Of a stretch of 64,000 nucleotides of DNA, positions 1 to 64,000 are shown in pieces (the stretch's first letter is position 1; the number at the start of each line of letters is the position of its first letter). The position numbers and the translations under genes were made by a program. The DNA lies in the NCBI RefSeq assembly GCF_002834295.1, contig NZ_PISP01000002.1, forward strand, positions 310,001 to 374,000. Direction: 5' to 3'. The DNA comes from Rhodohalobacter barkolensis (GTDB lineage Bacteria; Bacteroidota; Rhodothermia; Balneolales; Balneolaceae). The notes below the pieces were generated by a model that was given only the letters and a program-made list of their open reading frames with translations, was not told the DNA's origin and did not search any database.

Positions 1-520
1 AAAATAGCTTCCCCTTTTTATAAGCTTTAGTATGAACTCTGAATAGGTCTTTAAGCAAGTCAAGATTAATACTTTCTCCAATGAAGAATCGGTTATTGGT
101 CTTTATCTCATTGGCAAATGCTTCCCATTCTTTTTCCAGGCTATCAGCTTCTTCAAGCTTATGTAATATAACTCTTAGCTCGTAGGGCTCCGAAAATAAC
201 CTATCGTTGGCCTTAAATGAGCTCGATAGGATTTCTTTTAGCAATGATTGATGAACGTTAGCGCTAATGTCACCATTAAAAATAGACCAATCATCTTGAA
301 TTTTTTTGTGAATTAAATCAGGAGAAATGTCTCCCTCAACCTCACCTTTAACTGGTTCATATATATCAATGAGAGAGATGAATTTTTCCTCAAACTCTCT
401 TGGGTTTATGAGTGAAGTATTTGTCTTTGAGCAATAGTCGCAATCACCAGATTTAACTGAATTGGAGGTAATAAAACCTGTTAATTCTATGTCATCAAAG
501 CAGTTTGAGCAGCAATTCAT
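1..520 (-). CDS. Partial zinc-ribbon/HEPN-RES-type protein, N-terminal part
   Basis: This reading frame starts at an ATG at 520 and runs off the left edge of the window, so only the first 173 residues are visible. The N-terminus has a CxxC pair at residues 4 and 7 and a second at 27 and 30, which suggests a small zinc ribbon. A mostly helical stretch follows. This arrangement resembles the HEPN/RES N-terminal domain found ahead of RES-domain toxins, which degrade NAD, but the RES domain itself would lie outside the window and cannot be checked. The ATG lies two bases after the stop codon of the sce7725-like gene, so the two are almost certainly co-transcribed. The open frame and operon position are seen directly; the family assignment is an inference from pattern memory. 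Confidence 0.5.
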   Translation of the reverse strand, partial: MNCCSNCFDDIELTGFITSNSVKSGDCDYCSKTNTSLINPREFEEKFISLIDIYEPVKGEVEGDISPDLIHKKIQDDWSIFNGDISANVHQSLLKEILSSSFKANDRLFSEPYELRVILHKLEEADSLEKEWEAFANEIKTNNRFFIGESINLDLLKDLFRVHTKAYKKGKLF

Positions 521-522
521 TG

Positions 523-1458
523 TTAATTTAGAACTCCAATTATAAGTTCTATGTGGTGTATTATGGAAAGCTTTTTAACACTACCTAAACCTGGATAGTG
601 ACCGGCTGCAGCTTGTTTGCGGAATTCCTCACATGCGCTTGATTGCAGATTTTCATCATTTATAAACTCAATTAGCTTATCAAGAGCTTCTTTGTAAGTT
701 CCAGGCACATCGGTGTAATCATCGTTTGAATCAGAAACAAAGTGGCGTATCCAGATTTGGCCATCATCTCGTAGATAAGTGAGGTGAATAGTAACGGCAT
801 AAGGAGCAAAACCTGAGTCAGAGTAATCTTCACCAATGGTTAGATAATCAGAAAAACCGATGTAACCATCTTCATGGTAGAAATTATGTTCATCAGTAAA
901 AAACTCGTCTGGAACTTTTGCATAATCTGCATTGGTTCGCTTCGAGTTAAAAGGGTCGCTAAGAACCACCTTAGTATTTTGGTTAATTATCCTTCTATAC
1001 CTTCTAACGAGATTTGAGTCTCTGAATAGATTATAATGTACCGTCTTATCATTATAAAAATCGGAGAGGCTATCTGTATCAGGATACTGGCTTAAATGAA
1101 CAATTGTGAAAGGATAGTTATTCTCTAATTCATTAAGACTTTGGTTCAGGGGGGCAAGATTAGTATTTGAATGTATTAGTACTCCAAGGTGTAACTGCTC
1201 GTAGTCGCCTACTTCTGCATTAATGAAATGAATAATCTCATGAAGTGAATCTTTGAGATCGCCAACAGAAGGATTTAGAATGAGAGTAAAGGGTACTTCA
1301 GCATCTACTAACTGTTCACAGGTAATTCTCAGTGTAGATGTTGTTTCTTTAACAGGTTCTATTATGGGGTGTATTACACCCGTTTCGCTCATTTTCTCAG
1401 ATAGCTCACGCAGAGAAATGAGTTCGTATTGTTTACCCCTCAGATATGGAAAGTACAT
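523..1458 (-). CDS. sce7725 family protein (beta-family-like)
   Basis: This 311-residue protein begins MYFPYLRGKQYELISLREL, the hallmark opening of sce7725 family proteins, which resemble phage beta-family proteins. No biochemical function is established that I know of. No membrane segment or signal peptide is visible, so it is probably cytoplasmic. The start codon at 1458 lies directly beside the stop of the sce7726-like gene at 1459, and its own stop is two bases before the next start at 520. This makes a tight three-gene transcription unit. sce7725 and sce7726 proteins are known to me as habitual neighbours, which supports both assignments. A role in mobile-element defence is inferred from the surroundings, not shown by the sequence. 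Confidence 0.7.
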   Translation of the reverse strand: MYFPYLRGKQYELISLRELSEKMSETGVIHPIIEPVKETTSTLRITCEQLVDAEVPFTLILNPSVGDLKDSLHEIIHFINAEVGDYEQLHLGVLIHSNTNLAPLNQSLNELENNYPFTIVHLSQYPDTDSLSDFYNDKTVHYNLFRDSNLVRRYRRIINQNTKVVLSDPFNSKRTNADYAKVPDEFFTDEHNFYHEDGYIGFSDYLTIGEDYSDSGFAPYAVTIHLTYLRDDGQIWIRHFVSDSNDDYTDVPGTYKEALDKLIEFINDENLQSSACEEFRKQAAAGHYPGLGSVKKLSIIHHIELIIGVLN

Positions 1459-2340
1459 TCAGTTAATTTTTGTGTTTAAAAATTGGAATAAGCGATCATA
1501 CTGATTAGCAGTAGGGTCTATGGCCATGCAGACACTGTTTAGATACTCAGGTAGGAGATTTTCCTTAAAAGGGGTTGTCTCTTTTGGCTTCCTTTTCTTT
1601 AGCTCCGTAGTCATTAATTTATGGAAGTGTTTAGGTGGCATTTGCTCGGCTAATTTAAGGCACTCTTTGAAATAGTACATATTAGGTACATCCGGCACTT
1701 CCCCATATTCTGATTCGATTATATTGGAGTATTCTTCTTTTCTGAGGGACTTAAACATGGTTGTTATATCCAGGTATCGGGTTTCTTTTTTAGCCTCTCT
1801 TACCTCAGATAGGGTAAAATTATTCGTAAGAGCTATTAATCCGACTTCTTCGTCCTTCAGTATAGAAAGGTATTTTTCAATAAGTGAGTGGTGAGTTACC
1901 AAGTAGATATGTGTAAAGGTTTTTCTGTAATCCGCCAACTGATCTTCTAACCGTTCTGGGGTATCAAGCTCAGTTTTGATTTCATACACAACCGATTTTC
2001 CGTTAATAAGTACAAGGTCTGCTAGTGAAGAGCCAACTCTAAACTCATTCAATAAAGTGGAAGTATTAAGACTGTGGCGACCAAGAAGAATTTTCTTAGT
2101 GATAAAGTTTTTGTACACATATTCACAACGGTATTCTGATAGCAGGTATGAATACATAGCCTTAAGGGCATCCTTACGTGTAGCACCCTCATTCAACTCC
2201 AGAAATTGAATGTACTTATCAATTTTGGCATCAATGAAATTACTTTTGCCATTAGTTATTACACGCTTGAAATGCGAGTTCGAAAATATTCCCGAAATGG
2301 AAAGATTGTTATCAACGCTATTTTGTATGACTGTGTTCAT
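1459..2340 (-). CDS. sce7726 family protein with PD-(D/E)XK-like core
   Basis: This 293-residue protein is the first gene of a three-gene minus-strand cassette. The central segment has D108 in SSLADLVLI followed by E120-I-K122 in VVYEIKTELD, with a following TPERLEDQLADY helix. That is the layout of a PD-(D/E)XK nuclease active site and it matches the sce7726 family. The N-terminal 80 residues look helical and carry many basic residues; the C-terminal 100 residues are helical with a basic KKRK stretch near residue 250. No transmembrane segment is seen. The gene is followed without a gap by the sce7725-like gene. Nuclease activity is predicted from the motif only. It could alternatively be a catalytically inactive DNA-binding member of the fold. 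Confidence 0.7.
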   Translation of the reverse strand: MNTVIQNSVDNNLSISGIFSNSHFKRVITNGKSNFIDAKIDKYIQFLELNEGATRKDALKAMYSYLLSEYRCEYVYKNFITKKILLGRHSLNTSTLLNEFRVGSSLADLVLINGKSVVYEIKTELDTPERLEDQLADYRKTFTHIYLVTHHSLIEKYLSILKDEEVGLIALTNNFTLSEVREAKKETRYLDITTMFKSLRKEEYSNIIESEYGEVPDVPNMYYFKECLKLAEQMPPKHFHKLMTTELKKRKPKETTPFKENLLPEYLNSVCMAIDPTANQYDRLFQFLNTKIN

Positions 2341-2442
2341 TGCATTGATTGGATCTTCTTTTTCTTCAATATAAGAATATTATAAATGTATATAAGTTGA
2401 ATTTAATCAACTCGAAATAGCAATAAATATCAGTAGGATAAA

Positions 2443-2892
2443 CTACCCGTAAAGCTCATTTATCCAGTCGTTGACCGGTTTAATTATATGAGATGATAAA
2501 GTGCCGTGCAGGTCTTCTGGCCTTTTTATATGTGCAAAACTATTTCGAATTCTGACAACAGTTTCAATTTGCTTTTGATTGATATCAAGATGCTTCTTTT
2601 TTTTCGCCCAATACAGTAAACCTGTTAATCCCTTGGTTGTTTGGATTCCTTTTTCCTCATTATATTTGGTTCTCAAGGCCAATTCAAACACCATTATCAT
2701 AAGAAACTCTGCTACGTCTTGAAGTTCATAATCGATAGAACGAAGATTGTAAAAGCTCTTTACTTCTGATAGTTTCTCCTTGATTGTGTTGGGTACTTGT
2801 TTATTTGGTGATATTAAGAATTCTGTTATCTCCTCAAATAGATCCTGAGTATATGGAGGGTACATAAGCCTCCCAGCGCCTATCCATTTCAT
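2443..2892 (-). CDS. Small HEPN-like protein
   Basis: This 149-residue all-helical-looking protein carries RNSFAH near residue 116, an Rx4H motif typical of HEPN RNases and HEPN-fold partner proteins. The surrounding RIRNSFAHIKRPED pattern resembles abortive-infection or MAE_28990-type HEPN proteins. No MNT nucleotidyltransferase partner gene lies beside it. The gene is separated by about 100 bases from the sce7726 cassette downstream and is transcribed away from hsdM, with a 111-base shared AT-rich promoter region between them. A second in-frame ATG at residue 10 (MYPPYTQ) is an alternative start. RNase activity is a family-based guess; it might also be a regulator of the adjacent restriction operon. 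Confidence 0.5.
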   Translation of the reverse strand: MKWIGAGRLMYPPYTQDLFEEITEFLISPNKQVPNTIKEKLSEVKSFYNLRSIDYELQDVAEFLMIMVFELALRTKYNEEKGIQTTKGLTGLLYWAKKKKHLDINQKQIETVVRIRNSFAHIKRPEDLHGTLSSHIIKPVNDWINELYG

Positions 2893-3003
2893 ATTTTAAG
2901 ATCATAGTTTACTCGATATTTTTTGACTTATCTTTGACTTTCATATATACCAAATTTTACCCATTTTCTCCGTACTTATAAATCACTGTAATTTTGGGAG
3001 TTT

Positions 3004-4458
3004 ATGTTCGAGCAGGCGTTTAAGAATATTGATGATGTACTTTTTAAAGATGCGGGGTGTGACAGTGAATTAGACTACATTGAACAGACCTCGTGGATCT
3101 TATTTCTGAAGTATCTGAACGATCTTGAAAATGAGAAGGCCGATGAGGCTGAATTGCAGGGCAAGGAGTACGAGTACATCCTCGATGAGGAATACCGTTG
3201 GACCACCTGGGCTCATCCGCTCAATGAAGACGGAGAATTAGACCATAATAAAACCAAAACCGGCGATGATCTGATTGAGTTTGTGGATGGTGAGCTGTTC
3301 CCCTACCTCAAGAAATTTAAGCAGCTCCATATTGATAACCCGCAAACCATTGAGTACAAGATCGGGGAGATCTTCTCAGAGCTAAAGAATAAGATTCAGA
3401 GCGGGTATATCATGCGTGATGTGATCAATCATGTGGATGAGCTGCCGTTCCTGTCTGCGGAGGATAAGCATGAGTTGAGTCACCTGTATGAGACCAAGAT
3501 CAAGAATATGGGGAATGCCGGTCGTAATGGTGGGCAGTATTACACGCCCCGACCGTTGATCCGCACTATGATTGAGGTTATTGATCCCAAAGTGGGAGAA
3601 ACGGTGTATGACGGTGCCGTGGGTTCTGCCGGATTCTTGTGTGAGGCCTATGATTATATGTACGAGCGCATGGAGAAAGGCACGGAGAATCTGAAAACCC
3701 TTCAAGAGAAAACCTTTTATGGTAAAGAGAAGAAGAACCTCGCCTACATTATCGGGATCATGAATATGATTCTGCACGGGATTGAGGCTCCCAACATTGT
3801 GCATACCAATACGCTGGCGGAGGACATTCGCAGTATTCAGGAGAAAGACCGGCATGATGTAATTCTGGCCAATCCACCTTTTGGCGGTAAAGAGCGGAAG
3901 GAAGTGCAGCAGAACTTTGATATTAAATCCAGTGAAACCGCTTTCCTGTTCTTACAACACTTTATTAAGTCCCTAAAGGCAGGAGGACGGGCAGCCATTG
4001 TTATTAAGAATTCTTTTTTGAGTAATGTTGGTAACGCTGAAAATAGTTTAAGAAAGTATCTTCTTGAGACCTGTAATCTGCACACAGTATTAGTTCTGCC
4101 GCAAAAAGTTTTTACAGCCGGAGTACATACAGTTGTTCTCTATTTTACCAAAGGAGAGCCTACTAAAAACATCTGGTTTTATGAACTTGACCCAGGTAGA
4201 AGCCTTGGTAAGACAAATCCACTCAATGATGACGACCTGAAGGAGTTCAGGAAATTGCAACCGGATAAGCCTGAAACGGAACACAGCTGGAATGTGAAGA
4301 TTGCCGATGTTCCTGACGATACTTTTGACCTGAGTGCCAAGAACCCCAATGCCTCGGAAGAAGATCCCTTGCGCAGTCCGGAGGAGATCTTAGCAGAGAT
4401 GGAGATGCTGGATGAGGAAACCCAATCACTGATGCAATCTATTCGGGAGTTGGTATGA
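3004..4458 (+). CDS. hsdM: Type I restriction-modification DNA methyltransferase subunit
   Basis: HsdM is the N6-adenine methyltransferase subunit of a type I restriction enzyme; it works with HsdS to modify host DNA. The 484 residues match the family length. An HsdM_N helical domain covers roughly residues 5 to 140. The SAM-binding motif I is VYDGAVGSAGFL at about 201 to 212, a variant of the usual DPACGSGGFL, and the catalytic motif IV is NPPF at about 290. The C-terminus overlaps the start of hsdS by four bases (ATGA), so translation is coupled. GGGAG lies just upstream of the ATG. The gene heads an operon hsdM-hsdS-hsdR plus a fourth gene. The complete motifs suggest an active enzyme. Confidence 0.95.
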   Translation: MFEQAFKNIDDVLFKDAGCDSELDYIEQTSWILFLKYLNDLENEKADEAELQGKEYEYILDEEYRWTTWAHPLNEDGELDHNKTKTGDDLIEFVDGELFPYLKKFKQLHIDNPQTIEYKIGEIFSELKNKIQSGYIMRDVINHVDELPFLSAEDKHELSHLYETKIKNMGNAGRNGGQYYTPRPLIRTMIEVIDPKVGETVYDGAVGSAGFLCEAYDYMYERMEKGTENLKTLQEKTFYGKEKKNLAYIIGIMNMILHGIEAPNIVHTNTLAEDIRSIQEKDRHDVILANPPFGGKERKEVQQNFDIKSSETAFLFLQHFIKSLKAGGRAAIVIKNSFLSNVGNAENSLRKYLLETCNLHTVLVLPQKVFTAGVHTVVLYFTKGEPTKNIWFYELDPGRSLGKTNPLNDDDLKEFRKLQPDKPETEHSWNVKIADVPDDTFDLSAKNPNASEEDPLRSPEEILAEMEMLDEETQSLMQSIRELV

Positions 4459-5573
4459 GCTATGAAAATTATTTGAAACGGTTGGATGAAATTTGTGAAA
4501 ACCTGGATAGATTAAGAGAGCCTATTTCTAAGAATAAACGAGAACCAGGCCCCTATCCATATTATGGTGCCTCGGGTATAGTCGATCATGTTGCAGATTA
4601 TATTTTTGATGAAGATTTATTATTGGTTTCAGAAGATGGAGCTAATTTGTTAGATAGAACTTATCCTATTGCTTTTTCAATTAGTGGAAAGAATTGGGTA
4701 AATAATCATGCCCATGTTTTACGTTTTTTAGATAAAGTTTCGCAGAGGCTTATTGAGTACTATCTAAATTCAATAAAATTAGACCCGTGGGTTAGTGGAA
4801 TGGCTCAACCTAAGTTGAATCAACGCAATTTAAATTCAATTCCTGTCCCTTTTCCACCACTACCGGAGCAAAAGCGTATTGTGGGTATTTTGGATGAGGC
4901 CTTTGAGGCCATCGATCAGGCCAAGGCCAACATTGAGCGGAACATTGAAAACGCCGAGGAGCTGTTTCAGAGTAAGCTGAATGAGATTTTCTCTCAGAGA
5001 GGGGAAGGTTGGGAGGAAAAACGACTGGAAGAAGTTTGCGAAAACTTAGACAGAATGAGAGAGCCAATATCTAAGAAAAACCGAGAAGAAGGACCTTACC
5101 CTTATTACGGTGCATCTGGAATTGTAGATTACGTTGCGGATTATATCTTTGATGAAGATTTACTATTAGTATCAGAAGATGGAGCAAATTTATTAGCAAG
5201 AACCTATCCTATAGCATTTTCGATAAGTGGTAAAAACTGGGTAAATAACCATGCTCATGTGTTGAGGTTTGAAAACATGGCCAGTCAGAGGTTCATTGAA
5301 TATTATCTTAATTCAATAAAATTAGATCCGTGGGTAAGTGGTATGGCTCAGCCTAAGTTAAACCAACGAAATTTGCATTCCATACCTGTTCCATTTCCTC
5401 CATTAGAGGATCAAAAGAAGGTTGTTTCGGGATTAGATGTACTAAAAAACGATGTTGAAGCAATTACTGAGGCTTATAAAAACAAGATCAATGGATTGGA
5501 AGAACTCAAAAAGTCCATCCTACAAAAAGCCTTTTCGGGTGAGCTAACAGCGAACGAACACGTGGCTGCATGA
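4455..5573 (+). CDS. hsdS: Type I restriction specificity subunit with duplicated TRDs
   Basis: HsdS chooses the DNA sequence recognised by the type I complex, one half-site per target-recognition domain. This 372-residue protein has two TRDs, about residues 12 to 140 and 192 to 322, each followed by a helical conserved region (EQKRIVGILDEAFEAIDQAK and DQKKVVSGLDVLKNDVEAIT). The TRDs are nearly the same protein: I count about 12 differences over roughly 121 aligned residues, clustered around residue 92 and in a few surface-like positions. The DNA copies differ far more, mostly at third codon positions, so this is not a fresh tandem duplication. Normal type I HsdS proteins have two unrelated TRDs. 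The gene overlaps hsdM and hsdR by four bases each. Confidence 0.93.
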   Translation: MSYENYLKRLDEICENLDRLREPISKNKREPGPYPYYGASGIVDHVADYIFDEDLLLVSEDGANLLDRTYPIAFSISGKNWVNNHAHVLRFLDKVSQRLIEYYLNSIKLDPWVSGMAQPKLNQRNLNSIPVPFPPLPEQKRIVGILDEAFEAIDQAKANIERNIENAEELFQSKLNEIFSQRGEGWEEKRLEEVCENLDRMREPISKKNREEGPYPYYGASGIVDYVADYIFDEDLLLVSEDGANLLARTYPIAFSISGKNWVNNHAHVLRFENMASQRFIEYYLNSIKLDPWVSGMAQPKLNQRNLHSIPVPFPPLEDQKKVVSGLDVLKNDVEAITEAYKNKINGLEELKKSILQKAFSGELTANEHVAA

Positions 5574-7948
5574 ATGAAGCGCAAACCAGACAAGATCTAA
5601 TTACCCCGGCCATAAAAGAGGCCGGCTGGGAGCATGAGGACTGCTTCATTCGAGCAGAGTCTCCCATTACCAAAGGACGGTTAATTGGAGGTGGACAACG
5701 CACCCAAAGCCTCAGTGCTGACTATGTGCTGGAATACCGAAATCGCAGAATTGCCGTAATTGAAGCCAAAGCTCGGGATAAATACTACACCGATGGCGTG
5801 GCACAAGCCAAGCAATATGCGGAGCTGCTGGATATTCGCTTCACCTACTCCACTAATGGTCAACGCATCTACGAAATTGATATGGAGACCGGAGAGGAAC
5901 AGGAAATAGATCAGTTTCCTTCTCCCGAAGAGATCTGGCAACGTACCTTCCCTGAAGAAGTACAAAACGAAAAACCGGAAGAATGGGACTGGAAGCAACG
6001 CTTTCAGCAGGAACCCTACGAATTATACCAGGGGCGGTACAAGCCCTACTACTATCAGGAAAATGCCATTGTCAAAGTGCTGGATGCTATTGCAGAAGGC
6101 AAAGACCGCCTGCTGTTAACTATGGCTACCGGAACAGGAAAAACGGCTACGGCCTTTCATATCTGTTGGAAATTATTCCAAACCCGATGGAATTTACAGT
6201 GGAGCGGAGAACGAAGACCAAGAATTCTCTTCCTTGCTGACCGGAACATCTTAGCCGATCAGGCTTTCAATGCCTTCAACGCCTTTGATGATAACGCTAT
6301 GATCAGGATTAGACCTGATGAGATAGCTCAACAGGGACAAGTTCCTTATAACGCCAGTCTATTTTTCACCATCTTCCAAACCTTCATGAGCGGACCGGAC
6401 AACTCCCCCTACTTTGGTGAGTACCCGGAAGACTTTTTCGATTTTATCATCATTGATGAATGTCACCGAGGGGGAGCCAATGACGAAAGCAGCTGGCGGG
6501 CTATCATGGAGCATTTCAGTCCGGCTGTGCAGTTAGGCCTCACCGCTACTCCAAAACGAGATGTCAACGTAGATACCTATGAATACTTCGGAGAACCGGT
6601 CTATACTTATTCCCTAAAGCAAGGGATCAACGATGGGTTCCTCACGCCCTTCCGTGTAAAAGAAATTCAAACCACCGGAGACAACTACCAATACACCGAT
6701 GATGATATTGTTATAGAAGGTGTAGTTGAGGAGGGCAAAGAATATTCCTTAGCAGAGCAAAATAGAATCATCGAGCTCATGGACGTTGAAAAGTTTCGGG
6801 TACAGGAATTGATGAAGCTAATCAATCAGGATAAAAAAGCACTGGTATTTTGCGCTACTCAAATTCATGCTGCTGCAATCCGTGATCTCATCAATCAACT
6901 ATCAGACAGTGATAATCCAAATTACTGTCACCGTGTAACCGCTGATGACGGCAAGCTTGGAGAACAGCACCTCAAACACTTTCAGGATAACGAACGGATC
7001 ATTCCCTCTATCCTTACGACTTCCGAGAAGCTAAGCACCGGAGTAGATGCACCGGAGATCAGAAACATTGTTCTTATGAGGCAGGTACGATCAATGGTTG
7101 AGTTCAAACAAATCGTTGGCCGTGGAACCCGCCTCTTTGATGGGAAAGACTACTTCACTATTTACGACTTCTACCAAAGCACCCACGAGAAATTCAATGA
7201 TCCTGACTGGGATGGTGCCCCTGTTGCACCTGAGCCTGTTACTCCTAAGCCTCCACCTAAACCTTGTCCGGAGTGTGGCAAAACTCCTTGCGTGTGTCCT
7301 AAAGATCACGAAGTATGTGAAGTATGTGGAAATGATCCATGCGTGTGTGATAATCCCCCAAGAAAAATGACCCGCATAAAGCTCTCCGATAACAAAGTGA
7401 GAGAACTCGACTCCATGGTCAAAACCTCCTTTTGGACAGCGGATGGGAAGCCCATATCAGGTGAAGAGTTTATCCATAGTTTATTTGGAGATATCCCGCA
7501 CTTTTTCAAGAATGAAGCCGAATTACGGGAAATTTGGAGTAAGCCGGAAACTCGAAAACGACTCCTACAAGAGCTCAGCGAAAAAGGCTACAGCCAAGCT
7601 CAGCTCGAAGATCTGAAGCGCATGGTTCACGGTGAAGACAGCGATCTCTACGATGTGCTATCCTATGTGGCCTATCACTCAGAGATTGTCCCCAGAACAG
7701 AGCGTGCAAGCCGTGCCAAGCTCCACTTAGACTCCTACGATCCCAAACAGCAAGAGTTCATCAACTTTGTATTAGAGCAATACATCAGGGAAGGCGTAAG
7801 CGAACTGGATGACGAGAAACTACCGGATCTGTTAGAGCTCAAATACAACGCCCTAACCAACGCCAAGGAACAACTTGGCAGCGTGAAATCCATTCGGGAT
7901 ACGTTTATTGGGTTTCAGGAGTGGTTGTATAGAGATAGGGTGGGGTGA
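5570..7948 (+). CDS. hsdR: Type I restriction endonuclease subunit R
   Basis: HsdR is the ATP-driven translocase and nuclease that cuts unmodified DNA with the HsdM/HsdS core. The nuclease domain is at the N-terminus, with the VIEAKARD motif near residue 65 following an upstream acidic residue in ADYVLEY. A superfamily 2 helicase follows: Walker A MATGTGKTA at about 184, Walker B DECH at about 296, GLTATPKRD just after, and a VGRGTRLF motif VI. The C-terminal 190 residues resemble the EcoEI_R_C domain. Between helicase and C-terminal domain is a proline-rich linker with a run of CPxCG and CxVC cysteines, probably a zinc-binding knuckle. At 792 residues it is a compact EcoEI-type HsdR. Its ATG overlaps the hsdS stop. 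Confidence 0.95.
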   Translation: MNEAQTRQDLITPAIKEAGWEHEDCFIRAESPITKGRLIGGGQRTQSLSADYVLEYRNRRIAVIEAKARDKYYTDGVAQAKQYAELLDIRFTYSTNGQRIYEIDMETGEEQEIDQFPSPEEIWQRTFPEEVQNEKPEEWDWKQRFQQEPYELYQGRYKPYYYQENAIVKVLDAIAEGKDRLLLTMATGTGKTATAFHICWKLFQTRWNLQWSGERRPRILFLADRNILADQAFNAFNAFDDNAMIRIRPDEIAQQGQVPYNASLFFTIFQTFMSGPDNSPYFGEYPEDFFDFIIIDECHRGGANDESSWRAIMEHFSPAVQLGLTATPKRDVNVDTYEYFGEPVYTYSLKQGINDGFLTPFRVKEIQTTGDNYQYTDDDIVIEGVVEEGKEYSLAEQNRIIELMDVEKFRVQELMKLINQDKKALVFCATQIHAAAIRDLINQLSDSDNPNYCHRVTADDGKLGEQHLKHFQDNERIIPSILTTSEKLSTGVDAPEIRNIVLMRQVRSMVEFKQIVGRGTRLFDGKDYFTIYDFYQSTHEKFNDPDWDGAPVAPEPVTPKPPPKPCPECGKTPCVCPKDHEVCEVCGNDPCVCDNPPRKMTRIKLSDNKVRELDSMVKTSFWTADGKPISGEEFIHSLFGDIPHFFKNEAELREIWSKPETRKRLLQELSEKGYSQAQLEDLKRMVHGEDSDLYDVLSYVAYHSEIVPRTERASRAKLHLDSYDPKQQEFINFVLEQYIREGVSELDDEKLPDLLELKYNALTNAKEQLGSVKSIRDTFIGFQEWLYRDRVG

Positions 7949-7974
7949 TTTTCAATTAAAATTCTGGTGAGATA

Positions 7975-9735
7975 ATGGCAGAGGCAATGGATGTTCAATT
8001 TATAGCTGTAGTGCTCGGACTGATTCTATCAATTCTATTACTTGTTTATTTACTTTATCTGGAAATACGGGCACGGAAAAGGTATAAAGAACTGAAAAAG
8101 GTAGATCGGTTTATTGCTGAGACTGTTAAACCTGAAAAAATTAAGTATGCTGAATTTTTGGGTATACCGGCTGGATCTACCGGAATGAGTATCTATGATG
8201 TATATGCAGCAACGGACAATCATGAGGTAGCATTAGCTGCATTAAAAGAGAAACATAATTTAATATTAGGTGGTGTAGATAAGCCTTTTGAATGGTTGAA
8301 CTATATGTCACAGAAAATTATATCAGGGGATGATACTGTATCAAGAGTGGTTAACAATATTAAGGGGCAATTAGGTGAGGAAGAAGCGATAGAATTTTTA
8401 AACGCTTTACCAAAGCTACAAGAAAGTGGAATTACTGCCGAACTGCACGAAAATAGATCTCATCCAAACACTGATATTATTTTTAAGGATCAGAATGGAG
8501 ATACAGTCAACCCTGAATTGGGATGGTTTCAGAATAGCGAAATATCTGTTAAAACTTATAGTAAAGACCAAGTACAGAGTTTTATTGATAAAGTAAAGGA
8601 AAGTGATGCAGATCATTACTTAGTTAACAAAGAACTATACTTTAAATTAGATGAAACCGGAAAACTTCAAAAGTTAGAAGAATCGGGGGTTAAGGTTAGG
8701 AATGGTGGTTGGTCTGAAGAGGAGTATAAAAAATTAGGGGATGATGCATTTAACGACTTTGGAGAAGCAGCAGATGTTACAAGTGACATTCCGGTTGTTG
8801 CGTTTTTATTCATGGGTTACAGAACATTCGGTAATACTAAAAAGCTATATCATGGTAACATCACAAAAGAAGAGTTTGGTACAGACTTTATAGTAGATGG
8901 TGCAAGAGCAACTACAGCTGGAATTGGCGGAATTGCGGGAGGTAAAGCAGGAATGGCTGCAGGGACGATGATCGCCCCAGGTATAGGTACATTCATAGGT
9001 GGTGGTATCGGGGTGGTAGCTGGAGCTGTGGGTTCTTCGTATATGTTTAAACGTTTCAAAGATTGGTTCAAATATCGAAAACTAAAAGCCCAACTTTTAG
9101 AATTGGCCGATTACTACAATGCAACATATTATGGGGACAAAGATTTGAGTCAAAAGTCTTTTGTAATAGACCAGTTGGGTAACAACTACTTTGGAATTGA
9201 AAATACAAGTATTGCGATACAGGATGAGAATCGACTTATGGTTGATCATTCAGATGAATATGATCTCTATGCTTCAGAGGAAAATTACAAACAACCGACT
9301 TTGATGGGGGCGCTAATCGAAAAACACTTATCAAAATTGAATGCCCACTACAATGCTGCTAAATATAGTTGTGAGCAAGTCTTTACTTCACTCTGGCGTT
9401 ATTGCTTGAATCAAAGAAATCAAAAAATGGATAAAGCAAGATTGCTTATTACAAGCATCCTTGCTGATTTTGAATTAACCAATCATTGTCCACTACCAGT
9501 ATTTGATGATTACAAAAATGAATTAAAAAAATACCCCAACAACCCATATAGAGTTTATGGGCCAAACGGTGTGATAAACGGTCAGAGCATAGTTGAGTAT
9601 TGTTTGAACGAAAATTATCAAAAGTACTATTCCGAAAATAAAAAGAAGTTAGTTGGTAAGCTTTTTTGGGCAATTGGCCTGTCATCAATTTTTATAATCT
9701 TTTTTGTATTTGTATTGATTAGAATGGTGATTTGA
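7975..9735 (+). CDS. Unknown membrane-anchored glycine-zipper protein, fourth gene of the hsd operon
   Basis: I do not recognise this 586-residue protein. It has an N-terminal transmembrane segment (about residues 8 to 30), a charged helical region, a soluble domain near residues 150 to 260 that contains PNTDIIF and EISVKTY, a glycine/alanine-rich hydrophobic stretch at about 315 to 360 of glycine-zipper type, a second soluble region, and a C-terminal transmembrane segment in the last 25 residues. Such a layout would suit a membrane-associated or pore-forming protein. The start is 26 bases after the hsdR stop in the same direction with GGTGAG close to the ATG, so it probably belongs to the restriction operon; an ATG at residue 5 is also possible. 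Function is unknown. Confidence 0.6.
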   Translation: MAEAMDVQFIAVVLGLILSILLLVYLLYLEIRARKRYKELKKVDRFIAETVKPEKIKYAEFLGIPAGSTGMSIYDVYAATDNHEVALAALKEKHNLILGGVDKPFEWLNYMSQKIISGDDTVSRVVNNIKGQLGEEEAIEFLNALPKLQESGITAELHENRSHPNTDIIFKDQNGDTVNPELGWFQNSEISVKTYSKDQVQSFIDKVKESDADHYLVNKELYFKLDETGKLQKLEESGVKVRNGGWSEEEYKKLGDDAFNDFGEAADVTSDIPVVAFLFMGYRTFGNTKKLYHGNITKEEFGTDFIVDGARATTAGIGGIAGGKAGMAAGTMIAPGIGTFIGGGIGVVAGAVGSSYMFKRFKDWFKYRKLKAQLLELADYYNATYYGDKDLSQKSFVIDQLGNNYFGIENTSIAIQDENRLMVDHSDEYDLYASEENYKQPTLMGALIEKHLSKLNAHYNAAKYSCEQVFTSLWRYCLNQRNQKMDKARLLITSILADFELTNHCPLPVFDDYKNELKKYPNNPYRVYGPNGVINGQSIVEYCLNENYQKYYSENKKKLVGKLFWAIGLSSIFIIFFVFVLIRMVI

Positions 9736-9779
9736 GAATATGGCCTATAATTGGATCGGCTTCATTTCCTATATTCGAG

Positions 9780-10159
9780 TTGAAGTGCCAGTCATTCAGT
9801 AAGGTAATAGCGGGATTTCAGCTCTGCACCTAAACCGGCTCCTGATGTATGTCCATCACAGCATGTCCAACCAAAGCACCAAGAGCTGCAAGACCACCTG
9901 CGATGATTGCACGGCTTTGAGGTGTGTCTTGTTCAAGTGCTTTCTTCAAGACAGATGGGAGGGTAATCATACCAATTGGTCTAACATAATCCTCTCTTTC
10001 AGGCAATAATGAGTAGTTATTGATGAATTCAGTGGCCTCATTGATGTTGTGATCACACTTACTATAGATAATTAAGGCAGTGTCAGGTACAGTTCCAATG
10101 ATCTTCTGATTATTTAGTGAAATTTTTGGACGTGCTGCTAACTGTTTATAGTTTTGCAA
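9780..10159 (-). pseudogene. Decayed copy of the 222-residue gene at 21627
   Basis: The open frame starts only at a TTG (10159) and encodes a stretch, EATEFINNYSLLPEREDYV, that closely matches the intact gene at 21,627 to 22,295. Similarity continues through PIGMITLPSVLKKALE and the glycine-rich AGGLAALGALVGHAV segment. Relative to the intact copy the middle of the gene is deleted, and about one base is lost near 9,845, shifting the frame so that the membrane-spanning end is lost. DNA similarity to the third copy at 12,575 continues beyond the end of the frame to about 9,780. I read this as a truncated, frameshifted pseudogene. Confidence 0.75.
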
Positions 10160-10236
10160 CCCAAATAATCATCTACATTTGGCTCAATAAAAAAAGAGCT
10201 AAGCCTTTTAAATATCTATTTAAAAATTAGGGATAC

Positions 10237-12456
10237 ATGCGGAATCTATTACTCCTTCTATCATTGGTTATCATCTTTGCATCTTGTTCAACCGAAAGTA
10301 CACCTATTTATCAATTAACCACATCGGCGGAACCAGCAGAAGCCGGATCTGTTTCGCCATCAAGCGTTGAAGCTGAGGAGGGTGAATCAATTCAGATTAC
10401 TGCTACTGCTAATGAACACTGGATGTTTGAGCGATGGCAAGGAGATCATTCCGGGACGAGTAATCCGGCAAGTGTTGCAATGAGCAGTGATAAGGCCGTA
10501 ACAGCACTATTTGTAAAAAGAGACTATCCGCTGACGATCAATGTTGATGGTGGTGGTTCAGTACAGGAACAGGTCGTCCAGACGCGCTCGACAGAGTACG
10601 AGCACGGCACAGTTGTAGAACTCACAGCTGTTGCCGATGAAGGGTGGTCATTTTCCCATTGGGAAGGTGATACAGAGGAAAGTGAGAACCCGGTTACCAT
10701 CGAGGTTGATGGAGAAAAGACGGTAACGGCTGTATTTGAACGAAAGGACTATGCACTAACAGTTACTGTGGAAGGTGAAGGAGCGGTGGCCGAAGAAGTG
10801 ATCCAGGCGAAGACAACCGACTACCCATACGAAACCGTAGTTGAACTAACAGCGAACTCATCAGATGGATGGGTGTTCTCGCATTGGGAAGGAGATTTGA
10901 CAGGAAAAGAGAATCCCTCACAGATTGAAATTGATAATGCCAAAGAGGTGACGGCTGTGTTTGAAAAGTCGTTTTATTTACACGACAATGGAGTAACTAT
11001 TATGTGTCCAAAAGCTGAAATAGGAGATTCAAGTACTATATTTGGAATTACCTATACCAAACGGGCAAGAGATCAAATTACTCCTGAAAATGCAGCTACT
11101 ACTTGCACATCTGGTATTACAGATATGAGCGACATGTTTGTAGGTGCTACCAACTTTAATCAGGATATCAGTAGCTGGGATGTTACGTCGGTTACGAGTA
11201 TGAGTGCTATGTTTTTAAATGCAAGCAGCTTTAATCAGGATATCAGTATTTGGGACGTATCTTCTGTTACAAATATGCAGTTTATGTTTTCTGATGCCAG
11301 ATTCTTTAACCAAGACATAGGTAAATGGGATGTTTCTGCGGTAACAGAAATGGCAGCAATGTTTCAAAATGCTGAAAAATTTAATCAAGATATCGGAAGC
11401 TGGAACGTCTCTTCTGTTACGAATATGAGTTTTATGTTTAATGGTGCAAGTAGCTTTAACCATTACATAGGCGATTGGAAAGTATCTTCAGTGACTAATA
11501 TGAGAAATATGTTTTCTCGAGCTGGTAGCTTCAACCAAGACATCAGCAGCTGGGATGTCACTTTAGTAAGTGATATGAATAATATGTTTTTTGCTGCCTT
11601 AAACTTCAACCAAGACATCAACAGTTGGGATGTTTCTTCGGTAACGGATATGAGTGGAATGTTTTACTCAGCCAATAGCTTTGACCAAAACATTAGTAGT
11701 TGGGATGTATCTTCAGTTATTGATATGCAGGATATGTTCCGCAATGCACAGAACTTTAATCAAGATATAGGTAGTTGGGATGTCTCTAATGTTACGAACA
11801 TGCAGTGGATGTTTTATCTTGCAAACAGCTTTAATAAAGATATTGGCGGCTGGGATGTTTCTTCAGTAAGGAATATGGGAGGGATGTTTCATTCTGCTAT
11901 TAGTTTTGATCAAAATATTAGTAATTGGAAAGTCTCATCGGTTACGAATATGCGGGATATGTTCCACTCTGCGCAGAACTTTAATCAATACATTGGTGAT
12001 TGGGATGTCTCTTCAGTAACAGATATGATTGCGATGTTCTATAAAGCAAGCGTCTTTAATCAGAATATAAGTAATTGGTGTGTTTTAAATATTCAATCAG
12101 AACCCAATTTATTTTCATCGTTAAGTCCATTGTTAGAAGAAAATAAACCAAACTGGGGAACTTGTCCGGGGACACCTGCTAAAATAGTTCTGCTTTCACC
12201 TGATGACTCCGCAGAAGGTGTTTCTTTAATACCCGAATTAGCATGGGAAGCTGACGAAGATGCTACTCTCTATCAGCTTCAGGTATATGAAGGAACTGAT
12301 ACTATAATTGTTGATATTTCGACTGATGCAACTTCATTTTCGATTTCAGAGCCACTTAAAGAAAATATGACCTACTATTGGAAGGTCAGAGGTATAAATG
12401 AAGATCAAGATATAACGGGAGAGTGGTCTCCCATTTGGTCGCTTACAACTGAGTAA
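10237..12456 (+). CDS. Surface lipoprotein with InlB-like B-repeats, BspA/DUF285 repeats and a C-terminal Fn3-like domain
   Basis: The 739-residue protein starts with a lipoprotein signal peptide ending FASC at residue 16, so it should be lipid-anchored and exported. Residues 25 to about 245 hold three divergent InlB B-repeat units, each ending in a TAVF-like strand. Residues about 300 to 640 hold twelve units of 25 residues with the pattern [20 protein letters not shown], then a capping unit with WCV. This is the BspA-like DUF285 repeat used for binding host or matrix proteins. Four cysteines frame the repeat array (TIMCP, TTCTS, NWCV, GTCPG) and could form disulfides. Residues about 650 to 739 form a Fn3-like domain ending at TYYWKVRG. 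Ligand is unknown. A longer paralogue lies at 18,698. Confidence 0.85.
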
Positions 12457-13151
12457 AGCAAATAAATTGTTTAACGTGCAGTTTGTTCTCATCCTTAATT
12501 AAGGAATGGGAGCATGAGCCGAGCTTATTGTAAACATTTAGGTGTGATAAATTTTTATTCAGGTTGTCCACAGTTGACACCCTTGGAATGAAGTACCAAT
12601 AATTAAGTAATGTAATAGCAAGCCCATCTCCCGCACCTACACCGGCTCCTGAAGCATTATTTGTTACAGCATGACCAACTAAAGCTCCAAGAGCAGCTAA
12701 CCTACCAACGATGATTGCCAGGCTTTGTGGAGTGTCTTGTTCAATCGCTTCAAAATGGACAGTGAATAAACATACCTATTTAGCCCAATCACACCTCTTT
12801 ATAACATAATTATAGACTGGTCCTCAAGTGAAAAAATCAGCATAAACTATCTTATGCCAATCCCTTAAGGAAATAGAATGACATAGATGTTTGTGAATCA
12901 AAAGATGGATGATTTGTCTGAATAAAAATTTAGATTTTTATAATAATTAAGTGGTCATAAACATAAATAAAGATTTATTAGTATAGTGCATTAGTTATTT
13001 AGTCAAATGAAGAGTAAGGGGACTTTAAAGTACTGTTTTTATTTGGGGGTTTATACGAGTGAGAAAGCAATCAGTGACTTTCAGGCAGGGTTTTTTTCAC
13101 AACTTTACCCATTCTACTTGAATTAAATAGCAGGGGAAATTTAATAGTAAA
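12457..13151. other. Intergenic region with pseudogene fragment
   Basis: About 695 bases separate two large lipoprotein genes. The part near 12,575 to 12,770 is a decayed copy of the 222-residue gene (separate entry). The rest is AT-rich and I see no gene in it. The last 200 bases presumably hold the promoter of the gene at 13,152, but I cannot place it with confidence. Confidence 0.5.
12575..12770 (-). pseudogene. Fragment of the 222-residue glycine-zipper gene
   Basis: This stretch matches, on the minus strand, the end of the gene at 21,627 to 22,295: the segments CCGGCTCCTGAAGCATTAT, ACAGCATGACCAACTAAAGC and GGCTTTGTGGAGTGTCTTG occur in the same order and spacing. No open frame survives. 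Similarity to the copy at 9,780 to 10,159 includes the flank AAGTAATGTAATAGC/CAGTAAGGTAATAGC downstream of the gene, so the two decayed copies share more with each other there than with the intact one. Confidence 0.75.
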
Positions 13152-15824
13152 ATGCGTGGGACTATGGGTAATGTATCTACTTTTTCAAGAGTTTTTTTAT
13201 TGGTAGCTGTTTCAATAATGTTAATGGTATCGTGTGGGGATGAAGGGCCTATCAATGTAAATGAAGAGCCTGAAATTGTAATTCAGAAAAAAGAAGCGGC
13301 TCTTGAAAAAGCTGAACAAATTCTTCCCTCTGATTTACTCAACTCGTTGGAAGATGAAATAGATAGTCAATCTTCAAATATCAAAGAAGCCTTTCTAGAT
13401 ACTCTTAGTTCTTCCTTAGAGCAATTAGTAGATACATTAAGTAAATATCATTCGACAGCTGATTTAAAGAATGAAATAGAAAGAATTGATCGTGAAGCTC
13501 AAAAATTTATCTCCAGTGAATTTGGAGATACTAAGGCAAAGGCATTTAATCATTTGGGACTTGGCTATGGAAAAGGTGTTTCAATTGAAACAGGGATTGA
13601 AGCAAATGTCGCAAGTGGAATAGCGACTGGATTGTCAGCTCAGGGAGGGGGCGGATCTGAAGTTTTATACGATTTTGTCAACATGGATCGTGAGGTGTAT
13701 ATCTTCACAGCCTGTGGAATAGGTGTTAATTTAGCAGGAGTTGGTATAGGTACATCTCTATCGGCTAATGTAGGTTTATCAGGATACAAAAAGTGGCTCC
13801 TGAATTTAATTCAAGACAAACGGAATAATAAGTTTCAAGGTCCAGCCAAGGCATCGAGTTTTGGTATTGGAGCATCCGGCTTTTTGGGTGCAGTAGGTTT
13901 AGACGCATCTGTTTCTATCGGTAAATCACAAGATGTAGAAGGTGATGCAAGTTTCTATAACTTAATTGAATGTCCATCCTATTTTAATGCCTCACCAACA
14001 CCTAATGGAGTTAAAGAAATATTTTTTGAGGTTTCTGTAGGTACAGGTGCGGGTGTTGGAGGAGAATTAATTGCCGCCCTTCAAGCAGGTCAAATCGGAT
14101 CAAATCGAAGTGCGATAAATGGTAGTTACTCCAGCTATGAAAACAAATATTCAAGCAGAAAGATCTCTTCTTATAAAATGTCTGCTGAGTTATTGACTAG
14201 TTCTCCTTTTCTAGGTGTTACTACAGGATTACCAGGAGTAAATGACTTAACAGCAGCGGCACTTGCAATTCATTATGGTGGTATTGATCCATCTGAATTC
14301 GATCAGGCAAAACCTGCTTTATCATTTAGCCCAGAAGTATTTCATTTACCTTCTGCAGAAGATTCTTATCAATTAGAGATAAGCAACATTGGCACTGGTG
14401 AAATTGAGTGGGAAATTGTTCAACCAGGCGTTGAATGGATGATAGTTACTCCTACGTCAGGAACAGGCAGAACTTTGGTTGACATAATTGTTGATGAAAA
14501 TACCACAGGTGATGAACGTACAGCTGAACTTTACATTAATTCCAATGGTGGAAACTCTGAACCAATTCTAATTACTCAAGAAAAAAGACCATTAACCAAT
14601 GGCTTGGTAGCATCTTATCCATTCAATGGTAACGCCAACGATGAGACTGGAAATGGATTTGAAGGAACTGTATATGGAGCCAGTTTAACAGAAGATCGGT
14701 TTGGAAATATCAATAGCGCTTATGGTTTTAATGGGACAAATAGTCACATTGACCTTCCAAGTAGTGTACTAAATGAGGAAGCAGGTACTATATCAATCTG
14801 GTTCAACGTGTCAAATGAATTTGGTACGAGTTATAATAGTGGGCATATTTTTTCTTCAGCAAATTTTACTAGTCCAGACGGTACTCGTCTGTATTTATGG
14901 GTTAAGGCAGATAATAGTTTTGGCTCTAGTTTCATTTCGGAAATTATGGGTGAAGTTCCTATCAACAGAGAGGCTTGGCACCATGCTGTGCTAACATGGG
15001 ACGATAATATGGCCAATTTATATTTAAATGGGACAAAAGTAGAATCTATAAGTGGTGGCAGACCAGCTGCAGAAAGGGTTACAATTGGGAGCTATGGACA
15101 TGGTTTTAATGCATTTTTTGAGGGAAAAATCGACGACGCAAAAATATACAATATAGCTCTATCAGAAGATCAGGTTTTATCGCTGTACCAAGAAAACGGT
15201 TGGACAGGTCACACAGGTGATTGGCCAAAGGATACCACCACTGAAATCGTCGATGTATACAACCCTGCAACGGGACAAACCTGGATGGACCGCAATCTGG
15301 GCGCCAGCCGAGCGGCAACCTCCATGGACGATGAAGAGGCCTACGGCGACCTCTACCAGTGGGGCCGGGCAGCCGATGGGCATGAAAAAAGAGACTCCGA
15401 CACAACATATACGCTAAGCAACACCTATACGCCCGGCCATGGCAACTTCATTTTGAATTTCGACAACAAACCAGATGACTGGCACAGCCCGCAAAACGAT
15501 AATCTGTGGCATGGGGTTGATGGAATCAACAATCCATGCCCGAATGGTTACAGGTTGCCAACCGAGGCTGAGTGGGAAGCGGAGCGCCAAAGTTGGAGCA
15601 GTAATAACAGAGTAGGCGCTTTTGCCTCTCAGCTTAAGCTGCCTGTGGCGGGTCACCGCAACCGCGCCAGTGGTTCGCTCGATGCTGTAGGCTCAAACGG
15701 TCGCTATTGGTCGAGTACAGTTTTCGGTTCTCTCTCACGGTATCTGATATTCTTTGATGACGCTGCTGATATGCTCAATAACTACCGTGCGGTCGGCTAT
15801 TCCGTCCGCTGCATTAAGGATTGA
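13152..15824 (+). CDS. Large lipoprotein with BACON-like, LamG and FISUMP domains
   Basis: The 890-residue protein has a lipoprotein signal (MLMVSC). Residues about 35 to 135 are charged and helical. A glycine-rich middle part (150 to 380) with many AGVGIG-type stretches looks beta-rich and barrel-like but is not assigned. Residues about 390 to 480 resemble a BACON-like Ig domain (IEWEIVQPGVEWMIV, PILITQE). Residues about 485 to 680 are a LamG/concanavalin-type domain (ASYPFNGNANDETGNGFEG). The last 200 residues are a Fibrobacter-major-paralogue (FISUMP) domain with NPATGQTWMDRNLGA, GYRLPTEAEWEAE and the terminal RCIKD. The first ATG is used; another at residue 5 (MGNVSTF) is also plausible. 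The protein is probably an exported adhesin or glycan-binding protein; function is unproven. Confidence 0.8.
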   Translation: MRGTMGNVSTFSRVFLLVAVSIMLMVSCGDEGPINVNEEPEIVIQKKEAALEKAEQILPSDLLNSLEDEIDSQSSNIKEAFLDTLSSSLEQLVDTLSKYHSTADLKNEIERIDREAQKFISSEFGDTKAKAFNHLGLGYGKGVSIETGIEANVASGIATGLSAQGGGGSEVLYDFVNMDREVYIFTACGIGVNLAGVGIGTSLSANVGLSGYKKWLLNLIQDKRNNKFQGPAKASSFGIGASGFLGAVGLDASVSIGKSQDVEGDASFYNLIECPSYFNASPTPNGVKEIFFEVSVGTGAGVGGELIAALQAGQIGSNRSAINGSYSSYENKYSSRKISSYKMSAELLTSSPFLGVTTGLPGVNDLTAAALAIHYGGIDPSEFDQAKPALSFSPEVFHLPSAEDSYQLEISNIGTGEIEWEIVQPGVEWMIVTPTSGTGRTLVDIIVDENTTGDERTAELYINSNGGNSEPILITQEKRPLTNGLVASYPFNGNANDETGNGFEGTVYGASLTEDRFGNINSAYGFNGTNSHIDLPSSVLNEEAGTISIWFNVSNEFGTSYNSGHIFSSANFTSPDGTRLYLWVKADNSFGSSFISEIMGEVPINREAWHHAVLTWDDNMANLYLNGTKVESISGGRPAAERVTIGSYGHGFNAFFEGKIDDAKIYNIALSEDQVLSLYQENGWTGHTGDWPKDTTTEIVDVYNPATGQTWMDRNLGASRAATSMDDEEAYGDLYQWGRAADGHEKRDSDTTYTLSNTYTPGHGNFILNFDNKPDDWHSPQNDNLWHGVDGINNPCPNGYRLPTEAEWEAERQSWSSNNRVGAFASQLKLPVAGHRNRASGSLDAVGSNGRYWSSTVFGSLSRYLIFFDDAADMLNNYRAVGYSVRCIKD

Positions 15825-15963
15825 TCTGCAATCAGAATAAAAATGAAAGGCGACAGAAAATCTTTAAAAAATTATTCTGTAATACCATTCAAGCATACAG
15901 AATAGATATAACTCTATTTCTTTCTAAAGAATAGAACTAAATATCAATTAAAAAATTTGTGGC

Positions 15964-18633
15964 ATGACAAGGAAAATTTATTTACCACAGGCTCTCTTTT
16001 TTTTCGGATTTGTTACCATGATTATTATCACATCATGTAGTGATAAAAGTCCTACATCTGTAACTGAGGATCCAGAGAAAGGAAGTATAGAGGGACAAAC
16101 AATCACCTCTGATACACAAGAGGGTATTAATGATGCATTTGTCATCTTATCTGCACAAAATATTACTGACCGGGAAACCTACACAGAAGATGGAAAGTTT
16201 CAATTTTCCAACCTCGACCATGGAGAGTATCAGTTAAAAATCAGACTGCCACAGGGCTACAGTGAAAATGACAACCTGGAGAAGATAATTACAGTTGATG
16301 GGCCTGTAAATATTGAAGTACGCGCCGATCCAGTAAGAGAACAAACTGTTACGATTCAAAGAGGAACAAAAGATACATTAGCCACAAGTTCCGGCGTCTA
16401 TCTCACTGTCGATGCAACAGAGTCTGAAGCAGATGTCGAAATGCATATCGAAGAGACCGTTGAGTCTTTATTCTCCGGCCAACAAATCCTGTCAAAACCT
16501 ATTCAGATTAGACTAGGGTCAAGTAACGGTGGCTCTACTTCCAGCTTGTTGCAGGCGGAAATGATATCATCGGCCACATCAGGTAATAAAATCACTATGA
16601 GTATTTTACAGTCCTACTCGGGCAATACTGATGAGGCTATGTTTGCATTTCAATTTGATGAGGAGGAACCTGTATTTGCCTATGCTGAAGGGATACCAAA
16701 AGAATACTTAGATTCGAGGGTAAATCAGGGAACAGAAGTAATGGCTCATGAATTTACGCTGTCACCTGATGCTGAATTTCAATTTAAAGCAGCGCTGACC
16801 AAAATAGATCGTACTTGTGATGACTCAGAGATCAGCCAAGGTTATCGAAGTCTGAAAGAGCTTGATGGGGTGCTGGATGGTGAAAAGCCGTTAATTCTCA
16901 TCCATGGTATTCAGCTTCAAAACGCTACCTGCGATGATTTTCTTGATTACGATCCTGAGGTGGACCTTTTTGAGCCGCTCCTCAAGGAATTACAAGAGGA
17001 TCACGACATTCACAGTAACTATAAAGTGTACATCTACAGATATACGTCCAATGCCCCGGTGTTGGAAAATAGCGTGGCTTTATGGGATATGATGCAATCA
17101 GAGGGGATAGAAGAACCGGTTATTATTGCTCACAGTATGGGAGGTCTGGTAGCACGGGGTTTGATGCTGTCAGAGGGAGAAGATAAAGTTGACGGGCTTA
17201 TTACCTTGGGTACACCTCATGAAGGTTCGCCATTGGCTGACCTGATAAGTAGTACCCACAATATCAAAGAATTTTGTGATCAAAATCCAATAATTGCGAG
17301 TAGACCATTTTGTCAGGTAGGGAAATTAGGTTCCCTAGTTCCCAATACACCGGGGTTTTTAGATCTGAGTCCAAATAGTGATGTAATATCGGATTTTCAA
17401 AATTTGAAAGGAAGTAATGAAAAGATTTATTCTTTAGGAGGTAAATTGAATCCTGAAATGGATTGGGACCTCATAATGGGACCTCGAATAAAAGCTCCTC
17501 AAACAGATCTTGTTTATCAGGCAGGGTGGAGTTTTTTAGGTGGTGTCTCTTCTTACAATGATGGCATTGTCCCATTGGAAAGTGCTCTGCCGGAATGGTC
17601 GGGATTACAGTCAATTTTAAATGATCACAATCATTCAGAAGTTGCAAGAGGTATTCATGATAATGCTTCCTCAGTATTTGATGTTGTAAGGCCTGTCTTA
17701 TTGCAGCTTGCATCGATAATTACTGTCCCGCAACTGGTAACAAGCGATGTGACAGATATAACCTCAACAAGTGCAACTACTGGTGGCCAAATATCGAATG
17801 ATGGAGGCGCAGATATTACGGCTCGCGGTGTTTGTTGGAGCACCAATCAAGATCCCAGTTTAAACGATTCATGCACCAATGATGGCAGTGGCGTTGGCGA
17901 ATTTGAAAGCACTATTACCGACTTAACTGCTGAAACGGAATATTTTGTGCGCGCTTATGCTACCAATGATCAAGGAACGGGATATGGCGAGCAGAGAAAC
18001 TTCACCACTGAGTCTGAATCTGGTAATGGGGACTGGCCAAGGGATACCACCACTGAAGTAGTCGATGTATACAACCCCGCAACCGGTCGCACCTGGATGG
18101 ACCGTAACCTGGGTGCCAGTCGAGCAGCGACATCGAGAACAGACTCAGAGGCATATGGCGACCTCTATCAGTGGGGTCGGGCTGCGGATGGACATGAGAA
18201 AAGGAATTCCAGTACAACTTCGACTCTCAGTAATACTGATCAACCCGGGCACAGTAACTATATCCTTGCACCTAACTCACCTCGTGACTGGAGAAGCCCG
18301 CAAAATGACAATCTTTGGCAGGGAGTAAATAGTATAAACAATCCGTGCCCGGATGGCTACAGATTGCCAACCGAGGCTGAATGGGAAGCAGAGCGACAAA
18401 GCTGGAATAGTAATGACATTGTTGGGGCATTTGAATCACCCTTAAAACTCCCAGCAGCGGGCTTTCGAGATAACAGCAGTGGCTTTCTTGACGGAGTTGG
18501 CGGCTACGGTTTTTACTGGTCAAGTACGGTTTCTGAGACCTTCTCACTGTATCTGTTCTCAGATAGCATCAGTGCCTATATACTCAGAGAATTTCGTTCG
18601 AGTGGGCTTTCTCTGCGATGCATTAAGGATTGA
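15964..18633 (+). CDS. Lipoprotein with alpha/beta-hydrolase (lipase-like) and C-terminal FISUMP domain
   Basis: The 889-residue protein starts with a hydrophobic leader and a lipobox-like IITSC. Residues about 38 to 120 form a carboxypeptidase-regulatory-like beta domain (GSIEGQTITSDTQEGINDAF). Residues about 310 to 580 are an alpha/beta hydrolase of the lipase/PGAP1 type, with ILIHG (oxyanion-side strand), the nucleophile elbow AHSMGG at Ser391 and a TLGTPHEGSPLAD motif; a histidine in DHNHSEVARGIHDN may complete the triad. Residues about 590 to 685 are Fn3-like (TSATTGGQISNDGGADITARGV contains the core). The last 200 residues are a FISUMP domain closely related in DNA to that of the preceding gene. 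An exported lipid- or ester-cleaving enzyme tethered to the surface is likely. Confidence 0.82.
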   Translation: MTRKIYLPQALFFFGFVTMIIITSCSDKSPTSVTEDPEKGSIEGQTITSDTQEGINDAFVILSAQNITDRETYTEDGKFQFSNLDHGEYQLKIRLPQGYSENDNLEKIITVDGPVNIEVRADPVREQTVTIQRGTKDTLATSSGVYLTVDATESEADVEMHIEETVESLFSGQQILSKPIQIRLGSSNGGSTSSLLQAEMISSATSGNKITMSILQSYSGNTDEAMFAFQFDEEEPVFAYAEGIPKEYLDSRVNQGTEVMAHEFTLSPDAEFQFKAALTKIDRTCDDSEISQGYRSLKELDGVLDGEKPLILIHGIQLQNATCDDFLDYDPEVDLFEPLLKELQEDHDIHSNYKVYIYRYTSNAPVLENSVALWDMMQSEGIEEPVIIAHSMGGLVARGLMLSEGEDKVDGLITLGTPHEGSPLADLISSTHNIKEFCDQNPIIASRPFCQVGKLGSLVPNTPGFLDLSPNSDVISDFQNLKGSNEKIYSLGGKLNPEMDWDLIMGPRIKAPQTDLVYQAGWSFLGGVSSYNDGIVPLESALPEWSGLQSILNDHNHSEVARGIHDNASSVFDVVRPVLLQLASIITVPQLVTSDVTDITSTSATTGGQISNDGGADITARGVCWSTNQDPSLNDSCTNDGSGVGEFESTITDLTAETEYFVRAYATNDQGTGYGEQRNFTTESESGNGDWPRDTTTEVVDVYNPATGRTWMDRNLGASRAATSRTDSEAYGDLYQWGRAADGHEKRNSSTTSTLSNTDQPGHSNYILAPNSPRDWRSPQNDNLWQGVNSINNPCPDGYRLPTEAEWEAERQSWNSNDIVGAFESPLKLPAAGFRDNSSGFLDGVGGYGFYWSSTVSETFSLYLFSDSISAYILREFRSSGLSLRCIKD

Positions 18634-18697
18634 TTTAACAGCAAAACTAAGAAAGCGTATAAAATTTTAAATGAAGTACTAACAACCTCCACCAGCT

Positions 18698-21319
18698 ATG
18701 AATAGAATCATTTCCTTTTCTATAATTGTGCTTTTATTGATTGCTACACTTTCTTGTTCTACAGAAAGCACACCTATTTACTCTCTTTCAGTAACGGCAA
18801 ATCCTTCCGAAGCTGGTTCGGTAACACCATCATCTGGTGAATATGAACAGGGAGAACGTGTAGAGATAACGGCAACTCCGAATGATGGCTGGATGTTCGA
18901 TAGTTGGCAGGGGGATCATACCGGTAGCAGTAATCCAGCTTCGGTTACCATGAGCTCTGATAAGCAGATCTCTGCTCGCTTTGTTGAGAGAACCTATCCT
19001 TTGACTATCAATACAGAAGGTGAGGGTACTGTTCAGGAGAATATCATATCTCAAAAGACAACTGATTATGAAGAAGGCACTGTTGTAGAGCTAACTGCAG
19101 AGCCTGCCGATGGATGGAGATTTGTTCGGTGGGAAGGGGACTTGGAAGGTTCAGAGAATCCTGCAACAATTGAAGTTGACAGTGAGAAAACAGTTACTGC
19201 TGTATTTGAACGAAGAGACTACCCGTTGACAATTAATGTTGATGGAGAAGGAACAGTTGCCGAAGAAGTAATTCAGGCTAAAACGACGGACTATCCATAT
19301 GAAACCAACGTCCAGCTGACGGCCAATCCGTCAGAAGGTTGGGTGTTTTCCCATTGGGAAGGAGACGTGACCGGAAGTGAGAACCCGTCCACCATTGAAG
19401 TTACAAATGAGAAAACGGTGACGGCTGTGTTTGAACGAGAGATGTTTGCAATCTCCTACACACTGAATGGAGAAGGGCAGGTTACAGAAACCCTGTCCAC
19501 AGGCACGAAAGCTGAAGACGGGTCTTATGAATTTGAGTCTACCGTTGTAATATCGGCCGTGCCTGCTGAGGGCTGGCAGTTTATCGGCTGGGCTGGTGAT
19601 TTACAAGGCACGGACAACCCACAGACCGTTACCATTGATTCCGATAAAAGCGTGACAGCCAATTTTGATCGAAAAGATTATCCACTAACCATCAATATAC
19701 AAGGTGAGGGTACGGTAGCAGAAGAAGTGATTCAGGCCAAGACGACTGATTACCCATATGAAACCAATGTGCAGCTCACGGCCAATCCTGCTGATGGCTG
19801 GGTGTTTTCTCGCTGGGAAGGAGACGTAACCGGTAGCGCGAATCCGTCTACCGTTGAAGTGACGAATGAGAAAACGGTGGCGGCTGTGTTTGAAAAGACA
19901 TTCTATTTACATCCTAATGGGGTTACTATTATGTGTCCAAATACATCTCCTGGAGATAAAGGATTGGTTAATGGAATAGAATATGAATCTGTGGATAGAG
20001 TACTCCTCAGTCAACGCAGAGATGATGGTTCTGACTTATCAAAGGTTTGTGTTTCTTTAATAACGAATATGTCATACACGTTTTCTGGCACTCCATTTAA
20101 CCAAGATATTAGTAATTGGGACGTAAGTTCGGTCACTGAAATGATATACATGTTTCATGGCACTCCATTTAATCAAGACATTAGTAATTGGGACGTAAGT
20201 TCTGTGACCAATATGTTAAGCATGTTCGAAGGCACTCCATTCAATCAAGATATTAGTACTTGGGACGTAAGTTCGGTCACTAATATGTCTTTGATGTTTA
20301 CTCGAAGTCAATTTAATCAATCCATTGGAAATTGGGACGTAAGTTCTGTGACCGATATGTCTAGCATGTTCGAAGACACTCCATTTAATCAAGATATTAG
20401 TACTTGGGATGTAAATTCAGTTACTACTATGAGAAGAATGTTTTTCAGCACACCATTTAATAAATCGATTAATAACTGGGATGTAAGTTCAGTAACCGAC
20501 ATGTCTTTTTTGTTTATGGGTAGCTTTTTTAACCAACCCATTGGAAATTGGGACGTGAGTTCTGTGATCGATATGTCTAGCATGTTCGAAGGCACTGATT
20601 TTAATCAACCTATTGGTAACTGGAATGTGAGTGCAGTTAGTTATATGGGAAGGATGTTCTCTGGCACACCTTTCAATCAATCCATTACTAGTTGGAATGT
20701 GAGTTCTGTTACGAATATGCAAGAGATGTTTTATCGTGCCACAAATTTTAATCAAGATATTAGTAATTGGGATGTAAGTTCAGTCACTAATATGTCTTTT
20801 ATGTTTAATCGAAGTCAATTTAATCAACCGATTGGAAATTGGAATGTAAGTTCTGTTAATAATATGCAAGCAATGTTCGCTCTTTCTCCTTTCAATCAGC
20901 CAATTGGTAGTTGGGATGTCAGTTCAGTCACTAATATGTCTGGTATGTTTTTAAGCACTCCATTCAATCAATCCATTGGAAATTGGGATGTGGGCGCAGT
21001 AAATACTATGGAAGAGATGTTTTACGCTAGTGAGTTCAATCAGCCTATTGGAAATTGGAATGTAAGTTCAGTTAATAATATGAATAAAATGTTTAGGGGT
21101 ATCCCTAATTCTTATACAAATCCCTTCAATCAGGATATTGGAAACTGGAATGTAAGTTCTGTGGTATATATGGAGGAAATGTTTTACAGCAGTGAATTCA
21201 ACCAACAAATTAACACGTGGTGTGTTGAACAAATTACATCTGAACCAAGTCTTTTTTCTGCAAGTAGCCCACTTATAGAAGATAATAAGCCAGTTTGGGG
21301 TACCTGCCCATCAAATTAA
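18698..21319 (+). CDS. Surface lipoprotein with five InlB-like repeats and long BspA/DUF285 array
   Basis: This 873-residue paralogue of the protein at 10,237 shares its leader style ([12 protein letters not shown]) and domain order but lacks the Fn3-like end. Residues about 25 to 405 hold five InlB-like B-repeats. Residues about 460 to 860 hold some 15 BspA-like units plus a capping unit (TWCVEQIT). Here most units are 24 residues long ([20 protein letters not shown] plus four), against 25 in the paralogue; one unit has 25, and one late unit carries an insertion (GIPNSYTN). Cysteines again frame the array (IMCPN, KVCVS, TWCV, GTCPS). Anchoring to the envelope and protein binding are the likely role. 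High internal repetition makes copy-number change by recombination plausible. Confidence 0.85.
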   Translation: MNRIISFSIIVLLLIATLSCSTESTPIYSLSVTANPSEAGSVTPSSGEYEQGERVEITATPNDGWMFDSWQGDHTGSSNPASVTMSSDKQISARFVERTYPLTINTEGEGTVQENIISQKTTDYEEGTVVELTAEPADGWRFVRWEGDLEGSENPATIEVDSEKTVTAVFERRDYPLTINVDGEGTVAEEVIQAKTTDYPYETNVQLTANPSEGWVFSHWEGDVTGSENPSTIEVTNEKTVTAVFEREMFAISYTLNGEGQVTETLSTGTKAEDGSYEFESTVVISAVPAEGWQFIGWAGDLQGTDNPQTVTIDSDKSVTANFDRKDYPLTINIQGEGTVAEEVIQAKTTDYPYETNVQLTANPADGWVFSRWEGDVTGSANPSTVEVTNEKTVAAVFEKTFYLHPNGVTIMCPNTSPGDKGLVNGIEYESVDRVLLSQRRDDGSDLSKVCVSLITNMSYTFSGTPFNQDISNWDVSSVTEMIYMFHGTPFNQDISNWDVSSVTNMLSMFEGTPFNQDISTWDVSSVTNMSLMFTRSQFNQSIGNWDVSSVTDMSSMFEDTPFNQDISTWDVNSVTTMRRMFFSTPFNKSINNWDVSSVTDMSFLFMGSFFNQPIGNWDVSSVIDMSSMFEGTDFNQPIGNWNVSAVSYMGRMFSGTPFNQSITSWNVSSVTNMQEMFYRATNFNQDISNWDVSSVTNMSFMFNRSQFNQPIGNWNVSSVNNMQAMFALSPFNQPIGSWDVSSVTNMSGMFLSTPFNQSIGNWDVGAVNTMEEMFYASEFNQPIGNWNVSSVNNMNKMFRGIPNSYTNPFNQDIGNWNVSSVVYMEEMFYSSEFNQQINTWCVEQITSEPSLFSASSPLIEDNKPVWGTCPSN

Positions 21320-21626
21320 ATTCTTAAATTAAACCGAGCATTCTACTTTTAAACGGTCCAGTTTTTGGGTTAGCCAACACAATAAGGCCTTGTAAATATG
21401 CCAGTATTTGACGGGGAAAACATCTGGAATACTACCGATAGCTATACAATCCTCCGTTGAGAATAAGAATAAGATGAAATGAACCCCCCGAACCAATCGG
21501 GGCAATGCTTTTATATGAACAATTTGGTTCTGGTGTTGATTGCAACACTAAGTGAGTTAATAATTTGCCACTAATACATTCCATATCCTTAATGGATGAT
21601 CGGTGGAATTCAAAGGCTTTAAAGTG
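21320..21626. other. Intergenic region with a G+C hairpin
   Basis: No gene is seen here. The only clear structure is a perfect 6-bp hairpin CCCCGA/TCGGGG with a 5-base loop at 21,486 to 21,502, without a strong T run. It may act as a weak transcription stop between the convergent lipoprotein gene and the minus-strand gene at 21,627. Confidence 0.4.
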
Positions 21627-22295
21627 CTAATTAGAGTAAAAAAATGAGTGTATTGGTTGATTTTTATTTAACCGCTCTTCTTTCTGATTTATACCGAATT
21701 CAAGAGGCGTCCCATCCAGCACAGGCTTGAAATATTTGTATACCAGCAACGCAATGGTCAAGCCTGTTCCTGCACCAATTCCGGCTCCTGAAGCATTATC
21801 TGTTACAGCATGACCAACTAAAGCTCCTAAAGCACCTAAACCACCTGCGATGACTGCTCGGCTTTGTGGTGTGTCTTTCTCAAGAGCTTTCTTCAAAACA
21901 GATGGTAGAGTAATCATTCCGATTGGTCTGACATAATCCTCTCCTTCAGGCAGTAATGAGTAGTTATTTATGATTTCTGTAGCCTCTTTGACAATGCTAT
22001 CACCCTTATTAGGGCTAAATGAGGGTGAATTAGGTTTGTTCTCTGTTGGATTTGGCCTTGTCTCTTTGATGAATTCACCTGAGACTAAAAATTCAGGAAC
22101 ATCATATCCTTTAATTCTACCTGATGGTAATTCAACAGCCCATTCACTAACCGGATATCCTCCACAATTGTATCCATTTTTGACAGCTTCGGTTAATGAG
22201 GGTGGTGCAACACCTAATACTTCAGCTAATTGCTTTCCATTTAGGAATATTCGATTGTCGGATGGGGATTGTGTTGTAGATGGTGATGGGTCCAT
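21627..22295 (-). CDS. Unknown protein with DNA-binding-like N-terminus and glycine-zipper membrane segment
   Basis: The family is not recognised. The 222 residues begin with a disordered proline/serine leader. Residues about 15 to 75 (NGKQLAEVLGVAPPSLTEAV, then GYPVSEWAVELPSGRIKGY) look like a MerR/excisionase-like or phage terminase-small-subunit-like winged helix. Residues 75 to 115 are a polar linker. The conserved part EATEIINNYSLLPEGEDYVR leads into a glycine-rich hydrophobic stretch (AGGLGALGALVG and GAGIGAGTGLTIALLVYKYF) that should sit in a membrane. The start lies one base after the stop of the XRE gene upstream, so they form an operon. Two decayed copies lie at 9,780 and 12,575. 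A phage- or plasmid-derived origin is possible. Confidence 0.55.
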   Translation of the reverse strand: MDPSPSTTQSPSDNRIFLNGKQLAEVLGVAPPSLTEAVKNGYNCGGYPVSEWAVELPSGRIKGYDVPEFLVSGEFIKETRPNPTENKPNSPSFSPNKGDSIVKEATEIINNYSLLPEGEDYVRPIGMITLPSVLKKALEKDTPQSRAVIAGGLGALGALVGHAVTDNASGAGIGAGTGLTIALLVYKYFKPVLDGTPLEFGINQKEERLNKNQPIHSFFYSN

Positions 22296-22296
22296 T

Positions 22297-22578
22297 TTAT
22301 ACCTCTTTGTTAAATAAATAGGTAAGTAAGGCTATCACACCTCCGGTGAGGAGTGCTCTTCTTAACCCATTTATGAATTGTTGTTTTTGTTTATTTCTCT
22401 CTGCTTGCTGCAACCTTTCTTGCAGTTGTATCATGGTAGCCAATGCAAAATCATTAGGCTGGGCTGTACCACGTTCCCACTTTAGAACTGCCTGGGCAGT
22501 TACACCGAAGTGTTTGCCAAATTCGGCTAAACTCCATCCTAATTGTTGTCGTAATTGAATGATTTCTGATGGTTGCAT
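22297..22578 (-). CDS. Small XRE-type regulator with C-terminal membrane segment
   Basis: The 93-residue protein opens with a helix-turn-helix of the XRE/Cro type (residues 4 to 58: EIIQLRQQLGWSLAEFGKHF, then GVTAQAVLKWERG). A glutamine/lysine-rich helix follows, and the last 20 residues (RRALLTGGVIALLTYLF) form a probable transmembrane helix. A DNA-binding protein tethered to the membrane is unusual for this family. It is transcribed together with the 222-residue gene, which also pairs a possible DNA-binding head with a membrane tail. The two may form one regulatory or maintenance unit. Confidence 0.65.
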   Translation of the reverse strand: MQPSEIIQLRQQLGWSLAEFGKHFGVTAQAVLKWERGTAQPNDFALATMIQLQERLQQAERNKQKQQFINGLRRALLTGGVIALLTYLFNKEV

Positions 22579-22653
22579 GATGATTTAACATACGAAATTT
22601 TCCGATAAAAATCATCTTAGTTGTTAACTAAGTTAATATTATAGACAGAAATA

Positions 22654-22689
22654 AGCCCCAATAAGCGGTAATTAGCGCTTATTGGGGCT
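22654..22689 (-). terminator. Perfect 14-bp hairpin, intrinsic terminator
   Basis: AGCCCCAATAAGCG at 22,654 to 22,667 pairs perfectly with CGCTTATTGGGGCT at 22,676 to 22,689, leaving an 8-base loop. On the minus strand it lies just after the gene ending at 22,717 and is followed by TTATTTCTG. It probably ends that transcript before the XRE gene. The T run is short, so it may also serve as an insulating or regulatory hairpin. Confidence 0.65.
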
Positions 22690-22716
22690 AAATTAGGGTA
22701 ATCATCGTGTAGTTTG

Positions 22717-23832
22717 TCAGATCAAAGAATGAAGCTTTTCTCTGGTTTTATTTTTTTCTGCCTCTAAGCATTCATTGTAACTTGGCATCTTTTCAATAGA
22801 AATATCTAAATCGATATCAACCTCGCAATTTTCATTGAATGGGATATATAGTTCTTTACAAACCCTTATAATTTCTGCACAGCATGATTCTGGTTGAGTA
22901 AGTATCTGCTTTTCAGTAAACCTAATTACTACCCATCCATGATCCTTAAAAAATTTGTTTCTTATTTCATCAGCAACAATGTCGGTATCGTCAAAATAAT
23001 AATGAATAGGTTCCCTTGTTTCGAATGCGTAAGGTTCATCTATTTCTATATCTAAATTGAATTGATTTTCCGTGGCAATGATAAAGTCCGGGTAATAAAT
23101 CCCAACAGAATGTTGTGTTATAATTCTATTCTCATCAAACAATAATATTAAATAATTGTAGAAAAAGGATTCTGAAAACCCTTCATTTGTATATCTATCA
23201 GATAGCTTTGGCTTCAATTTAGTGATATCAAAATGATCAAGATCATATCTGTTTTTTTTGTAGTATTTACTAAACTTTTCAAGTACACTTTTTCTTATTT
23301 GACCATCTATATATTTTTGCCATTCTTTTGATTGGGTTAGCTTTTTTCTCTCAGCGAAGTACCTATTTGTTTTTTGTTTATACTCCAATTGCTTTTTATT
23401 AAAAGTATTAAGGTTTTGCTGATGATTGGTTATACTACTATTGTATTGACTTAGTCGGTCTTTATATGTTTTATATTCTTTTGACCAATTAAATATACTC
23501 TTGATTACAGTTACAAGAGTTTCCCTAAATTCATCAGCGGTTAGTATGATTGCTACAAATGGAATTAAGAGTATGGGCCACATCTCAAGTATATCAGACC
23601 CACCTAATAAGTATAAAAAGCCACCAAAAAAACTACCAATAATTGAATAAACTAATAGCATATCTAACCCTTTAATTCCCGGAAAAGTGGGTTTTTCTTT
23701 TTTAATAGGTTTTGATGGGCGTTTAGGTTTTCTACCCAACTTTTTGGAGACTTCATTGTTTTCTACTTGATAAGGTAGATCAGGAGGGAGTTGAAAATTA
23801 TCTGGTATATAAACTATAGGGTAATTATTCAT
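22717..23832 (-). CDS. Membrane-anchored restriction-endonuclease-fold protein
   Basis: This 371-residue protein has a basic N-terminus (KKLGRKPKRPSKPIKKEK), two adjacent transmembrane helices (about residues 57 to 77 and 84 to 102), a long polar coiled region (115 to 190), and a C-terminal domain that resembles the Vsr/DUF559 branch of the PD-(D/E)XK fold. In that domain D249 (GIYYPDFII), E263 in DIEIDE, R291, W300 and the VVIRFTEKQ strand (R304, E307) fall in the order expected for such nucleases. The expected lysine of the ExK motif is replaced by an acidic pattern (DIEIDEPY), as in DUF559/Vsr-like members. It probably sits at the inner membrane with a cytoplasmic nuclease domain, which suggests defence against incoming DNA. 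Function is inferred. Confidence 0.55.
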   Translation of the reverse strand: MNNYPIVYIPDNFQLPPDLPYQVENNEVSKKLGRKPKRPSKPIKKEKPTFPGIKGLDMLLVYSIIGSFFGGFLYLLGGSDILEMWPILLIPFVAIILTADEFRETLVTVIKSIFNWSKEYKTYKDRLSQYNSSITNHQQNLNTFNKKQLEYKQKTNRYFAERKKLTQSKEWQKYIDGQIRKSVLEKFSKYYKKNRYDLDHFDITKLKPKLSDRYTNEGFSESFFYNYLILLFDENRIITQHSVGIYYPDFIIATENQFNLDIEIDEPYAFETREPIHYYFDDTDIVADEIRNKFFKDHGWVVIRFTEKQILTQPESCCAEIIRVCKELYIPFNENCEVDIDLDISIEKMPSYNECLEAEKNKTREKLHSLI

Positions 23833-23954
23833 ACTTACTCATTTAACAAATCATGTTATGCAATCAAAAAAATGGCATGCAGTACATTCACTATTGGAAT
23901 TTTTATATAAACTTAAAAATATATGAGTGAAAAGTTTTAATATAATTCAAATAA

Positions 23955-23977
23955 AAGGGTACAGTTTAGGGTACACA
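23955..23977. repeat. Short direct repeats GGGTACA near a tRNA-derived attachment scar
   Basis: AGGGTACAG and AGGGTACAC lie eleven bases apart, some 45 bases before the tRNA-Arg remnant. Short G-rich direct repeats of this kind are typical of integrase arm-type binding sites beside tRNA attachment sites. Only two copies are seen. Confidence 0.4.
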
Positions 23978-24020
23978 GAGTGATATAAGTGTCTTTATAT
24001 GCAATTAAAGGCAATAGCTA

Positions 24021-24068
24021 TCTTGACTTCGGATCAGAAGGTTGAGGGTTCGAATCCTTCCGGGCGTA
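24021..24068 (+). repeat. 3' portion of tRNA-Arg(TCG): integrative-element attachment scar
   Basis: The sequence from the anticodon arm (CTTCGGA loop, anticodon TCG) through the variable region, T arm (GAGGGTTCGAATCCTTC) and acceptor 3' strand (CGGGCGT plus discriminator A) of a tRNA-Arg is present. The 5' acceptor strand and D arm are missing: the bases before 24,021 do not pair. The 5' side of the anticodon stem is also damaged. This is a broken tRNA gene, the usual trace of integration at a tRNA 3' end. The intact gene is not in this window. Confidence 0.8.
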
Positions 24069-24082
24069 CAGAGACGTACTAA

Positions 24083-24124
24083 AAAAAGCCATAAGGCATG
24101 TACTTACAATGCCTTATGGCTTTT
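24083..24124. terminator. Bidirectional intrinsic terminator of the tRNA-Arg remnant
   Basis: AGCCATAAGGCAT at 24,087 to 24,099 pairs perfectly with ATGCCTTATGGCT at 24,109 to 24,121, loop of nine bases, with an A run before and a T run after. Diverged copies of the same hairpin follow tRNA-3'-like sequences at about 29,594 to 29,626 and 41,031 to 41,065. Confidence 0.8.
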
Positions 24125-24268
24125 ATGATTTTAGGATCGGCAAACATCTTCACTTAAATTCTTCTTATTGCATACTTAAAGAATTTTCTGAATGTACCAT
24201 TCTAAACAGAAGTTGAGTGTAAAACTTCCCAATTGCTTTTAGAATACATTGTAACAATACTTTATACT

Positions 24269-25066
24269 TCATACCTCACTGATAATTTCGTACATAACTT
24301 TTGTGTAAGCTTGTTTCTGATCATACTTAATTCCTGGTCGTAGTAAAGCCATAATATCTCCAATAAACTCATCGTCTTGCATCTTCTCTTCCAGATTCAG
24401 CTCGAATTCACGGCCTGTTGGTACTTTGTTGTCTTCCTGTTCCATATATGCATGAAAACACTCTATAATTTTGTCGATTTCCAGATCAAGGTTTTTCAAA
24501 GCGTAGTGGAGATCGAATAAATCCCGTCCCTTCTTTCGTTGGTATAACGCCCTGAGTTTGGTGCCTAAAAGTTCTTCTGGTTGGTAAGTCGTTACTTCTG
24601 CACTTCCCTGATACCAGGGATTATCAACTGAAAAAGTTTCTTTCTTCAATCCCAACATATTGAAGTGCTCTCGTGTATTGATTTCAATTTTCACCCTCAT
24701 GCTTGGCGGGGGACTTACTTCTGTCTCAAATTGATAGTAAACCGTACAGTTATGTTCATTCAGTTTTACTTGCCGGTCATCTTTACCACCCAAGAATATT
24801 AATTGATCCCGAATGGCTTCAAGCATGGGTTTGGCAGGACCAGAATGTAGCTGTACCAAATCAATATCTTCAGAATACCTTGCCTGTGGTTGCATGTAGA
24901 GTTTATGCAAAGCAGTGCCACCTCTAAATGCGAGGTTTTCCTTCAAAAAATCATTGGAAAATATCTCTATAACGGCTCTGGAAATAACCAAATCCTGTTC
25001 AACCTGTGAAGATTCAGTCCAGGGAGCTATGGACCGCCATGCATCTATATACGCTTTAGGGATCAT
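24269..25066 (-). CDS. abiEii: AbiEii/AbiGii family nucleotidyltransferase toxin
   Basis: AbiEii toxins are nucleotidyltransferases that stop growth during phage infection, held in check by AbiEi. The 265-residue protein shows the fold's signature: LAFRGGTALHKLY at about residues 43 to 55 and SEDIDLVQL about 64 to 72 carrying the metal-binding aspartates. A helical C-terminal domain contains LLGTKLRALYQRKKGRDLFD, the conserved K/R-rich motif with a downstream aspartate. The start overlaps the end of the AbiEi gene by four bases, so it is translationally coupled to its antitoxin. Length and motifs look complete, so the toxin is probably active. Confidence 0.9.
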   Translation of the reverse strand: MIPKAYIDAWRSIAPWTESSQVEQDLVISRAVIEIFSNDFLKENLAFRGGTALHKLYMQPQARYSEDIDLVQLHSGPAKPMLEAIRDQLIFLGGKDDRQVKLNEHNCTVYYQFETEVSPPPSMRVKIEINTREHFNMLGLKKETFSVDNPWYQGSAEVTTYQPEELLGTKLRALYQRKKGRDLFDLHYALKNLDLEIDKIIECFHAYMEQEDNKVPTGREFELNLEEKMQDDEFIGDIMALLRPGIKYDQKQAYTKVMYEIISEV

Positions 25067-25896
25067 AGTTCGTCAACCTCTACATTCATATTTGGTACTA
25101 TTTTCCAACGGTTTGGTGTTTTTTGATTCTCGCTTTCTGTCTTGGGATTTAACTGAGCCGGGTAGTATTTCCGGCTGTCCAATACACGATGTATGGCATC
25201 AGCCAGTGTGGTTTCCTGAAGAACCTCATCAAACAAATAACCTAAGCGTTGAAGGGATGTGGTTTGAGGGAAATCCTCCGCGGTTTTTGCCAGTGTGTCC
25301 GGTTTCAGCTCAATGACTAATTCAGCCAGAACCGTGGTGGCCCGGTTTATACCACCAATACGATCTGAGTAAAAGACCAAATCAAGAGCCGTTAATGCCG
25401 GACTCGAAATATTTATGTACCCCGCATCTGTTTTCTGCTGAGTTACAAAATCAGTATTCCAACCTTTTTTCAGGCAAAAGATAATAGACTGCTGCCTGTT
25501 TTTGATAGGTCTTAAATAAGGAGGCTCAGAGACCACGAATTGTGTTTGTGGCTGCTGATGAGCAGCTCCATGATACATAGCTGCGGTTAGGAGTCCCACA
25601 TAATAATCGCGGTTCAGGAATTTCATCAGGTCATCAATGAAGTAGCCTAATGGAAGGGTTTGGCGGGATGCGTACTCAGGAGGGATGATTAGGTAGAAAT
25701 TCTGCCGGAGCCTTGATATTCGATCTTTATCGGATAAACGCTGAATAACTTTTTGATAAGCTTCATCAGATAAGTTAAACTCGGTTATTATGTCATCTCC
25801 CGTAAAGGTATATCGACCTTTGCTGCGAAGATGATCTAAGTAGCGGCTAAGATATTCGTATGTATTCCCGTTGTTCATTTTAGTTTTCAACTGCAT
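25063..25896 (-). CDS. abiEi: AbiEi-type antitoxin and autorepressor
   Basis: The 277-residue protein has an N-terminal winged-helix-like domain (YEYLSRYLDHLRSKGRYTFT about residues 13 to 32, then GDDIITEFNLSDEAYQKVIQ) and a C-terminal domain with the pattern YYVGLLTAAMYHGAAHQQPQ of the AbiEi family. AbiEi proteins neutralise AbiEii and repress their own operon. The first ATG at 25,896 lies inside a large inverted repeat; the ATG at residue 7 (25,878, MNNGNTY) just downstream of that repeat is the more likely start. It is followed by abiEii with a four-base overlap. Confidence 0.87.
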   Translation of the reverse strand: MQLKTKMNNGNTYEYLSRYLDHLRSKGRYTFTGDDIITEFNLSDEAYQKVIQRLSDKDRISRLRQNFYLIIPPEYASRQTLPLGYFIDDLMKFLNRDYYVGLLTAAMYHGAAHQQPQTQFVVSEPPYLRPIKNRQQSIIFCLKKGWNTDFVTQQKTDAGYINISSPALTALDLVFYSDRIGGINRATTVLAELVIELKPDTLAKTAEDFPQTTSLQRLGYLFDEVLQETTLADAIHRVLDSRKYYPAQLNPKTESENQKTPNRWKIVPNMNVEVDEL

Positions 25897-25927
25897 TACT
25901 GGACGGAATTCATCCAGTTATGCAGTT
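25889..25927. promoter_or_regulatory. Inverted-repeat operator of the AbiE operon
   Basis: AACTGCATTACTGGA at 25,889 to 25,903 is the inverse of TCCAGTTATGCAGTT at 25,913 to 25,927 with one mismatch in 15 and a 9-base spacer. It sits immediately upstream of the probable AbiEi start. AbiEi proteins of other species bind inverted repeats in their own promoter, so this is the expected autoregulatory site. Confidence 0.75.
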
Positions 25928-26064
25928 AAGAACTAAAAAAGTTCGATTAATTACAACTATTAAGCGATTGAATAAGATGGCGTTATTTACTAATTGTATA
26001 GCTTGTCCCTTTTAGTATCTGTATTCTTACATTATGCACAGCATATAAAACCAAAAATTAATTC

Positions 26065-27165
26065 ATGCCCAATCAAATCTTATTAGATAACTGGACTTTG
26101 CAAGAAATCTCCTATTTAGGGAAATCAGGTCTTTCAAATGACCAAACTGATAAGTTAGTTGTTGATCAGGAAAATGATTCCCATTCTTTTGAGAAAATCT
26201 CTTCGGGCCTTATACAGCTTCAGGCACTTTTTAGTTTTCTGCAAAATTTAGTGTTGCGCGAAACCATTATTACTGATAGCAGATTTGTTCAAGTTTGGGA
26301 TGACAGTAACTCATTAAAAAGAATCCAATCTGATGGGTTAATCAAGGTTCATGACTTTCAAGAAGAAAAGTTTATTGAAGTAAGAAAAGCTATTGTAGAC
26401 CAACTATGTATCACTTCCAGTATTCAAGAAATACAACAACAAAATGAGCAGGGGTGGAAGAAGAATAGAAAAGTTGTTGACCCATTTTTGTCGCAACTGA
26501 TATGGGGCGGTGCCGGTATGCTGGCAAGAGGTCATGTATATGAAACCTTCTATTTACCCCATCCACTTCGAGGTCATGCTTTTAAACAATATCTGATAGC
26601 TAAGAGAGATGCCTATACTGAAACATTAAGTTTCATATCAACAAATCAAACCAAGTTACTCTACTTCGATAATGAGGGCTCAGAGTCGATTCAAGTTAAG
26701 TTTTCACTTCCTCCACTCATCTCAGTAATCATTGAGGAATCAAATAGCTTTGAAGATTTATTTATAGTTGCACTACAACTAAGAGAGGAGTATGGAGACC
26801 TGAGATCGTGGTTAAAAAAGTTTCAGGAAGCTATTGATCATGAGGACACAAAAGAGATATCAACACACACAAAAACTTTGAAGTCAATTCAAAAATATAT
26901 TGAAGCAAAGTATAGCCCAGATAAATTTGGTAGTCTTGATTTAAGTTTTGATGTACTAAATTTTAGTCCAGGTATATCAATTCCTTTGCCTATAAATAAA
27001 ATTAGAAATAAAATTGGCGTTCGCTCTACTATCAATGATCTTATTTTAACTAAAACAGGATATTCATCTATAAAAAAACTTTTTAAGCTTTTAGGAGAAG
27101 AAAACTCAAAGCTTGGTAAGGTGGTTTATGACGAATTAGTTCGGAATTATAGTTCTGAAGGCTAG
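26065..27165 (+). CDS. Unknown cytoplasmic protein beside AbiE
   Basis: I do not recognise this 366-residue protein. It has no signal peptide or membrane helix. The N-terminal half mixes helices and short strands and contains FLSQLIWGGAGMLARGHVYE followed by LPHPLRG, a stretch that looks conserved because it is rich in glycine and proline and hydrophobic. The C-terminal half is strongly helical and ends with basic segments. It is divergent from the AbiE operon and shares a 168-base intergenic region that includes the AbiE operator. It lies inside the segment bordered by the tRNA scar and short direct repeats, so it is probably island cargo, possibly defence related. Confidence 0.5.
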   Translation: MPNQILLDNWTLQEISYLGKSGLSNDQTDKLVVDQENDSHSFEKISSGLIQLQALFSFLQNLVLRETIITDSRFVQVWDDSNSLKRIQSDGLIKVHDFQEEKFIEVRKAIVDQLCITSSIQEIQQQNEQGWKKNRKVVDPFLSQLIWGGAGMLARGHVYETFYLPHPLRGHAFKQYLIAKRDAYTETLSFISTNQTKLLYFDNEGSESIQVKFSLPPLISVIIEESNSFEDLFIVALQLREEYGDLRSWLKKFQEAIDHEDTKEISTHTKTLKSIQKYIEAKYSPDKFGSLDLSFDVLNFSPGISIPLPINKIRNKIGVRSTINDLILTKTGYSSIKKLFKLLGEENSKLGKVVYDELVRNYSSEG

Positions 27166-27746
27166 AAGCGTAGAAGGGTATATTTTATGAAATAAGTTTT
27201 CGGACAAGATATCGGACAGTAGCGGACATAAATAGGGGGGGATATAAGTCAAGTAATTTGAAAACAACGAGAGTGTAGATCAATACCAGTTGAGGATTCA
27301 ATTATATATTAACCTTGGTAGGTGAAAAACCGGCAAACAAATCTTTCGTTTTCCTTCTCTTTGTCCACTCAAACAAAATTCAGAAAGCGCCTTTAAGGAT
27401 CACTTAAATGCACTTTATTGCTAGTTAGATTTTTTTTTGCCAGCGAATATCAATTAAAATGGAACTATACAAGAGATTTGGACTCCAGCTCTCGAATTTA
27501 AGCGTCACGAGAACAAGCAGCTATTTTTTGATACAGTGAGTTGAGGGCCCTTAAAAATTCTCTCGTATTCAGTGAGCTCTTCATCCTACTAAATTAGGGA
27601 TTTTATATATATTCTCAATAGTTAATCATTGAGTGATTATAAATAGTAAAACATAACCTGAAGACGTTTTCGGAAAAACAACACAAAATATCTATTGTAT
27701 ATTAGATGACTGTCTGATCTTTCAGGGTCGACATGGCAGGTCTGAA
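27166..27746. other. Intergenic region with direct repeats and a dispersed repeat copy
   Basis: CGGACA occurs three times with similar spacing at about 27,202 to 27,231, then a G run follows. From 27,330 to about 27,430 lies one copy of the CGGCAAACAAA dispersed repeat family (copy D), without the tRNA-like end. The stretch from 27,657 to 27,746 is open in frame with the AraC gene that follows. No other gene is seen. Confidence 0.55.
27330..27430 (+). repeat. Dispersed intergenic repeat, copy D
   Basis: Begins CCGGCAAACAAATCTTTCGT and continues with a pyrimidine-rich CCTTCTCTTT stretch and a later TTAAATGCACTTTA segment that lines up with TTAAAGTGCATTTTA in copy C at 40,885. It lacks the tRNA-3' and terminator parts that copies B and C have. 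Confidence 0.55.
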
Positions 27747-28430
27747 ATGCATGCTCATCACTATGTTCAATATGGCCTGAGTAAATCTAATTCTTTTAAA
27801 CTCAGTTCCAATGAATGGGCTAACTCAAAACATGTAAGTTCCTTTATTGTGCCTGGTGATGTATCTCATCAGGTTGAGTTAGACGGTTCAGATAGGGTGC
27901 TTATGGTATGGCTGGATCCTGAATTTTCAATTAAAAGGTCGATACCTGATTTACATGTCATAAATACCTCTATAGGTGATCTTGAATCTGAGTTGAAAAC
28001 ATTTATAAATGAGCCGATGAATTGTCAGACAGCCTATCAAATTTGGGAGGTGATTACAGGATGGCCTGTGACAGATTCTATGGATGAATTGGATGACCGT
28101 GTTTCTGGAAGTATAAAATGGATCAAAAAGCACTTAAACGATCAAACTATAACGGTGGAAGAATTGGCTGAAATAGTTTACCTCAGTCCAAGTCGGTTGA
28201 TGCATCTGTTCTCTGAGCAGGTAGGTATTCCGATACGTAAATATATTTTGTGGCAGCGACTGCGGACCGCACTCCTGAAGCTTGCTATTGGTGAGACGAT
28301 AACTGAAGCCGCTTACTCTGCTGGTTTTACGGATACCCCTCACTTGAATAGGGCCTTCAAAACAAATTTTGGTATTACTCCTTCAAAAATATTCAAAAAC
28401 AGCAGGTTCATACAAGTGATTGGCTGCTGA
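27747..28430 (+). CDS. AraC-family transcription regulator
   Basis: The 227-residue protein has a cupin-like N-terminal sensor part (MHAHHYVQYGL, FIVPGDVSHQVELDG) and a C-terminal AraC double helix-turn-helix from about residue 125 (ITVEELAEIVYLSPSRLMHL, then RTALLKLAIGETITEAAYSA and GFTDTPHLNRAFKTNFGITP). The frame is open back to 27,657, and the residues just before the first ATG read FQGRHGRSE, which fits the usual run-in to the HAHH motif of this subfamily. The true start may therefore be upstream at a rare codon, since no ATG, GTG or TTG exists in that extension. It probably controls the lactonase-like gene 46 bases downstream. Confidence 0.85.
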   Translation: MHAHHYVQYGLSKSNSFKLSSNEWANSKHVSSFIVPGDVSHQVELDGSDRVLMVWLDPEFSIKRSIPDLHVINTSIGDLESELKTFINEPMNCQTAYQIWEVITGWPVTDSMDELDDRVSGSIKWIKKHLNDQTITVEELAEIVYLSPSRLMHLFSEQVGIPIRKYILWQRLRTALLKLAIGETITEAAYSAGFTDTPHLNRAFKTNFGITPSKIFKNSRFIQVIGC

Positions 28431-28476
28431 GCTGTATATCCTATGATTGAACACTTAATTAGTTATAGGAGTAATT

Positions 28477-29298
28477 ATGGAAATCTACCCACTTCAAACA
28501 GGAACCGTTAAATTAAAAAAAGCACAAAAGTCTCGCGAAATGGGAGGTATGCTGCGAGTTTTAGCTTCTAACGAATGGACAGCCTGGCTTCCTATTTATG
28601 CCTGGCTGATTAAACATCCTGAAGGAACTTTTGTAATTGATACCGGAGAAACCTCTAAAACATCTTATTCCGATTATTTTCCAAAATGGCATCCGTATTA
28701 TCGCTATGGGGTTAAGATGGATGTAGCCAGGGAAGATGAAATTGACCGTCAGCTGGCCAGACTCGATGTGGATGCCAAAGAAATCGATACCGTTATACTG
28801 ACTCATTTTCATACGGACCACGCAGGCGGTTTATATCATTTCCCAAATAGTAAGATCCTTGTCCCTAAAACAGAATATGAGGCTGCTAAAGGTACGTTGG
28901 GGAAATTAAGAGGGTACCTGCCTCAGCATTGGAAGGATTGGTTTCAGCCTAAAGAGATTGAATTTCAAAACCAGGTATATGGACCATTTGCTCGATCATT
29001 TCCTGTCACCAATGATGGAAGTATTATAATAGTTCCCACACCGGGACATACCCCTGGTCATGTTTCAGTGGTTGTAAATACCGGTAATGAAAAAATATTT
29101 CTGGCTGGAGATACCAGCTACACTCAGGATTTATTACTAAAGCTCAAACCAGATGGAGTAAGCCCAGATACAAAGCAGGCGCTAGATACCCAAAAGATGA
29201 TATTAAGAATGGCTGAACAAGATCCGCTTGTATATTTGCCTTCACATGATCCTGACTCAGTCCACAGACTTGAGACTCGAAAGGCCTTGGAAGTTTAA
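28477..29298 (+). CDS. MBL-fold hydrolase, N-acyl homoserine lactonase-like
   Basis: This 273-residue metallo-beta-lactamase-fold enzyme has the zinc motif HFHTDHAGG with H110, H112, D114 and H115, a second histidine in TPGHTPGHVSVV, the bridging aspartate in LAGDTSYT and a final histidine in LPSHDPDS. The overall layout resembles AiiA/AttM-type acyl homoserine lactonases, which open the ring of quorum-sensing signals; other lactones or esters are equally possible. No signal peptide is seen. A good AGGAG-like ribosome site (TATAGGAGTAATT) precedes the ATG, and the AraC regulator is immediately upstream in the same direction. Confidence 0.82.
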   Translation: MEIYPLQTGTVKLKKAQKSREMGGMLRVLASNEWTAWLPIYAWLIKHPEGTFVIDTGETSKTSYSDYFPKWHPYYRYGVKMDVAREDEIDRQLARLDVDAKEIDTVILTHFHTDHAGGLYHFPNSKILVPKTEYEAAKGTLGKLRGYLPQHWKDWFQPKEIEFQNQVYGPFARSFPVTNDGSIIIVPTPGHTPGHVSVVVNTGNEKIFLAGDTSYTQDLLLKLKPDGVSPDTKQALDTQKMILRMAEQDPLVYLPSHDPDSVHRLETRKALEV

Positions 29299-30078
29299 CA
29301 ATTACCGAACGAAATGCCGGATGACGGATCAGAATGAGGCAATAACATTTTCTTGGCCCACTATCCATTACAGGTTAAATAGCATATAAGTTAATTTCAA
29401 AGTCGAAGATTAAAGGGTCTACAGGAAAATTAAGTATTAGTTATACATGGCAAACAAACCTTTCATTTACCTTCCCTTTAACCATCCAAAGTAAAACTTA
29501 TATCTGCACTTGTTAGTCAATAAACGGCATTAAGGTGCATTCTAAGAAAGAATATTCTTTTCTTCCGAGCGTACAGAGAAGTACTAACGCCAAGCCATAA
29601 GATATTTACTTACAATGTCTTATGGATTTTTTGTTTTTGAGAGCGGTGAACATTTTTACATAAATGCGCTCTGTTGCCTGGTAAAAGCATTTCTTCTCAA
29701 TAGCGATAACTGATACGGACTATACAAATGACTAAGGCTCCCAATAGTCAAATTTAATTGTCATGGTTAGATATCTGAAAACAAAGTTCAATCCATTGAG
29801 ATTACTTTTTCGAATGCGGTTTTTAAAGCTTGGAGTATTACTACTTTCCCACTCCGAATACTTATGCAATAAAATCGACAAAGGGATGCAGAACTGACCG
29901 AGCCACCGAAAAGTGCGAGTATGGATGTTTATGATTTGATGCTTGGGAGGAGGTAAGCACGAAGTGATTTTCTGACACAGTATCATTAAATACTTAAAAA
30001 TTCTGTGCGGAACTATCGTCCCTTCAATTTTTCATTCGTCTTAAGGGCAAATATATCAGCAAAAAAAAACTTGAGACT
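29299..30078. other. Intergenic region holding repeat copy B
   Basis: The region holds repeat copy B (separate entry). The remaining 390 bases up to 30,078 contain no gene I can support; a minus-strand 84-codon frame there has no recognisable content. A promoter for the flavoprotein gene must lie near the end. Confidence 0.5.
29448..29690 (+). repeat. Dispersed intergenic repeat, copy B, with tRNA-Arg 3' end and terminator
   Basis: The copy starts GGCAAACAAACCTTTCATTT, continues through a pyrimidine-rich stretch and AAGGTGCATTCTAAG, then reaches CTTCCGAGCGTACAGAGAAG, which matches the tRNA-Arg remnant at 24 kb plus its flank with two differences in about 25 bases. A hairpin (CCATAAGA 29,595 to 29,602 with TCTTATGG 29,618 to 29,625) and T run follow, then GAACATTTTTACATAAATGC, also shared with copy C. 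Confidence 0.65.
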
Positions 30079-31461
30079 ATGAAAGACAAAAACCATATAG
30101 CCATTATTGGAGCGGGGCCGGTCGGTCTTGCTGCGGCCGCTCATCTATTAGAAAGAGAAGAGCAACCCATTGTGTTCGAAGCCGGCCCCGAACCCGCTTT
30201 TGCCATCAAACAGTGGGAGCATGTGAAGCTATTCTCTTCCTGGGAATTCAATATTGATAGAACAGCGAAACGCTTGCTGGATAATCATGGCTGGAACCAG
30301 CCAAGTCAATTTGATCTGCCAACAGGTAAAGAATTTAGAGAGAAGTATCTTTTACCGTTATCGTCTCTTTCTGAAATGCAATCAAAAGTTCGATTAAATT
30401 CAATGGTTACTGCTGTAAGTCGTAAGCATTGGGATAAGGTGAAGGATGCAAATCGAGGTGACTATCCCTATATACTAACAATTCAGCAGTCTGATGGAGA
30501 AGAATATCAGGTGGAGACCAAGGCGGTAATCGACACTTCAGGCACCTGGTTTAATCCCAACCCAGTGGGATCAAGTGGCATTCCGGCACCGGGAGAAAAG
30601 AAAAATGAACAGTTCATTACCTATGGTATTCCTGATGTACGCGATACCTATCAGTCGGATTATGCCGGGAAATCCGTAGCCGTAGTAGGAAGCGGGCATT
30701 CAGCTATGCAGATAGTATTGGACCTGCTCAAGTTGCAGGATGAGGCGTCCTATACTCGTGTTCACTGGATCATGCGCAGCACAAATCCTGCCAAGGTCTT
30801 TGGTGGTGGGGAAAATGATCAGCTTAAGGCGCGCGGTGAACTGGGAGAGCGAGCGAAAAAAGCAGTAGAAAAGGGTGTGGTGACTCTTCATACCCCATTT
30901 TTATTGCAGAGAATTGAGCGTTCAAAAGGGGCTCATAACCTTGAAATTATTGGTAATGTTCAAGGGAAAAGCAAGTCGGTAGAGGTCGATCGTATTATAG
31001 GTACCACTGGATTTCGTCCCGACTTAAATTTCATACGCGAAGTTCGTACCGCTATTGACCCGGCCATAGAATCAGTAGCAGATTTGGCACCACTAATTGA
31101 TCCCAATTTTCATAGTTGTGGTTCGGTGCCACCTCACGGGGTAAATGAACTTAAACATCCAGACGAAAACTTCTTTATCGCGGGTATTAAAAGTTACGGA
31201 CGTGCTCCTAATTTCCTGCTTGCGACCGGCTATGAACAGGTACGTTCTATTGCGGCTTATCTGACCGGAGATTATGAGGCTGCGGATAAGATCGAACTTC
31301 ATCTACCTGAGACCGGAGTTTGTTCTACAGATTTTATCCTGGATGCAGATACTGAAGATGCTTGCTGTGTGAAGGATGTAAAATCAAAAGCCGAGGGAGA
31401 GACTGGCTGCGGATGTAGTGGGCAGGAAGAATCAGAAACGTTAAATGCTGCTTGTTGCTGA
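30079..31461 (+). CDS. FAD/NAD(P)-binding oxidoreductase with cysteine-rich tail (ArsO-like?)
   Basis: The 460-residue flavoprotein has a Rossmann FAD motif at the N-terminus (IAIIGAGPVGLAAAAHL) and a second nucleotide-binding motif near residue 205 (SVAVVGSGHSAMQIVLDLL), the two-dinucleotide layout of flavin monooxygenases and related reductases. The last 45 residues hold seven cysteines as C, CC, CGC and CC groups in an acidic context, which would suit binding of thiophilic metals or arsenic. Similar flavoproteins sit in arsenic resistance operons (ArsO type), and here the gene is followed by an overlapping MFS transporter. Metal or metalloid detoxification is thus an inference from the tail and neighbour; no arsR, arsC or acr3 is seen. 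Confidence 0.75.
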   Translation: MKDKNHIAIIGAGPVGLAAAAHLLEREEQPIVFEAGPEPAFAIKQWEHVKLFSSWEFNIDRTAKRLLDNHGWNQPSQFDLPTGKEFREKYLLPLSSLSEMQSKVRLNSMVTAVSRKHWDKVKDANRGDYPYILTIQQSDGEEYQVETKAVIDTSGTWFNPNPVGSSGIPAPGEKKNEQFITYGIPDVRDTYQSDYAGKSVAVVGSGHSAMQIVLDLLKLQDEASYTRVHWIMRSTNPAKVFGGGENDQLKARGELGERAKKAVEKGVVTLHTPFLLQRIERSKGAHNLEIIGNVQGKSKSVEVDRIIGTTGFRPDLNFIREVRTAIDPAIESVADLAPLIDPNFHSCGSVPPHGVNELKHPDENFFIAGIKSYGRAPNFLLATGYEQVRSIAAYLTGDYEAADKIELHLPETGVCSTDFILDADTEDACCVKDVKSKAEGETGCGCSGQEESETLNAACC

Positions 31462-31468
31462 TATCCTG

Positions 31469-32686
31469 ATGATTTCTACACTTAGGCTATTGTCGAAGAT
31501 CCGTTCGGAAAAAGAGCAACTCAACTTGGTCGGCTGGCTGTCGGTAAGCCAGCTGATTGGCTGGGGGACCTTTTATTACGCTTTTACCCTGTTTAATACT
31601 CCTCTCGCAAAGGAGTATGGTTGGACTTCTTCGGAAATCAATATGGCATTAACGATTGGTTTTATCTCTTGGGCAGTAGCGGCCCCTTTTGTGGGTAATG
31701 CATTGGAATGGCTCGGAGGGAGTAAAGTGATGAGTATTGGTTCGATGATGGGAGTCTTTGCTTTTCTTCTCTGGGCTGGTTCATCATCTCTCTCTCTGCT
31801 TTATGGAAGTTGGATTCTAATGGGAATTGCTATGGCCTGTTCATTGTATGAACCCGCTTTTTATGTGTTAACGCAGGCGTTCCCTGACCAATATAAGAAA
31901 GTGATCACGTGGTTAACTCTGGCCGGTGGTTTTGCCAGCACCATATTTATTCCGCTTACTGACTTTTTAATACAAACCGTAGGATGGCAGAAGAGCTTAC
32001 TTTTGCTTGCCGCTTTTAACGTGTTTATTGCATTACCAATACACATTTGGAAATTGCCGGCTGGAAAAGCCAAAGAATCCACAAACAGAAAGCAGAAGTT
32101 ATTGGATTTTGGCTTATTTACGGAAGAACCATTCAAGCCCCTGACATTTTGGGGCTTAAATTTATGGTTTATCATTTTCAACAGTATTGCCACCGGTATC
32201 ACTTTTTTGTTTATTCCTCTTTTATCGGAAGTCGGCACGGATAAGTCATTGCTGATTATCAGCTATTCACTCATCGGTCCAATGCAGGTGTTGGGCCGGT
32301 TTGCCCTTATTTGGCTGGGTGGCAAGCTTCAAACACTGAAGCTGGGAACTCTCACTGTGTTTATGGCATCGCTCGGTATTGGATGTGCAGCCCTGTTTCC
32401 GAAAAGTCTACTGGCACTGCTGCTATTCTCCCTGCTTTTCGGTACTTCGAAAGGGATTATGACCATTATCAAAGGTACAGCTGTAGCCGAGCAAATGGAT
32501 TTATCGGTGTATGGTAGAACCAATGGTTGGTTGTCTCTCTCTTCCATGCTGTTTAAAGCACTCACTCCGACAATTGTAGCGGCTTGGTGGACCTACTCCG
32601 GAGACCCTGTAAAAATTTTATACTCAATCGCCGGTATGGTGCTGTTAGCATTAGCGGGTATTATGATGATCAAAAAAGACCAGTAG
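31469..32686 (+). CDS. Major facilitator superfamily transporter
   Basis: A 12-helix transporter with the two-bundle MFS layout. The first candidate ATG is at 31,445, inside the end of the flavoprotein gene; the ATG at 31,469 (MISTLRLLSK) leaves an 8-base gap and gives a conventional cytoplasmic N-terminus of 406 residues. Recognisable parts are the first loop after helix 2 (LEWLGGSKVMSIGSMMG) and the central cytoplasmic loop around KLPAGKAKESTNRKQK. The substrate cannot be read from the sequence. Coupling with the cysteine-tailed flavoprotein suggests export of the product made by that enzyme, for instance an organoarsenical, but that is speculative. Confidence 0.85.
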   Translation: MISTLRLLSKIRSEKEQLNLVGWLSVSQLIGWGTFYYAFTLFNTPLAKEYGWTSSEINMALTIGFISWAVAAPFVGNALEWLGGSKVMSIGSMMGVFAFLLWAGSSSLSLLYGSWILMGIAMACSLYEPAFYVLTQAFPDQYKKVITWLTLAGGFASTIFIPLTDFLIQTVGWQKSLLLLAAFNVFIALPIHIWKLPAGKAKESTNRKQKLLDFGLFTEEPFKPLTFWGLNLWFIIFNSIATGITFLFIPLLSEVGTDKSLLIISYSLIGPMQVLGRFALIWLGGKLQTLKLGTLTVFMASLGIGCAALFPKSLLALLLFSLLFGTSKGIMTIIKGTAVAEQMDLSVYGRTNGWLSLSSMLFKALTPTIVAAWWTYSGDPVKILYSIAGMVLLALAGIMMIKKDQ

Positions 32687-32731
32687 AAAACCTTTCTAAG
32701 TGTTAGTAATTTCTTCGGCAGTGTCTTGTTA

Positions 32732-33493
32732 TTAACCAACTGTTGTCTTCTCTATGGTGCCATTAAAACTATCATCAAAGAAAGTGCACAGGACAATACA
32801 CTCATCTTTATCGCCTGAGGTTATAACTACTTCACCTGATGAATCCCAAACTGTATTTTTGCCGCAAGCAGGCCAACCTCCTGTTTGTGAAATATGATTG
32901 GATAAAAGGACTGGTATTTTATATCCAGAGGCAATATTGGATAAAATCCTCGCATCTGCTTGATAAGCGGGTTCTGAAATTAATGCGCTTGCAACATACA
33001 TATCCGCCCCGTTTGTAACGGCATTTGCAGAGTGTCTGGGATTGGAATAATCAGCGCAAATAGCCAAGGCTATTCGATGTTTATTAATGGAAAACAGGTA
33101 GTCTTCAGTGCCAGTTGAGCAATAGGCATCCTCGCCTGTATGCAAATATTGCTTAGAGTAAAACTCAATATCTCCATTTGGAAAACAGATCACAGCACCG
33201 ATTGACGGCTTACTTTTTTTATTTATCAACGGGCACCCTGCTATAACAACTATGTTGTATTCTACTGATGATTCGGATAACACCCTAAACTCGTTGGGTT
33301 CTTGTTGAAATGATAGTTGATCAGCAAGTTCTAACTCGTATCCTGTCAGTGAAAGTTCAGGAAAAACAACCACATCAGCGCCAAAGTACGAGGATTCAGA
33401 AATATATGATAAATGAATCTTTACGTTTTCCTTAAGAGCACCTTTTATTACCGGGATTTGTGCCAGACTAATTGTAACAGAACCAGGAGTCAT
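32732..33493 (-). CDS. Carbon-nitrogen hydrolase (nitrilase superfamily)
   Basis: The 253-residue protein has the catalytic triad of nitrilase-superfamily amidases: E46 in FPELSLTGYE, K114 in FYSKQYLHTGE and C146 in LAICADYSNP. These enzymes hydrolyse amide or nitrile bonds on small molecules in the cytoplasm. The substrate is unknown; the closest general type is the omega-amidase/carbamoylase group. It is convergent with the MFS gene (45 bases between the stops) and lies downstream of the sigma-factor gene on the same strand with 85 bases between them, so co-transcription is possible. Confidence 0.88.
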   Translation of the reverse strand: MTPGSVTISLAQIPVIKGALKENVKIHLSYISESSYFGADVVVFPELSLTGYELELADQLSFQQEPNEFRVLSESSVEYNIVVIAGCPLINKKSKPSIGAVICFPNGDIEFYSKQYLHTGEDAYCSTGTEDYLFSINKHRIALAICADYSNPRHSANAVTNGADMYVASALISEPAYQADARILSNIASGYKIPVLLSNHISQTGGWPACGKNTVWDSSGEVVITSGDKDECIVLCTFFDDSFNGTIEKTTVG

Positions 33494-33578
33494 TCATCCT
33501 CGGTAAACATATTGGTATTCATATTGAAAGGTTGCAATGTGTATGTATCATTGTAAATGCTGAGATCGGATATTTGTA

Positions 33579-34151
33579 CTAAACCAATTCATTCCTTACA
33601 GGTGTGCACCCGATAATTTTATTTTGATCATTATATTTTAAATGGCAGCAACGAACATTAAATTCATTGATAATGATTTTGCGAGCTTTTTGCACTCTTG
33701 ACTTGAAAGTAGTGTAAGGTATATCAAGAGCTTGTGCAGCTTCTTTTTGGGAAAGGGTTTTTGTGAAAACTTCCCGAAGATAATTTTCGTCCTCTTGAGA
33801 ATACTCATCAATTAGTTCATAGAGGCACTCTGAAACTTCATCAAATTCAGATGTAGAGTCTATGATAGATGATTGATCATCCGGAATTTCCAAATTATCC
33901 AGTTTCTCTTCTTTTTTCTTCCGGCTGTAGTCAATCAGGGTATTTCGCGCTATTTGAAAGATCCACGCTTCATGATTTTGAATCTCTGCCAATTTCTTTT
34001 TATTTGTGAGAACCTTATGAAATGTATCCTGCATTAAATCACAAGCCAGTAAGTTATTCTCCATTCTGCTTTTAAAGTAGTAGCATACTTTGTCGGAATA
34101 TGATTTCCAAAGCTGTTCTGAGATATAATCGAATTTATTCAAATTTGACAT
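33579..34151 (-). CDS. ECF-type RNA polymerase sigma factor (SigZ-like)
   Basis: The 190-residue protein has sigma-70 region 2 (DLMQDTFHKVL, AWIFQIARNTLIDYSRKKK) and region 4 (TLSQKEAAQALDIPYTTFKS), the two domains of extracytoplasmic-function sigma factors. The C-terminus bears a double-cysteine group and a later cysteine (RCCHLKYND, IIGCTP), a feature I associate with SigZ-type factors; these could sense redox or metals. No anti-sigma factor gene is recognisable beside it. Downstream is the nitrilase gene; upstream is the SRPBCC gene, 54 bases away on the same strand. Its regulon cannot be inferred. Confidence 0.88.
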   Translation of the reverse strand: MSNLNKFDYISEQLWKSYSDKVCYYFKSRMENNLLACDLMQDTFHKVLTNKKKLAEIQNHEAWIFQIARNTLIDYSRKKKEEKLDNLEIPDDQSSIIDSTSEFDEVSECLYELIDEYSQEDENYLREVFTKTLSQKEAAQALDIPYTTFKSRVQKARKIIINEFNVRCCHLKYNDQNKIIGCTPVRNELV

Positions 34152-34204
34152 TTTTTTATCTGCTGCAGATTAAATAATAGTGTTTGAAAATAATAAGTTA
34201 GTAA

Positions 34205-34666
34205 CTAAAAAAGTAAGGATATTCGTAAAATATTCACTCGAATGCATTCATTGTATAACGCATCCAGGCTTCTTTGTAAAGATTTTCTAAGCATTTTACG
34301 AAATAAATAAGGCATCATTTTCACCATGAATCCTTCAAAAGATTCTTCCGTTTTAACCAAGACACCATCATCTTTTTTCTCAAATGTCCAGCTATGGATA
34401 GCTCGAATGCCTAGCATTCTGCCGGTCCATGTAATTCGTTGTTTGGGAATTACTTCCTGAATCTCAGAAATAATCGGTGCCCCACCCGCTATCCAACGGA
34501 AGCTCGTTCCCGGCGCTACCGGACCGTTTAATTGGACCCGGGAGATTTCGGTATTCCATTTGCTCCATTCAGCAATATTGGTCTGCACGTCCCAGGCAAT
34601 ATCCAGAGGGACAGGAATCCACTTTTCGGCGGAATACGTTACCGGTGCATTGTAATTGATTTCCAT
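34205..34666 (-). CDS. SRPBCC-domain protein
   Basis: This 153-residue protein has the SRPBCC (START/polyketide cyclase-like) lipid-binding fold: an opening strand with AEKWIPVPLDIAWDVQTNIA, the following WSKWNTEISRVQL, a long middle beta region with TWTGRMLGIRAIHSWTFE and a final long helix. It binds a hydrophobic small molecule in a deep cavity, but no ligand can be named. It is transcribed with the serine hydrolase upstream (42 bases) and the sigma factor downstream. Confidence 0.8.
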   Translation of the reverse strand: MEINYNAPVTYSAEKWIPVPLDIAWDVQTNIAEWSKWNTEISRVQLNGPVAPGTSFRWIAGGAPIISEIQEVIPKQRITWTGRMLGIRAIHSWTFEKKDDGVLVKTEESFEGFMVKMMPYLFRKMLRKSLQRSLDALYNECIRVNILRISLLF

Positions 34667-34707
34667 GTGTTGTTTTTTAAAAGTAATACTTGGGTTAAAA
34701 AGCTATA

Positions 34708-35916
34708 TCATTGACTGGCGTTATCGAATACCAGGTTCAGAACCCTATACCTGAAATGTTGAAAATTATCCGTTTCTGAATTGTACGACTCTTTCCTCTG
34801 TATTTGCCGAACGGCAACAAGATTTGCCCCGGGAATCACAACCAGATATTGTCCCAAGTAACCTTCGGCATAATACCCTGCAATTGGTCCATATTCTTTC
34901 TTGAAAATATTTTCAAATCCATTTTGACGGAAATTCTTATCTCTGATTTCGCGCCAATCACTTCCGAACACTTTTTGCATTGTTTGCCTATACGAATCAA
35001 TCCCATTGATGCTTGATTCCTGTAAAGGCTCAAGCTTGTTTAGGATTGAAGAGTCAATGCCTGCTTTTATAAAGTCCTCAATTCTTTCCTTGGTGAGATT
35101 GTAGTGAACATATTCTGGCATCCTCCACCATAACAAGCCTGAGAGTGGATAATAGGTTTGTCCTTGTTCAAGCATTTCGTTGATATAGTCTTCGCTTACC
35201 AACTGATTATCATTCCAGATGCCTTTGTGTAACACCAATTGGCCAAACTTGGCAAAATCTCTGGCTGAAAGCTCCAATCCCGCCATGGCGTGAGGAGTTT
35301 CTGACTTGTCCAAATACCATTTATAATCTGTTATATGCAGGGGCCTGAAAAATTCATCCCTGAAATAATGATCCATACGTTTGCCGGTCGCTTTCTGAAA
35401 AATACCGGCAAGAAGATTTACCGCTTTGTTGTTATAGCTGAACTCGGCTCCGGGATCGGACGTTAATTCTGCGGTCAGGGCAAGTTGCAAAGCATTGGGT
35501 GAGGGGTATATCTCAACACCGGCATTAGAAACATTCTGCAACCCGGAAGTATGGTTTAAAAGATGCCTTATTGTTATATCTTTTTTCCTGCCCTGTTTCC
35601 ACTCGGGAAAATAGGAGTGCACAGGTTGATCTAAGGAATCTATTTTTTGCTGGTACAACAGCCGGCCTACTCCCAATGCAACAACCGATTTTAGGCCGGA
35701 CATTAACTCGATTTTTTGTGGACCGTCGGAATACCATTCTACTAATAGACTGTCATCTTTCATAAGAAGGAAAGCATCACTATTCGTTGCAATAACCTCC
35801 TCTTTTAGTTCATTTAAGGCGTCACGGTTTAGGCTATTTAGATCTTGAGATTCAACTGAAAAAGGAATAATCAGCAATGCCAGGATGATTAGTAGTTTAT
35901 TTTCTACAGTTTTCAT
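34708..35916 (-). CDS. Class C beta-lactamase-like serine hydrolase
   Basis: An exported 402-residue protein with a cleavable signal peptide (KLLIILALLIIPFSVESQ). The active-site serine is S73 in the SxxK motif MSGLKS, and the second motif YxN is in FSYNNKAVN. The overall layout is that of beta-lactamase/transpeptidase-like serine hydrolases (family S12), including HLLNHTSGLQN-type and WWRMPEY segments. Such proteins are usually esterases or D-Ala-D-Ala-acting peptidases in the periplasm rather than true beta-lactamases. Substrate unknown. A gap of 97 bases separates it from the DUF1579-like gene upstream. Confidence 0.87.
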   Translation of the reverse strand: MKTVENKLLIILALLIIPFSVESQDLNSLNRDALNELKEEVIATNSDAFLLMKDDSLLVEWYSDGPQKIELMSGLKSVVALGVGRLLYQQKIDSLDQPVHSYFPEWKQGRKKDITIRHLLNHTSGLQNVSNAGVEIYPSPNALQLALTAELTSDPGAEFSYNNKAVNLLAGIFQKATGKRMDHYFRDEFFRPLHITDYKWYLDKSETPHAMAGLELSARDFAKFGQLVLHKGIWNDNQLVSEDYINEMLEQGQTYYPLSGLLWWRMPEYVHYNLTKERIEDFIKAGIDSSILNKLEPLQESSINGIDSYRQTMQKVFGSDWREIRDKNFRQNGFENIFKKEYGPIAGYYAEGYLGQYLVVIPGANLVAVRQIQRKESYNSETDNFQHFRYRVLNLVFDNASQ

Positions 35917-36013
35917 TATTACTCTTTGCGATTGAATAAGTTTGTTTTCTGCTCATGTTCTCGGCTGAAAACGTAATTGAATTGGTGTGTTTTCCTCTCG
36001 ATTATCAAAACAA

Positions 36014-36544
36014 TCATAGAGTTTTTCGGCAATTAAGATAATCTCCAGTATTCCAGATCCCATCAGCATAAACCTGCCATTGATACTTAAACTCATCTTT
36101 TGATTTAATTTCATAGACATAGCGATTTTCCCTGAAAGGAGCTGCAGCAAGTGTATCAGCTGTTAGCACCAAAGTTTTAGTATCCTTGACATTACCAACA
36201 AAGTATCGTGAGTTCGCTTCCTTACTTCCTTTTAGTGTAGAAACAAAAGTATATGTCAGCGTATTACTGGCTGAATCTACATTCCAGAGTCCCAACGCAT
36301 GAAATGAATTTGGAGGCAGGTCTTTATGCTCATATTCCAATGCTTTACCTTCCATTGCAGGTGTAAAAGTGATACTCGCCTCAAGTGGGCGATTGTCTTT
36401 CGTAAAAGCTCCTTTACAACTCCATTCTCCCCTAAATTGAGCAATTAACTCTGCAACTTTAGCCGGTTGCCTGCTCGCTTTTTGAGCATATAGATCTGGA
36501 AAAATAGTTAGAATCAAAAGGACAATGAGGAATATTTTTTTCAC
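36014..36544 (-). CDS. Exported DUF1579-like protein
   Basis: The 176 residues start with a clear Sec signal peptide (MKKIFLIVLLILTIFPDLYA). The mature part is beta-rich with FRGEWSCKGAFTKDNRP early and YQWQVYADGIWNTGDYLNC at the end, a lipocalin-like pattern related to DUF1579 or THAP4/heme-binding-like proteins. Two cysteines, one near each end, could form a disulfide. It sits between an exported protein upstream and an exported serine hydrolase downstream. Function is unknown. Confidence 0.7.
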   Translation of the reverse strand: MKKIFLIVLLILTIFPDLYAQKASRQPAKVAELIAQFRGEWSCKGAFTKDNRPLEASITFTPAMEGKALEYEHKDLPPNSFHALGLWNVDSASNTLTYTFVSTLKGSKEANSRYFVGNVKDTKTLVLTADTLAAAPFRENRYVYEIKSKDEFKYQWQVYADGIWNTGDYLNCRKTL

Positions 36545-36574
36545 GTTTTTCTGTTATTTAGGTTAATTTTTAAA

Positions 36575-37363
36575 TTATTGTCGAAAAATTCGCTCCAGAA
36601 TCATCATCTGCTGACTACTGACAGGACTTATTATTTTTAATACTTCCTTAGAATCTCTTTCTAAGAAAAAAGTTGTTTCCTGATCTTCTTTTCGGGTGAG
36701 AACTTTCCAAACATCAAACGTATTTTTTTGTGAGTCAGTAATTTGGGTTTGCCCCACCACTTCTACTTCATAGTTTACTAACCCGGATTTGCCGTTAGCG
36801 TTTACTTCGTGGGTTTGTACTAAGGTGTGATAGTTTTCATCAAGGGGTAGTAATTGAAGAATGATATCTAACCAGTTAGAATCAAAATGATGGAGATTGA
36901 AGGAATTGTTAATGGTTATAACATCTCCTGATGAAGGAGTGTACTTTCCTGTTACAATTCCTTTTTCATAGTACAATTCGATTTTTCTGGCTTTATTTTT
37001 TGAATAATGAAATATCGGTTTCAAGCTTTGGTTTGTTGCTCTAACGCTGTCAAAATGCACCGGTTGATTAATTAGTCTCATCACTTGTATTCTTTCTACT
37101 TGCCCTTCTCTTTCCAGGAATTTTAACCGGTCATGCAAAGTGCCTAAAGAATCGCGTTTCTGATGGACCTGTAAATAAATATTGAAAGTAATATCATATT
37201 GCCGGAGCTTGGTATAATCCAGATTCCCGGAACCAGGAATGATTACAGATTTCGCTGAATCTGTAGTTTGCGATTGCGCGGAATACGAGCATAACAAACA
37301 CATTAACAAGAGGGTGAACCGGGCAAAAATTTTATGATCTCTTATAGCATAAAGAAATATCAT
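36575..37363 (-). CDS. Exported DUF3108-like protein
   Basis: A 262-residue protein with an N-terminal hydrophobic segment (FTLLLMCLLCSYSAQS) that looks like a signal peptide after a short charged lead. The mature part is beta-rich, with KIELYYEKGIVTGKY, YEVEVVGQTQITDSQKNTFD and TTFFLERDSKEVLKIISP resembling the DUF3108-like periplasmic family. The final ILERIFRQ is short and helical. The gene is 30 bases upstream of the DUF1579-like gene and 79 bases downstream of the DUF5916 gene on the same strand, so an operon is likely. Confidence 0.65.
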   Translation of the reverse strand: MIFLYAIRDHKIFARFTLLLMCLLCSYSAQSQTTDSAKSVIIPGSGNLDYTKLRQYDITFNIYLQVHQKRDSLGTLHDRLKFLEREGQVERIQVMRLINQPVHFDSVRATNQSLKPIFHYSKNKARKIELYYEKGIVTGKYTPSSGDVITINNSFNLHHFDSNWLDIILQLLPLDENYHTLVQTHEVNANGKSGLVNYEVEVVGQTQITDSQKNTFDVWKVLTRKEDQETTFFLERDSKEVLKIISPVSSQQMMILERIFRQ

Positions 37364-37442
37364 GATGATGTATTGTTGTTACGATTAATGGACGAACGTT
37401 TTGATGAAATAAATGACTCCACCCCTCTTTTTTTAGCAGTAC

Positions 37443-39665
37443 TTAGTACTGGAAAGTATAATTGAACTTGGCTTGCAGGGAGTGAATTTCAACGGGATCA
37501 TTCAAGTGGAGCTGTTCAAAAGGTGTATTGTTTTGTCCAAACCTGTAGACCAGAAATAAGTCGGAGCCATCTGCAATATTGAAGCGAAATCTTGCAAATG
37601 AAGAGGTTACATTGGTTAAGCTGTTGTATTGGGCTAATCCTGATATTGAGATATTGGGTGCCGGTTTAACATCCAGTCTTCCACGTAACAACAGGCTGCG
37701 ATATAACTGGCCGCGCTCCTCAAAGTTTATGTTGTAGTATTCCATATCACCGGATAGCTCAAAATTAGGATTGATACTCCATTCCGGAGAAATGACCGTG
37801 CCTACTCCTTTGCCGTCAAAAAAACCTCCCACCGATGTAGAAGCGTCCAGACGTAAGCGACTGCCCTTTGAGGTAGAAAATTTGACAAATACCTCTTCGA
37901 ATCCATATTGCCCGGCGGGGATAGAGACCCGTTCAGAAAGGTTATATCCGGTTGTCAGATGTTCTGTCTGATGTTTGACGCCAAACTGAATCACAAAACC
38001 GGATTTGAACGAAGTATAATTTTTGATTAAAATCGACGAGCTTTCCATTTTATTAGACGTATTTCCGACATATATATGGGCATCTGTTATCAGCTGGGAT
38101 TTTTGGATAAAAGAATGTTTCGGTGCCTCCCAGCCGTAGGCGATACGATCACCGTATCGGGTAAAATCAGTGCGATCAACAAAACCCAGTCCAGGATTGT
38201 AACTTTGTCCCATCCTGTTGATTGAAAACTTGTAGAAAAAGCCGATGTAGGATTTGCGTTCAGCTTTAATCAGCATATTAGTATTGTTGAGCCAACCACG
38301 CGTATAACCGGATGAATCTGGATCATCAAAGGTATGACTATATCGACCGGTAATGAACAGATCCCGGTCTCCTTCCCAGACCATATCCACTCCATAAGCC
38401 AGGTTATAAACATTCGATTGCGATACCCGGGAAGTGGACATAAAACCGACATAAGTAGAACGATCGTCACTTAAATTTCTACGGACCCGAATCACACCGA
38501 AGCTTTCGCCTTCGTTACCATATTTTGGGGCCGACTGCAAACTCAGTGCGCCGATATCCCAGCGCCCGGCACGTCCTGTCAGCCGAACTCCGCCATCAAT
38601 AGGCACGTCTCTGCCTTCATCCGTTAGGCCAATACGCCGGCTGTAAAAAAGATTGGTTGGACCGCCGGTATTGAAGGAAAAAAGTCCGGCACGTTCCTGG
38701 AAAAAGGTGCGTTTCTCTTCCCGGTGGAGCGGAAAGCGGGTCAAATTTATTTGCTGATTGTCATCTTCGACATGGGCGAAGTCGGTATTGACTGTAGCAT
38801 CGAGTGTAAAATTTGAGGATAACTTGTATTTGGCATCAATACCAATATTCGGCGAAAACTGGCCATGATTATCACCACTGTTTAACTGCTCATGGTCATA
38901 CCCGCCTAAAAAATAAGGGGTAACAAATAACGGCTTTGATTTAGTGCCGATATCTGTATTGAAGCTAAAGGCAGCCGTTTTCGAGGGTTTAAAATAGCTG
39001 TCATTGCCATAATCATTGCTGATCAACGGGTACGTATCAAATTCGTTGTTATCAGCCGAATACTTCCACACTGATAATCCTGCAACAACTTTTCCATCTT
39101 TCTTTTGATATTGCAAACTGCTCAGCGGTATGCGCATTTCAAAAGACCAATACGTATCCTCTCGATTTACTTTGACTGTCCAAAAGGTATTCCAATTCAG
39201 ATTCTTGGAAAATTCGGCATCATCAGTAACGGCAAGATCGGTTTTATTGCCGGAAGGAGAAGTTATAAATACGTTCGCGCTCTTTTTGTCATTATACCCG
39301 TCTATTACCACCCCAAAAAGATCAGAACTGTAATCCAGGTCATCCCGGCTAAGCTGTCGGTCATTTATATCAGACGAGTTATACTTAAAATATCCGCCTA
39401 CGTATATAGCATTGCCGCTGTGGGCTACTTTAACGGTAGTTTCAGTCGAAGGGGGATTTCCATAAATCGGCTGACTCATTTTCAATGGGAGCGTATGAGC
39501 TGATTTCCAAAAACGCTCATCCAAACTTCCGTCAATAGTAACTGCATCACTGACATACGGTATGGAAGTTGTTTGCGGATCATTTTTTGCTTGGATTGAT
39601 GCAGTTAGTATGAATCCCAGCAGTTGAATTAATACAAAAAACATAAATCTGAAAGAGAATAACAT
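37443..39665 (-). CDS. Outer-membrane protein with CBM9-like domain and DUF5916 beta-barrel
   Basis: The 740-residue protein has an N-terminal signal peptide, then a CBM9-like domain at about residues 35 to 235 (VTIDGSLDERFWKSAHTLPL, AIYVGGYFKYN, WSFEMRIPLSSL) and a DUF5916 region from about 240 to the end with many alternating hydrophobic strands and a final aromatic strand (SLQAKFNYTFQY) typical of outer-membrane barrels. The motif TFFQERAGLFSFN inside the barrel region is characteristic. It probably forms an outer-membrane channel or surface binder of carbohydrates or glycopeptides. It appears to head the minus-strand run down to 32,732. Confidence 0.85.
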   Translation of the reverse strand: MLFSFRFMFFVLIQLLGFILTASIQAKNDPQTTSIPYVSDAVTIDGSLDERFWKSAHTLPLKMSQPIYGNPPSTETTVKVAHSGNAIYVGGYFKYNSSDINDRQLSRDDLDYSSDLFGVVIDGYNDKKSANVFITSPSGNKTDLAVTDDAEFSKNLNWNTFWTVKVNREDTYWSFEMRIPLSSLQYQKKDGKVVAGLSVWKYSADNNEFDTYPLISNDYGNDSYFKPSKTAAFSFNTDIGTKSKPLFVTPYFLGGYDHEQLNSGDNHGQFSPNIGIDAKYKLSSNFTLDATVNTDFAHVEDDNQQINLTRFPLHREEKRTFFQERAGLFSFNTGGPTNLFYSRRIGLTDEGRDVPIDGGVRLTGRAGRWDIGALSLQSAPKYGNEGESFGVIRVRRNLSDDRSTYVGFMSTSRVSQSNVYNLAYGVDMVWEGDRDLFITGRYSHTFDDPDSSGYTRGWLNNTNMLIKAERKSYIGFFYKFSINRMGQSYNPGLGFVDRTDFTRYGDRIAYGWEAPKHSFIQKSQLITDAHIYVGNTSNKMESSSILIKNYTSFKSGFVIQFGVKHQTEHLTTGYNLSERVSIPAGQYGFEEVFVKFSTSKGSRLRLDASTSVGGFFDGKGVGTVISPEWSINPNFELSGDMEYYNINFEERGQLYRSLLLRGRLDVKPAPNISISGLAQYNSLTNVTSSFARFRFNIADGSDLFLVYRFGQNNTPFEQLHLNDPVEIHSLQAKFNYTFQY

Positions 39666-39859
39666 GCGTGTAATATATTATTGTAGATATTTGGTCATGA
39701 TTCGAAATAGAGACGAATCAATGTTTGAAAAGACGAAAATTCAGACTCTTTTATTTCGTCTGTAGAAAGGTATCAGGTGACCAAATGGGGCGAAAGGAGA
39801 ATGGGATGTATGACAACGATTTGGGGTGCCACACAAGCTTTTGTGATAAATAACAAGGA

Positions 39860-40753
39860 TTAGCTACTCAGCACAGCATCAAAGGAATGGATGTAACTTC
39901 TCGAAACCGGGATAACTTCTTCCAAACCGTCAATTGTTAATCGATATCCCTGGGCATTGCCTTGTACAGAAGTGATATAATCAATATTAATGAGAAAAGA
40001 ACGATGCACCCGTATAACATTTTTAAACGGGCGGAGCTGTTTTTCTATTCTCTTGAGTGTGTTTCGTTTTATATATCTGTTGATATTTTTCTGTTCATCT
40101 TTCAGGTAAAATTCCACATAATTTCCATCAACACGAGCAAAAATAAAATCCGCAATATCAAAACTGATTATATCTTGCTCGCTTTCAGCTTCAATAGTTA
40201 CCGATTGTGATTTGGGTTGGCGTATTGAGGTATTAATTTCGTGTACCACAGTATCCCAGTCAGAAGCTTTGTGGGAAGTAGAAAGAACCAGGTAAACCAA
40301 ATTAACAAGTGTGAGCAGGCTGGCTACAAGAAAACCAAACAAGTAGCTATGGGTAATTTCTTCCAGCAGGTAATCGAGCGACAAATTTTGTGGATTAACA
40401 TATACCAGCTCTCGCAAAAAGAAGTTAGCGATACCAATACTACATAAAATAACAGCCCACAATCCCAGCTCTTTTAGCACTGTCCACTTGCTTTCCTCGA
40501 CAAATTTGGGCAAAAGTTTCTGAATTAAAATAATACTCAGGAAAAAAACGATACTGTCGACTACTCCGAATATTAAAGCAATAACCGCGAATGAAAACCT
40601 GTGCTCTTCATAGTTAATATCGAACGGTTTAAAAAGATACATGAAGAGGGGGATAATAATCGCCAGCACTAAAGCTATATTGAATACTCTTCTTATTGAA
40701 TCGTAATAAAAGGGGTACGGTTGCTTTAGCTGAAATTTTTGTAAGAAATCCAC
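39860..40753 (-). CDS. Membrane-bound LytTR regulator
   Basis: The 297-residue protein has four transmembrane helices within about residues 20 to 170 and a C-terminal LytTR DNA-binding domain (about 195 to 295: YVEFYLKDEQKNINRYIKRN, IRVHRSFLINIDYI). This is a common one-component sensor-regulator in Bacteroidota: the membrane part senses an unknown signal and the LytTR domain binds promoters. It lies 195 bases upstream of the DUF5916 gene on the same strand and may control that run of exported-protein genes. No response-regulator receiver domain is present. Confidence 0.88.
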   Translation of the reverse strand: MDFLQKFQLKQPYPFYYDSIRRVFNIALVLAIIIPLFMYLFKPFDINYEEHRFSFAVIALIFGVVDSIVFFLSIILIQKLLPKFVEESKWTVLKELGLWAVILCSIGIANFFLRELVYVNPQNLSLDYLLEEITHSYLFGFLVASLLTLVNLVYLVLSTSHKASDWDTVVHEINTSIRQPKSQSVTIEAESEQDIISFDIADFIFARVDGNYVEFYLKDEQKNINRYIKRNTLKRIEKQLRPFKNVIRVHRSFLINIDYITSVQGNAQGYRLTIDGLEEVIPVSRSYIHSFDAVLSS

Positions 40754-40884
40754 TTGAATTAAATGAGTAAAAGATAGAATAAGTAAATATAAAGTTAATA
40801 TACTGAATCGATTTTATATTGTTTTTTTATAGTCTGTGATAAACTTAAAGGGCTAAATATTCCATTATTTGTTTAATGAATTTT

Positions 40885-41120
40885 CCGGCAAACAAAACTT
40901 TCATTTCCCTTCCTTTCAACCGCTTAAACAGAAATCAGAATTGGTCTTTAAACATCATTAAAGTGCATTTTAAAGTATCTAAATGAAGACTTTTGCTTTC
41001 TTCCGGGCGTACATAGACGCACGATTTCAAAGCCATAATGTATTTACTTATAATATCTTATGGCTTTTTTATTTTTGGGTTGGTCCAACATTTTTCTTTA
41101 AGCGTGCCTGATTGCTTCAA
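40885..41120 (+). repeat. Dispersed intergenic repeat, copy C, with tRNA-Arg 3' end and terminator
   Basis: The copy starts CCGGCAAACAAAACTTTCAT and contains TTAAAGTGCATTTTAAAG, then CTTCCGGGCGTACATAGACG, identical in its first 14 bases to the 3' end of the tRNA-Arg remnant. A hairpin AGCCATAA (41,031) with TTATGGCT (41,058 to 41,065) and a TTTTTT run follow, and then CCAACATTTTTCTTTAAGC, aligned with copy B. The same order of parts in copies B and C shows a common origin. Confidence 0.65.
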
Positions 41121-41160
41121 ATGTGCTTTATAAATATTCCGAAAAACATTTTGGTATCAT

Positions 41161-41198
41161 AAAAAAACAGCGACTTGCTTTGCCACAAAGCCGCTGTT
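41161..41198 (-). terminator. Intrinsic terminator of the metal-efflux operon
   Basis: AACAGCG (41,166 to 41,172) pairs with CGCTGTT (41,192 to 41,198), and an inner stem GCTTTG with CAAAGC strengthens it. On the minus strand, downstream of the RND gene, the stem is followed by TTTTTTT, so it is a standard rho-independent terminator. Confidence 0.88.
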
Positions 41199-41239
41199 CT
41201 TCTTTCTTCATTTTAACCTGAGGCCATATAGCCAATAAA

Positions 41240-44200
41240 TTACTGCGTCTCAAACTGAGCAAGCAATGCAGGAATTACTACCATATTGAGCATCGTTGCA
41301 CTCAGCAATCCTCCCAGAATGACTTGTGCCATGGGAGACTGTATCTCATTACCCGGTTCACCGACTGCAATGGCCAGGGGAATCAAAGCAAGCCCGGCAG
41401 TTAATGCCGTCATCAAAATTGGATTGAGTCGCTCCATGGCTCCCTGCCGGATCGCCTGTATGAACTCTTTTCCTTCTTTTCTCAAGTACTGATAGTGGGA
41501 AACCATCAGGATACCGTTTCGTGTGGCAATGCCGAACAGGGTGATGAACCCAACCAATGATGCGATGGTCACAATCCCGCCCGTAAACAGAACCATATAT
41601 ATTCCGCCAATCAAAGCGAAAGGCAGGTTTACCATGACCACCAAAGCAGTTTTCAGCGATCCAAATTCAAGGAAGAGCAGAAGATAAATCCCGAGGATGG
41701 AAAAAATACTGAGCAGCAGGATAATATTCGTTGCCCTGGCTTCACTTTCAAACTGCCCCCCATACTCTACAAAGTAGCCCTGCTGCAGTGTGATGTTTTC
41801 TGAAACATTTGATCGAATTTCATCAACGGTTCCTCTCAGATCGCGTCCGGCAACGTTGGCTGAAACCGTGATCGCCCGCTGTACATTTTCACGGCTGATG
41901 GTGTTCGGTCCGCTTCGGGATTTAATAGTTGCAAGTTCAGCAAGGGGCACAATCGTTCCGTTTTCCAGGTTAAAGGTAGCGTTTTGAATCGCTTCGATAC
42001 TGCCTCTGTGATTTTCATCAAACCGGACCAGCAGGTCAAACATTTGATCGCCTTCCTGAATCTGTGATACCACTTCTCCGGCAAATGCAACATCCACCAG
42101 TTCAGACAAGTCGCGGATGGACATTCCATGCCGGGCCAGTGAACGCCGGTTGGGCCTGATCTGTATCTGCGGAACATTTTGCTGCTGCTCAATAGAAAGG
42201 TCTACAATCCCGTCCACCGGTTCCATCTGCCCTCTAACCTCTTCAGCCATTGCTCTGAGCCTGAACAGGTCAGGTCCGAAAATTTTGACAGCAATGTTAG
42301 CCTGAGTGCCGGACAACATGTGATCAATACGGTGACTGATCGGCTGACCGATGGAGATGTTGGTTCCCGGTACAACAGTCAGATCTTCACGAAGATCGGC
42401 CAAAGCTTCCTCCTTTGTCATGCCTTCTGGCAGGTCCAGTCGTGCATCAATTTCGGAAGAATTGGGGCCCTGGGCGTGCTCATCCAGTTCGGCTCGACCG
42501 GTTCGTCGTGATGTGGAAGTTACAGCCGGGTGATCCAGCAGAATTCGCTCCACCTGGTTTCCGATCTCATTCGATTCATCCAGCGATGTTCCGGGAATGG
42601 TGACTGCGGTAACCACAAGCGTTCCTTCGTTGAACTCTGGTAAAAATGATCGGCCTAAAAAAGGGAGAACGATCAACGTTGTTAAGAAGAGCAATAACGC
42701 CCCGGCTAATACTGACTTTCTAAACCGCAGGACAAAATCCAGAACCTTTTCGTAACCGGCTTTCAGCTTTCCGGTAAACCAGCTTTCTTCCAGTTTTCCC
42801 TTTGCGGCCTGATTTGGCAGCAGGTAGTAGCAAAGGGCAGGGGTTACGGTCATAGCTATCAGCAGGGATGCTCCAATGGATACGATATACGCCAGACCCA
42901 GTGGCTGAAGCAGGCGACCTTCAATACCACTTAGAAAGAAAAGCGGAACAAATGCGATAATAATAATCAGTGTGGCATTAATTATGGATGTCCGAATCTC
43001 TTTTGAGCTTTCAAAGACCACATCAAAAGCCGATTGTTGCTGCGCTGCCGGAAGCTGATGGTTTTCCCGAAGTCGCCTGAACGCATTTTCCACATCAATA
43101 ATGGCATCATCCACAATCACCCCGATGGCAATCGCCATGCCGCCAAGAGTCATGGTATTGATGGTGACATCAAAAAACTCGAGAACGAATACGGCAAATA
43201 CCAGGGATAACGGGATGGCCGTGAGCGAAATCAGCGTGGTGCGATAGTTGGCCAGGAATAGAAATAGAATCACAATAACCAGGAAGGCACCGTCGCGGAG
43301 AGCTTCCACCACATTGTCGATCGCCAGGTCGATAAAATCAGCCTGCCTGAACAGCTTTGTATTTATGGTAAACCCATCAGGCAGCGTTTGCTCGATTTGA
43401 GCCATTGTCTCATCAATCCTCTGTGTCAGCTCCAGGGTATTGGCTCCCGGTTGTTTCTGGACAGAAATGATCGTGGCCGGTTCCGCATTGACTGACGCGT
43501 CCCCGATCTTTTGCGCTGCCGCTATTTCAACGGTTGCCACATCCCCGATGGTTATTGGGATATTGTTTCGCTCCGTGATGACGGCTTGTTCAAGGTCTTC
43601 TACCGCATACGCGCGGCCAATACCCCGAATGGTGAACTCCTGACTGTGTTGATTAAAAAAACCGCCTGAAAAGTTCTCATTTGAATATTCGGCTGCATCT
43701 AAAACCTGATTAAGAGTAACATTGTACTCTTTTAGGCGGTCGGGGTGAACACGCACCTGGTACTGTTTCTTCCCGCCTCCGATCGGTATCACCTGCGCCA
43801 CACCCGGAATGGCCAGCAACCTGCGGCGGATCTCCCAGTCGGCGGCTGTTCGAACATCCAATTCGGAATGTTGGTCGCTGTTTACACTGACCAACATAAT
43901 TTCACCCATAATGGATGATATCGGAGCCATAACCGGGGGTTCAACCTGTTCGGGTAAATTCCCTGCCGCCATTTTAAGTTTTTCGTTTACGATCTGCCGG
44001 GCCTGGAAAATGTCGGTTCCCCACTCAAACTCCACCCAAACAATCGAAATTCCCATAGACGTGGAAGAGCGTACCCTTCGAACACCGGTCGCTCCATTGA
44101 CGGCGGTTTCCACGGGAAGGGTTATAAGCCGTTCCACCTCTTCGGATGCCATTCCGTGAGCTTCGGTCATTACGGTAACCGTTGGGGCGGTAAGATCGGG

Positions 44201-44317
44201 AAATACATCAACCGGCATTTTTTGAACGATGTATATCCCGGCTACTAATATGACAAGGGAACTGACCAACACCACAAGCCTGTGCCTGATCGAACCTCTG
44301 ATTAATGAATCTAACAT
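41240..44317 (-). CDS. HME-type RND metal efflux pump, CusA/CzcA-like
   Basis: The 1025-residue protein is a full-length inner-membrane RND permease that drives export of heavy-metal ions with the proton gradient. It has the two-fold 12-helix layout, the early VFPDLTAPTVTVMTEA signature of the heavy-metal branch and the transmembrane-4 charged motif IAIGVIVDDAIIDVENAFRR. Helices 1 and 7 to 12 are all recognisable, and the C-terminus ends shortly after the last helix. It works with the adaptor (44,336) and the TolC-like channel (46,326) across both membranes. The substrate may be copper/silver or zinc/cobalt/cadmium; the sequence alone does not decide. It ends the operon, before the terminator at 41,161. 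Confidence 0.93.
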   Translation of the reverse strand: MLDSLIRGSIRHRLVVLVSSLVILVAGIYIVQKMPVDVFPDLTAPTVTVMTEAHGMASEEVERLITLPVETAVNGATGVRRVRSSTSMGISIVWVEFEWGTDIFQARQIVNEKLKMAAGNLPEQVEPPVMAPISSIMGEIMLVSVNSDQHSELDVRTAADWEIRRRLLAIPGVAQVIPIGGGKKQYQVRVHPDRLKEYNVTLNQVLDAAEYSNENFSGGFFNQHSQEFTIRGIGRAYAVEDLEQAVITERNNIPITIGDVATVEIAAAQKIGDASVNAEPATIISVQKQPGANTLELTQRIDETMAQIEQTLPDGFTINTKLFRQADFIDLAIDNVVEALRDGAFLVIVILFLFLANYRTTLISLTAIPLSLVFAVFVLEFFDVTINTMTLGGMAIAIGVIVDDAIIDVENAFRRLRENHQLPAAQQQSAFDVVFESSKEIRTSIINATLIIIIAFVPLFFLSGIEGRLLQPLGLAYIVSIGASLLIAMTVTPALCYYLLPNQAAKGKLEESWFTGKLKAGYEKVLDFVLRFRKSVLAGALLLFLTTLIVLPFLGRSFLPEFNEGTLVVTAVTIPGTSLDESNEIGNQVERILLDHPAVTSTSRRTGRAELDEHAQGPNSSEIDARLDLPEGMTKEEALADLREDLTVVPGTNISIGQPISHRIDHMLSGTQANIAVKIFGPDLFRLRAMAEEVRGQMEPVDGIVDLSIEQQQNVPQIQIRPNRRSLARHGMSIRDLSELVDVAFAGEVVSQIQEGDQMFDLLVRFDENHRGSIEAIQNATFNLENGTIVPLAELATIKSRSGPNTISRENVQRAITVSANVAGRDLRGTVDEIRSNVSENITLQQGYFVEYGGQFESEARATNIILLLSIFSILGIYLLLFLEFGSLKTALVVMVNLPFALIGGIYMVLFTGGIVTIASLVGFITLFGIATRNGILMVSHYQYLRKEGKEFIQAIRQGAMERLNPILMTALTAGLALIPLAIAVGEPGNEIQSPMAQVILGGLLSATMLNMVVIPALLAQFETQ

Positions 44318-44335
44318 AGTTGTACAGGTTTAGGA

Positions 44336-45991
44336 TTAATGGGAGTGTCCGTGTGCGGGAGCTTCTGAAGAAAGGGAGGCCATTTTAACACGGTAGGCGT
44401 TGACGGTAACAATCCGTTCACCTCCCTCAAGCCCGGAGACAATCTCCACTTGGCCGCGGTTTCGAATGCCGGTGACCACTTCCCGTTTTTCAAATGATTC
44501 GCCTGAACGGTGTATGAACACCGAGTAGGTTCCCTCTTCCTCGACCAGTGCCGATTCGGGAACGGACAGTACGTTCTCTTTTTGCTCGGTATCGATTTCT
44601 ACAGTTGTGAAAAGTCCGGTTTGCAGAGTTTGATCGTCATTATTGATCTCGTAGATCAGCGAAACAGTGCGCGATTGCGGATCAACATTTGCTCCGCGGC
44701 TCACCAGCCTTCCCTCCACCTCATTCAGTGCAATTTGTCTGTCACTACCCTGTATCGAAAACACGGCCGACTCCGGATTGCCCAGGGAGTTTCTCAGATG
44801 AGCGGGAAGGTGAACATTCAATCGGATTTTTGACAAGTCGGCAATACGGAACAGTGGGTCACCGGCGCTAACCTGCATCCCCGGTGTGACGAACATCTCT
44901 GTGATGGTACCGGCTATCGGAGCTTTGAGCTCAAACCGGTACGATTCGGAATCATCACCGTACCCGTCGATCGCATCCTGTTCAATCTGCAGTGTTTCAT
45001 GAATGGTTTGATAGCGAATCAGCGCCTGACGGTACTCCATCCGGGCCTGCTCCAGTTCCGCTTCGGGGATGGCCTCATTGGCAAACAGGCGCTCAGATCG
45101 CCGAAGGTTATTTTCCGCAAGTTCGAGCCGCGATTGTGCGTTGATAAACTGTTCTGCATAGTTTTCGCCGTCTTCAGACTGAATAGCCGGATTCAGTCTC
45201 AGCAGCGTATGTCCTTTTGAAACCTGCTGACCCGATACCGGTAAATCACGGTTCATACTGCTCAGAACAATTCCTGCAAAAGGTGCTGACACGATCGATT
45301 CTTTTTGAGTAACCGGGTGTGTTTCCCCGTGTGCTTCAATCGTTCGATAAAGTGTTTGTCTCCCGACAGGCTCAGTGCCAAACGGGATATTCCACTGCTG
45401 CTCTTTTAGAAAGGATATCAAATTGGGATCCTCGTCCTCGTGAGTTGCCGGAACCTCTTCTGCTGAGCTATAAACGGGAATGCCATTTACCTGAAGTGTA
45501 TCATCTACCATTCCTTTGATGATAATGGCCAGATCATACCTTCCTGCGCGTTCAAAGATAACATCCGGGCCATAAATCCCCGGAACCTGAACTTCCGTTT
45601 CAGTAATGGAGCCTTCATTGCCCCGCTCTGAACTAAACACAAACTCCACTTCCGATTCGGAAACGGGTTTGAAATCCGAAAGGCGCGTAAGGTGCACCGC
45701 AAAGGTAGCTTCCTGACCAACAATCAGTTCCGGATATTCCATGAACAGCTCAGTTTTATCTGTCCACTGGGTAATCACCCCGGCCCCTTCCAGTTGGGAT
45801 TCCTCATCGTGGCTATGGGCGTCATCTCCATCGTGGGAGTGGCCTTGTTGATCTTGTGCTTGTTGTGCAGGCTGCTCGTGGGTATGATCGCCCTCTTCTT
45901 CATGGCTATGGCCTTCCTGATCTGATCCGCCACCACACCCCACCAAAAGCAGGGATGAGCACAGAATGATATATGTTATAAGCTGTTTCAT
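44336..45991 (-). CDS. RND efflux periplasmic adaptor with histidine-rich N-terminus
   Basis: The 551-residue CusB/CzcB-type membrane fusion protein has a lipoprotein signal (LLLVGC) followed by a 50-residue histidine/aspartate/glutamate-rich leader (repeats of the type HSHEEEGDHTHEQP and GHSHDGDD) that can bind metal ions. Then come an N-terminal beta domain, the barrel-sandwich hybrid (PFAGIVLSSMNRDLPVSGQQ), a coiled-coil hairpin around residues 275 to 335 and the closing beta domains. The C-terminus ends in HGHSH. It lies 18 bases upstream of the RND gene. The leader is closely similar to the separate small protein encoded upstream. Confidence 0.9.
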   Translation of the reverse strand: MKQLITYIILCSSLLLVGCGGGSDQEGHSHEEEGDHTHEQPAQQAQDQQGHSHDGDDAHSHDEESQLEGAGVITQWTDKTELFMEYPELIVGQEATFAVHLTRLSDFKPVSESEVEFVFSSERGNEGSITETEVQVPGIYGPDVIFERAGRYDLAIIIKGMVDDTLQVNGIPVYSSAEEVPATHEDEDPNLISFLKEQQWNIPFGTEPVGRQTLYRTIEAHGETHPVTQKESIVSAPFAGIVLSSMNRDLPVSGQQVSKGHTLLRLNPAIQSEDGENYAEQFINAQSRLELAENNLRRSERLFANEAIPEAELEQARMEYRQALIRYQTIHETLQIEQDAIDGYGDDSESYRFELKAPIAGTITEMFVTPGMQVSAGDPLFRIADLSKIRLNVHLPAHLRNSLGNPESAVFSIQGSDRQIALNEVEGRLVSRGANVDPQSRTVSLIYEINNDDQTLQTGLFTTVEIDTEQKENVLSVPESALVEEEGTYSVFIHRSGESFEKREVVTGIRNRGQVEIVSGLEGGERIVTVNAYRVKMASLSSEAPAHGHSH

Positions 45992-46035
45992 TGCGTCGAA
46001 ATTTATTCGTGATTAGTTAGTTGGATGCCAGAGTA

Positions 46036-46329
46036 TTAGTGATCGTGTTCTTCATCCCCGTGAGAATGCGTTGAGTCATCATCATGAGTATGCTCTTCCT
46101 CATGGCTGTGGTCGCTGTCTTCGTCATGGGAGTGATCTGATTCTACGTCAACAGAATCTGCACCACCTCCAATACGCACGGCATCACTATCACCTGTTGA
46201 TGATTGTTGGGCGGGTTCTTCATGGGTGTGGTCGCCATCGGATCCGTGTGAATGATCTTCATTGTCTGAGGCGCATCCTGCTACTACTAATCCTGTGATA
46301 AGTGCTAAAAGTGTTATGAATTTTTTCAT
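46036..46329 (-). CDS. Small histidine-rich lipoprotein, putative metal chaperone or sponge
   Basis: The 97-residue protein has a lipoprotein signal ending VVAGC at residue 19; nearly the whole mature part is acidic and histidine-rich (DHSHGSDGDHTHEEPAQQ, later HSHDEDSDHSHEEEHTHDD). It shares DHTHE-PAQQ with the leader of the adjacent adaptor, so the two probably arose by duplication. Its ATG overlaps the stop of the TolC-like gene by four bases. Such a protein could buffer or deliver metal ions to the adaptor, the role CusF plays in other systems, but no CusF fold is present. Confidence 0.8.
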   Translation of the reverse strand: MKKFITLLALITGLVVAGCASDNEDHSHGSDGDHTHEEPAQQSSTGDSDAVRIGGGADSVDVESDHSHDEDSDHSHEEEHTHDDDSTHSHGDEEHDH

Positions 46330-47579
46330 TGTTCTGAGTGGTTTTGAGTTGAAGATATTTTTCCTGAAGTGAGGGTATCTAGTGTAATAAGAGCTTGTTG
46401 GAAATCTGCGACTATACGATGCTGAAGGCTGAGCCCGTCAACAAATGCTTTGGTGGCATCCAAAAGTTCTACTAAAGAAAAACGTCCTTCCTGATATGCG
46501 GATCGCGACGTCTCCAGCATCTCCTGGGTTAGTGGATTTTGCTGCATCTCCTGCCACTGACCGTACAAATTCTGCACTCGGCGGTAGGCAACATCTACCT
46601 GATTGCGAATAGTTCGCCGTTGAATATGCACAGATGTTTCCATGCTCCGCTGATCGGCTTCCGCCATCCTGATGTTTCCGCTGTTTCGGTTGAAGATGGG
46701 AATCTGAATTCCCCCGCCAATGACAAATCCTTCCGAGCCGTCCGACTGATTTTTATAGCCGAAATTGACTTTTAAGTCAGGTAGGCGTTCTCGTTTTTCC
46801 ACTCTGTATTTAAGTCCGAGAGCCTCCGTTTCCAGTTCCATGGCTTGTAAATCAGCTCTGTACTCAAGGGCATATTGCCGAAGTATCTCCGGATCTTCCA
46901 GAATCGGCTCCACCGGTAAATCGGGTTCAACCTGAAATTCAAAACCGGATTCTTCTGATGAAGTGATCATTGCAGCCAATTGTTTTTGAGACTGTATCAT
47001 CTCCAGCTCTACTTCATTACGCTCGCGCAGATACCGGTTCTTTTCAATGGTAAAACGCTGTACCTGAAGTCCTGACTCGGTGCCTTCTGCCTGACGGTTT
47101 CTGGCCGATGCCAACACCTGATCAATAACTTCCAAGGCCTGGTCATACACCTCAAGCTTGTGCTGTAAATACCAGTATTCTACGTACAGGGATTTCACCT
47201 GTTCAATAAGAACAGACTGATCGTACTGGTAGGATAGAGTAGCAGCTTCACTGCTTTTATTGGCACTTCTGTTTCGAAGAAACGGCTGTCCCAGCAGTTC
47301 AATCGGCTGCGAAATCTGATAGGTGGTTTCGTCATAATCAAGCGTACCGGCGTTAAGCTGTTCCCTGAAGATGCTCACCTCGGGATTCATGTACGACTTG
47401 TACTGTTGAGCCGCTCCCTGTCTTCGGAGTTCTTCAAGTTTGGCCAGTTCCTGTTGAAGACTGTGCTGTTTGAAAAGCTCAACAGTTTCCTCAAGAGAGA
47501 GTATTTGAGATTGGGCGTGTACCTGTAACGGTATCCAAAGGAATACCAAAAACAAGATCCACCACTTGGATGATTTCAT
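46326..47579 (-). CDS. TolC-family outer-membrane channel (CusC/CzcC-like)
   Basis: The 417-residue exported protein has a signal peptide (WWILFLVFLWIPLQVHAQ) and two outer-membrane-efflux-protein repeats made of long amphipathic helices and short strands, including LPDLKVNFGYKNQSDGSEGF and FNRNSGNIRMAEADQ. It should form the trimeric outer-membrane exit duct of the metal pump. The size is slightly short for TolC but normal for CzcC types. It is the second gene of the operon, 76 bases after the histidine-rich membrane protein gene. Confidence 0.9.
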   Translation of the reverse strand: MKSSKWWILFLVFLWIPLQVHAQSQILSLEETVELFKQHSLQQELAKLEELRRQGAAQQYKSYMNPEVSIFREQLNAGTLDYDETTYQISQPIELLGQPFLRNRSANKSSEAATLSYQYDQSVLIEQVKSLYVEYWYLQHKLEVYDQALEVIDQVLASARNRQAEGTESGLQVQRFTIEKNRYLRERNEVELEMIQSQKQLAAMITSSEESGFEFQVEPDLPVEPILEDPEILRQYALEYRADLQAMELETEALGLKYRVEKRERLPDLKVNFGYKNQSDGSEGFVIGGGIQIPIFNRNSGNIRMAEADQRSMETSVHIQRRTIRNQVDVAYRRVQNLYGQWQEMQQNPLTQEMLETSRSAYQEGRFSLVELLDATKAFVDGLSLQHRIVADFQQALITLDTLTSGKISSTQNHSEQ

Positions 47580-47655
47580 ATGAAATATGTATTAATGGTT
47601 GTGAAATACGAATTGAGATAGCTGAGAAAAGATGCTATCTGCCTAAGGGATAGAA

Positions 47656-48096
47656 TTATCCCAGGGGTGGGCCGCGAAGGGAGTAAGAAGAGAAAGGGTT
47701 GGACTGATATAGATCATCCGGCGGTGGCAAATCGAAAAAAAGTGGAAGTGGAGTTTGAGATACTGAATAGCTGCTTAATACTCCTTGAGAAGAAAACTGA
47801 TCAGATTTTGTAGAAGCATTATTTGTGGTTTTCTGCGTGTGCGTTCCTGACAGATCAACAGTAGCGATTGGATGCTGGTGATCCTCTTCATCGTCAAATT
47901 CTTCGGTGTGATGATGGTTTTGATCATGGTCATCTGAATGGGAGTGCACAAACGTGTGGACATCGCCGTGTTCAAACAGATGATCAAAAATGGCATGGAC
48001 ATGTACGCCGCTTCCAAAAAATACACATACCATGCTGGCTACAATCAGTAGCCAAGCCGTCTGCTTAAACGCTATTTTTTGGTTTAAATTAATCAC
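47656..48096 (-). CDS. Histidine-rich membrane-anchored protein at the head of the efflux operon
   Basis: A 146-residue protein with one N-terminal transmembrane helix or uncleaved signal (TAWLLIVASMVCVFFGSGVH) followed by a histidine/aspartate cluster (HGDVHTFVHSHSDDHDQNHH, later EEDHQHP) and then a serine/threonine-rich tail. The cluster is a likely metal-binding sensor or buffer in the periplasm. Similar small proteins precede Cus/Czc genes in many Bacteroidota. It is the first gene of the operon; the promoter should lie in the AT-rich region upstream of 48,096. Confidence 0.75.
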   Translation of the reverse strand: MINLNQKIAFKQTAWLLIVASMVCVFFGSGVHVHAIFDHLFEHGDVHTFVHSHSDDHDQNHHHTEEFDDEEDHQHPIATVDLSGTHTQKTTNNASTKSDQFSSQGVLSSYSVSQTPLPLFFDLPPPDDLYQSNPFSSYSLRGPPLG

Positions 48097-48961
48097 AGGA
48101 TCAAAATAGGTGCTGGACGGCTAAAACCAAAAGCTTTTATATGCCTGATTTGATAAAGTAATTTTTGACAAGAATTATGCTAAAATGGGATGGAGTAAAC
48201 TATTTCGATTACTACAGACAAATAACTAACACTTCATTATAAGCAAGAGTATAATCTGTCCAACATTTTTTTCATTTCCATACTTTTAAGTAAATCCGAA
48301 CTATATTAGAAAGACAAGTCTCACTGCCTTTTCTTTTAGATTAAAAAATGGTTATTGAAGATAAATCGGAGAACCGATCTTTTTAAAAAAAGGACGAGTA
48401 CATCCATTGAAATCGGCACCCTTTGACAGCTGAAAGTGACTTCGCTCTTTTTCGTAATCAGACGGCTATCGCTGTAAGGGAAGACCCCCCCTTCGAATCT
48501 TATGAATATTCTAATTTATCAAACATTTACGACTCTAAACTAATAATCCGTTCAAACATTACTTTTTCCAAATGGTGTCTCATTTGGAACTGAACTTATA
48601 TGTTTAGTGCCGGAACCTTTAAAGATTTACACAGTTCAAAGATCGGTTAATTACAACCAAAGCAGCTCCAGTTTTAATAAATAGAGCTTTCATTACATCG
48701 GCTTCCCTAAACAAGATTCAGATAGATTACCTACCGAAAAAAGCTGTAACATCACAAAACTTTAATTTATACAACATTACATGTTACGTTTTTAACGCAT
48801 GTGAAGTAGAGTTTTCTAATGTTATAAGTGGTGCAGGAATAACAAATCATTCCTGAAAAATGAAAGACGGTTTCTCATGGAATAAAAAATATCACCCATG
48901 AAAACCTGCAATTTATTCATTCGAAATTAAGAATCAATAGAGTATCCAGAGAGGTAAGCTC
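48097..48961. other. Long intergenic region without recognised gene
   Basis: About 865 AT-rich bases separate the divergent efflux operon and the gene at 48,962. I see no open frame of note, no tRNA and no strong hairpin. It must hold the promoters of both divergent units; it may contain decayed sequence that I cannot identify. Confidence 0.4.
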
Positions 48962-49315
48962 ATGACCCCTATAAATAATTTATACAAAGTACTATCGGAG
49001 TTGGAAGCTGTAAATGCAGAAGAATGCCGTGATGTGATGTCGGATTACGACAGTTATGTAGATGACATTCAGAAAAAAATCTATATCCAAACTTTTATGA
49101 TTCAGTACAATAATGCAAAAAAGTATTATCGAAAAGGAAATAAAACCGGTGAAAAAAGATCCCTGATTTTTGCCATAAATGTCATTCAATCGAATGATTC
49201 ATTAACTATGGAACTGCGAAACAAAAATGTTCGAGACTATGTAACCGGAACACGCCTCACGCCAGGAAAAATTGCAAAGAGGCTGAATGAATTAGATGGT
49301 GTAAAATTAACTTAA
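48962..49315 (+). CDS. Small unknown protein
   Basis: The 117-residue protein begins after a purine-rich GAGAGGTAAGCTC region, which is a reasonable ribosome site. It is soluble and mostly helical with a charged middle (YNNAKKYYRKGNKTGEKRS) and no known motif. The distance to the AraC gene downstream is 157 bases. Its size, charge pattern and tidy frame suggest a real gene, but no function can be given. Confidence 0.5.
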   Translation: MTPINNLYKVLSELEAVNAEECRDVMSDYDSYVDDIQKKIYIQTFMIQYNNAKKYYRKGNKTGEKRSLIFAINVIQSNDSLTMELRNKNVRDYVTGTRLTPGKIAKRLNELDGVKLT

Positions 49316-49472
49316 TAAAACGATAACCAGGGTATTTTCATTTATTCAAAACCGAGAAGGTGGCAGAATGAGAGAGCTGTCATCCTCTTGCTTAAAAAAC
49401 TTTGTATATTGCATTTATATACAGACGAATTGAATAAATAGAAATATATATAAATTAACGCATAGGCAATAG

Positions 49473-50138
49473 ATGTCAGGTTCAGCGAATAATGACGGTC
49501 AAAATAGAAATTTGGAGCTGTTAGATACGTCCGGTACAAGAAAACTGTATGTGAAATACATGGTTTGTTTGCGGGATAGAAGGATTCTGAAGTCTATATT
49601 AGATGATATAGGATTTAACTATGAAATCACCTTCCACGGAGCCATTCATTTTCTCGAAGAGTACACGGATGCTCAATATGATGAATTAAAAAAGAGTTTA
49701 TCAGAGACAGGTATGATTTTACTTACTGAAAAAGAGAGCACGCTGATTGATCGAATTATACATACCATCGTCGAAGTCATTCATCATTCGGAAACGTTAC
49801 CAAAACTGAGTTTTCATGATCTGGTCAATAAACATGTGATTTCGGGAGAAGATTCTGTCTTCAAAATTTTTTCGGACGTGAATGGAATGTCGGTAATTCA
49901 GTTTATCGTCATACAAAAAATAGAACGTGCCAAAGAGTTGATGCTGTATGAAGATATGCCTATCGATGACATAGCAGAAGTGCTTAATTACAAAAACAAG
50001 CACTACCTGATTGCCCAGTTTAAAAAAACAACAGGACTTACGCCGCGCTATTTTATGCGCTTAAAAAAAGAACGCCAAAACATTTCTAAGAACTATAGTC
50101 ATTCACCCACTTCCGGTGTCGGCGGTGTAAGTTCCTGA
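49473..50138 (+). CDS. AraC-type regulator with small N-terminal domain, paralogue 1
   Basis: The 221-residue protein has an N-terminal alpha/beta domain of about 80 residues beginning LYVKYMVCLRDRRILKSILD, then an AraC helix-turn-helix domain (about 125 to 205: FSDVNGMSVIQFIVIQKIER, then IDDIAEVLNYKNKHYLIAQF). The related regulators I know of have an MVCxRC-like start in this domain; here C32 is kept and the second cysteine position is D35. The ATG at residue 30 is an internal alternative start. A paralogue follows at 50,809. The proximity to the metal-efflux operon suggests metal sensing, unproven. Confidence 0.8.
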   Translation: MSGSANNDGQNRNLELLDTSGTRKLYVKYMVCLRDRRILKSILDDIGFNYEITFHGAIHFLEEYTDAQYDELKKSLSETGMILLTEKESTLIDRIIHTIVEVIHHSETLPKLSFHDLVNKHVISGEDSVFKIFSDVNGMSVIQFIVIQKIERAKELMLYEDMPIDDIAEVLNYKNKHYLIAQFKKTTGLTPRYFMRLKKERQNISKNYSHSPTSGVGGVSS

Positions 50139-50808
50139 CATTATATTTTAAATGTGAATTCAATATAATAGTTGATCCGCAGAGCCCCATTTGAGATGCG
50201 ACACACTATAGCAAATGCCTACCCCCCGAAGTAATCAACGTGAACCGCAAAGCTATTTTTAGCGAGGCCCTCCACCGGTTTTACCATCGGTTATATCAAT
50301 GATCGAAATATTTTGGACCAATGAGTGCCATTCAATGATTTGTCCGAGCTTTACCGGGTTCTAGGAAATTTCACTGTTTTTCTGCAGATTGGAATGAAGT
50401 CCCTCGCTAAAACTAAGTTGATTACCGTCAGCTATGATAAGGTCAGATTTTGACTGTAGATTTATGATTAACTAAAAAAACCACTTACTCAGAAGCTCTT
50501 GCAACGGTTTCAAAAAGCATCCATACAAAGTGATTCTAATTCCGAATGAAAGCGCAGCATGTTGTTGCTCATGGCATTACATCATTGAAATTTTATTAGA
50601 ATAAAGCATTTTCAAAATTAATGTAGTTCCAATTTTGTTAAATACAAGAGTGGTAAATGAATTTTTTAAATCAAGAATAGCTACGTCTATTCTAATTAAA
50701 TTCATTTGTGGTGATGATTAGATAAAATAAGGCAGTCAAGGTCAACTTTTTTTAAATACGATTAACGTCATATTTAAATGAAAGCTGAGTTCAAGTAAAG
50801 GGTACGTC
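50139..50808. other. Intergenic region between AraC paralogues
   Basis: About 670 bases without a supportable gene on either strand. The last 50 bases upstream of 50,809 contain AAAGGGTACGTC just before the ATG, which is a weak ribosome site. Confidence 0.4.
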
Positions 50809-51369
50809 ATGAAACTATATATTAAACATATGGTTAGTTTGCGCTGCAAGATGGTGGTCAAGAGCGAGCTTGAAAAACTTGGACTGACTTGTGTTTCTGT
50901 TGAACTAGGCATGGTTGAAATAATGGAAGAGGTCTCAAATGAACAGTTGGAGATTTTCAATCAAAACCTGAAGAAATTAGGTCTTGAACTTCTGGACGAT
51001 AAAAAGAATATCCTGGTTGAGAAGATCAAAACCTTAATTATTGAAATGATACATTACTCCGATGAAGTACCAAATGTGAATGATTCGGACTATATCAGCC
51101 AGAAATTGAATTACGATTATACCTATCTCTCCAATACATTTTCGGAAGTGAAGGGAATTACCATTCAGCAATACATTATTCTGCACAAGATCGAAAAGGT
51201 GAAAGAGCTTCTAATCTATGATGAGCTCACTCTTACCGAAATTGCTCACAGATTACATTACAGCAGTGTCGCTCATCTATCGAACCAGTTCAAAAAAGTT
51301 ACGGGGTTAACCCCTACCTACTTTAAAGAAGTAAAAGAAAACCGTAACAATAATCTGGAAGATCTGTAG
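50809..51369 (+). CDS. AraC-type regulator with small N-terminal domain, paralogue 2
   Basis: The 186-residue protein starts MKLYIKHMVSLRCKMVVKSE, the same N-terminal domain as the paralogue 670 bases upstream, and ends in an AraC domain (about 105 to 180: FSEVKGITIQQYIILHKIEK, LTEIAHRLHYSSVAHLSNQF). In the N-terminal motif the first cysteine position is S10 and the second is C13, the reverse of the paralogue. It is likely cytoplasmic and DNA-binding. Whether it and its paralogue form heterodimers or regulate different genes cannot be told. Confidence 0.8.
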   Translation: MKLYIKHMVSLRCKMVVKSELEKLGLTCVSVELGMVEIMEEVSNEQLEIFNQNLKKLGLELLDDKKNILVEKIKTLIIEMIHYSDEVPNVNDSDYISQKLNYDYTYLSNTFSEVKGITIQQYIILHKIEKVKELLIYDELTLTEIAHRLHYSSVAHLSNQFKKVTGLTPTYFKEVKENRNNNLEDL

Positions 51370-51655
51370 ACATCCAATTTTCTTTATTGGAGCTGTACTC
51401 AACAGATCATTCTGCACTCTTTAAACGGAAGAATAAAAAACGGATCGACCGTACTTGAAAAAAGCTAATGTTTTGTAGAAGGCTTACAGAACGAAAGATT
51501 TTGTTTAAGGTCGAAGTCTGTATCGCCTTTGTGGAGCATAAGCTCTGAAAAGGAAGGCTTTCCACCATTTCTTTTTGATCCTGAATATCACACAACCACA
51601 AATATGTTGTTTATTATAAACAAAAAGATTATTTTTGTTGAAATAAATAAACATT

Positions 51656-51940
51656 ATGAAGTCGAAAAAGCAAAAAATATTCCCACAGCACCGCAGGATC
51701 TTAGAACAGCTTGGTGAAAATATTAAGCTTGCCCGCAAACGCCGGAAGCTTACGACTACTCAGGTTGCAGAACGAGCTAATATCAACCGTACCACCTTGT
51801 ATCATATTGAGAAGGGGAAATCATCTGTATCAATTGGGGCGTACTTTAATGTTTTGCGAGTACTCAATTTACATGAAGATTTTCTGAAGCTGGCTGCTGA
51901 CGATGAGTTTGGCCGGAAACTGCAAGACATGGATCTGTAA
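51656..51940 (+). CDS. hipB: XRE-family antitoxin of a HipBA pair
   Basis: The 94-residue protein carries an XRE helix-turn-helix (about residues 20 to 75: LGENIKLARKRRKLTTTQVA, NRTTLYHIEKGKSSV). It lies two bases before the HipA-type gene and should both neutralise and repress it, as HipB does. It begins with a lysine-rich stretch. Confidence 0.88.
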   Translation: MKSKKQKIFPQHRRILEQLGENIKLARKRRKLTTTQVAERANINRTTLYHIEKGKSSVSIGAYFNVLRVLNLHEDFLKLAADDEFGRKLQDMDL

Positions 51941-51942
51941 AT

Positions 51943-53196
51943 ATGGATTCGAAAAAAACAGATATTATCGTATATGCGCATTGGCAAGGTATGTCAAACC
52001 CTGTGAAAATGGGCATACTTTCTGCGCAGGAAGCACGAGGTCATTTAGCTTGGAGTTTTGCTTATGATGAAGAGTGGCTGAATACACGGTCTCAGTTGCT
52101 GGTAGACCCCGATCTAGAGTGGTTTACCGGTCCTCAATATTCTAAAGATGACAAACCCAACTTTGGAATGTTTCTTGATTCCATGCCTGATACCTGGGGC
52201 CGAACACTCATGAAAAAGCGAGAGGCCCTGCTGAAACCGGAGGGCGAACAAGCCCGCAGATTAACAGACATTGATTACTTGTTGGGAGTGTATGATCCGG
52301 CTCGGATGGGTGGTCTACGTTTTAAATTGCAGGAGGACGGTCCATTTCTTGATAATAATGAAGAGAAGTCAATTCCTCCCATTACAGATATTCGAGAGTT
52401 GCAGGTAGGTGCTGATCTTGTAGAATCGGATGAAGATTCAGAAGTCGTCCGCAAATGGTTGAAAATATTACTCGCTCCGGGATCTTCTTTAGGTGGAGCC
52501 CGCCCCAAATCATCCGTATTAGATGAAAACGGAGAACTGTGGATTGCTAAATTTCCTTCACGTCAGGATACGACTGACATGGGTGCATGGGAATACGTTG
52601 CTTGGAGTCTGGCAAGATCCGCAGGTATAACGGTTCCTGAAGCCAAGGTTGAACAAATTACCGGGAAGTATCACACTTTTTTCTCAAAACGATTCGACCG
52701 GACTGGTGACGAACGAGTTCATTTTGCTTCCGCAATGACGATGACAGGTCATTTTGAAAGTGGGATCAGAGATCAAACCCCAAGTTATTTGGAGCTGGCT
52801 GAGTTTATTCAATTCAATGGGGCTTCTCCCGATGATGATCTTCACGAATTGTGGCGTAGAATTGTCTTTAACATTGCCATTTCAAACACAGATGACCATT
52901 TGAGAAATCACGGTTTCATTATTACAGATGAAGGGTGGCGATTATCTCCTGCTTATGATATGAATCCGTCAATAGACAAAGCCGGACTTGCTTTAAACAT
53001 AGATTTAGAATTGAATACCTTGGACTATGATATTGCTAAATCTGTAGGGGTATACTTTAACCTCAATAAAAAAGAAATGGATACTATTATTGAGGAAGTA
53101 CAAGAGAGAGTATCGAAATGGGAAGAGATAGCTACCAATATTGGAATTCCATTGGTTCAACGCCGTTTAATGGAGGCTGCGTTTAATGTAATTTAG
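51943..53196 (+). CDS. hipA: HipA-type serine/threonine kinase toxin
   Basis: HipA toxins phosphorylate tRNA synthetases or similar targets and cause growth arrest. The 417-residue protein has the family layout: an N-terminal HipA_N1-like domain (about 10 to 105), the ATP-binding GSSLGGARPKSSV near residue 182, the catalytic-loop region ISNTDDHLRNHGF near residue 316 and the DFG-like element LSPAYDMNPS after it. The motifs are intact, so an active kinase is expected. The partner XRE gene is two bases upstream. Confidence 0.92.
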   Translation: MDSKKTDIIVYAHWQGMSNPVKMGILSAQEARGHLAWSFAYDEEWLNTRSQLLVDPDLEWFTGPQYSKDDKPNFGMFLDSMPDTWGRTLMKKREALLKPEGEQARRLTDIDYLLGVYDPARMGGLRFKLQEDGPFLDNNEEKSIPPITDIRELQVGADLVESDEDSEVVRKWLKILLAPGSSLGGARPKSSVLDENGELWIAKFPSRQDTTDMGAWEYVAWSLARSAGITVPEAKVEQITGKYHTFFSKRFDRTGDERVHFASAMTMTGHFESGIRDQTPSYLELAEFIQFNGASPDDDLHELWRRIVFNIAISNTDDHLRNHGFIITDEGWRLSPAYDMNPSIDKAGLALNIDLELNTLDYDIAKSVGVYFNLNKKEMDTIIEEVQERVSKWEEIATNIGIPLVQRRLMEAAFNVI

Positions 53197-53212
53197 AGAT
53201 ATTGAATTTTAC

Positions 53213-53300
53213 CCTGCAAACAAATCTTTTATTTGAACTGCCTACTAAATATGAGCAGGGATCAATTAGGTAAAACTCATTCTCATCAAACCTAAATCAT
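53213..53300 (+). repeat. Dispersed intergenic repeat, copy E (partial)
   Basis: Begins CCTGCAAACAAATCTTTTAT, matching the first 20 bases of the repeat family with a few differences. Similarity fades after about 30 bases, and no tRNA-like end is present. It lies just after the HipA gene. Confidence 0.4.
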
Positions 53301-53470
53301 TACTGGCTTAAGCAGGAAAGACTTGTAGGGTTAATTCTCTTTACAGAGTTGCTTATTTCAGATTTTTCACCTTTTATTCATTGTTCAGTCCCGCGAAGGC
53401 ATTTCTTTCAAAAACTATCGGGGTAAAGCACCTGGCCGTTATGTCACTTTATTCTTAAACATACTATGGG

Positions 53471-54982
53471 ATGGACTATATGAAAAAGAGAAGCCATCTA
53501 ATTTCGCTTACCATTATAATGGGTTTGCTTATCCTCATAGCAGTTATCGTTGTGATTCGCACTGCTATGTTTCCTACAGGAATTGCAGGTGAAGACGTTA
53601 AGCCTGACATTGCCGAACGCCTGCAATCAATCAACGAGCGGCTTACTGCCCGTAGGATTGGTGAGGCAGTGAGTTTTCCAACAGTGATATATGATACCGG
53701 TCCCGCAGATTCTTCCGCTTTTCTTCGGCTGCATACCTGGTTGGAAGAAACCTATACGACCGCGCATCAGGTTATGGAACGGGAGGTTGTCAATGAACTG
53801 TCCCTTCTCTATCGATGGCCCGGACAAACGGAATGTCCTGCAATTGGATTTGTAAGCCATCTTGATGTGGTGCCGGTTGAAGAAGAGACTGAGGGAGAAT
53901 GGACTTATCCTCCTTTCGAAGGTGTAGTAGCGGATGGTTTTGTTTGGGGGCGAGGTGCAATTGATACCAAGGACAACTTGATCGCGGCGATGGAAGCGGT
54001 GGAGCGGATGGCCACACGCGGTTTCAACCCGGCTTGTGATGTCTACCTTCTTTTTGGCCACGATGAGGAGACCGGTGGGGAAAACGGAGCCGCCGCAATG
54101 GCTCGGCTTTTGAAAAGTCGCGGTGTTCACTTCGCTTGGCTTCTTGATGAGGGTGGCGGATTGGGACCAGATTGGTCGGGCCGAGTAGATCCGCCCCAGG
54201 CCAGCGTTGGTGTCAGCCATCAGGGCCATGCAACACTGAAATTGATGGCGAAGGCTGAAGGTGGACACAGCGCTTCAGGTGTGGAGAAAACAGCCATTAC
54301 GCAACTGACTACAGCATTGGCAGCCGTTGCAGAGTCACCTATGCCCGGTGGTATTGAAGGAGTTGCGAGAGAGGGTTTGATTCGTAAAGCAGCCGGTGGA
54401 AAGCTGCACCACCGGATTATGGCAGCAAATCTCTGGCTGTTTGAGCCTGTTGCCGAGCACATTTTGGAATCCAGTCCGGGCACCCGCGGACAAATACGCA
54501 CTACTATAGCGCCTACAGTTATTGAGGGAGGTTTCAAGGTAAATGTGTTGCCACAACAAGCTACGGCCTTAATCAGTGCACGCTTGCACTTCCGGGACGC
54601 TCCTGAAGACGTTTTAGATCATATCCGGAAAATTACTGAACCTTATGAAGTGAATGTTGAGTTAATAGATCCTACTTTCCCGGCAAGTTCACCAACCTCC
54701 AGTGACAGCCCTGCTTTTCTTGAACTGGAAAATGTACTCCGTGAGGTTCACGGGCCTTTGCGTGTTGTTCCTGTTTTTATGTCCGGAGCCACCGACTCCC
54801 GCTTCTACGCTGATATTGCGGGATCTCTATTCAACCATGAGGGGATATTGTGGGGTATAAATGCAAGCAGAGGACATCACAACACTGACGAGCGTCTCAC
54901 AACAAAATACCTGCCTCACGCCGTACTGATGCATGAGATGCTGATTGAAAGGCATGGGAACCTGGATGATAAGTATAGGTAA
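53471..54982 (+). CDS. M20-family metallopeptidase (carboxypeptidase S-like)
   Basis: The 503-residue protein has an N-terminal transmembrane anchor (LISLTIIMGLLILIAVIVVI) and an M20 peptidase domain. Metal-binding and catalytic motifs are SHLDVVPV (His and Asp), GRGAIDTKDN (Asp) and GHDEETGG (Glu pair), with a dimerisation/lid domain at about 250 to 370 and a final zinc-ligand histidine in GHHNTDERL. Length and order resemble carboxypeptidase S. It probably cleaves small peptides in the periplasm. The ATG at residue 4 (MKKRS) is an alternative start. The next gene begins 240 bases later. Confidence 0.92.
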   Translation: MDYMKKRSHLISLTIIMGLLILIAVIVVIRTAMFPTGIAGEDVKPDIAERLQSINERLTARRIGEAVSFPTVIYDTGPADSSAFLRLHTWLEETYTTAHQVMEREVVNELSLLYRWPGQTECPAIGFVSHLDVVPVEEETEGEWTYPPFEGVVADGFVWGRGAIDTKDNLIAAMEAVERMATRGFNPACDVYLLFGHDEETGGENGAAAMARLLKSRGVHFAWLLDEGGGLGPDWSGRVDPPQASVGVSHQGHATLKLMAKAEGGHSASGVEKTAITQLTTALAAVAESPMPGGIEGVAREGLIRKAAGGKLHHRIMAANLWLFEPVAEHILESSPGTRGQIRTTIAPTVIEGGFKVNVLPQQATALISARLHFRDAPEDVLDHIRKITEPYEVNVELIDPTFPASSPTSSDSPAFLELENVLREVHGPLRVVPVFMSGATDSRFYADIAGSLFNHEGILWGINASRGHHNTDERLTTKYLPHAVLMHEMLIERHGNLDDKYR

Positions 54983-55020
54983 GGACATCAGCGGAAATTT
55001 TCAGATAGAATATTAAAAAA

Positions 55021-55120
55021 TCCGGCAAGCAAAACTTTTATTTTGATTCCTTCCTTACATGAAAGCCTTGTAAGCAATTGAATTACATTGCTTTTATATT
55101 TTGAACTGGCAAATATGATC
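55021..55120 (+). repeat. Dispersed intergenic repeat, copy F (partial)
   Basis: Begins TCCGGCAAGCAAAACTTTTA and has the pyrimidine-rich ATTCCTTCCTTA stretch, matching copies B to D at the start. The later part differs and has no tRNA-like end. Confidence 0.45.
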
Positions 55121-55222
55121 CGCAAACTTTTCTGTCAGCATTGATTGAAATTAAGTCACTTCAAATTCTCTTCTTTTTTGGCTAACCTTAGCGCAAATCA
55201 AATATCAATCCAGAAGAGAACA

Positions 55223-55909
55223 ATGAACTCAATCATTTTACTGCACGGAGCCCTTGGAACATCCGATCAACTGAAACCCATTGCTGAACGTCTTGACCTT
55301 GAACAATCGATTCATCTGATGAACTTTGAAGGTCACGGCAGCGAATCCACACCGGATCGCCCTTTCCGCATGGAGCATTTTGTGGAGAATGTGATCGATT
55401 TTATGGATCAACATGCAATAGAAAAAGCAGATTTTTTCGGGTACAGCATGGGTGGGTATGTGGCCATGATGCTGGCAAAAGATCATCCCGGGAAAGTTGG
55501 AAAGGTTGCAACATTGGGTACGGTTTTGAAGTGGAGTTCTGAAGTGGCAGAGCGGGAAGTGAAATTTCTGAATCCGGATAAAATCAGGGAGAAGGTCCCT
55601 GCATTTGCGGCAGAGCTGGAAAATCGTCACCCGGCCGGATGGGAGAATGTTGCAGCGAAGACAAAAGATCTGTTGCTCGATCTGGGGAAGAACCCACGCA
55701 TTTCTGATTCGGAGTGGAGCTCAATCAGTCATAAGGTTCGTATACACACCGGCGACCGGGATGCCACCGCAGGCATTGGGCAGAGTCTGGATGTTTGCAA
55801 AAAGCTGCCAAACGGAGAACTTATGGTGCTGCCGGATACACCTCATCCTATTGAGAGGGCTAATCTAAACCTGCTGATTAGTTCATTGAATGATTTTCTA
55901 ACCCGATAG
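55223..55909 (+). CDS. Alpha/beta hydrolase
   Basis: The likely start is the ATG at 55,223 (MNSIILLHGALGTSDQLKPI), giving 228 residues; an ATG at 55,145 would add a 26-residue lead unlike the family. Motifs: LLHGALG oxyanion region, nucleophile elbow GYSMGGYV, acid in HTGDRD and histidine in DTPHPIER. The fold is that of cytoplasmic esterase or ring-cleavage-type hydrolases. The substrate is unknown. It is followed 3 bases later by the convergent MgtC-family gene. Confidence 0.88.
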   Translation: MNSIILLHGALGTSDQLKPIAERLDLEQSIHLMNFEGHGSESTPDRPFRMEHFVENVIDFMDQHAIEKADFFGYSMGGYVAMMLAKDHPGKVGKVATLGTVLKWSSEVAEREVKFLNPDKIREKVPAFAAELENRHPAGWENVAAKTKDLLLDLGKNPRISDSEWSSISHKVRIHTGDRDATAGIGQSLDVCKKLPNGELMVLPDTPHPIERANLNLLISSLNDFLTR

Positions 55910-55912
55910 AAC

Positions 55913-57175
55913 TCAAAACCAAAGCATATACATAGCAAGCAGGAAACCGGGTGTAACGGCAGTGATCAGCAGCAAAATAAGTGTGATACTTTTTTTGATG
56001 CCGACATAAAATGAGAAGATAAAACCTTTGACCAGCGTGTTTGTGATGGAAGCCAGGATAATTCCCATCACGGCGACTTCTTCCTTTAAATCTTCAGCCG
56101 ACATCTTTGACAGTGATAGAGTGATTGCATCTACATCCATCAGTCCGGATATGACAGAGAGAGCGTAGACACCCTGATCCCCAAACCACTCCTGCATTCC
56201 CTCAGAGAGAACAAGAATAGCTCCCAGTAACAGTCCGAACTGTATGGCAGTTTTTAGCTGAAAGGGATTTTTGAGCTTGATGGGTGAGGATTCTTCCGTG
56301 TGAATTTTAAACCGCCAAAGCCATAGGCCGGCAAAAATCAGTCCGGCAAACATCAAACTGATGGGAAGCCAAAGTTGATCGAGCAGCTGATAGTTAACCA
56401 CGCTGACCTCAATCAGGACTCGAATAAACATAATGGAAGAAGCCAGCAGCACTCCGGCCATAAAGATAAACGTTGTTTTACTCTTCTTGGCAAATTGTGC
56501 CAGACTGATGGTGACAGCCGTAGAAGATGCGAGTCCGCCCGCAAAGGATGTGAGCAAAGTCCCAAGATTTTTACCGGCTATTTTGATGGCTACATAACCC
56601 ACAAATGAGAGTCCGCTGATGAGGACGATCATCCACCAGACCCAATAGGGATTAAAAGCTTCCCAGGGTCCATATCCTTCATTTGGCAGCAACGGTAGAA
56701 GCACAACGGAGATCACCAACAGCTTGGTCCATGCGTAGATTTCCTTGCGGTTGATATTTCGCAGCCACCGGTGGAGTGTGGGTTTATATCCTAATAGTGC
56801 CGTAACGACAACCGTAGCGCCCAGTGCGGGTAGCTCATACCCAAACACGGACCAGGCAGACAGTGCAAAAACAAGCATGAGGGTAAATGCCGTAGTGGCT
56901 CCGACATCCTCATCTCTTTTCACATCCATGATGTGAGCTGCAATAATCATTGCCGTTACAGCCAGAAAAGCTGCGGCCATTACCCATTCGTGAATTTCAA
57001 GAGCCAGTAATCCCCAGACACCACCTAAGAGCCCCACAACTGAGAAAGTGCGGATACCGGCCATTCGATCCCCTTCTTCCTCTTTGCGCTCACTCCAGCC
57101 CCGCTCGATACCAATCAGAAGGCCAATGGATAGAGCAACCAAAAGTGAAAGTGATATATCGTGAAGTTCCTGCAT
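55913..57175 (-). CDS. MgtC/SapB family membrane protein with DUF4010
   Basis: The 420-residue membrane protein has an MgtC/SapB domain in the N-terminal 145 residues (LSLLVALSIGLLIGIERGWS, then the RTFSVVGLLGGV motif) and a DUF4010 domain in the rest, including FAGGLASSTAVTISLAQFAK. About 12 transmembrane helices are expected. MgtC proteins regulate magnesium homeostasis or ATP synthase; the DUF4010 fusion is a separate, uncharacterised type. The gene ends 3 bases from the hydrolase gene on the other strand. Confidence 0.9.
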   Translation of the reverse strand: MQELHDISLSLLVALSIGLLIGIERGWSERKEEEGDRMAGIRTFSVVGLLGGVWGLLALEIHEWVMAAAFLAVTAMIIAAHIMDVKRDEDVGATTAFTLMLVFALSAWSVFGYELPALGATVVVTALLGYKPTLHRWLRNINRKEIYAWTKLLVISVVLLPLLPNEGYGPWEAFNPYWVWWMIVLISGLSFVGYVAIKIAGKNLGTLLTSFAGGLASSTAVTISLAQFAKKSKTTFIFMAGVLLASSIMFIRVLIEVSVVNYQLLDQLWLPISLMFAGLIFAGLWLWRFKIHTEESSPIKLKNPFQLKTAIQFGLLLGAILVLSEGMQEWFGDQGVYALSVISGLMDVDAITLSLSKMSAEDLKEEVAVMGIILASITNTLVKGFIFSFYVGIKKSITLILLLITAVTPGFLLAMYMLWF

Positions 57176-57361
57176 GCGAGTTATTTATATATTGTAACTC
57201 TTGGTAATTTAACGATAATTATGGAATTGATGTTTCCTGTTCAGAAATGAGGGGCAGATAAACTTTACAAAATTGGTTGAAACTTACGGGCAAAGCTCCC
57301 TATATTTGGGGTCTGTTATAAATACGATTTTAAAGTCGTAAGACAGATTTTTTACTGAAAT

Positions 57362-57435
57362 GCACCCGTAGCTCAACTGGATAGAGTACCTGACTACGAA
57401 TCAGGCGGTTAGAGGTTCGAATCCTCTCGGGTGTA
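57362..57435 (+). tRNA. tRNA-Arg(ACG)
   Basis: A complete 74-base cloverleaf: acceptor GCACCCG with CGGGTGT (one G-U pair), D arm GCTC/GAGT, anticodon arm CCTGA-CTACGAA-TCAGG with anticodon ACG, variable loop CGGTT, T arm AGAGG-TTCGAAT-CCTCT and discriminator A. CCA is not encoded. ACG (wobble inosine) reads CGT, CGC and CGA. The integrase gene 258 bases downstream suggests that its 3' end is an attachment site. Confidence 0.95.
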
Positions 57436-57448
57436 CAACTAAAAATAT

Positions 57449-57490
57449 GGCCGTAGATGTGTTAAAAAAACGCATCTACGGCCTTTTTTT
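57449..57490 (+). terminator. Intrinsic terminator after tRNA-Arg
   Basis: GGCCGTAGATGTG (57,449 to 57,461) pairs with CGCATCTACGGCC (57,471 to 57,483), 13 pairs with one G-U, loop of nine bases, followed by TTTTTTT. Confidence 0.93.
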
Positions 57491-57561
57491 GTACGTTTTC
57501 TTACATTTTGTAAGGGAACAGAGGGGAACAAAATTCGCAAATCTCTTCCCTTCAATTCCCA

Positions 57562-57652
57562 ACTTTGGGGGTCACTTTGGGGGTCACTTTGGGGGTCAAT
57601 TTCTGATTCTGGGGGTCAGTTTGGGGGTCACTTTGGGGGCCAACAATCAGGT
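57562..57652 (+). repeat. G-rich direct repeats upstream of the integrase
   Basis: The unit TTTGGGGGTCA or a close form occurs about six times: three in tandem at a 13-base period from 57,566, then one CTGGGGGTCAG and two more at the same period near 57,611 to 57,648. These are probably integrase or excisionase arm-type binding sites of the island. They lie between tRNA-Arg and the integrase start. Confidence 0.65.
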
Positions 57653-57692
57653 ATATGTACCCTTCATTTTTTAATCATTATGGAGGAGCATT

Positions 57693-58868
57693 ATGGCTTA
57701 CTTAAAAAAACGCGGAAAAATCTACTATGCTAAATGGCATAAATCAGAAAATGGCAAAAGTTTTTCAGTGCAAAAATCTCTGAAAACACGTCACAAAGAT
57801 GTTGCAGAAAAAATGATTCGAGAACTTAATAAACTTGAATCATTAGGAAAGATCGATCCATTAGCGCGAAGTTTTGATCCAATCAGAGAACTTAAGAAGC
57901 TTGAGAAGCCACACCATGTAAGTTGCAAAACCGTTCGGGAAGCTGCCGACCGGTTTCTTGCAACCAAGGAACACAAATCGAAGGCTACGAAGGAAGCGTA
58001 TCAATGGGCTATCGATCATTTTATTGATCACAACAATCTTGTTAAAGCAGATCCTCTCGATATCACAGCAAGACATTTTGAGGAGATCATTTTTAAGCCG
58101 GGAATTAAGACAAATACCCGGCACTACTATTTCAGACACTTCCGAGCGTGGTGGAACTGGATGCTGAGGAAGAAATTTGTTGACGAGAATCTGTTTGAGC
58201 AAATCCGGCCCGATATGCCCGAGAAGCGGGAGAATACCCGGCCTAAGATGATTTCAGTAGAAGAGCTGCAGAAACTCTTTAAAGCGTATGACAAACACTA
58301 TGAAAAGGTTTCGAAACGTGATGATTTCTGCTTTATGAAAGCGCAGCACTGGTTCAAACCGTTGATGATGGTCTATTTTTATGCCGGACTCCGCCGGAAT
58401 GAAGCGGCTTATGATCCCAACCTGGAATACTCCGGACTGAAAGGGGAGAATCTGATTTATGAGAATGGAGAGTTGAGCTATATTTATCTACCGCCAACCA
58501 AGGGCAGGAAGGAGCGACAGATCCCAATCATCCAGGAGTTGAAAGAGAGCCTGGAAGAGTATTTGAAACTCCGGGGAAAAGTAAAGCGCAAAGAGTACGT
58601 ATTTGTCTATCTCGGCGGGGCACATGCCGGACGGCCGGTAACCGGTGAACGTGCTTATAAACTCTTTAAGGACTTTTTGGATGACGCTGATTTACCAAGC
58701 TCCAGAACCATTCACGGAATGAGGCACCAGGCTGTTACCACATGGATAGAGAAGGGATTTCACACAGCAGAGGCCGGTTATATGGCCGGGCACTCTTCAC
58801 AGCGTGTAACGGAAAAATACACGCATTTAACGGCGAAGAGGTTGAAGGAAAAGATGGATTCTCTATAA
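57693..58868 (+). CDS. Tyrosine recombinase integrase
   Basis: A 391-residue phage-type integrase. Residues 1 to 55 form an arm-binding AP2-like domain (KRGKIYYAKWHKSENGKSFS), about 80 to 180 a core-binding SAM-like domain, and 185 to 391 the catalytic domain with R234 (AGLRRNEA), H341 and R344 (HGMRHQ), H367 (AGHSS) and tyrosine Y376 (EKYTHL). All catalytic residues are present. GGAGGA precedes the ATG. It presumably inserts the island at the neighbouring tRNA-Arg(ACG). Confidence 0.95.
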   Translation: MAYLKKRGKIYYAKWHKSENGKSFSVQKSLKTRHKDVAEKMIRELNKLESLGKIDPLARSFDPIRELKKLEKPHHVSCKTVREAADRFLATKEHKSKATKEAYQWAIDHFIDHNNLVKADPLDITARHFEEIIFKPGIKTNTRHYYFRHFRAWWNWMLRKKFVDENLFEQIRPDMPEKRENTRPKMISVEELQKLFKAYDKHYEKVSKRDDFCFMKAQHWFKPLMMVYFYAGLRRNEAAYDPNLEYSGLKGENLIYENGELSYIYLPPTKGRKERQIPIIQELKESLEEYLKLRGKVKRKEYVFVYLGGAHAGRPVTGERAYKLFKDFLDDADLPSSRTIHGMRHQAVTTWIEKGFHTAEAGYMAGHSSQRVTEKYTHLTAKRLKEKMDSL

Positions 58869-58904
58869 AAATAATTTTGGAATAACTTTCACCTGTATTA
58901 CTTT

Positions 58905-58931
58905 GACACAAATTGTCCTGAAAATTTTGTC
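58905..58931 (+). promoter_or_regulatory. Candidate control-protein operator
   Basis: GACACAAATTGTC at 58,905 to 58,917 has matching GACA/TGTC arms, and AAAATTTTGTCA follows directly and abuts the ATG at 58,932. Two adjacent partial palindromes at the start of a small XRE gene in a restriction cluster resemble C-boxes. Confidence 0.45.
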
Positions 58932-59264
58932 ATGAAATTTAAATCAACATTCGGCGCCGTCATTAGGGAGATGAGAAAACAGAGAAACTTACCTATAAGG
59001 AAAGTAGCGGCTGTTCTAGATATTGATCCATCAACGTTGAGCAAGATTGAGAGAAATGAACGATCAGCAAATAAAGTTATGGTACTTAAGCTCGCTGAAT
59101 TGTTTGAAATTGACTCAGACGAATTATTAGTGTCATTTTTAAGTGACAAAATTGCAAACGAATTATTCGAAGAAGAAAATACAGAAGAAGTTTTAAAAGT
59201 AGCTGAAGAAAAAATTGAGTATTTAAAAAGTAAAAATATTAAGCAAGGTAATCTAAATTTTTAA
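58932..59264 (+). CDS. XRE-family control-type regulator of the RM cluster
   Basis: The 110-residue protein has an XRE helix-turn-helix (about residues 5 to 62: IREMRKQRNLPIRKVAAVLD, PSTLSKIERNERSA) and an acidic helical tail. Such small XRE proteins (C proteins) upstream of methyltransferase and endonuclease genes time restriction after modification. The methyltransferase ATG is only 3 bases after its stop. Confidence 0.82.
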   Translation: MKFKSTFGAVIREMRKQRNLPIRKVAAVLDIDPSTLSKIERNERSANKVMVLKLAELFEIDSDELLVSFLSDKIANELFEEENTEEVLKVAEEKIEYLKSKNIKQGNLNF

Positions 59265-59267
59265 ATT

Positions 59268-60848
59268 ATGTCAGAACTACTAACTATCAAAGAAGCTAGT
59301 AAATGGGCTTCAAAATTTTTGGAGAAGGACGTTACTACTTCCAATATTTCATACTTAATCCAGTATGGTCGCGTCCCTAAAGTTGGAGACAACGGGAATA
59401 CATTAGTTTCTAAAGAAGATTTAAAAAAGTATTACAAGGAAAATGGCGATTTAAAAGAGAAAGAATGGAAGAAAAAATTAGGCGATGACTTAAACTGGGC
59501 TTTATCGTTTTCAGAATACAAAGAATCAGAAACGACAAAACATGTTCATCGTTTACATCCCTATAAAGGGAAATTTATACCACAGCTTGTGGAGTATTTT
59601 ATAGATGACCATACAGATAAGTTTAAAAAGGATGTTTTTTTTAAACCAGGTGATGTAATATTAGATCCTTTTTGTGGCTCAGGCACAACTTTGGTTCAAG
59701 CAAATGAATTAGGAATGCATGCTGTAGGAATTGATGTTTCCTTATTTAATGCTCTTATAAGTAATTCAAAAGTTAGCAAATATGATCTAATTGATATTAA
59801 AAAAACAGCTGACAGGATTACTCAAGATTTAAAAGAGTTTTTATCAGATAGAAATAATATTGAGTTTGAAAGCAAGCTTTTAGATGAACTCAAGAGTTTT
59901 AACGATCAACACTTTCCTTCTCCTGAATTCAAGAGAAAAGCCAGAAATGGAGAAATTGATGAAAAGAAATATGGAAAGGAAAAAGAGAAGCAATTTTTAC
60001 CAATTTATCATAAGCTCATTGAAGAGTATGATATTCAATTGTTACAAAAGGATAACCAGGGGTTTCTTGATAAATGGTACCTCCAAGTTGTAAGAGATGA
60101 GATTGAGTTTGTATTTCAAAAATTAAAAGAGGTTGAAAATCCAAGAACCAAAGAGATACTCAGTATAGTATTAAGCCGTACAATTCGATCCTGTAGAGCT
60201 ACTACTCATTCAGATTTGGGTACCTTGAAGAAGCCTCAGCTTACTACGTACTATTGCAAGAAGCACGGTAAAATCTGTAAACCACTTTTTTCAATTTTAA
60301 GTTGGTGGAAAAGATATTCTAAAGATACAGTAAAGCGTCTATCGCAATTTGATGATTTGAGGACTGATACATTACAAAAATGTTTAACAGGTGACAGTAG
60401 AACGATAAATATTGTTACTTCCCTGAGTGAGAAAAGTCCAGATTTAGCAAAAATCGTAAAAGAAAAAAAAATTGATGGTATATTTTCAAGCCCACCTTAC
60501 GTCGGTTTGATAGATTATCATGAACAACACGCATATGCATACGATCTTTTTGGATTTGAAAGAAAGGATGAATTAGAAATTGGTCCTCTCTACAAAGGTA
60601 AAGGACAAGAGGCAAGAGATTCGTATGTGGAGGGTATTGCTGCTGTTTTAAATAATTGTAAGAAATATCTTAAAGAGGACTACGATATATTCTTAGTGGC
60701 AAATGATAAGAACAATCTCTATCCTGAAATTGCTGAAAAGGCCGGCATGAAAATTGTTAATCAATATAAAAGACCTGTATTGAATCGAGTTGAAAAAAAC
60801 CGATCAGCTTATGCTGAAATAATTTTTCATCTAAAAAGTCTCAATTAA
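59268..60848 (+). CDS. DNA amino-methyltransferase of a type II RM system
   Basis: The 526-residue enzyme has an N-terminal helix-turn-helix-like part (about 1 to 65: LTIKEASKWASKFLEKDVTT), then HRLHPYKGKFIPQLVEYFID, the SAM-binding motif I DPFCGSGTTLVQANELGMHA at about 133 to 152 and the catalytic motif IV SPPY at about 408. SPPY favours N4-cytosine methylation, though N6-adenine cannot be excluded. Motif I precedes motif IV with about 250 residues between them, which probably contain target recognition. It is followed 24 bases later by the endonuclease gene. Confidence 0.85.
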   Translation: MSELLTIKEASKWASKFLEKDVTTSNISYLIQYGRVPKVGDNGNTLVSKEDLKKYYKENGDLKEKEWKKKLGDDLNWALSFSEYKESETTKHVHRLHPYKGKFIPQLVEYFIDDHTDKFKKDVFFKPGDVILDPFCGSGTTLVQANELGMHAVGIDVSLFNALISNSKVSKYDLIDIKKTADRITQDLKEFLSDRNNIEFESKLLDELKSFNDQHFPSPEFKRKARNGEIDEKKYGKEKEKQFLPIYHKLIEEYDIQLLQKDNQGFLDKWYLQVVRDEIEFVFQKLKEVENPRTKEILSIVLSRTIRSCRATTHSDLGTLKKPQLTTYYCKKHGKICKPLFSILSWWKRYSKDTVKRLSQFDDLRTDTLQKCLTGDSRTINIVTSLSEKSPDLAKIVKEKKIDGIFSSPPYVGLIDYHEQHAYAYDLFGFERKDELEIGPLYKGKGQEARDSYVEGIAAVLNNCKKYLKEDYDIFLVANDKNNLYPEIAEKAGMKIVNQYKRPVLNRVEKNRSAYAEIIFHLKSLN

Positions 60849-60872
60849 GAGAAGGTTTTTAAAAAAATATCT

Positions 60873-61928
60873 ATGGATAACGTAAAAAAAGAAAAGATTG
60901 CTATTGAGGTAATTCGAACTCTTGCAGGTAGGTTTGACTCTTTTCCTGAGAATTCAGATTCAAATAGGAATGCACCTTTTCATAAAGCTTTCTTAAATGC
61001 ATTTAAAGATAATTTTAAGGAACTAGAGAAAGGTACTCCATATTTTATTTCTTTAAGCAGCTGGTTGCATGGTTTAAATACAACTTTAGGACAATCATTT
61101 TTTGAAAAGGTTGCACATATTTTATCTGACGGTGAAAAAAGGTCATTTACAGGTGATGATAGATTGCCTATTTCAAAGTATCAGACTGAGACTATTTCAG
61201 ATATTATTACTGATTTAAAAAACAAAGAAAAAACACCTTCTTTAGTTGATGAGAATGATTTGATATTTCAGAAGTACCAAAATAGTGATGGTAAACCCGT
61301 TGATTTCACAGCTGATGTTTTTTATCAAATAGATAACAAGGTTGTATGTATAGAATTGAAATCTGTGAAACCTAACGCTGGAGAGATAAGAGGTGAAAAA
61401 AGGAAAATACTAGAAGGAAAAGCATCACTTTGTAAGCTTTATAAAGACAAAGATATTAAGTTTTATTTTGGATTTCCTTTTGATCCAACAGGTGAGTCAG
61501 ATTATGATTACGATGTGCAAAGATTTTTAAATCATGTAATTGATGGTAATAAGTATTTAGATAGAGAAGAGGTGTTATTAGGACCAGCTTTATGGGATTA
61601 TTTATCAGGTGAAGAAAATACCATGCAAGAGCTCATTTCAATTATAAATGATATAGCAAAACCTGATTTTAAAAAAAAGCTGAGAAAGTTAAACGAAGAT
61701 GTGTTGTATTTAAATTTTGAAAATGATGAATATGATCGCTTATTGAAACAATGGCATTTATACAGAGAAGCACAATTTCGAAATGAAAAAAATGTCAAGA
61801 AAGTACAATCTTCTACTAATACCAAAATTAGAAAGAAATTTAATCAACAAAGATTTAAGACTGGTTCAACGAATTACGGAGAGTATAATGAGTCCAGAAT
61901 TCATGAATTATTAGACTTTATTGATTAA
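60873..61928 (+). CDS. TdeIII-family type II restriction endonuclease
   Basis: The 351-residue protein matches my memory of the TdeIII endonuclease family: an early NRNAPFHKAFLNAF segment, FISLSSWLHGLNTTLGQSFF and a PD-(D/E)XK core with D148 (FTADVFYQI) and E161-L-K163 (VVCIELKSVKPN). TdeIII recognises GGNCC to my recollection, so that target is a possibility here. The C-terminus is basic and probably flexible. The gene is part of an operon with the regulator and methyltransferase upstream. Confidence 0.8.
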   Translation: MDNVKKEKIAIEVIRTLAGRFDSFPENSDSNRNAPFHKAFLNAFKDNFKELEKGTPYFISLSSWLHGLNTTLGQSFFEKVAHILSDGEKRSFTGDDRLPISKYQTETISDIITDLKNKEKTPSLVDENDLIFQKYQNSDGKPVDFTADVFYQIDNKVVCIELKSVKPNAGEIRGEKRKILEGKASLCKLYKDKDIKFYFGFPFDPTGESDYDYDVQRFLNHVIDGNKYLDREEVLLGPALWDYLSGEENTMQELISIINDIAKPDFKKKLRKLNEDVLYLNFENDEYDRLLKQWHLYREAQFRNEKNVKKVQSSTNTKIRKKFNQQRFKTGSTNYGEYNESRIHELLDFID

Positions 61929-61962
61929 ATATTCTTTGCAGGCTATAAATTTCGGTGAATTT

Positions 61963-63648
61963 TTATAGCATCGATTTAATGTCAATGACAAAAATGGGTG
62001 GTATTAATCCAGATAGTATAATTTGATGAGTTGAATTTGGAAATATTTTATTACCACCTAAAACGCTCTTGTTAATTTTTTCAACATCAAGATTTCTGTT
62101 CTTCATAGCTTGTATATCTTCTTCGTTGACGTCATAACAAACAATTACATCAATTTCATTAAACATTTTCTGTTCATCACTAAAATCTTTGAGGACATTT
62201 CTTAGCTTTGATTTGAATTCAATAACAACCTTTTTCTTACCCCATTTTGCATATAAATCATATTTATTTCTATAACCGCTTACAAGTGGAGTAATTTCAG
62301 TGATAATTTCTCTACCTATTAACTCATAGAATATTGCAGCAACGCTAGCTTCTTGATGTCTAGGAGTTTTCTGGAAACGTGTATTTTCAGAGTTTAGATC
62401 CAACATATCTTCGATATCGGCGAAGGTTTCTTCTTTGTCCCAATCAGTTTCAACAATTATGTCTCCAGAAATGTACTTAGCTAACTTTCTAAATTCAGAA
62501 AATATGCTTTTGGAATATTTTCTATAGATTCTTGCTTGTGCACCATGTATAGATTTTCTTCCGATATCAAAAGTTAGTTGTCTGTCTTCAAAAATTATAA
62601 ATATTTGAGCCCAAGAACCCTGTGCACCAGTAATTGGATGATCTACAGAAACTCCAGTTGGCATACCTTTGACTGATGTATAAATCCCATTTTGAAAAAC
62701 AGAATAGTAAAATTTTTCCATCCACTCATCATCTTCAAAATTTTCTTCTAACGCTAGATGATTGTGAATGGAAAGAAAATTCCAAACACTTCGTTTTGGT
62801 ACAAGGCAGGCGTAATAATTAATAACCCTTCCCTTATGATCGAAACGGCCAATGTCGTATATAATCTTGTCTCTTAGTTTTCGCCGTTTATCGTTATCAT
62901 CTCTATGAGCTTGATTTGCGTATTCTTTGTATTCTTCAAGTGAAATTTTAGTGTTTTTATCTAAACCATCAGTGGGTGCCCAATATTTGTAAGGTAGCTT
63001 AGTTGAATTTTCAATACCATTGATGTCAACATGTTCCAAGTTAATTGATAGTGATTCACCGTCATTCCAAAGTGTTTTAGTATTTCCTAGTGCAGTTTTT
63101 GTCCTTAAAACATACTGTAATTGGGCAAAGTTTAAATCAAATATGGGAGAACTTTTTACTTGACGTAATATAATTTCAGTTCCAGTAAAGTCTTCATCAA
63201 TTTGATCAAATTCTAGCTTTAGCAACTCTTCATCAGTTCTAGATTTCCAGTTAAATGCATCAATAATGCTTCCAACGGAAGTAACTCCATCATATGTAGT
63301 TTTTATCCTGAAGTTGTTACAGGAAAATATCACAAATGTTAAACCAACTCCTTTTTCACCAATTAATTCTTCATTTAGATCCTTATTTGTTGAAAAAGGA
63401 GCCAATAATTTTGGGAGCTTATCCGAGTCAATACCGATTCCATTATCCCTAATAACAATAGTTTTATTTAAAGCATCAATTCGAATAAAGATTTCTGGAC
63501 TGGATGGGTTTGCTTCTTTAATTGCGTCAATGGAATTTTGACATAGTTCAGCTATTATATCCCATTCGTGGTTATAACTATCGTCAATATCACGAATGCT
63601 TTTTCTAATTTGGTTAACACTTTGCTTTAAAAATTCAATCTTCTTCAT
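61963..63648 (-). CDS. GHKL-type ATPase fused to a PD-(D/E)XK-like domain
   Basis: The 561-residue protein has an Hsp90/MutL/MORC-type ATPase head: the N-box with N38 in ELCQNSIDAI, D68 in DNGIGID and a GEKGVGLTF lid motif near residue 100. A middle region to about residue 430 is unassigned. The last 120 residues have D464 (YDLYAKW), E477 and K479 (KVVIEFKSKLRN), the layout of a PD-(D/E)XK nuclease. It is convergent with the TdeIII operon, with 34 bases between. A DNA-sensing, ATP-gated nuclease in defence is my inference; the ATPase assignment is firm. Confidence 0.75.
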   Translation of the reverse strand: MKKIEFLKQSVNQIRKSIRDIDDSYNHEWDIIAELCQNSIDAIKEANPSSPEIFIRIDALNKTIVIRDNGIGIDSDKLPKLLAPFSTNKDLNEELIGEKGVGLTFVIFSCNNFRIKTTYDGVTSVGSIIDAFNWKSRTDEELLKLEFDQIDEDFTGTEIILRQVKSSPIFDLNFAQLQYVLRTKTALGNTKTLWNDGESLSINLEHVDINGIENSTKLPYKYWAPTDGLDKNTKISLEEYKEYANQAHRDDNDKRRKLRDKIIYDIGRFDHKGRVINYYACLVPKRSVWNFLSIHNHLALEENFEDDEWMEKFYYSVFQNGIYTSVKGMPTGVSVDHPITGAQGSWAQIFIIFEDRQLTFDIGRKSIHGAQARIYRKYSKSIFSEFRKLAKYISGDIIVETDWDKEETFADIEDMLDLNSENTRFQKTPRHQEASVAAIFYELIGREIITEITPLVSGYRNKYDLYAKWGKKKVVIEFKSKLRNVLKDFSDEQKMFNEIDVIVCYDVNEEDIQAMKNRNLDVEKINKSVLGGNKIFPNSTHQIILSGLIPPIFVIDIKSML

Positions 63649-64000
63649 AGTAAAATTTTTTGGTTTTCTATTAAATATAGTTGTAAAAAAGCTACTAAAG
63701 TATCGATAGGTATAAACTTGGAAGTTTAGAGAATTGAGGAATTAATTAAGTTTTACAAGAATATTCTATTCCTTTCTTTTTAACAAATACCTAGAGATGG
63801 CCTAAATTGAAGGATATATTCAAAGTAAAAATAGATCTAATCGAATCTCATTGGAGAATTATCAAAACAAATCAAGTAACAATTTTCCGAAAATAGGGAA
63901 GCTTATAACATAGATAATTTAATTAATGATTAAGATAGTCGCCGACAATGTGTTAATATTTTCAATTACCCAAAATGGATGCATTACAATGAATTAGTGC
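63649..64000. other. Intergenic region at window end
   Basis: AT-rich; no supportable gene is seen. It presumably holds the promoter of the GHKL-nuclease gene, and the island may continue beyond the window. Confidence 0.4.

Follow-up and report, generated by a model that had tools for sequence, protein, structure and literature searches.

The gene P0001, located on the minus strand from position 63648 to 61963 of the window (the whole stretch of 64,000 nucleotides analysed here), encodes a protein of 561 aa in which a GHKL ATPase domain is joined to a probable PD-(D/E)XK nuclease domain. The open reading frame, starting with ATG and ending with TAA, is a real gene, with near-full-length homologues 58, 31 and 26% identical. 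The product is probably a working fusion of an ATPase with a nuclease, serving as defence cargo. The reading that we favour, and hold to be rather probable, is that of a single-gene, ATP-gated clamp nuclease which, like VcSduA, would shield the host and the resident element from incoming DNA. In the surroundings of the gene, a scan for promoters and terminators returned sites no commoner than in shuffled sequence.

Domain architecture of the fusion protein

The GHKL ATPase domain (residues 29-165; 63154..63564, minus strand) is recognised by two Pfam families, PF13589 (HATPase_c_3), which covers residues 29-151 above the cut-off (1.8e-10), and PF02518 (2.6e-10). Its N box ELCQN (63535..63549, minus strand) extends from E34, the catalytic glutamate, to N38, the Mg/ATP asparagine, and its G2 box GEKGVG, corresponding to the ATP lid (residues 97-102; 63343..63360, minus strand), can be read directly. 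In the full-length homologues (58, ~32 and ~27% identity), E34, N38, D68, G70, G72, G97, K99 and G100 are invariant. The ATPase motifs listed in the preliminary description of this DNA (N38, D68, G97 to G102) are indeed present, with G102 varying among homologues, as in the Priestia protein that displays GGKGVAN at the G2 box. Given the PF13589 and PF02518 scores and the invariance in homologues, these residues are not due to chance, and the GHKL motifs are, by sequence, intact. P0001 shares this type of ATPase domain with MutL, MORC and Hsp90, HtpG being its strongest profile match (probability 97.6%, 3e-12), whereas the match to MutL and Hsp90 ends at the ATPase domain and no MutS or chaperone context is found. 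Against full-length MutL models, the score stays below the cut-off (TIGR00585, 27 bits for a cut-off of 180).

The middle domain (residues 166-395; 62464..63153, minus strand) is probably S5/transducer-like, as suggested by its invariant residues and by Hsp90, GyrB and ParE matches obtained by Foldseek with a low-confidence model of P0001; the AF2 model of this domain is mixed alpha/beta, with low pLDDT. Invariant in full-length homologues are R182, T183, T185, G188 and N189 of the sequence LRTxTxxGN (181-189), as well as all four residues G363, R364, K365 and S366 of GRKS (363-366). By eye only, GRKS resembles LNxSRE of the Hsp90 middle domain, the HtpG profile alignment stopping short of it. 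Outside the ATPase domain, no named family was found for P0001 in the profile libraries searched. A HAD_SAK_2 match (0.017, under the cut-off) was taken as chance.

In the C-terminal domain (residues 415-561; 61966..62406, minus strand), ten residues are invariant in all five sequences aligned, namely E433, E442, Y463, D464, L465, E477, F478, K479, D488 and K494. E442, a helix-1 acidic residue (62323..62325), D464 of YDL (62257..62259) and E477 and K479 of E477-F478-K479 (ExK; 62212..62220; all on the minus strand) compose an E-D-ExK set, kept in every homologue covering the C-terminus, down to ~27% identity. D464, E477 and K479 had already been pointed out, to which the fourth core residue, E442, and the invariant GRKS are now added. 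The structure prediction that had been proposed as a check was performed with AF2 on three sequences (two runs, pLDDT 45-50; 50 for the C-terminal model). The low-confidence C-terminal model displays the order alpha-beta-beta-beta-alpha-beta, canonical for PD-(D/E)XK, with a helix bearing E442, a strand, a strand after D464, a strand ending at E477, a helix and a last strand. The homologue L002 reaches the cut-off of CoiA_nuc (PF06054; 20.5 vs 20.3 bits, E 5.7e-4) over a span that includes the equivalents of D464, E477 and K479. The match is weaker for the homologue L001 (0.14), and P0001 itself does not match CoiA_nuc. CoiA differs from P0001 as it is a competence protein devoid of GHKL domain. 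Searching the PDB by sequence retrieved no relative of the C-terminus, the matches of P0001 being confined to relatives of its GHKL domain and to a small number of designed proteins that look like chance hits.

The motif, the secondary-structure order of the low-confidence model and the single CoiA_nuc match at threshold point to a probable PD-(D/E)XK nuclease, an identity that we consider very likely. They also support the earlier proposal that a nuclease-like domain is combined here with a clamp-type ATPase. It is improbable that the C-terminus is no DNA nuclease at all but an RNA-acting domain, or a binding domain with an ExK by chance. Such a reading could invoke the low confidence of the structure and the weak, mixed best Foldseek matches of the C-terminal model, which include tRNA-splicing endonucleases. 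However, it fits poorly with four catalytic-type residues invariant to ~27% identity in the PD-(D/E)XK order and strand positions, and with the CoiA_nuc match at the cut-off.

Relationship to paraMORC3 and Shedu type I-D

The paraMORC3 proteins were defined by Iyer, Abhiman and Aravind in 2008 as carrying a GHKL domain, an S5 domain and, at the C-terminus, a restriction-fold domain that displays E-D-ExK. They are sporadic and laterally mobile, and occur in restriction-modification (RM) contexts or stand-alone; some of the stand-alone ones may act in repair (PMC2292703). VcSduA from Vibrio cholerae, a paraMORC3-like GHKL-DUF4263 protein assigned to Shedu type I-D, protects against phage, and each of the mutations E27A and K557A abolishes this protection (Nat Microbiol 2025; PMC12137116). 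Thus, the GHKL-nuclease design is already known and functional. The preliminary description, which recognised no named system here, holds at the level of the sequence family but not at that of the domain order, which is the same in paraMORC3 (PMC2292703) and VcSduA (PMC12137116).

P0001 resembles VcSduA by its N-terminal GHKL domain with motifs I-IV, which characterises Shedu type I-D, by a presumably clamp-like middle domain, by its C-terminal PD-(D/E)XK motif and by its organization as a single gene in an accessory island. E34 of P0001 aligns with the N-box glutamate of GHKL-Shedu proteins. Whereas VcSduA bears the DUF4263/SduA_C signature, no SduA_C is detectable in P0001: PF14082 (SduA_C/DUF4263) matches none of five members of the P0001 family at E<=10, and nothing in its own genome at E<=1. 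Like paraMORC3, P0001 associates GHKL, middle and C-terminal E-D-ExK regions, is sporadic and mobile, and stands in an RM context, whereas its affinity to paraMORC3-like proteins is limited to the GHKL domain. This affinity was gauged against three stand-ins with an N-terminal GHKL domain (L045, L046 and L051), taken from a Shedu comparison set made up of the PF14082 proteins of the phylum. The P0001 family profile matches these three GHKL-SduA_C proteins over the GHKL domain only (89.8%, 2e-6), and hhalign between the C-termini aligns the ExK strand only, with a probability of 0.7%. In a GHKL tree, both families are placed on separate branches, with a joint clade not rejected (p-AU 0.42). As the P0001 and Shedu comparison profiles are shallow (Neff about 2), a lack of similarity carries less weight than it would if the alignments were deep, and it is with such shallow profiles that P0001 does not appear as a member of Shedu/DUF4263.

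The design of P0001 can be regarded as a variant of that of paraMORC3/Shedu I-D, whereas its membership in that family is not established. It is quite conceivable that P0001 arose independently, outside Shedu/paraMORC3, by the joining of a GHKL clamp ATPase to a PD-(D/E)XK domain, and would then represent a separate rare defence family and a design that has arisen more than once. Possible, though rather doubtful, is the view that P0001 belongs to paraMORC3/Shedu type I-D and that divergence has made its nuclease unrecognisable, which would be compatible with a clamp-nuclease mechanism. The same succession of GHKL, middle and E-D-ExK regions, the joint clade that the tree tolerates, and the definition of paraMORC3 by E-D-ExK and S5 agree with such a divergence. 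On the other hand, PF14082 is unmatched, the C-terminal alignment is confined to the ExK strand, and the GHKL domain is nearer to HtpG than to the Shedu set.

Host element, neighbouring TdeIII operon and homologues

P0001 is carried by an element of ~35.3 kb, extending from 57392 to the window-equivalent position 92775 (G000:C2:367392-402775) and bounded by 47-bp exact att repeats. The attL (57392..57438, plus strand) is the 47-bp 3' part of a tRNA-Arg(acg) at 57362-57436, exactly repeated near G000:C2:402728-402775. The tRNA gene is followed by a tyrosine integrase (57693..58868, plus strand; Phage_integrase 1.6e-17), relatives of which occur in 26 of 92 genomes of the host family; the P0001 gene is absent from the neighbourhoods read around them. 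The cargo consists of an HTH-methyltransferase-TdeIII operon, the P0001 gene and a phage-like block including endolysin-like proteins, an ArdC/ParB polyvalent protein and a primase. Comparison with the nearest relative, G042, offers no clean empty site as its tRNA-Arg is occupied by a different integrase and element, which makes this tRNA an integration hot spot.

Other genes of this element were noted in passing. Beside a lysozyme-like protein, a run of genes (L015:4358-8862, window-equivalent 67357-71861) encodes proteins of 130-489 aa, which G042 and G043 (L071, L070) possess in an identical order and with 27-46% conservation. Three of them (489, 256 and 211 aa) have no match in PHROGs, and the run possibly encodes virion proteins from a temperate virus not described so far, which may lack a tail. 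The polyvalent protein of 1455 aa (L015:9667-14034) assembles in a single chain a RecA-like ATPase, an ArdC antirestriction N-domain, a zincin-like peptidase and a ddrB-like ParB. Near the right part of the element, an HSDR_N-like protein of 368 aa (L016:548-1654) is 93% identical to a G043 protein, compared with about 28-60% for the other proteins common to both elements, which indicates a recent exchange. Outside the element, an ORF at 51943-53196 (417 aa) was identified, by eye only, as a HipA-like kinase. In another genome of the phylum (L019:69-3006), a gene read by eye as a HerA-like ATPase overlaps that of a GHKL protein, in what looks like a two-gene defence-type pair.

The operon next to P0001 comprises an HTH regulator, possibly a controller protein (58932..59264; HTH_3 1.7e-13; Control_protein 9.6e-6), a DNA methyltransferase of 526 aa (59268..60848; N6_N4_Mtase 2.9e-18; PADLOC MTase_II 9.7e-242) and a type II restriction endonuclease (REase) of 351 aa (60873..61928; RE_TdeIII, PF09520 7.5e-57; PADLOC REase_II 2e-75), all on the plus strand. 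The REase adjoining a methyltransferase is the arrangement of a TdeIII-type system, and it lies tail-to-tail with P0001, 34 nt separating both stop codons, in agreement with the preliminary description. The G+C content is 0.320 for P0001, 0.312 for the RM operon and 0.409 for the upstream chromosome in the window.

This proximity could suggest that P0001 is an accessory factor of the TdeIII system, looping or processing the DNA that separates recognition sites from cleavage sites, or degrading cut or unmodified DNA. We consider this unlikely, although the convergent arrangement, the RM-like G+C content and the Priestia homologue, located about 6 kb from an NgoFVII-type RM system with Vsr, would suit such a role, which has been proposed for the RM-associated MORC/paraMORC proteins in RM operons. 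Indeed, P0001 is encoded on the opposite strand and therefore not co-transcribed with the RM genes, and no TdeIII system is present at any of the four homologue loci. Moreover, type II REases of the TdeIII kind are not known to require an ATPase. The few homologues do not retain this adjacency, which is therefore no evidence of joint function; with the functional coupling of P0001 and TdeIII thus conjectural, it is simpler to read P0001 as an effector acting alone.

The family of P0001 is rare and scattered. By tblastn over plasmids, near-full-length relatives were found on a 9.2-kb plasmid of Lactiplantibacillus plantarum (about 31-32% identity) and on a 163-kb plasmid of Priestia megaterium (about 26-27%). 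A scan of GTDB contigs added two proteins from MAGs, L001 (58% identity over residues 5-561) and L002, a partial sequence at a contig end of a Magnetobacteriaceae MAG (57%), bringing the homologue set to four. In the 92 genomes of the host family, no further full-length relative was found; other matches cover the GHKL domain only, one of them being a histidine kinase when read in its full context. With the C-terminal profile, the window gene was the sole match in 394 genomes of the phylum. From five IMG/VR scans and a phage collection, the one relative obtained was an rIIA-like protein sharing only the GHKL domain. With two Firmicutes plasmids, two MAGs and a single phylum genome in 394, P0001 is probably laterally mobile. 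On these counts, the reading as a housekeeping gene was rejected, and the few homologues show no sign of a conserved housekeeping context, which had been named as a refuting case.

The neighbourhood survey that had been proposed is thin because only four homologues are available. It retrieves a sporadic gene, on a mobile island with an RM system in the window and near RM and Vsr genes in Priestia, but not a conserved TdeIII adjacency. The L. plantarum homologue is flanked by an HTH gene and a toxin-antitoxin pair, that of Priestia has a cluster of NgoFVII-type RM, Vsr and AAA genes about 2-9 kb away, L001 neighbours a NarE-like protein and L002 the rpoBC genes. RM genes are thus nearby at the window and Priestia loci only, and the neighbours differ at each homologue, which argues against an obligate partner. 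Kinship between the HTH of L. plantarum and that of the RM operon was dismissed as not specific (27% over 60 aa). The contexts in the window, L. plantarum and Priestia are mobile elements. They would also suit a MutL/topoisomerase-like protein devoted to DNA processing or repair in such elements (replication, recombination or competition between elements) rather than a phage-defence effector, and Iyer et al. suggested a repair role for some stand-alone paraMORC3. This explanation has little probability, as the related element blocks in G042 and G043 do without the P0001 gene, next to which neither MutS nor a helicase nor any other such partner is conserved.

Proposed mode of action

GHKL proteins dimerise through their N-terminal domains upon binding ATP, which is contacted by a basic residue located in the next domain. 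In the favoured reading, that of an ATP-gated clamp nuclease, P0001 would dimerise through its ATP-bound GHKL domains, while the middle domain would provide the ATP-contacting basic residue, R364 or K365, GRKS (363-366) being the natural candidate, and would close a channel around DNA. ATP turnover, together with a target feature such as a DNA end, a structure or a missing modification, would then release the C-terminal PD-(D/E)XK domain, allowing it to cut foreign DNA. The TdeIII system would travel on the same element as a defence cargo in its own right. As P0001 is not a detectable Shedu member, the mechanism of VcSduA is carried over by analogy. The defence activity suggested earlier is itself inferred.

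If this is true, GHKL-nuclease phage defence would extend beyond the signature domain of Shedu, and searches based on DUF4263 would therefore miss such systems. P0001 would also provide a second example for asking what the GHKL clamp senses.
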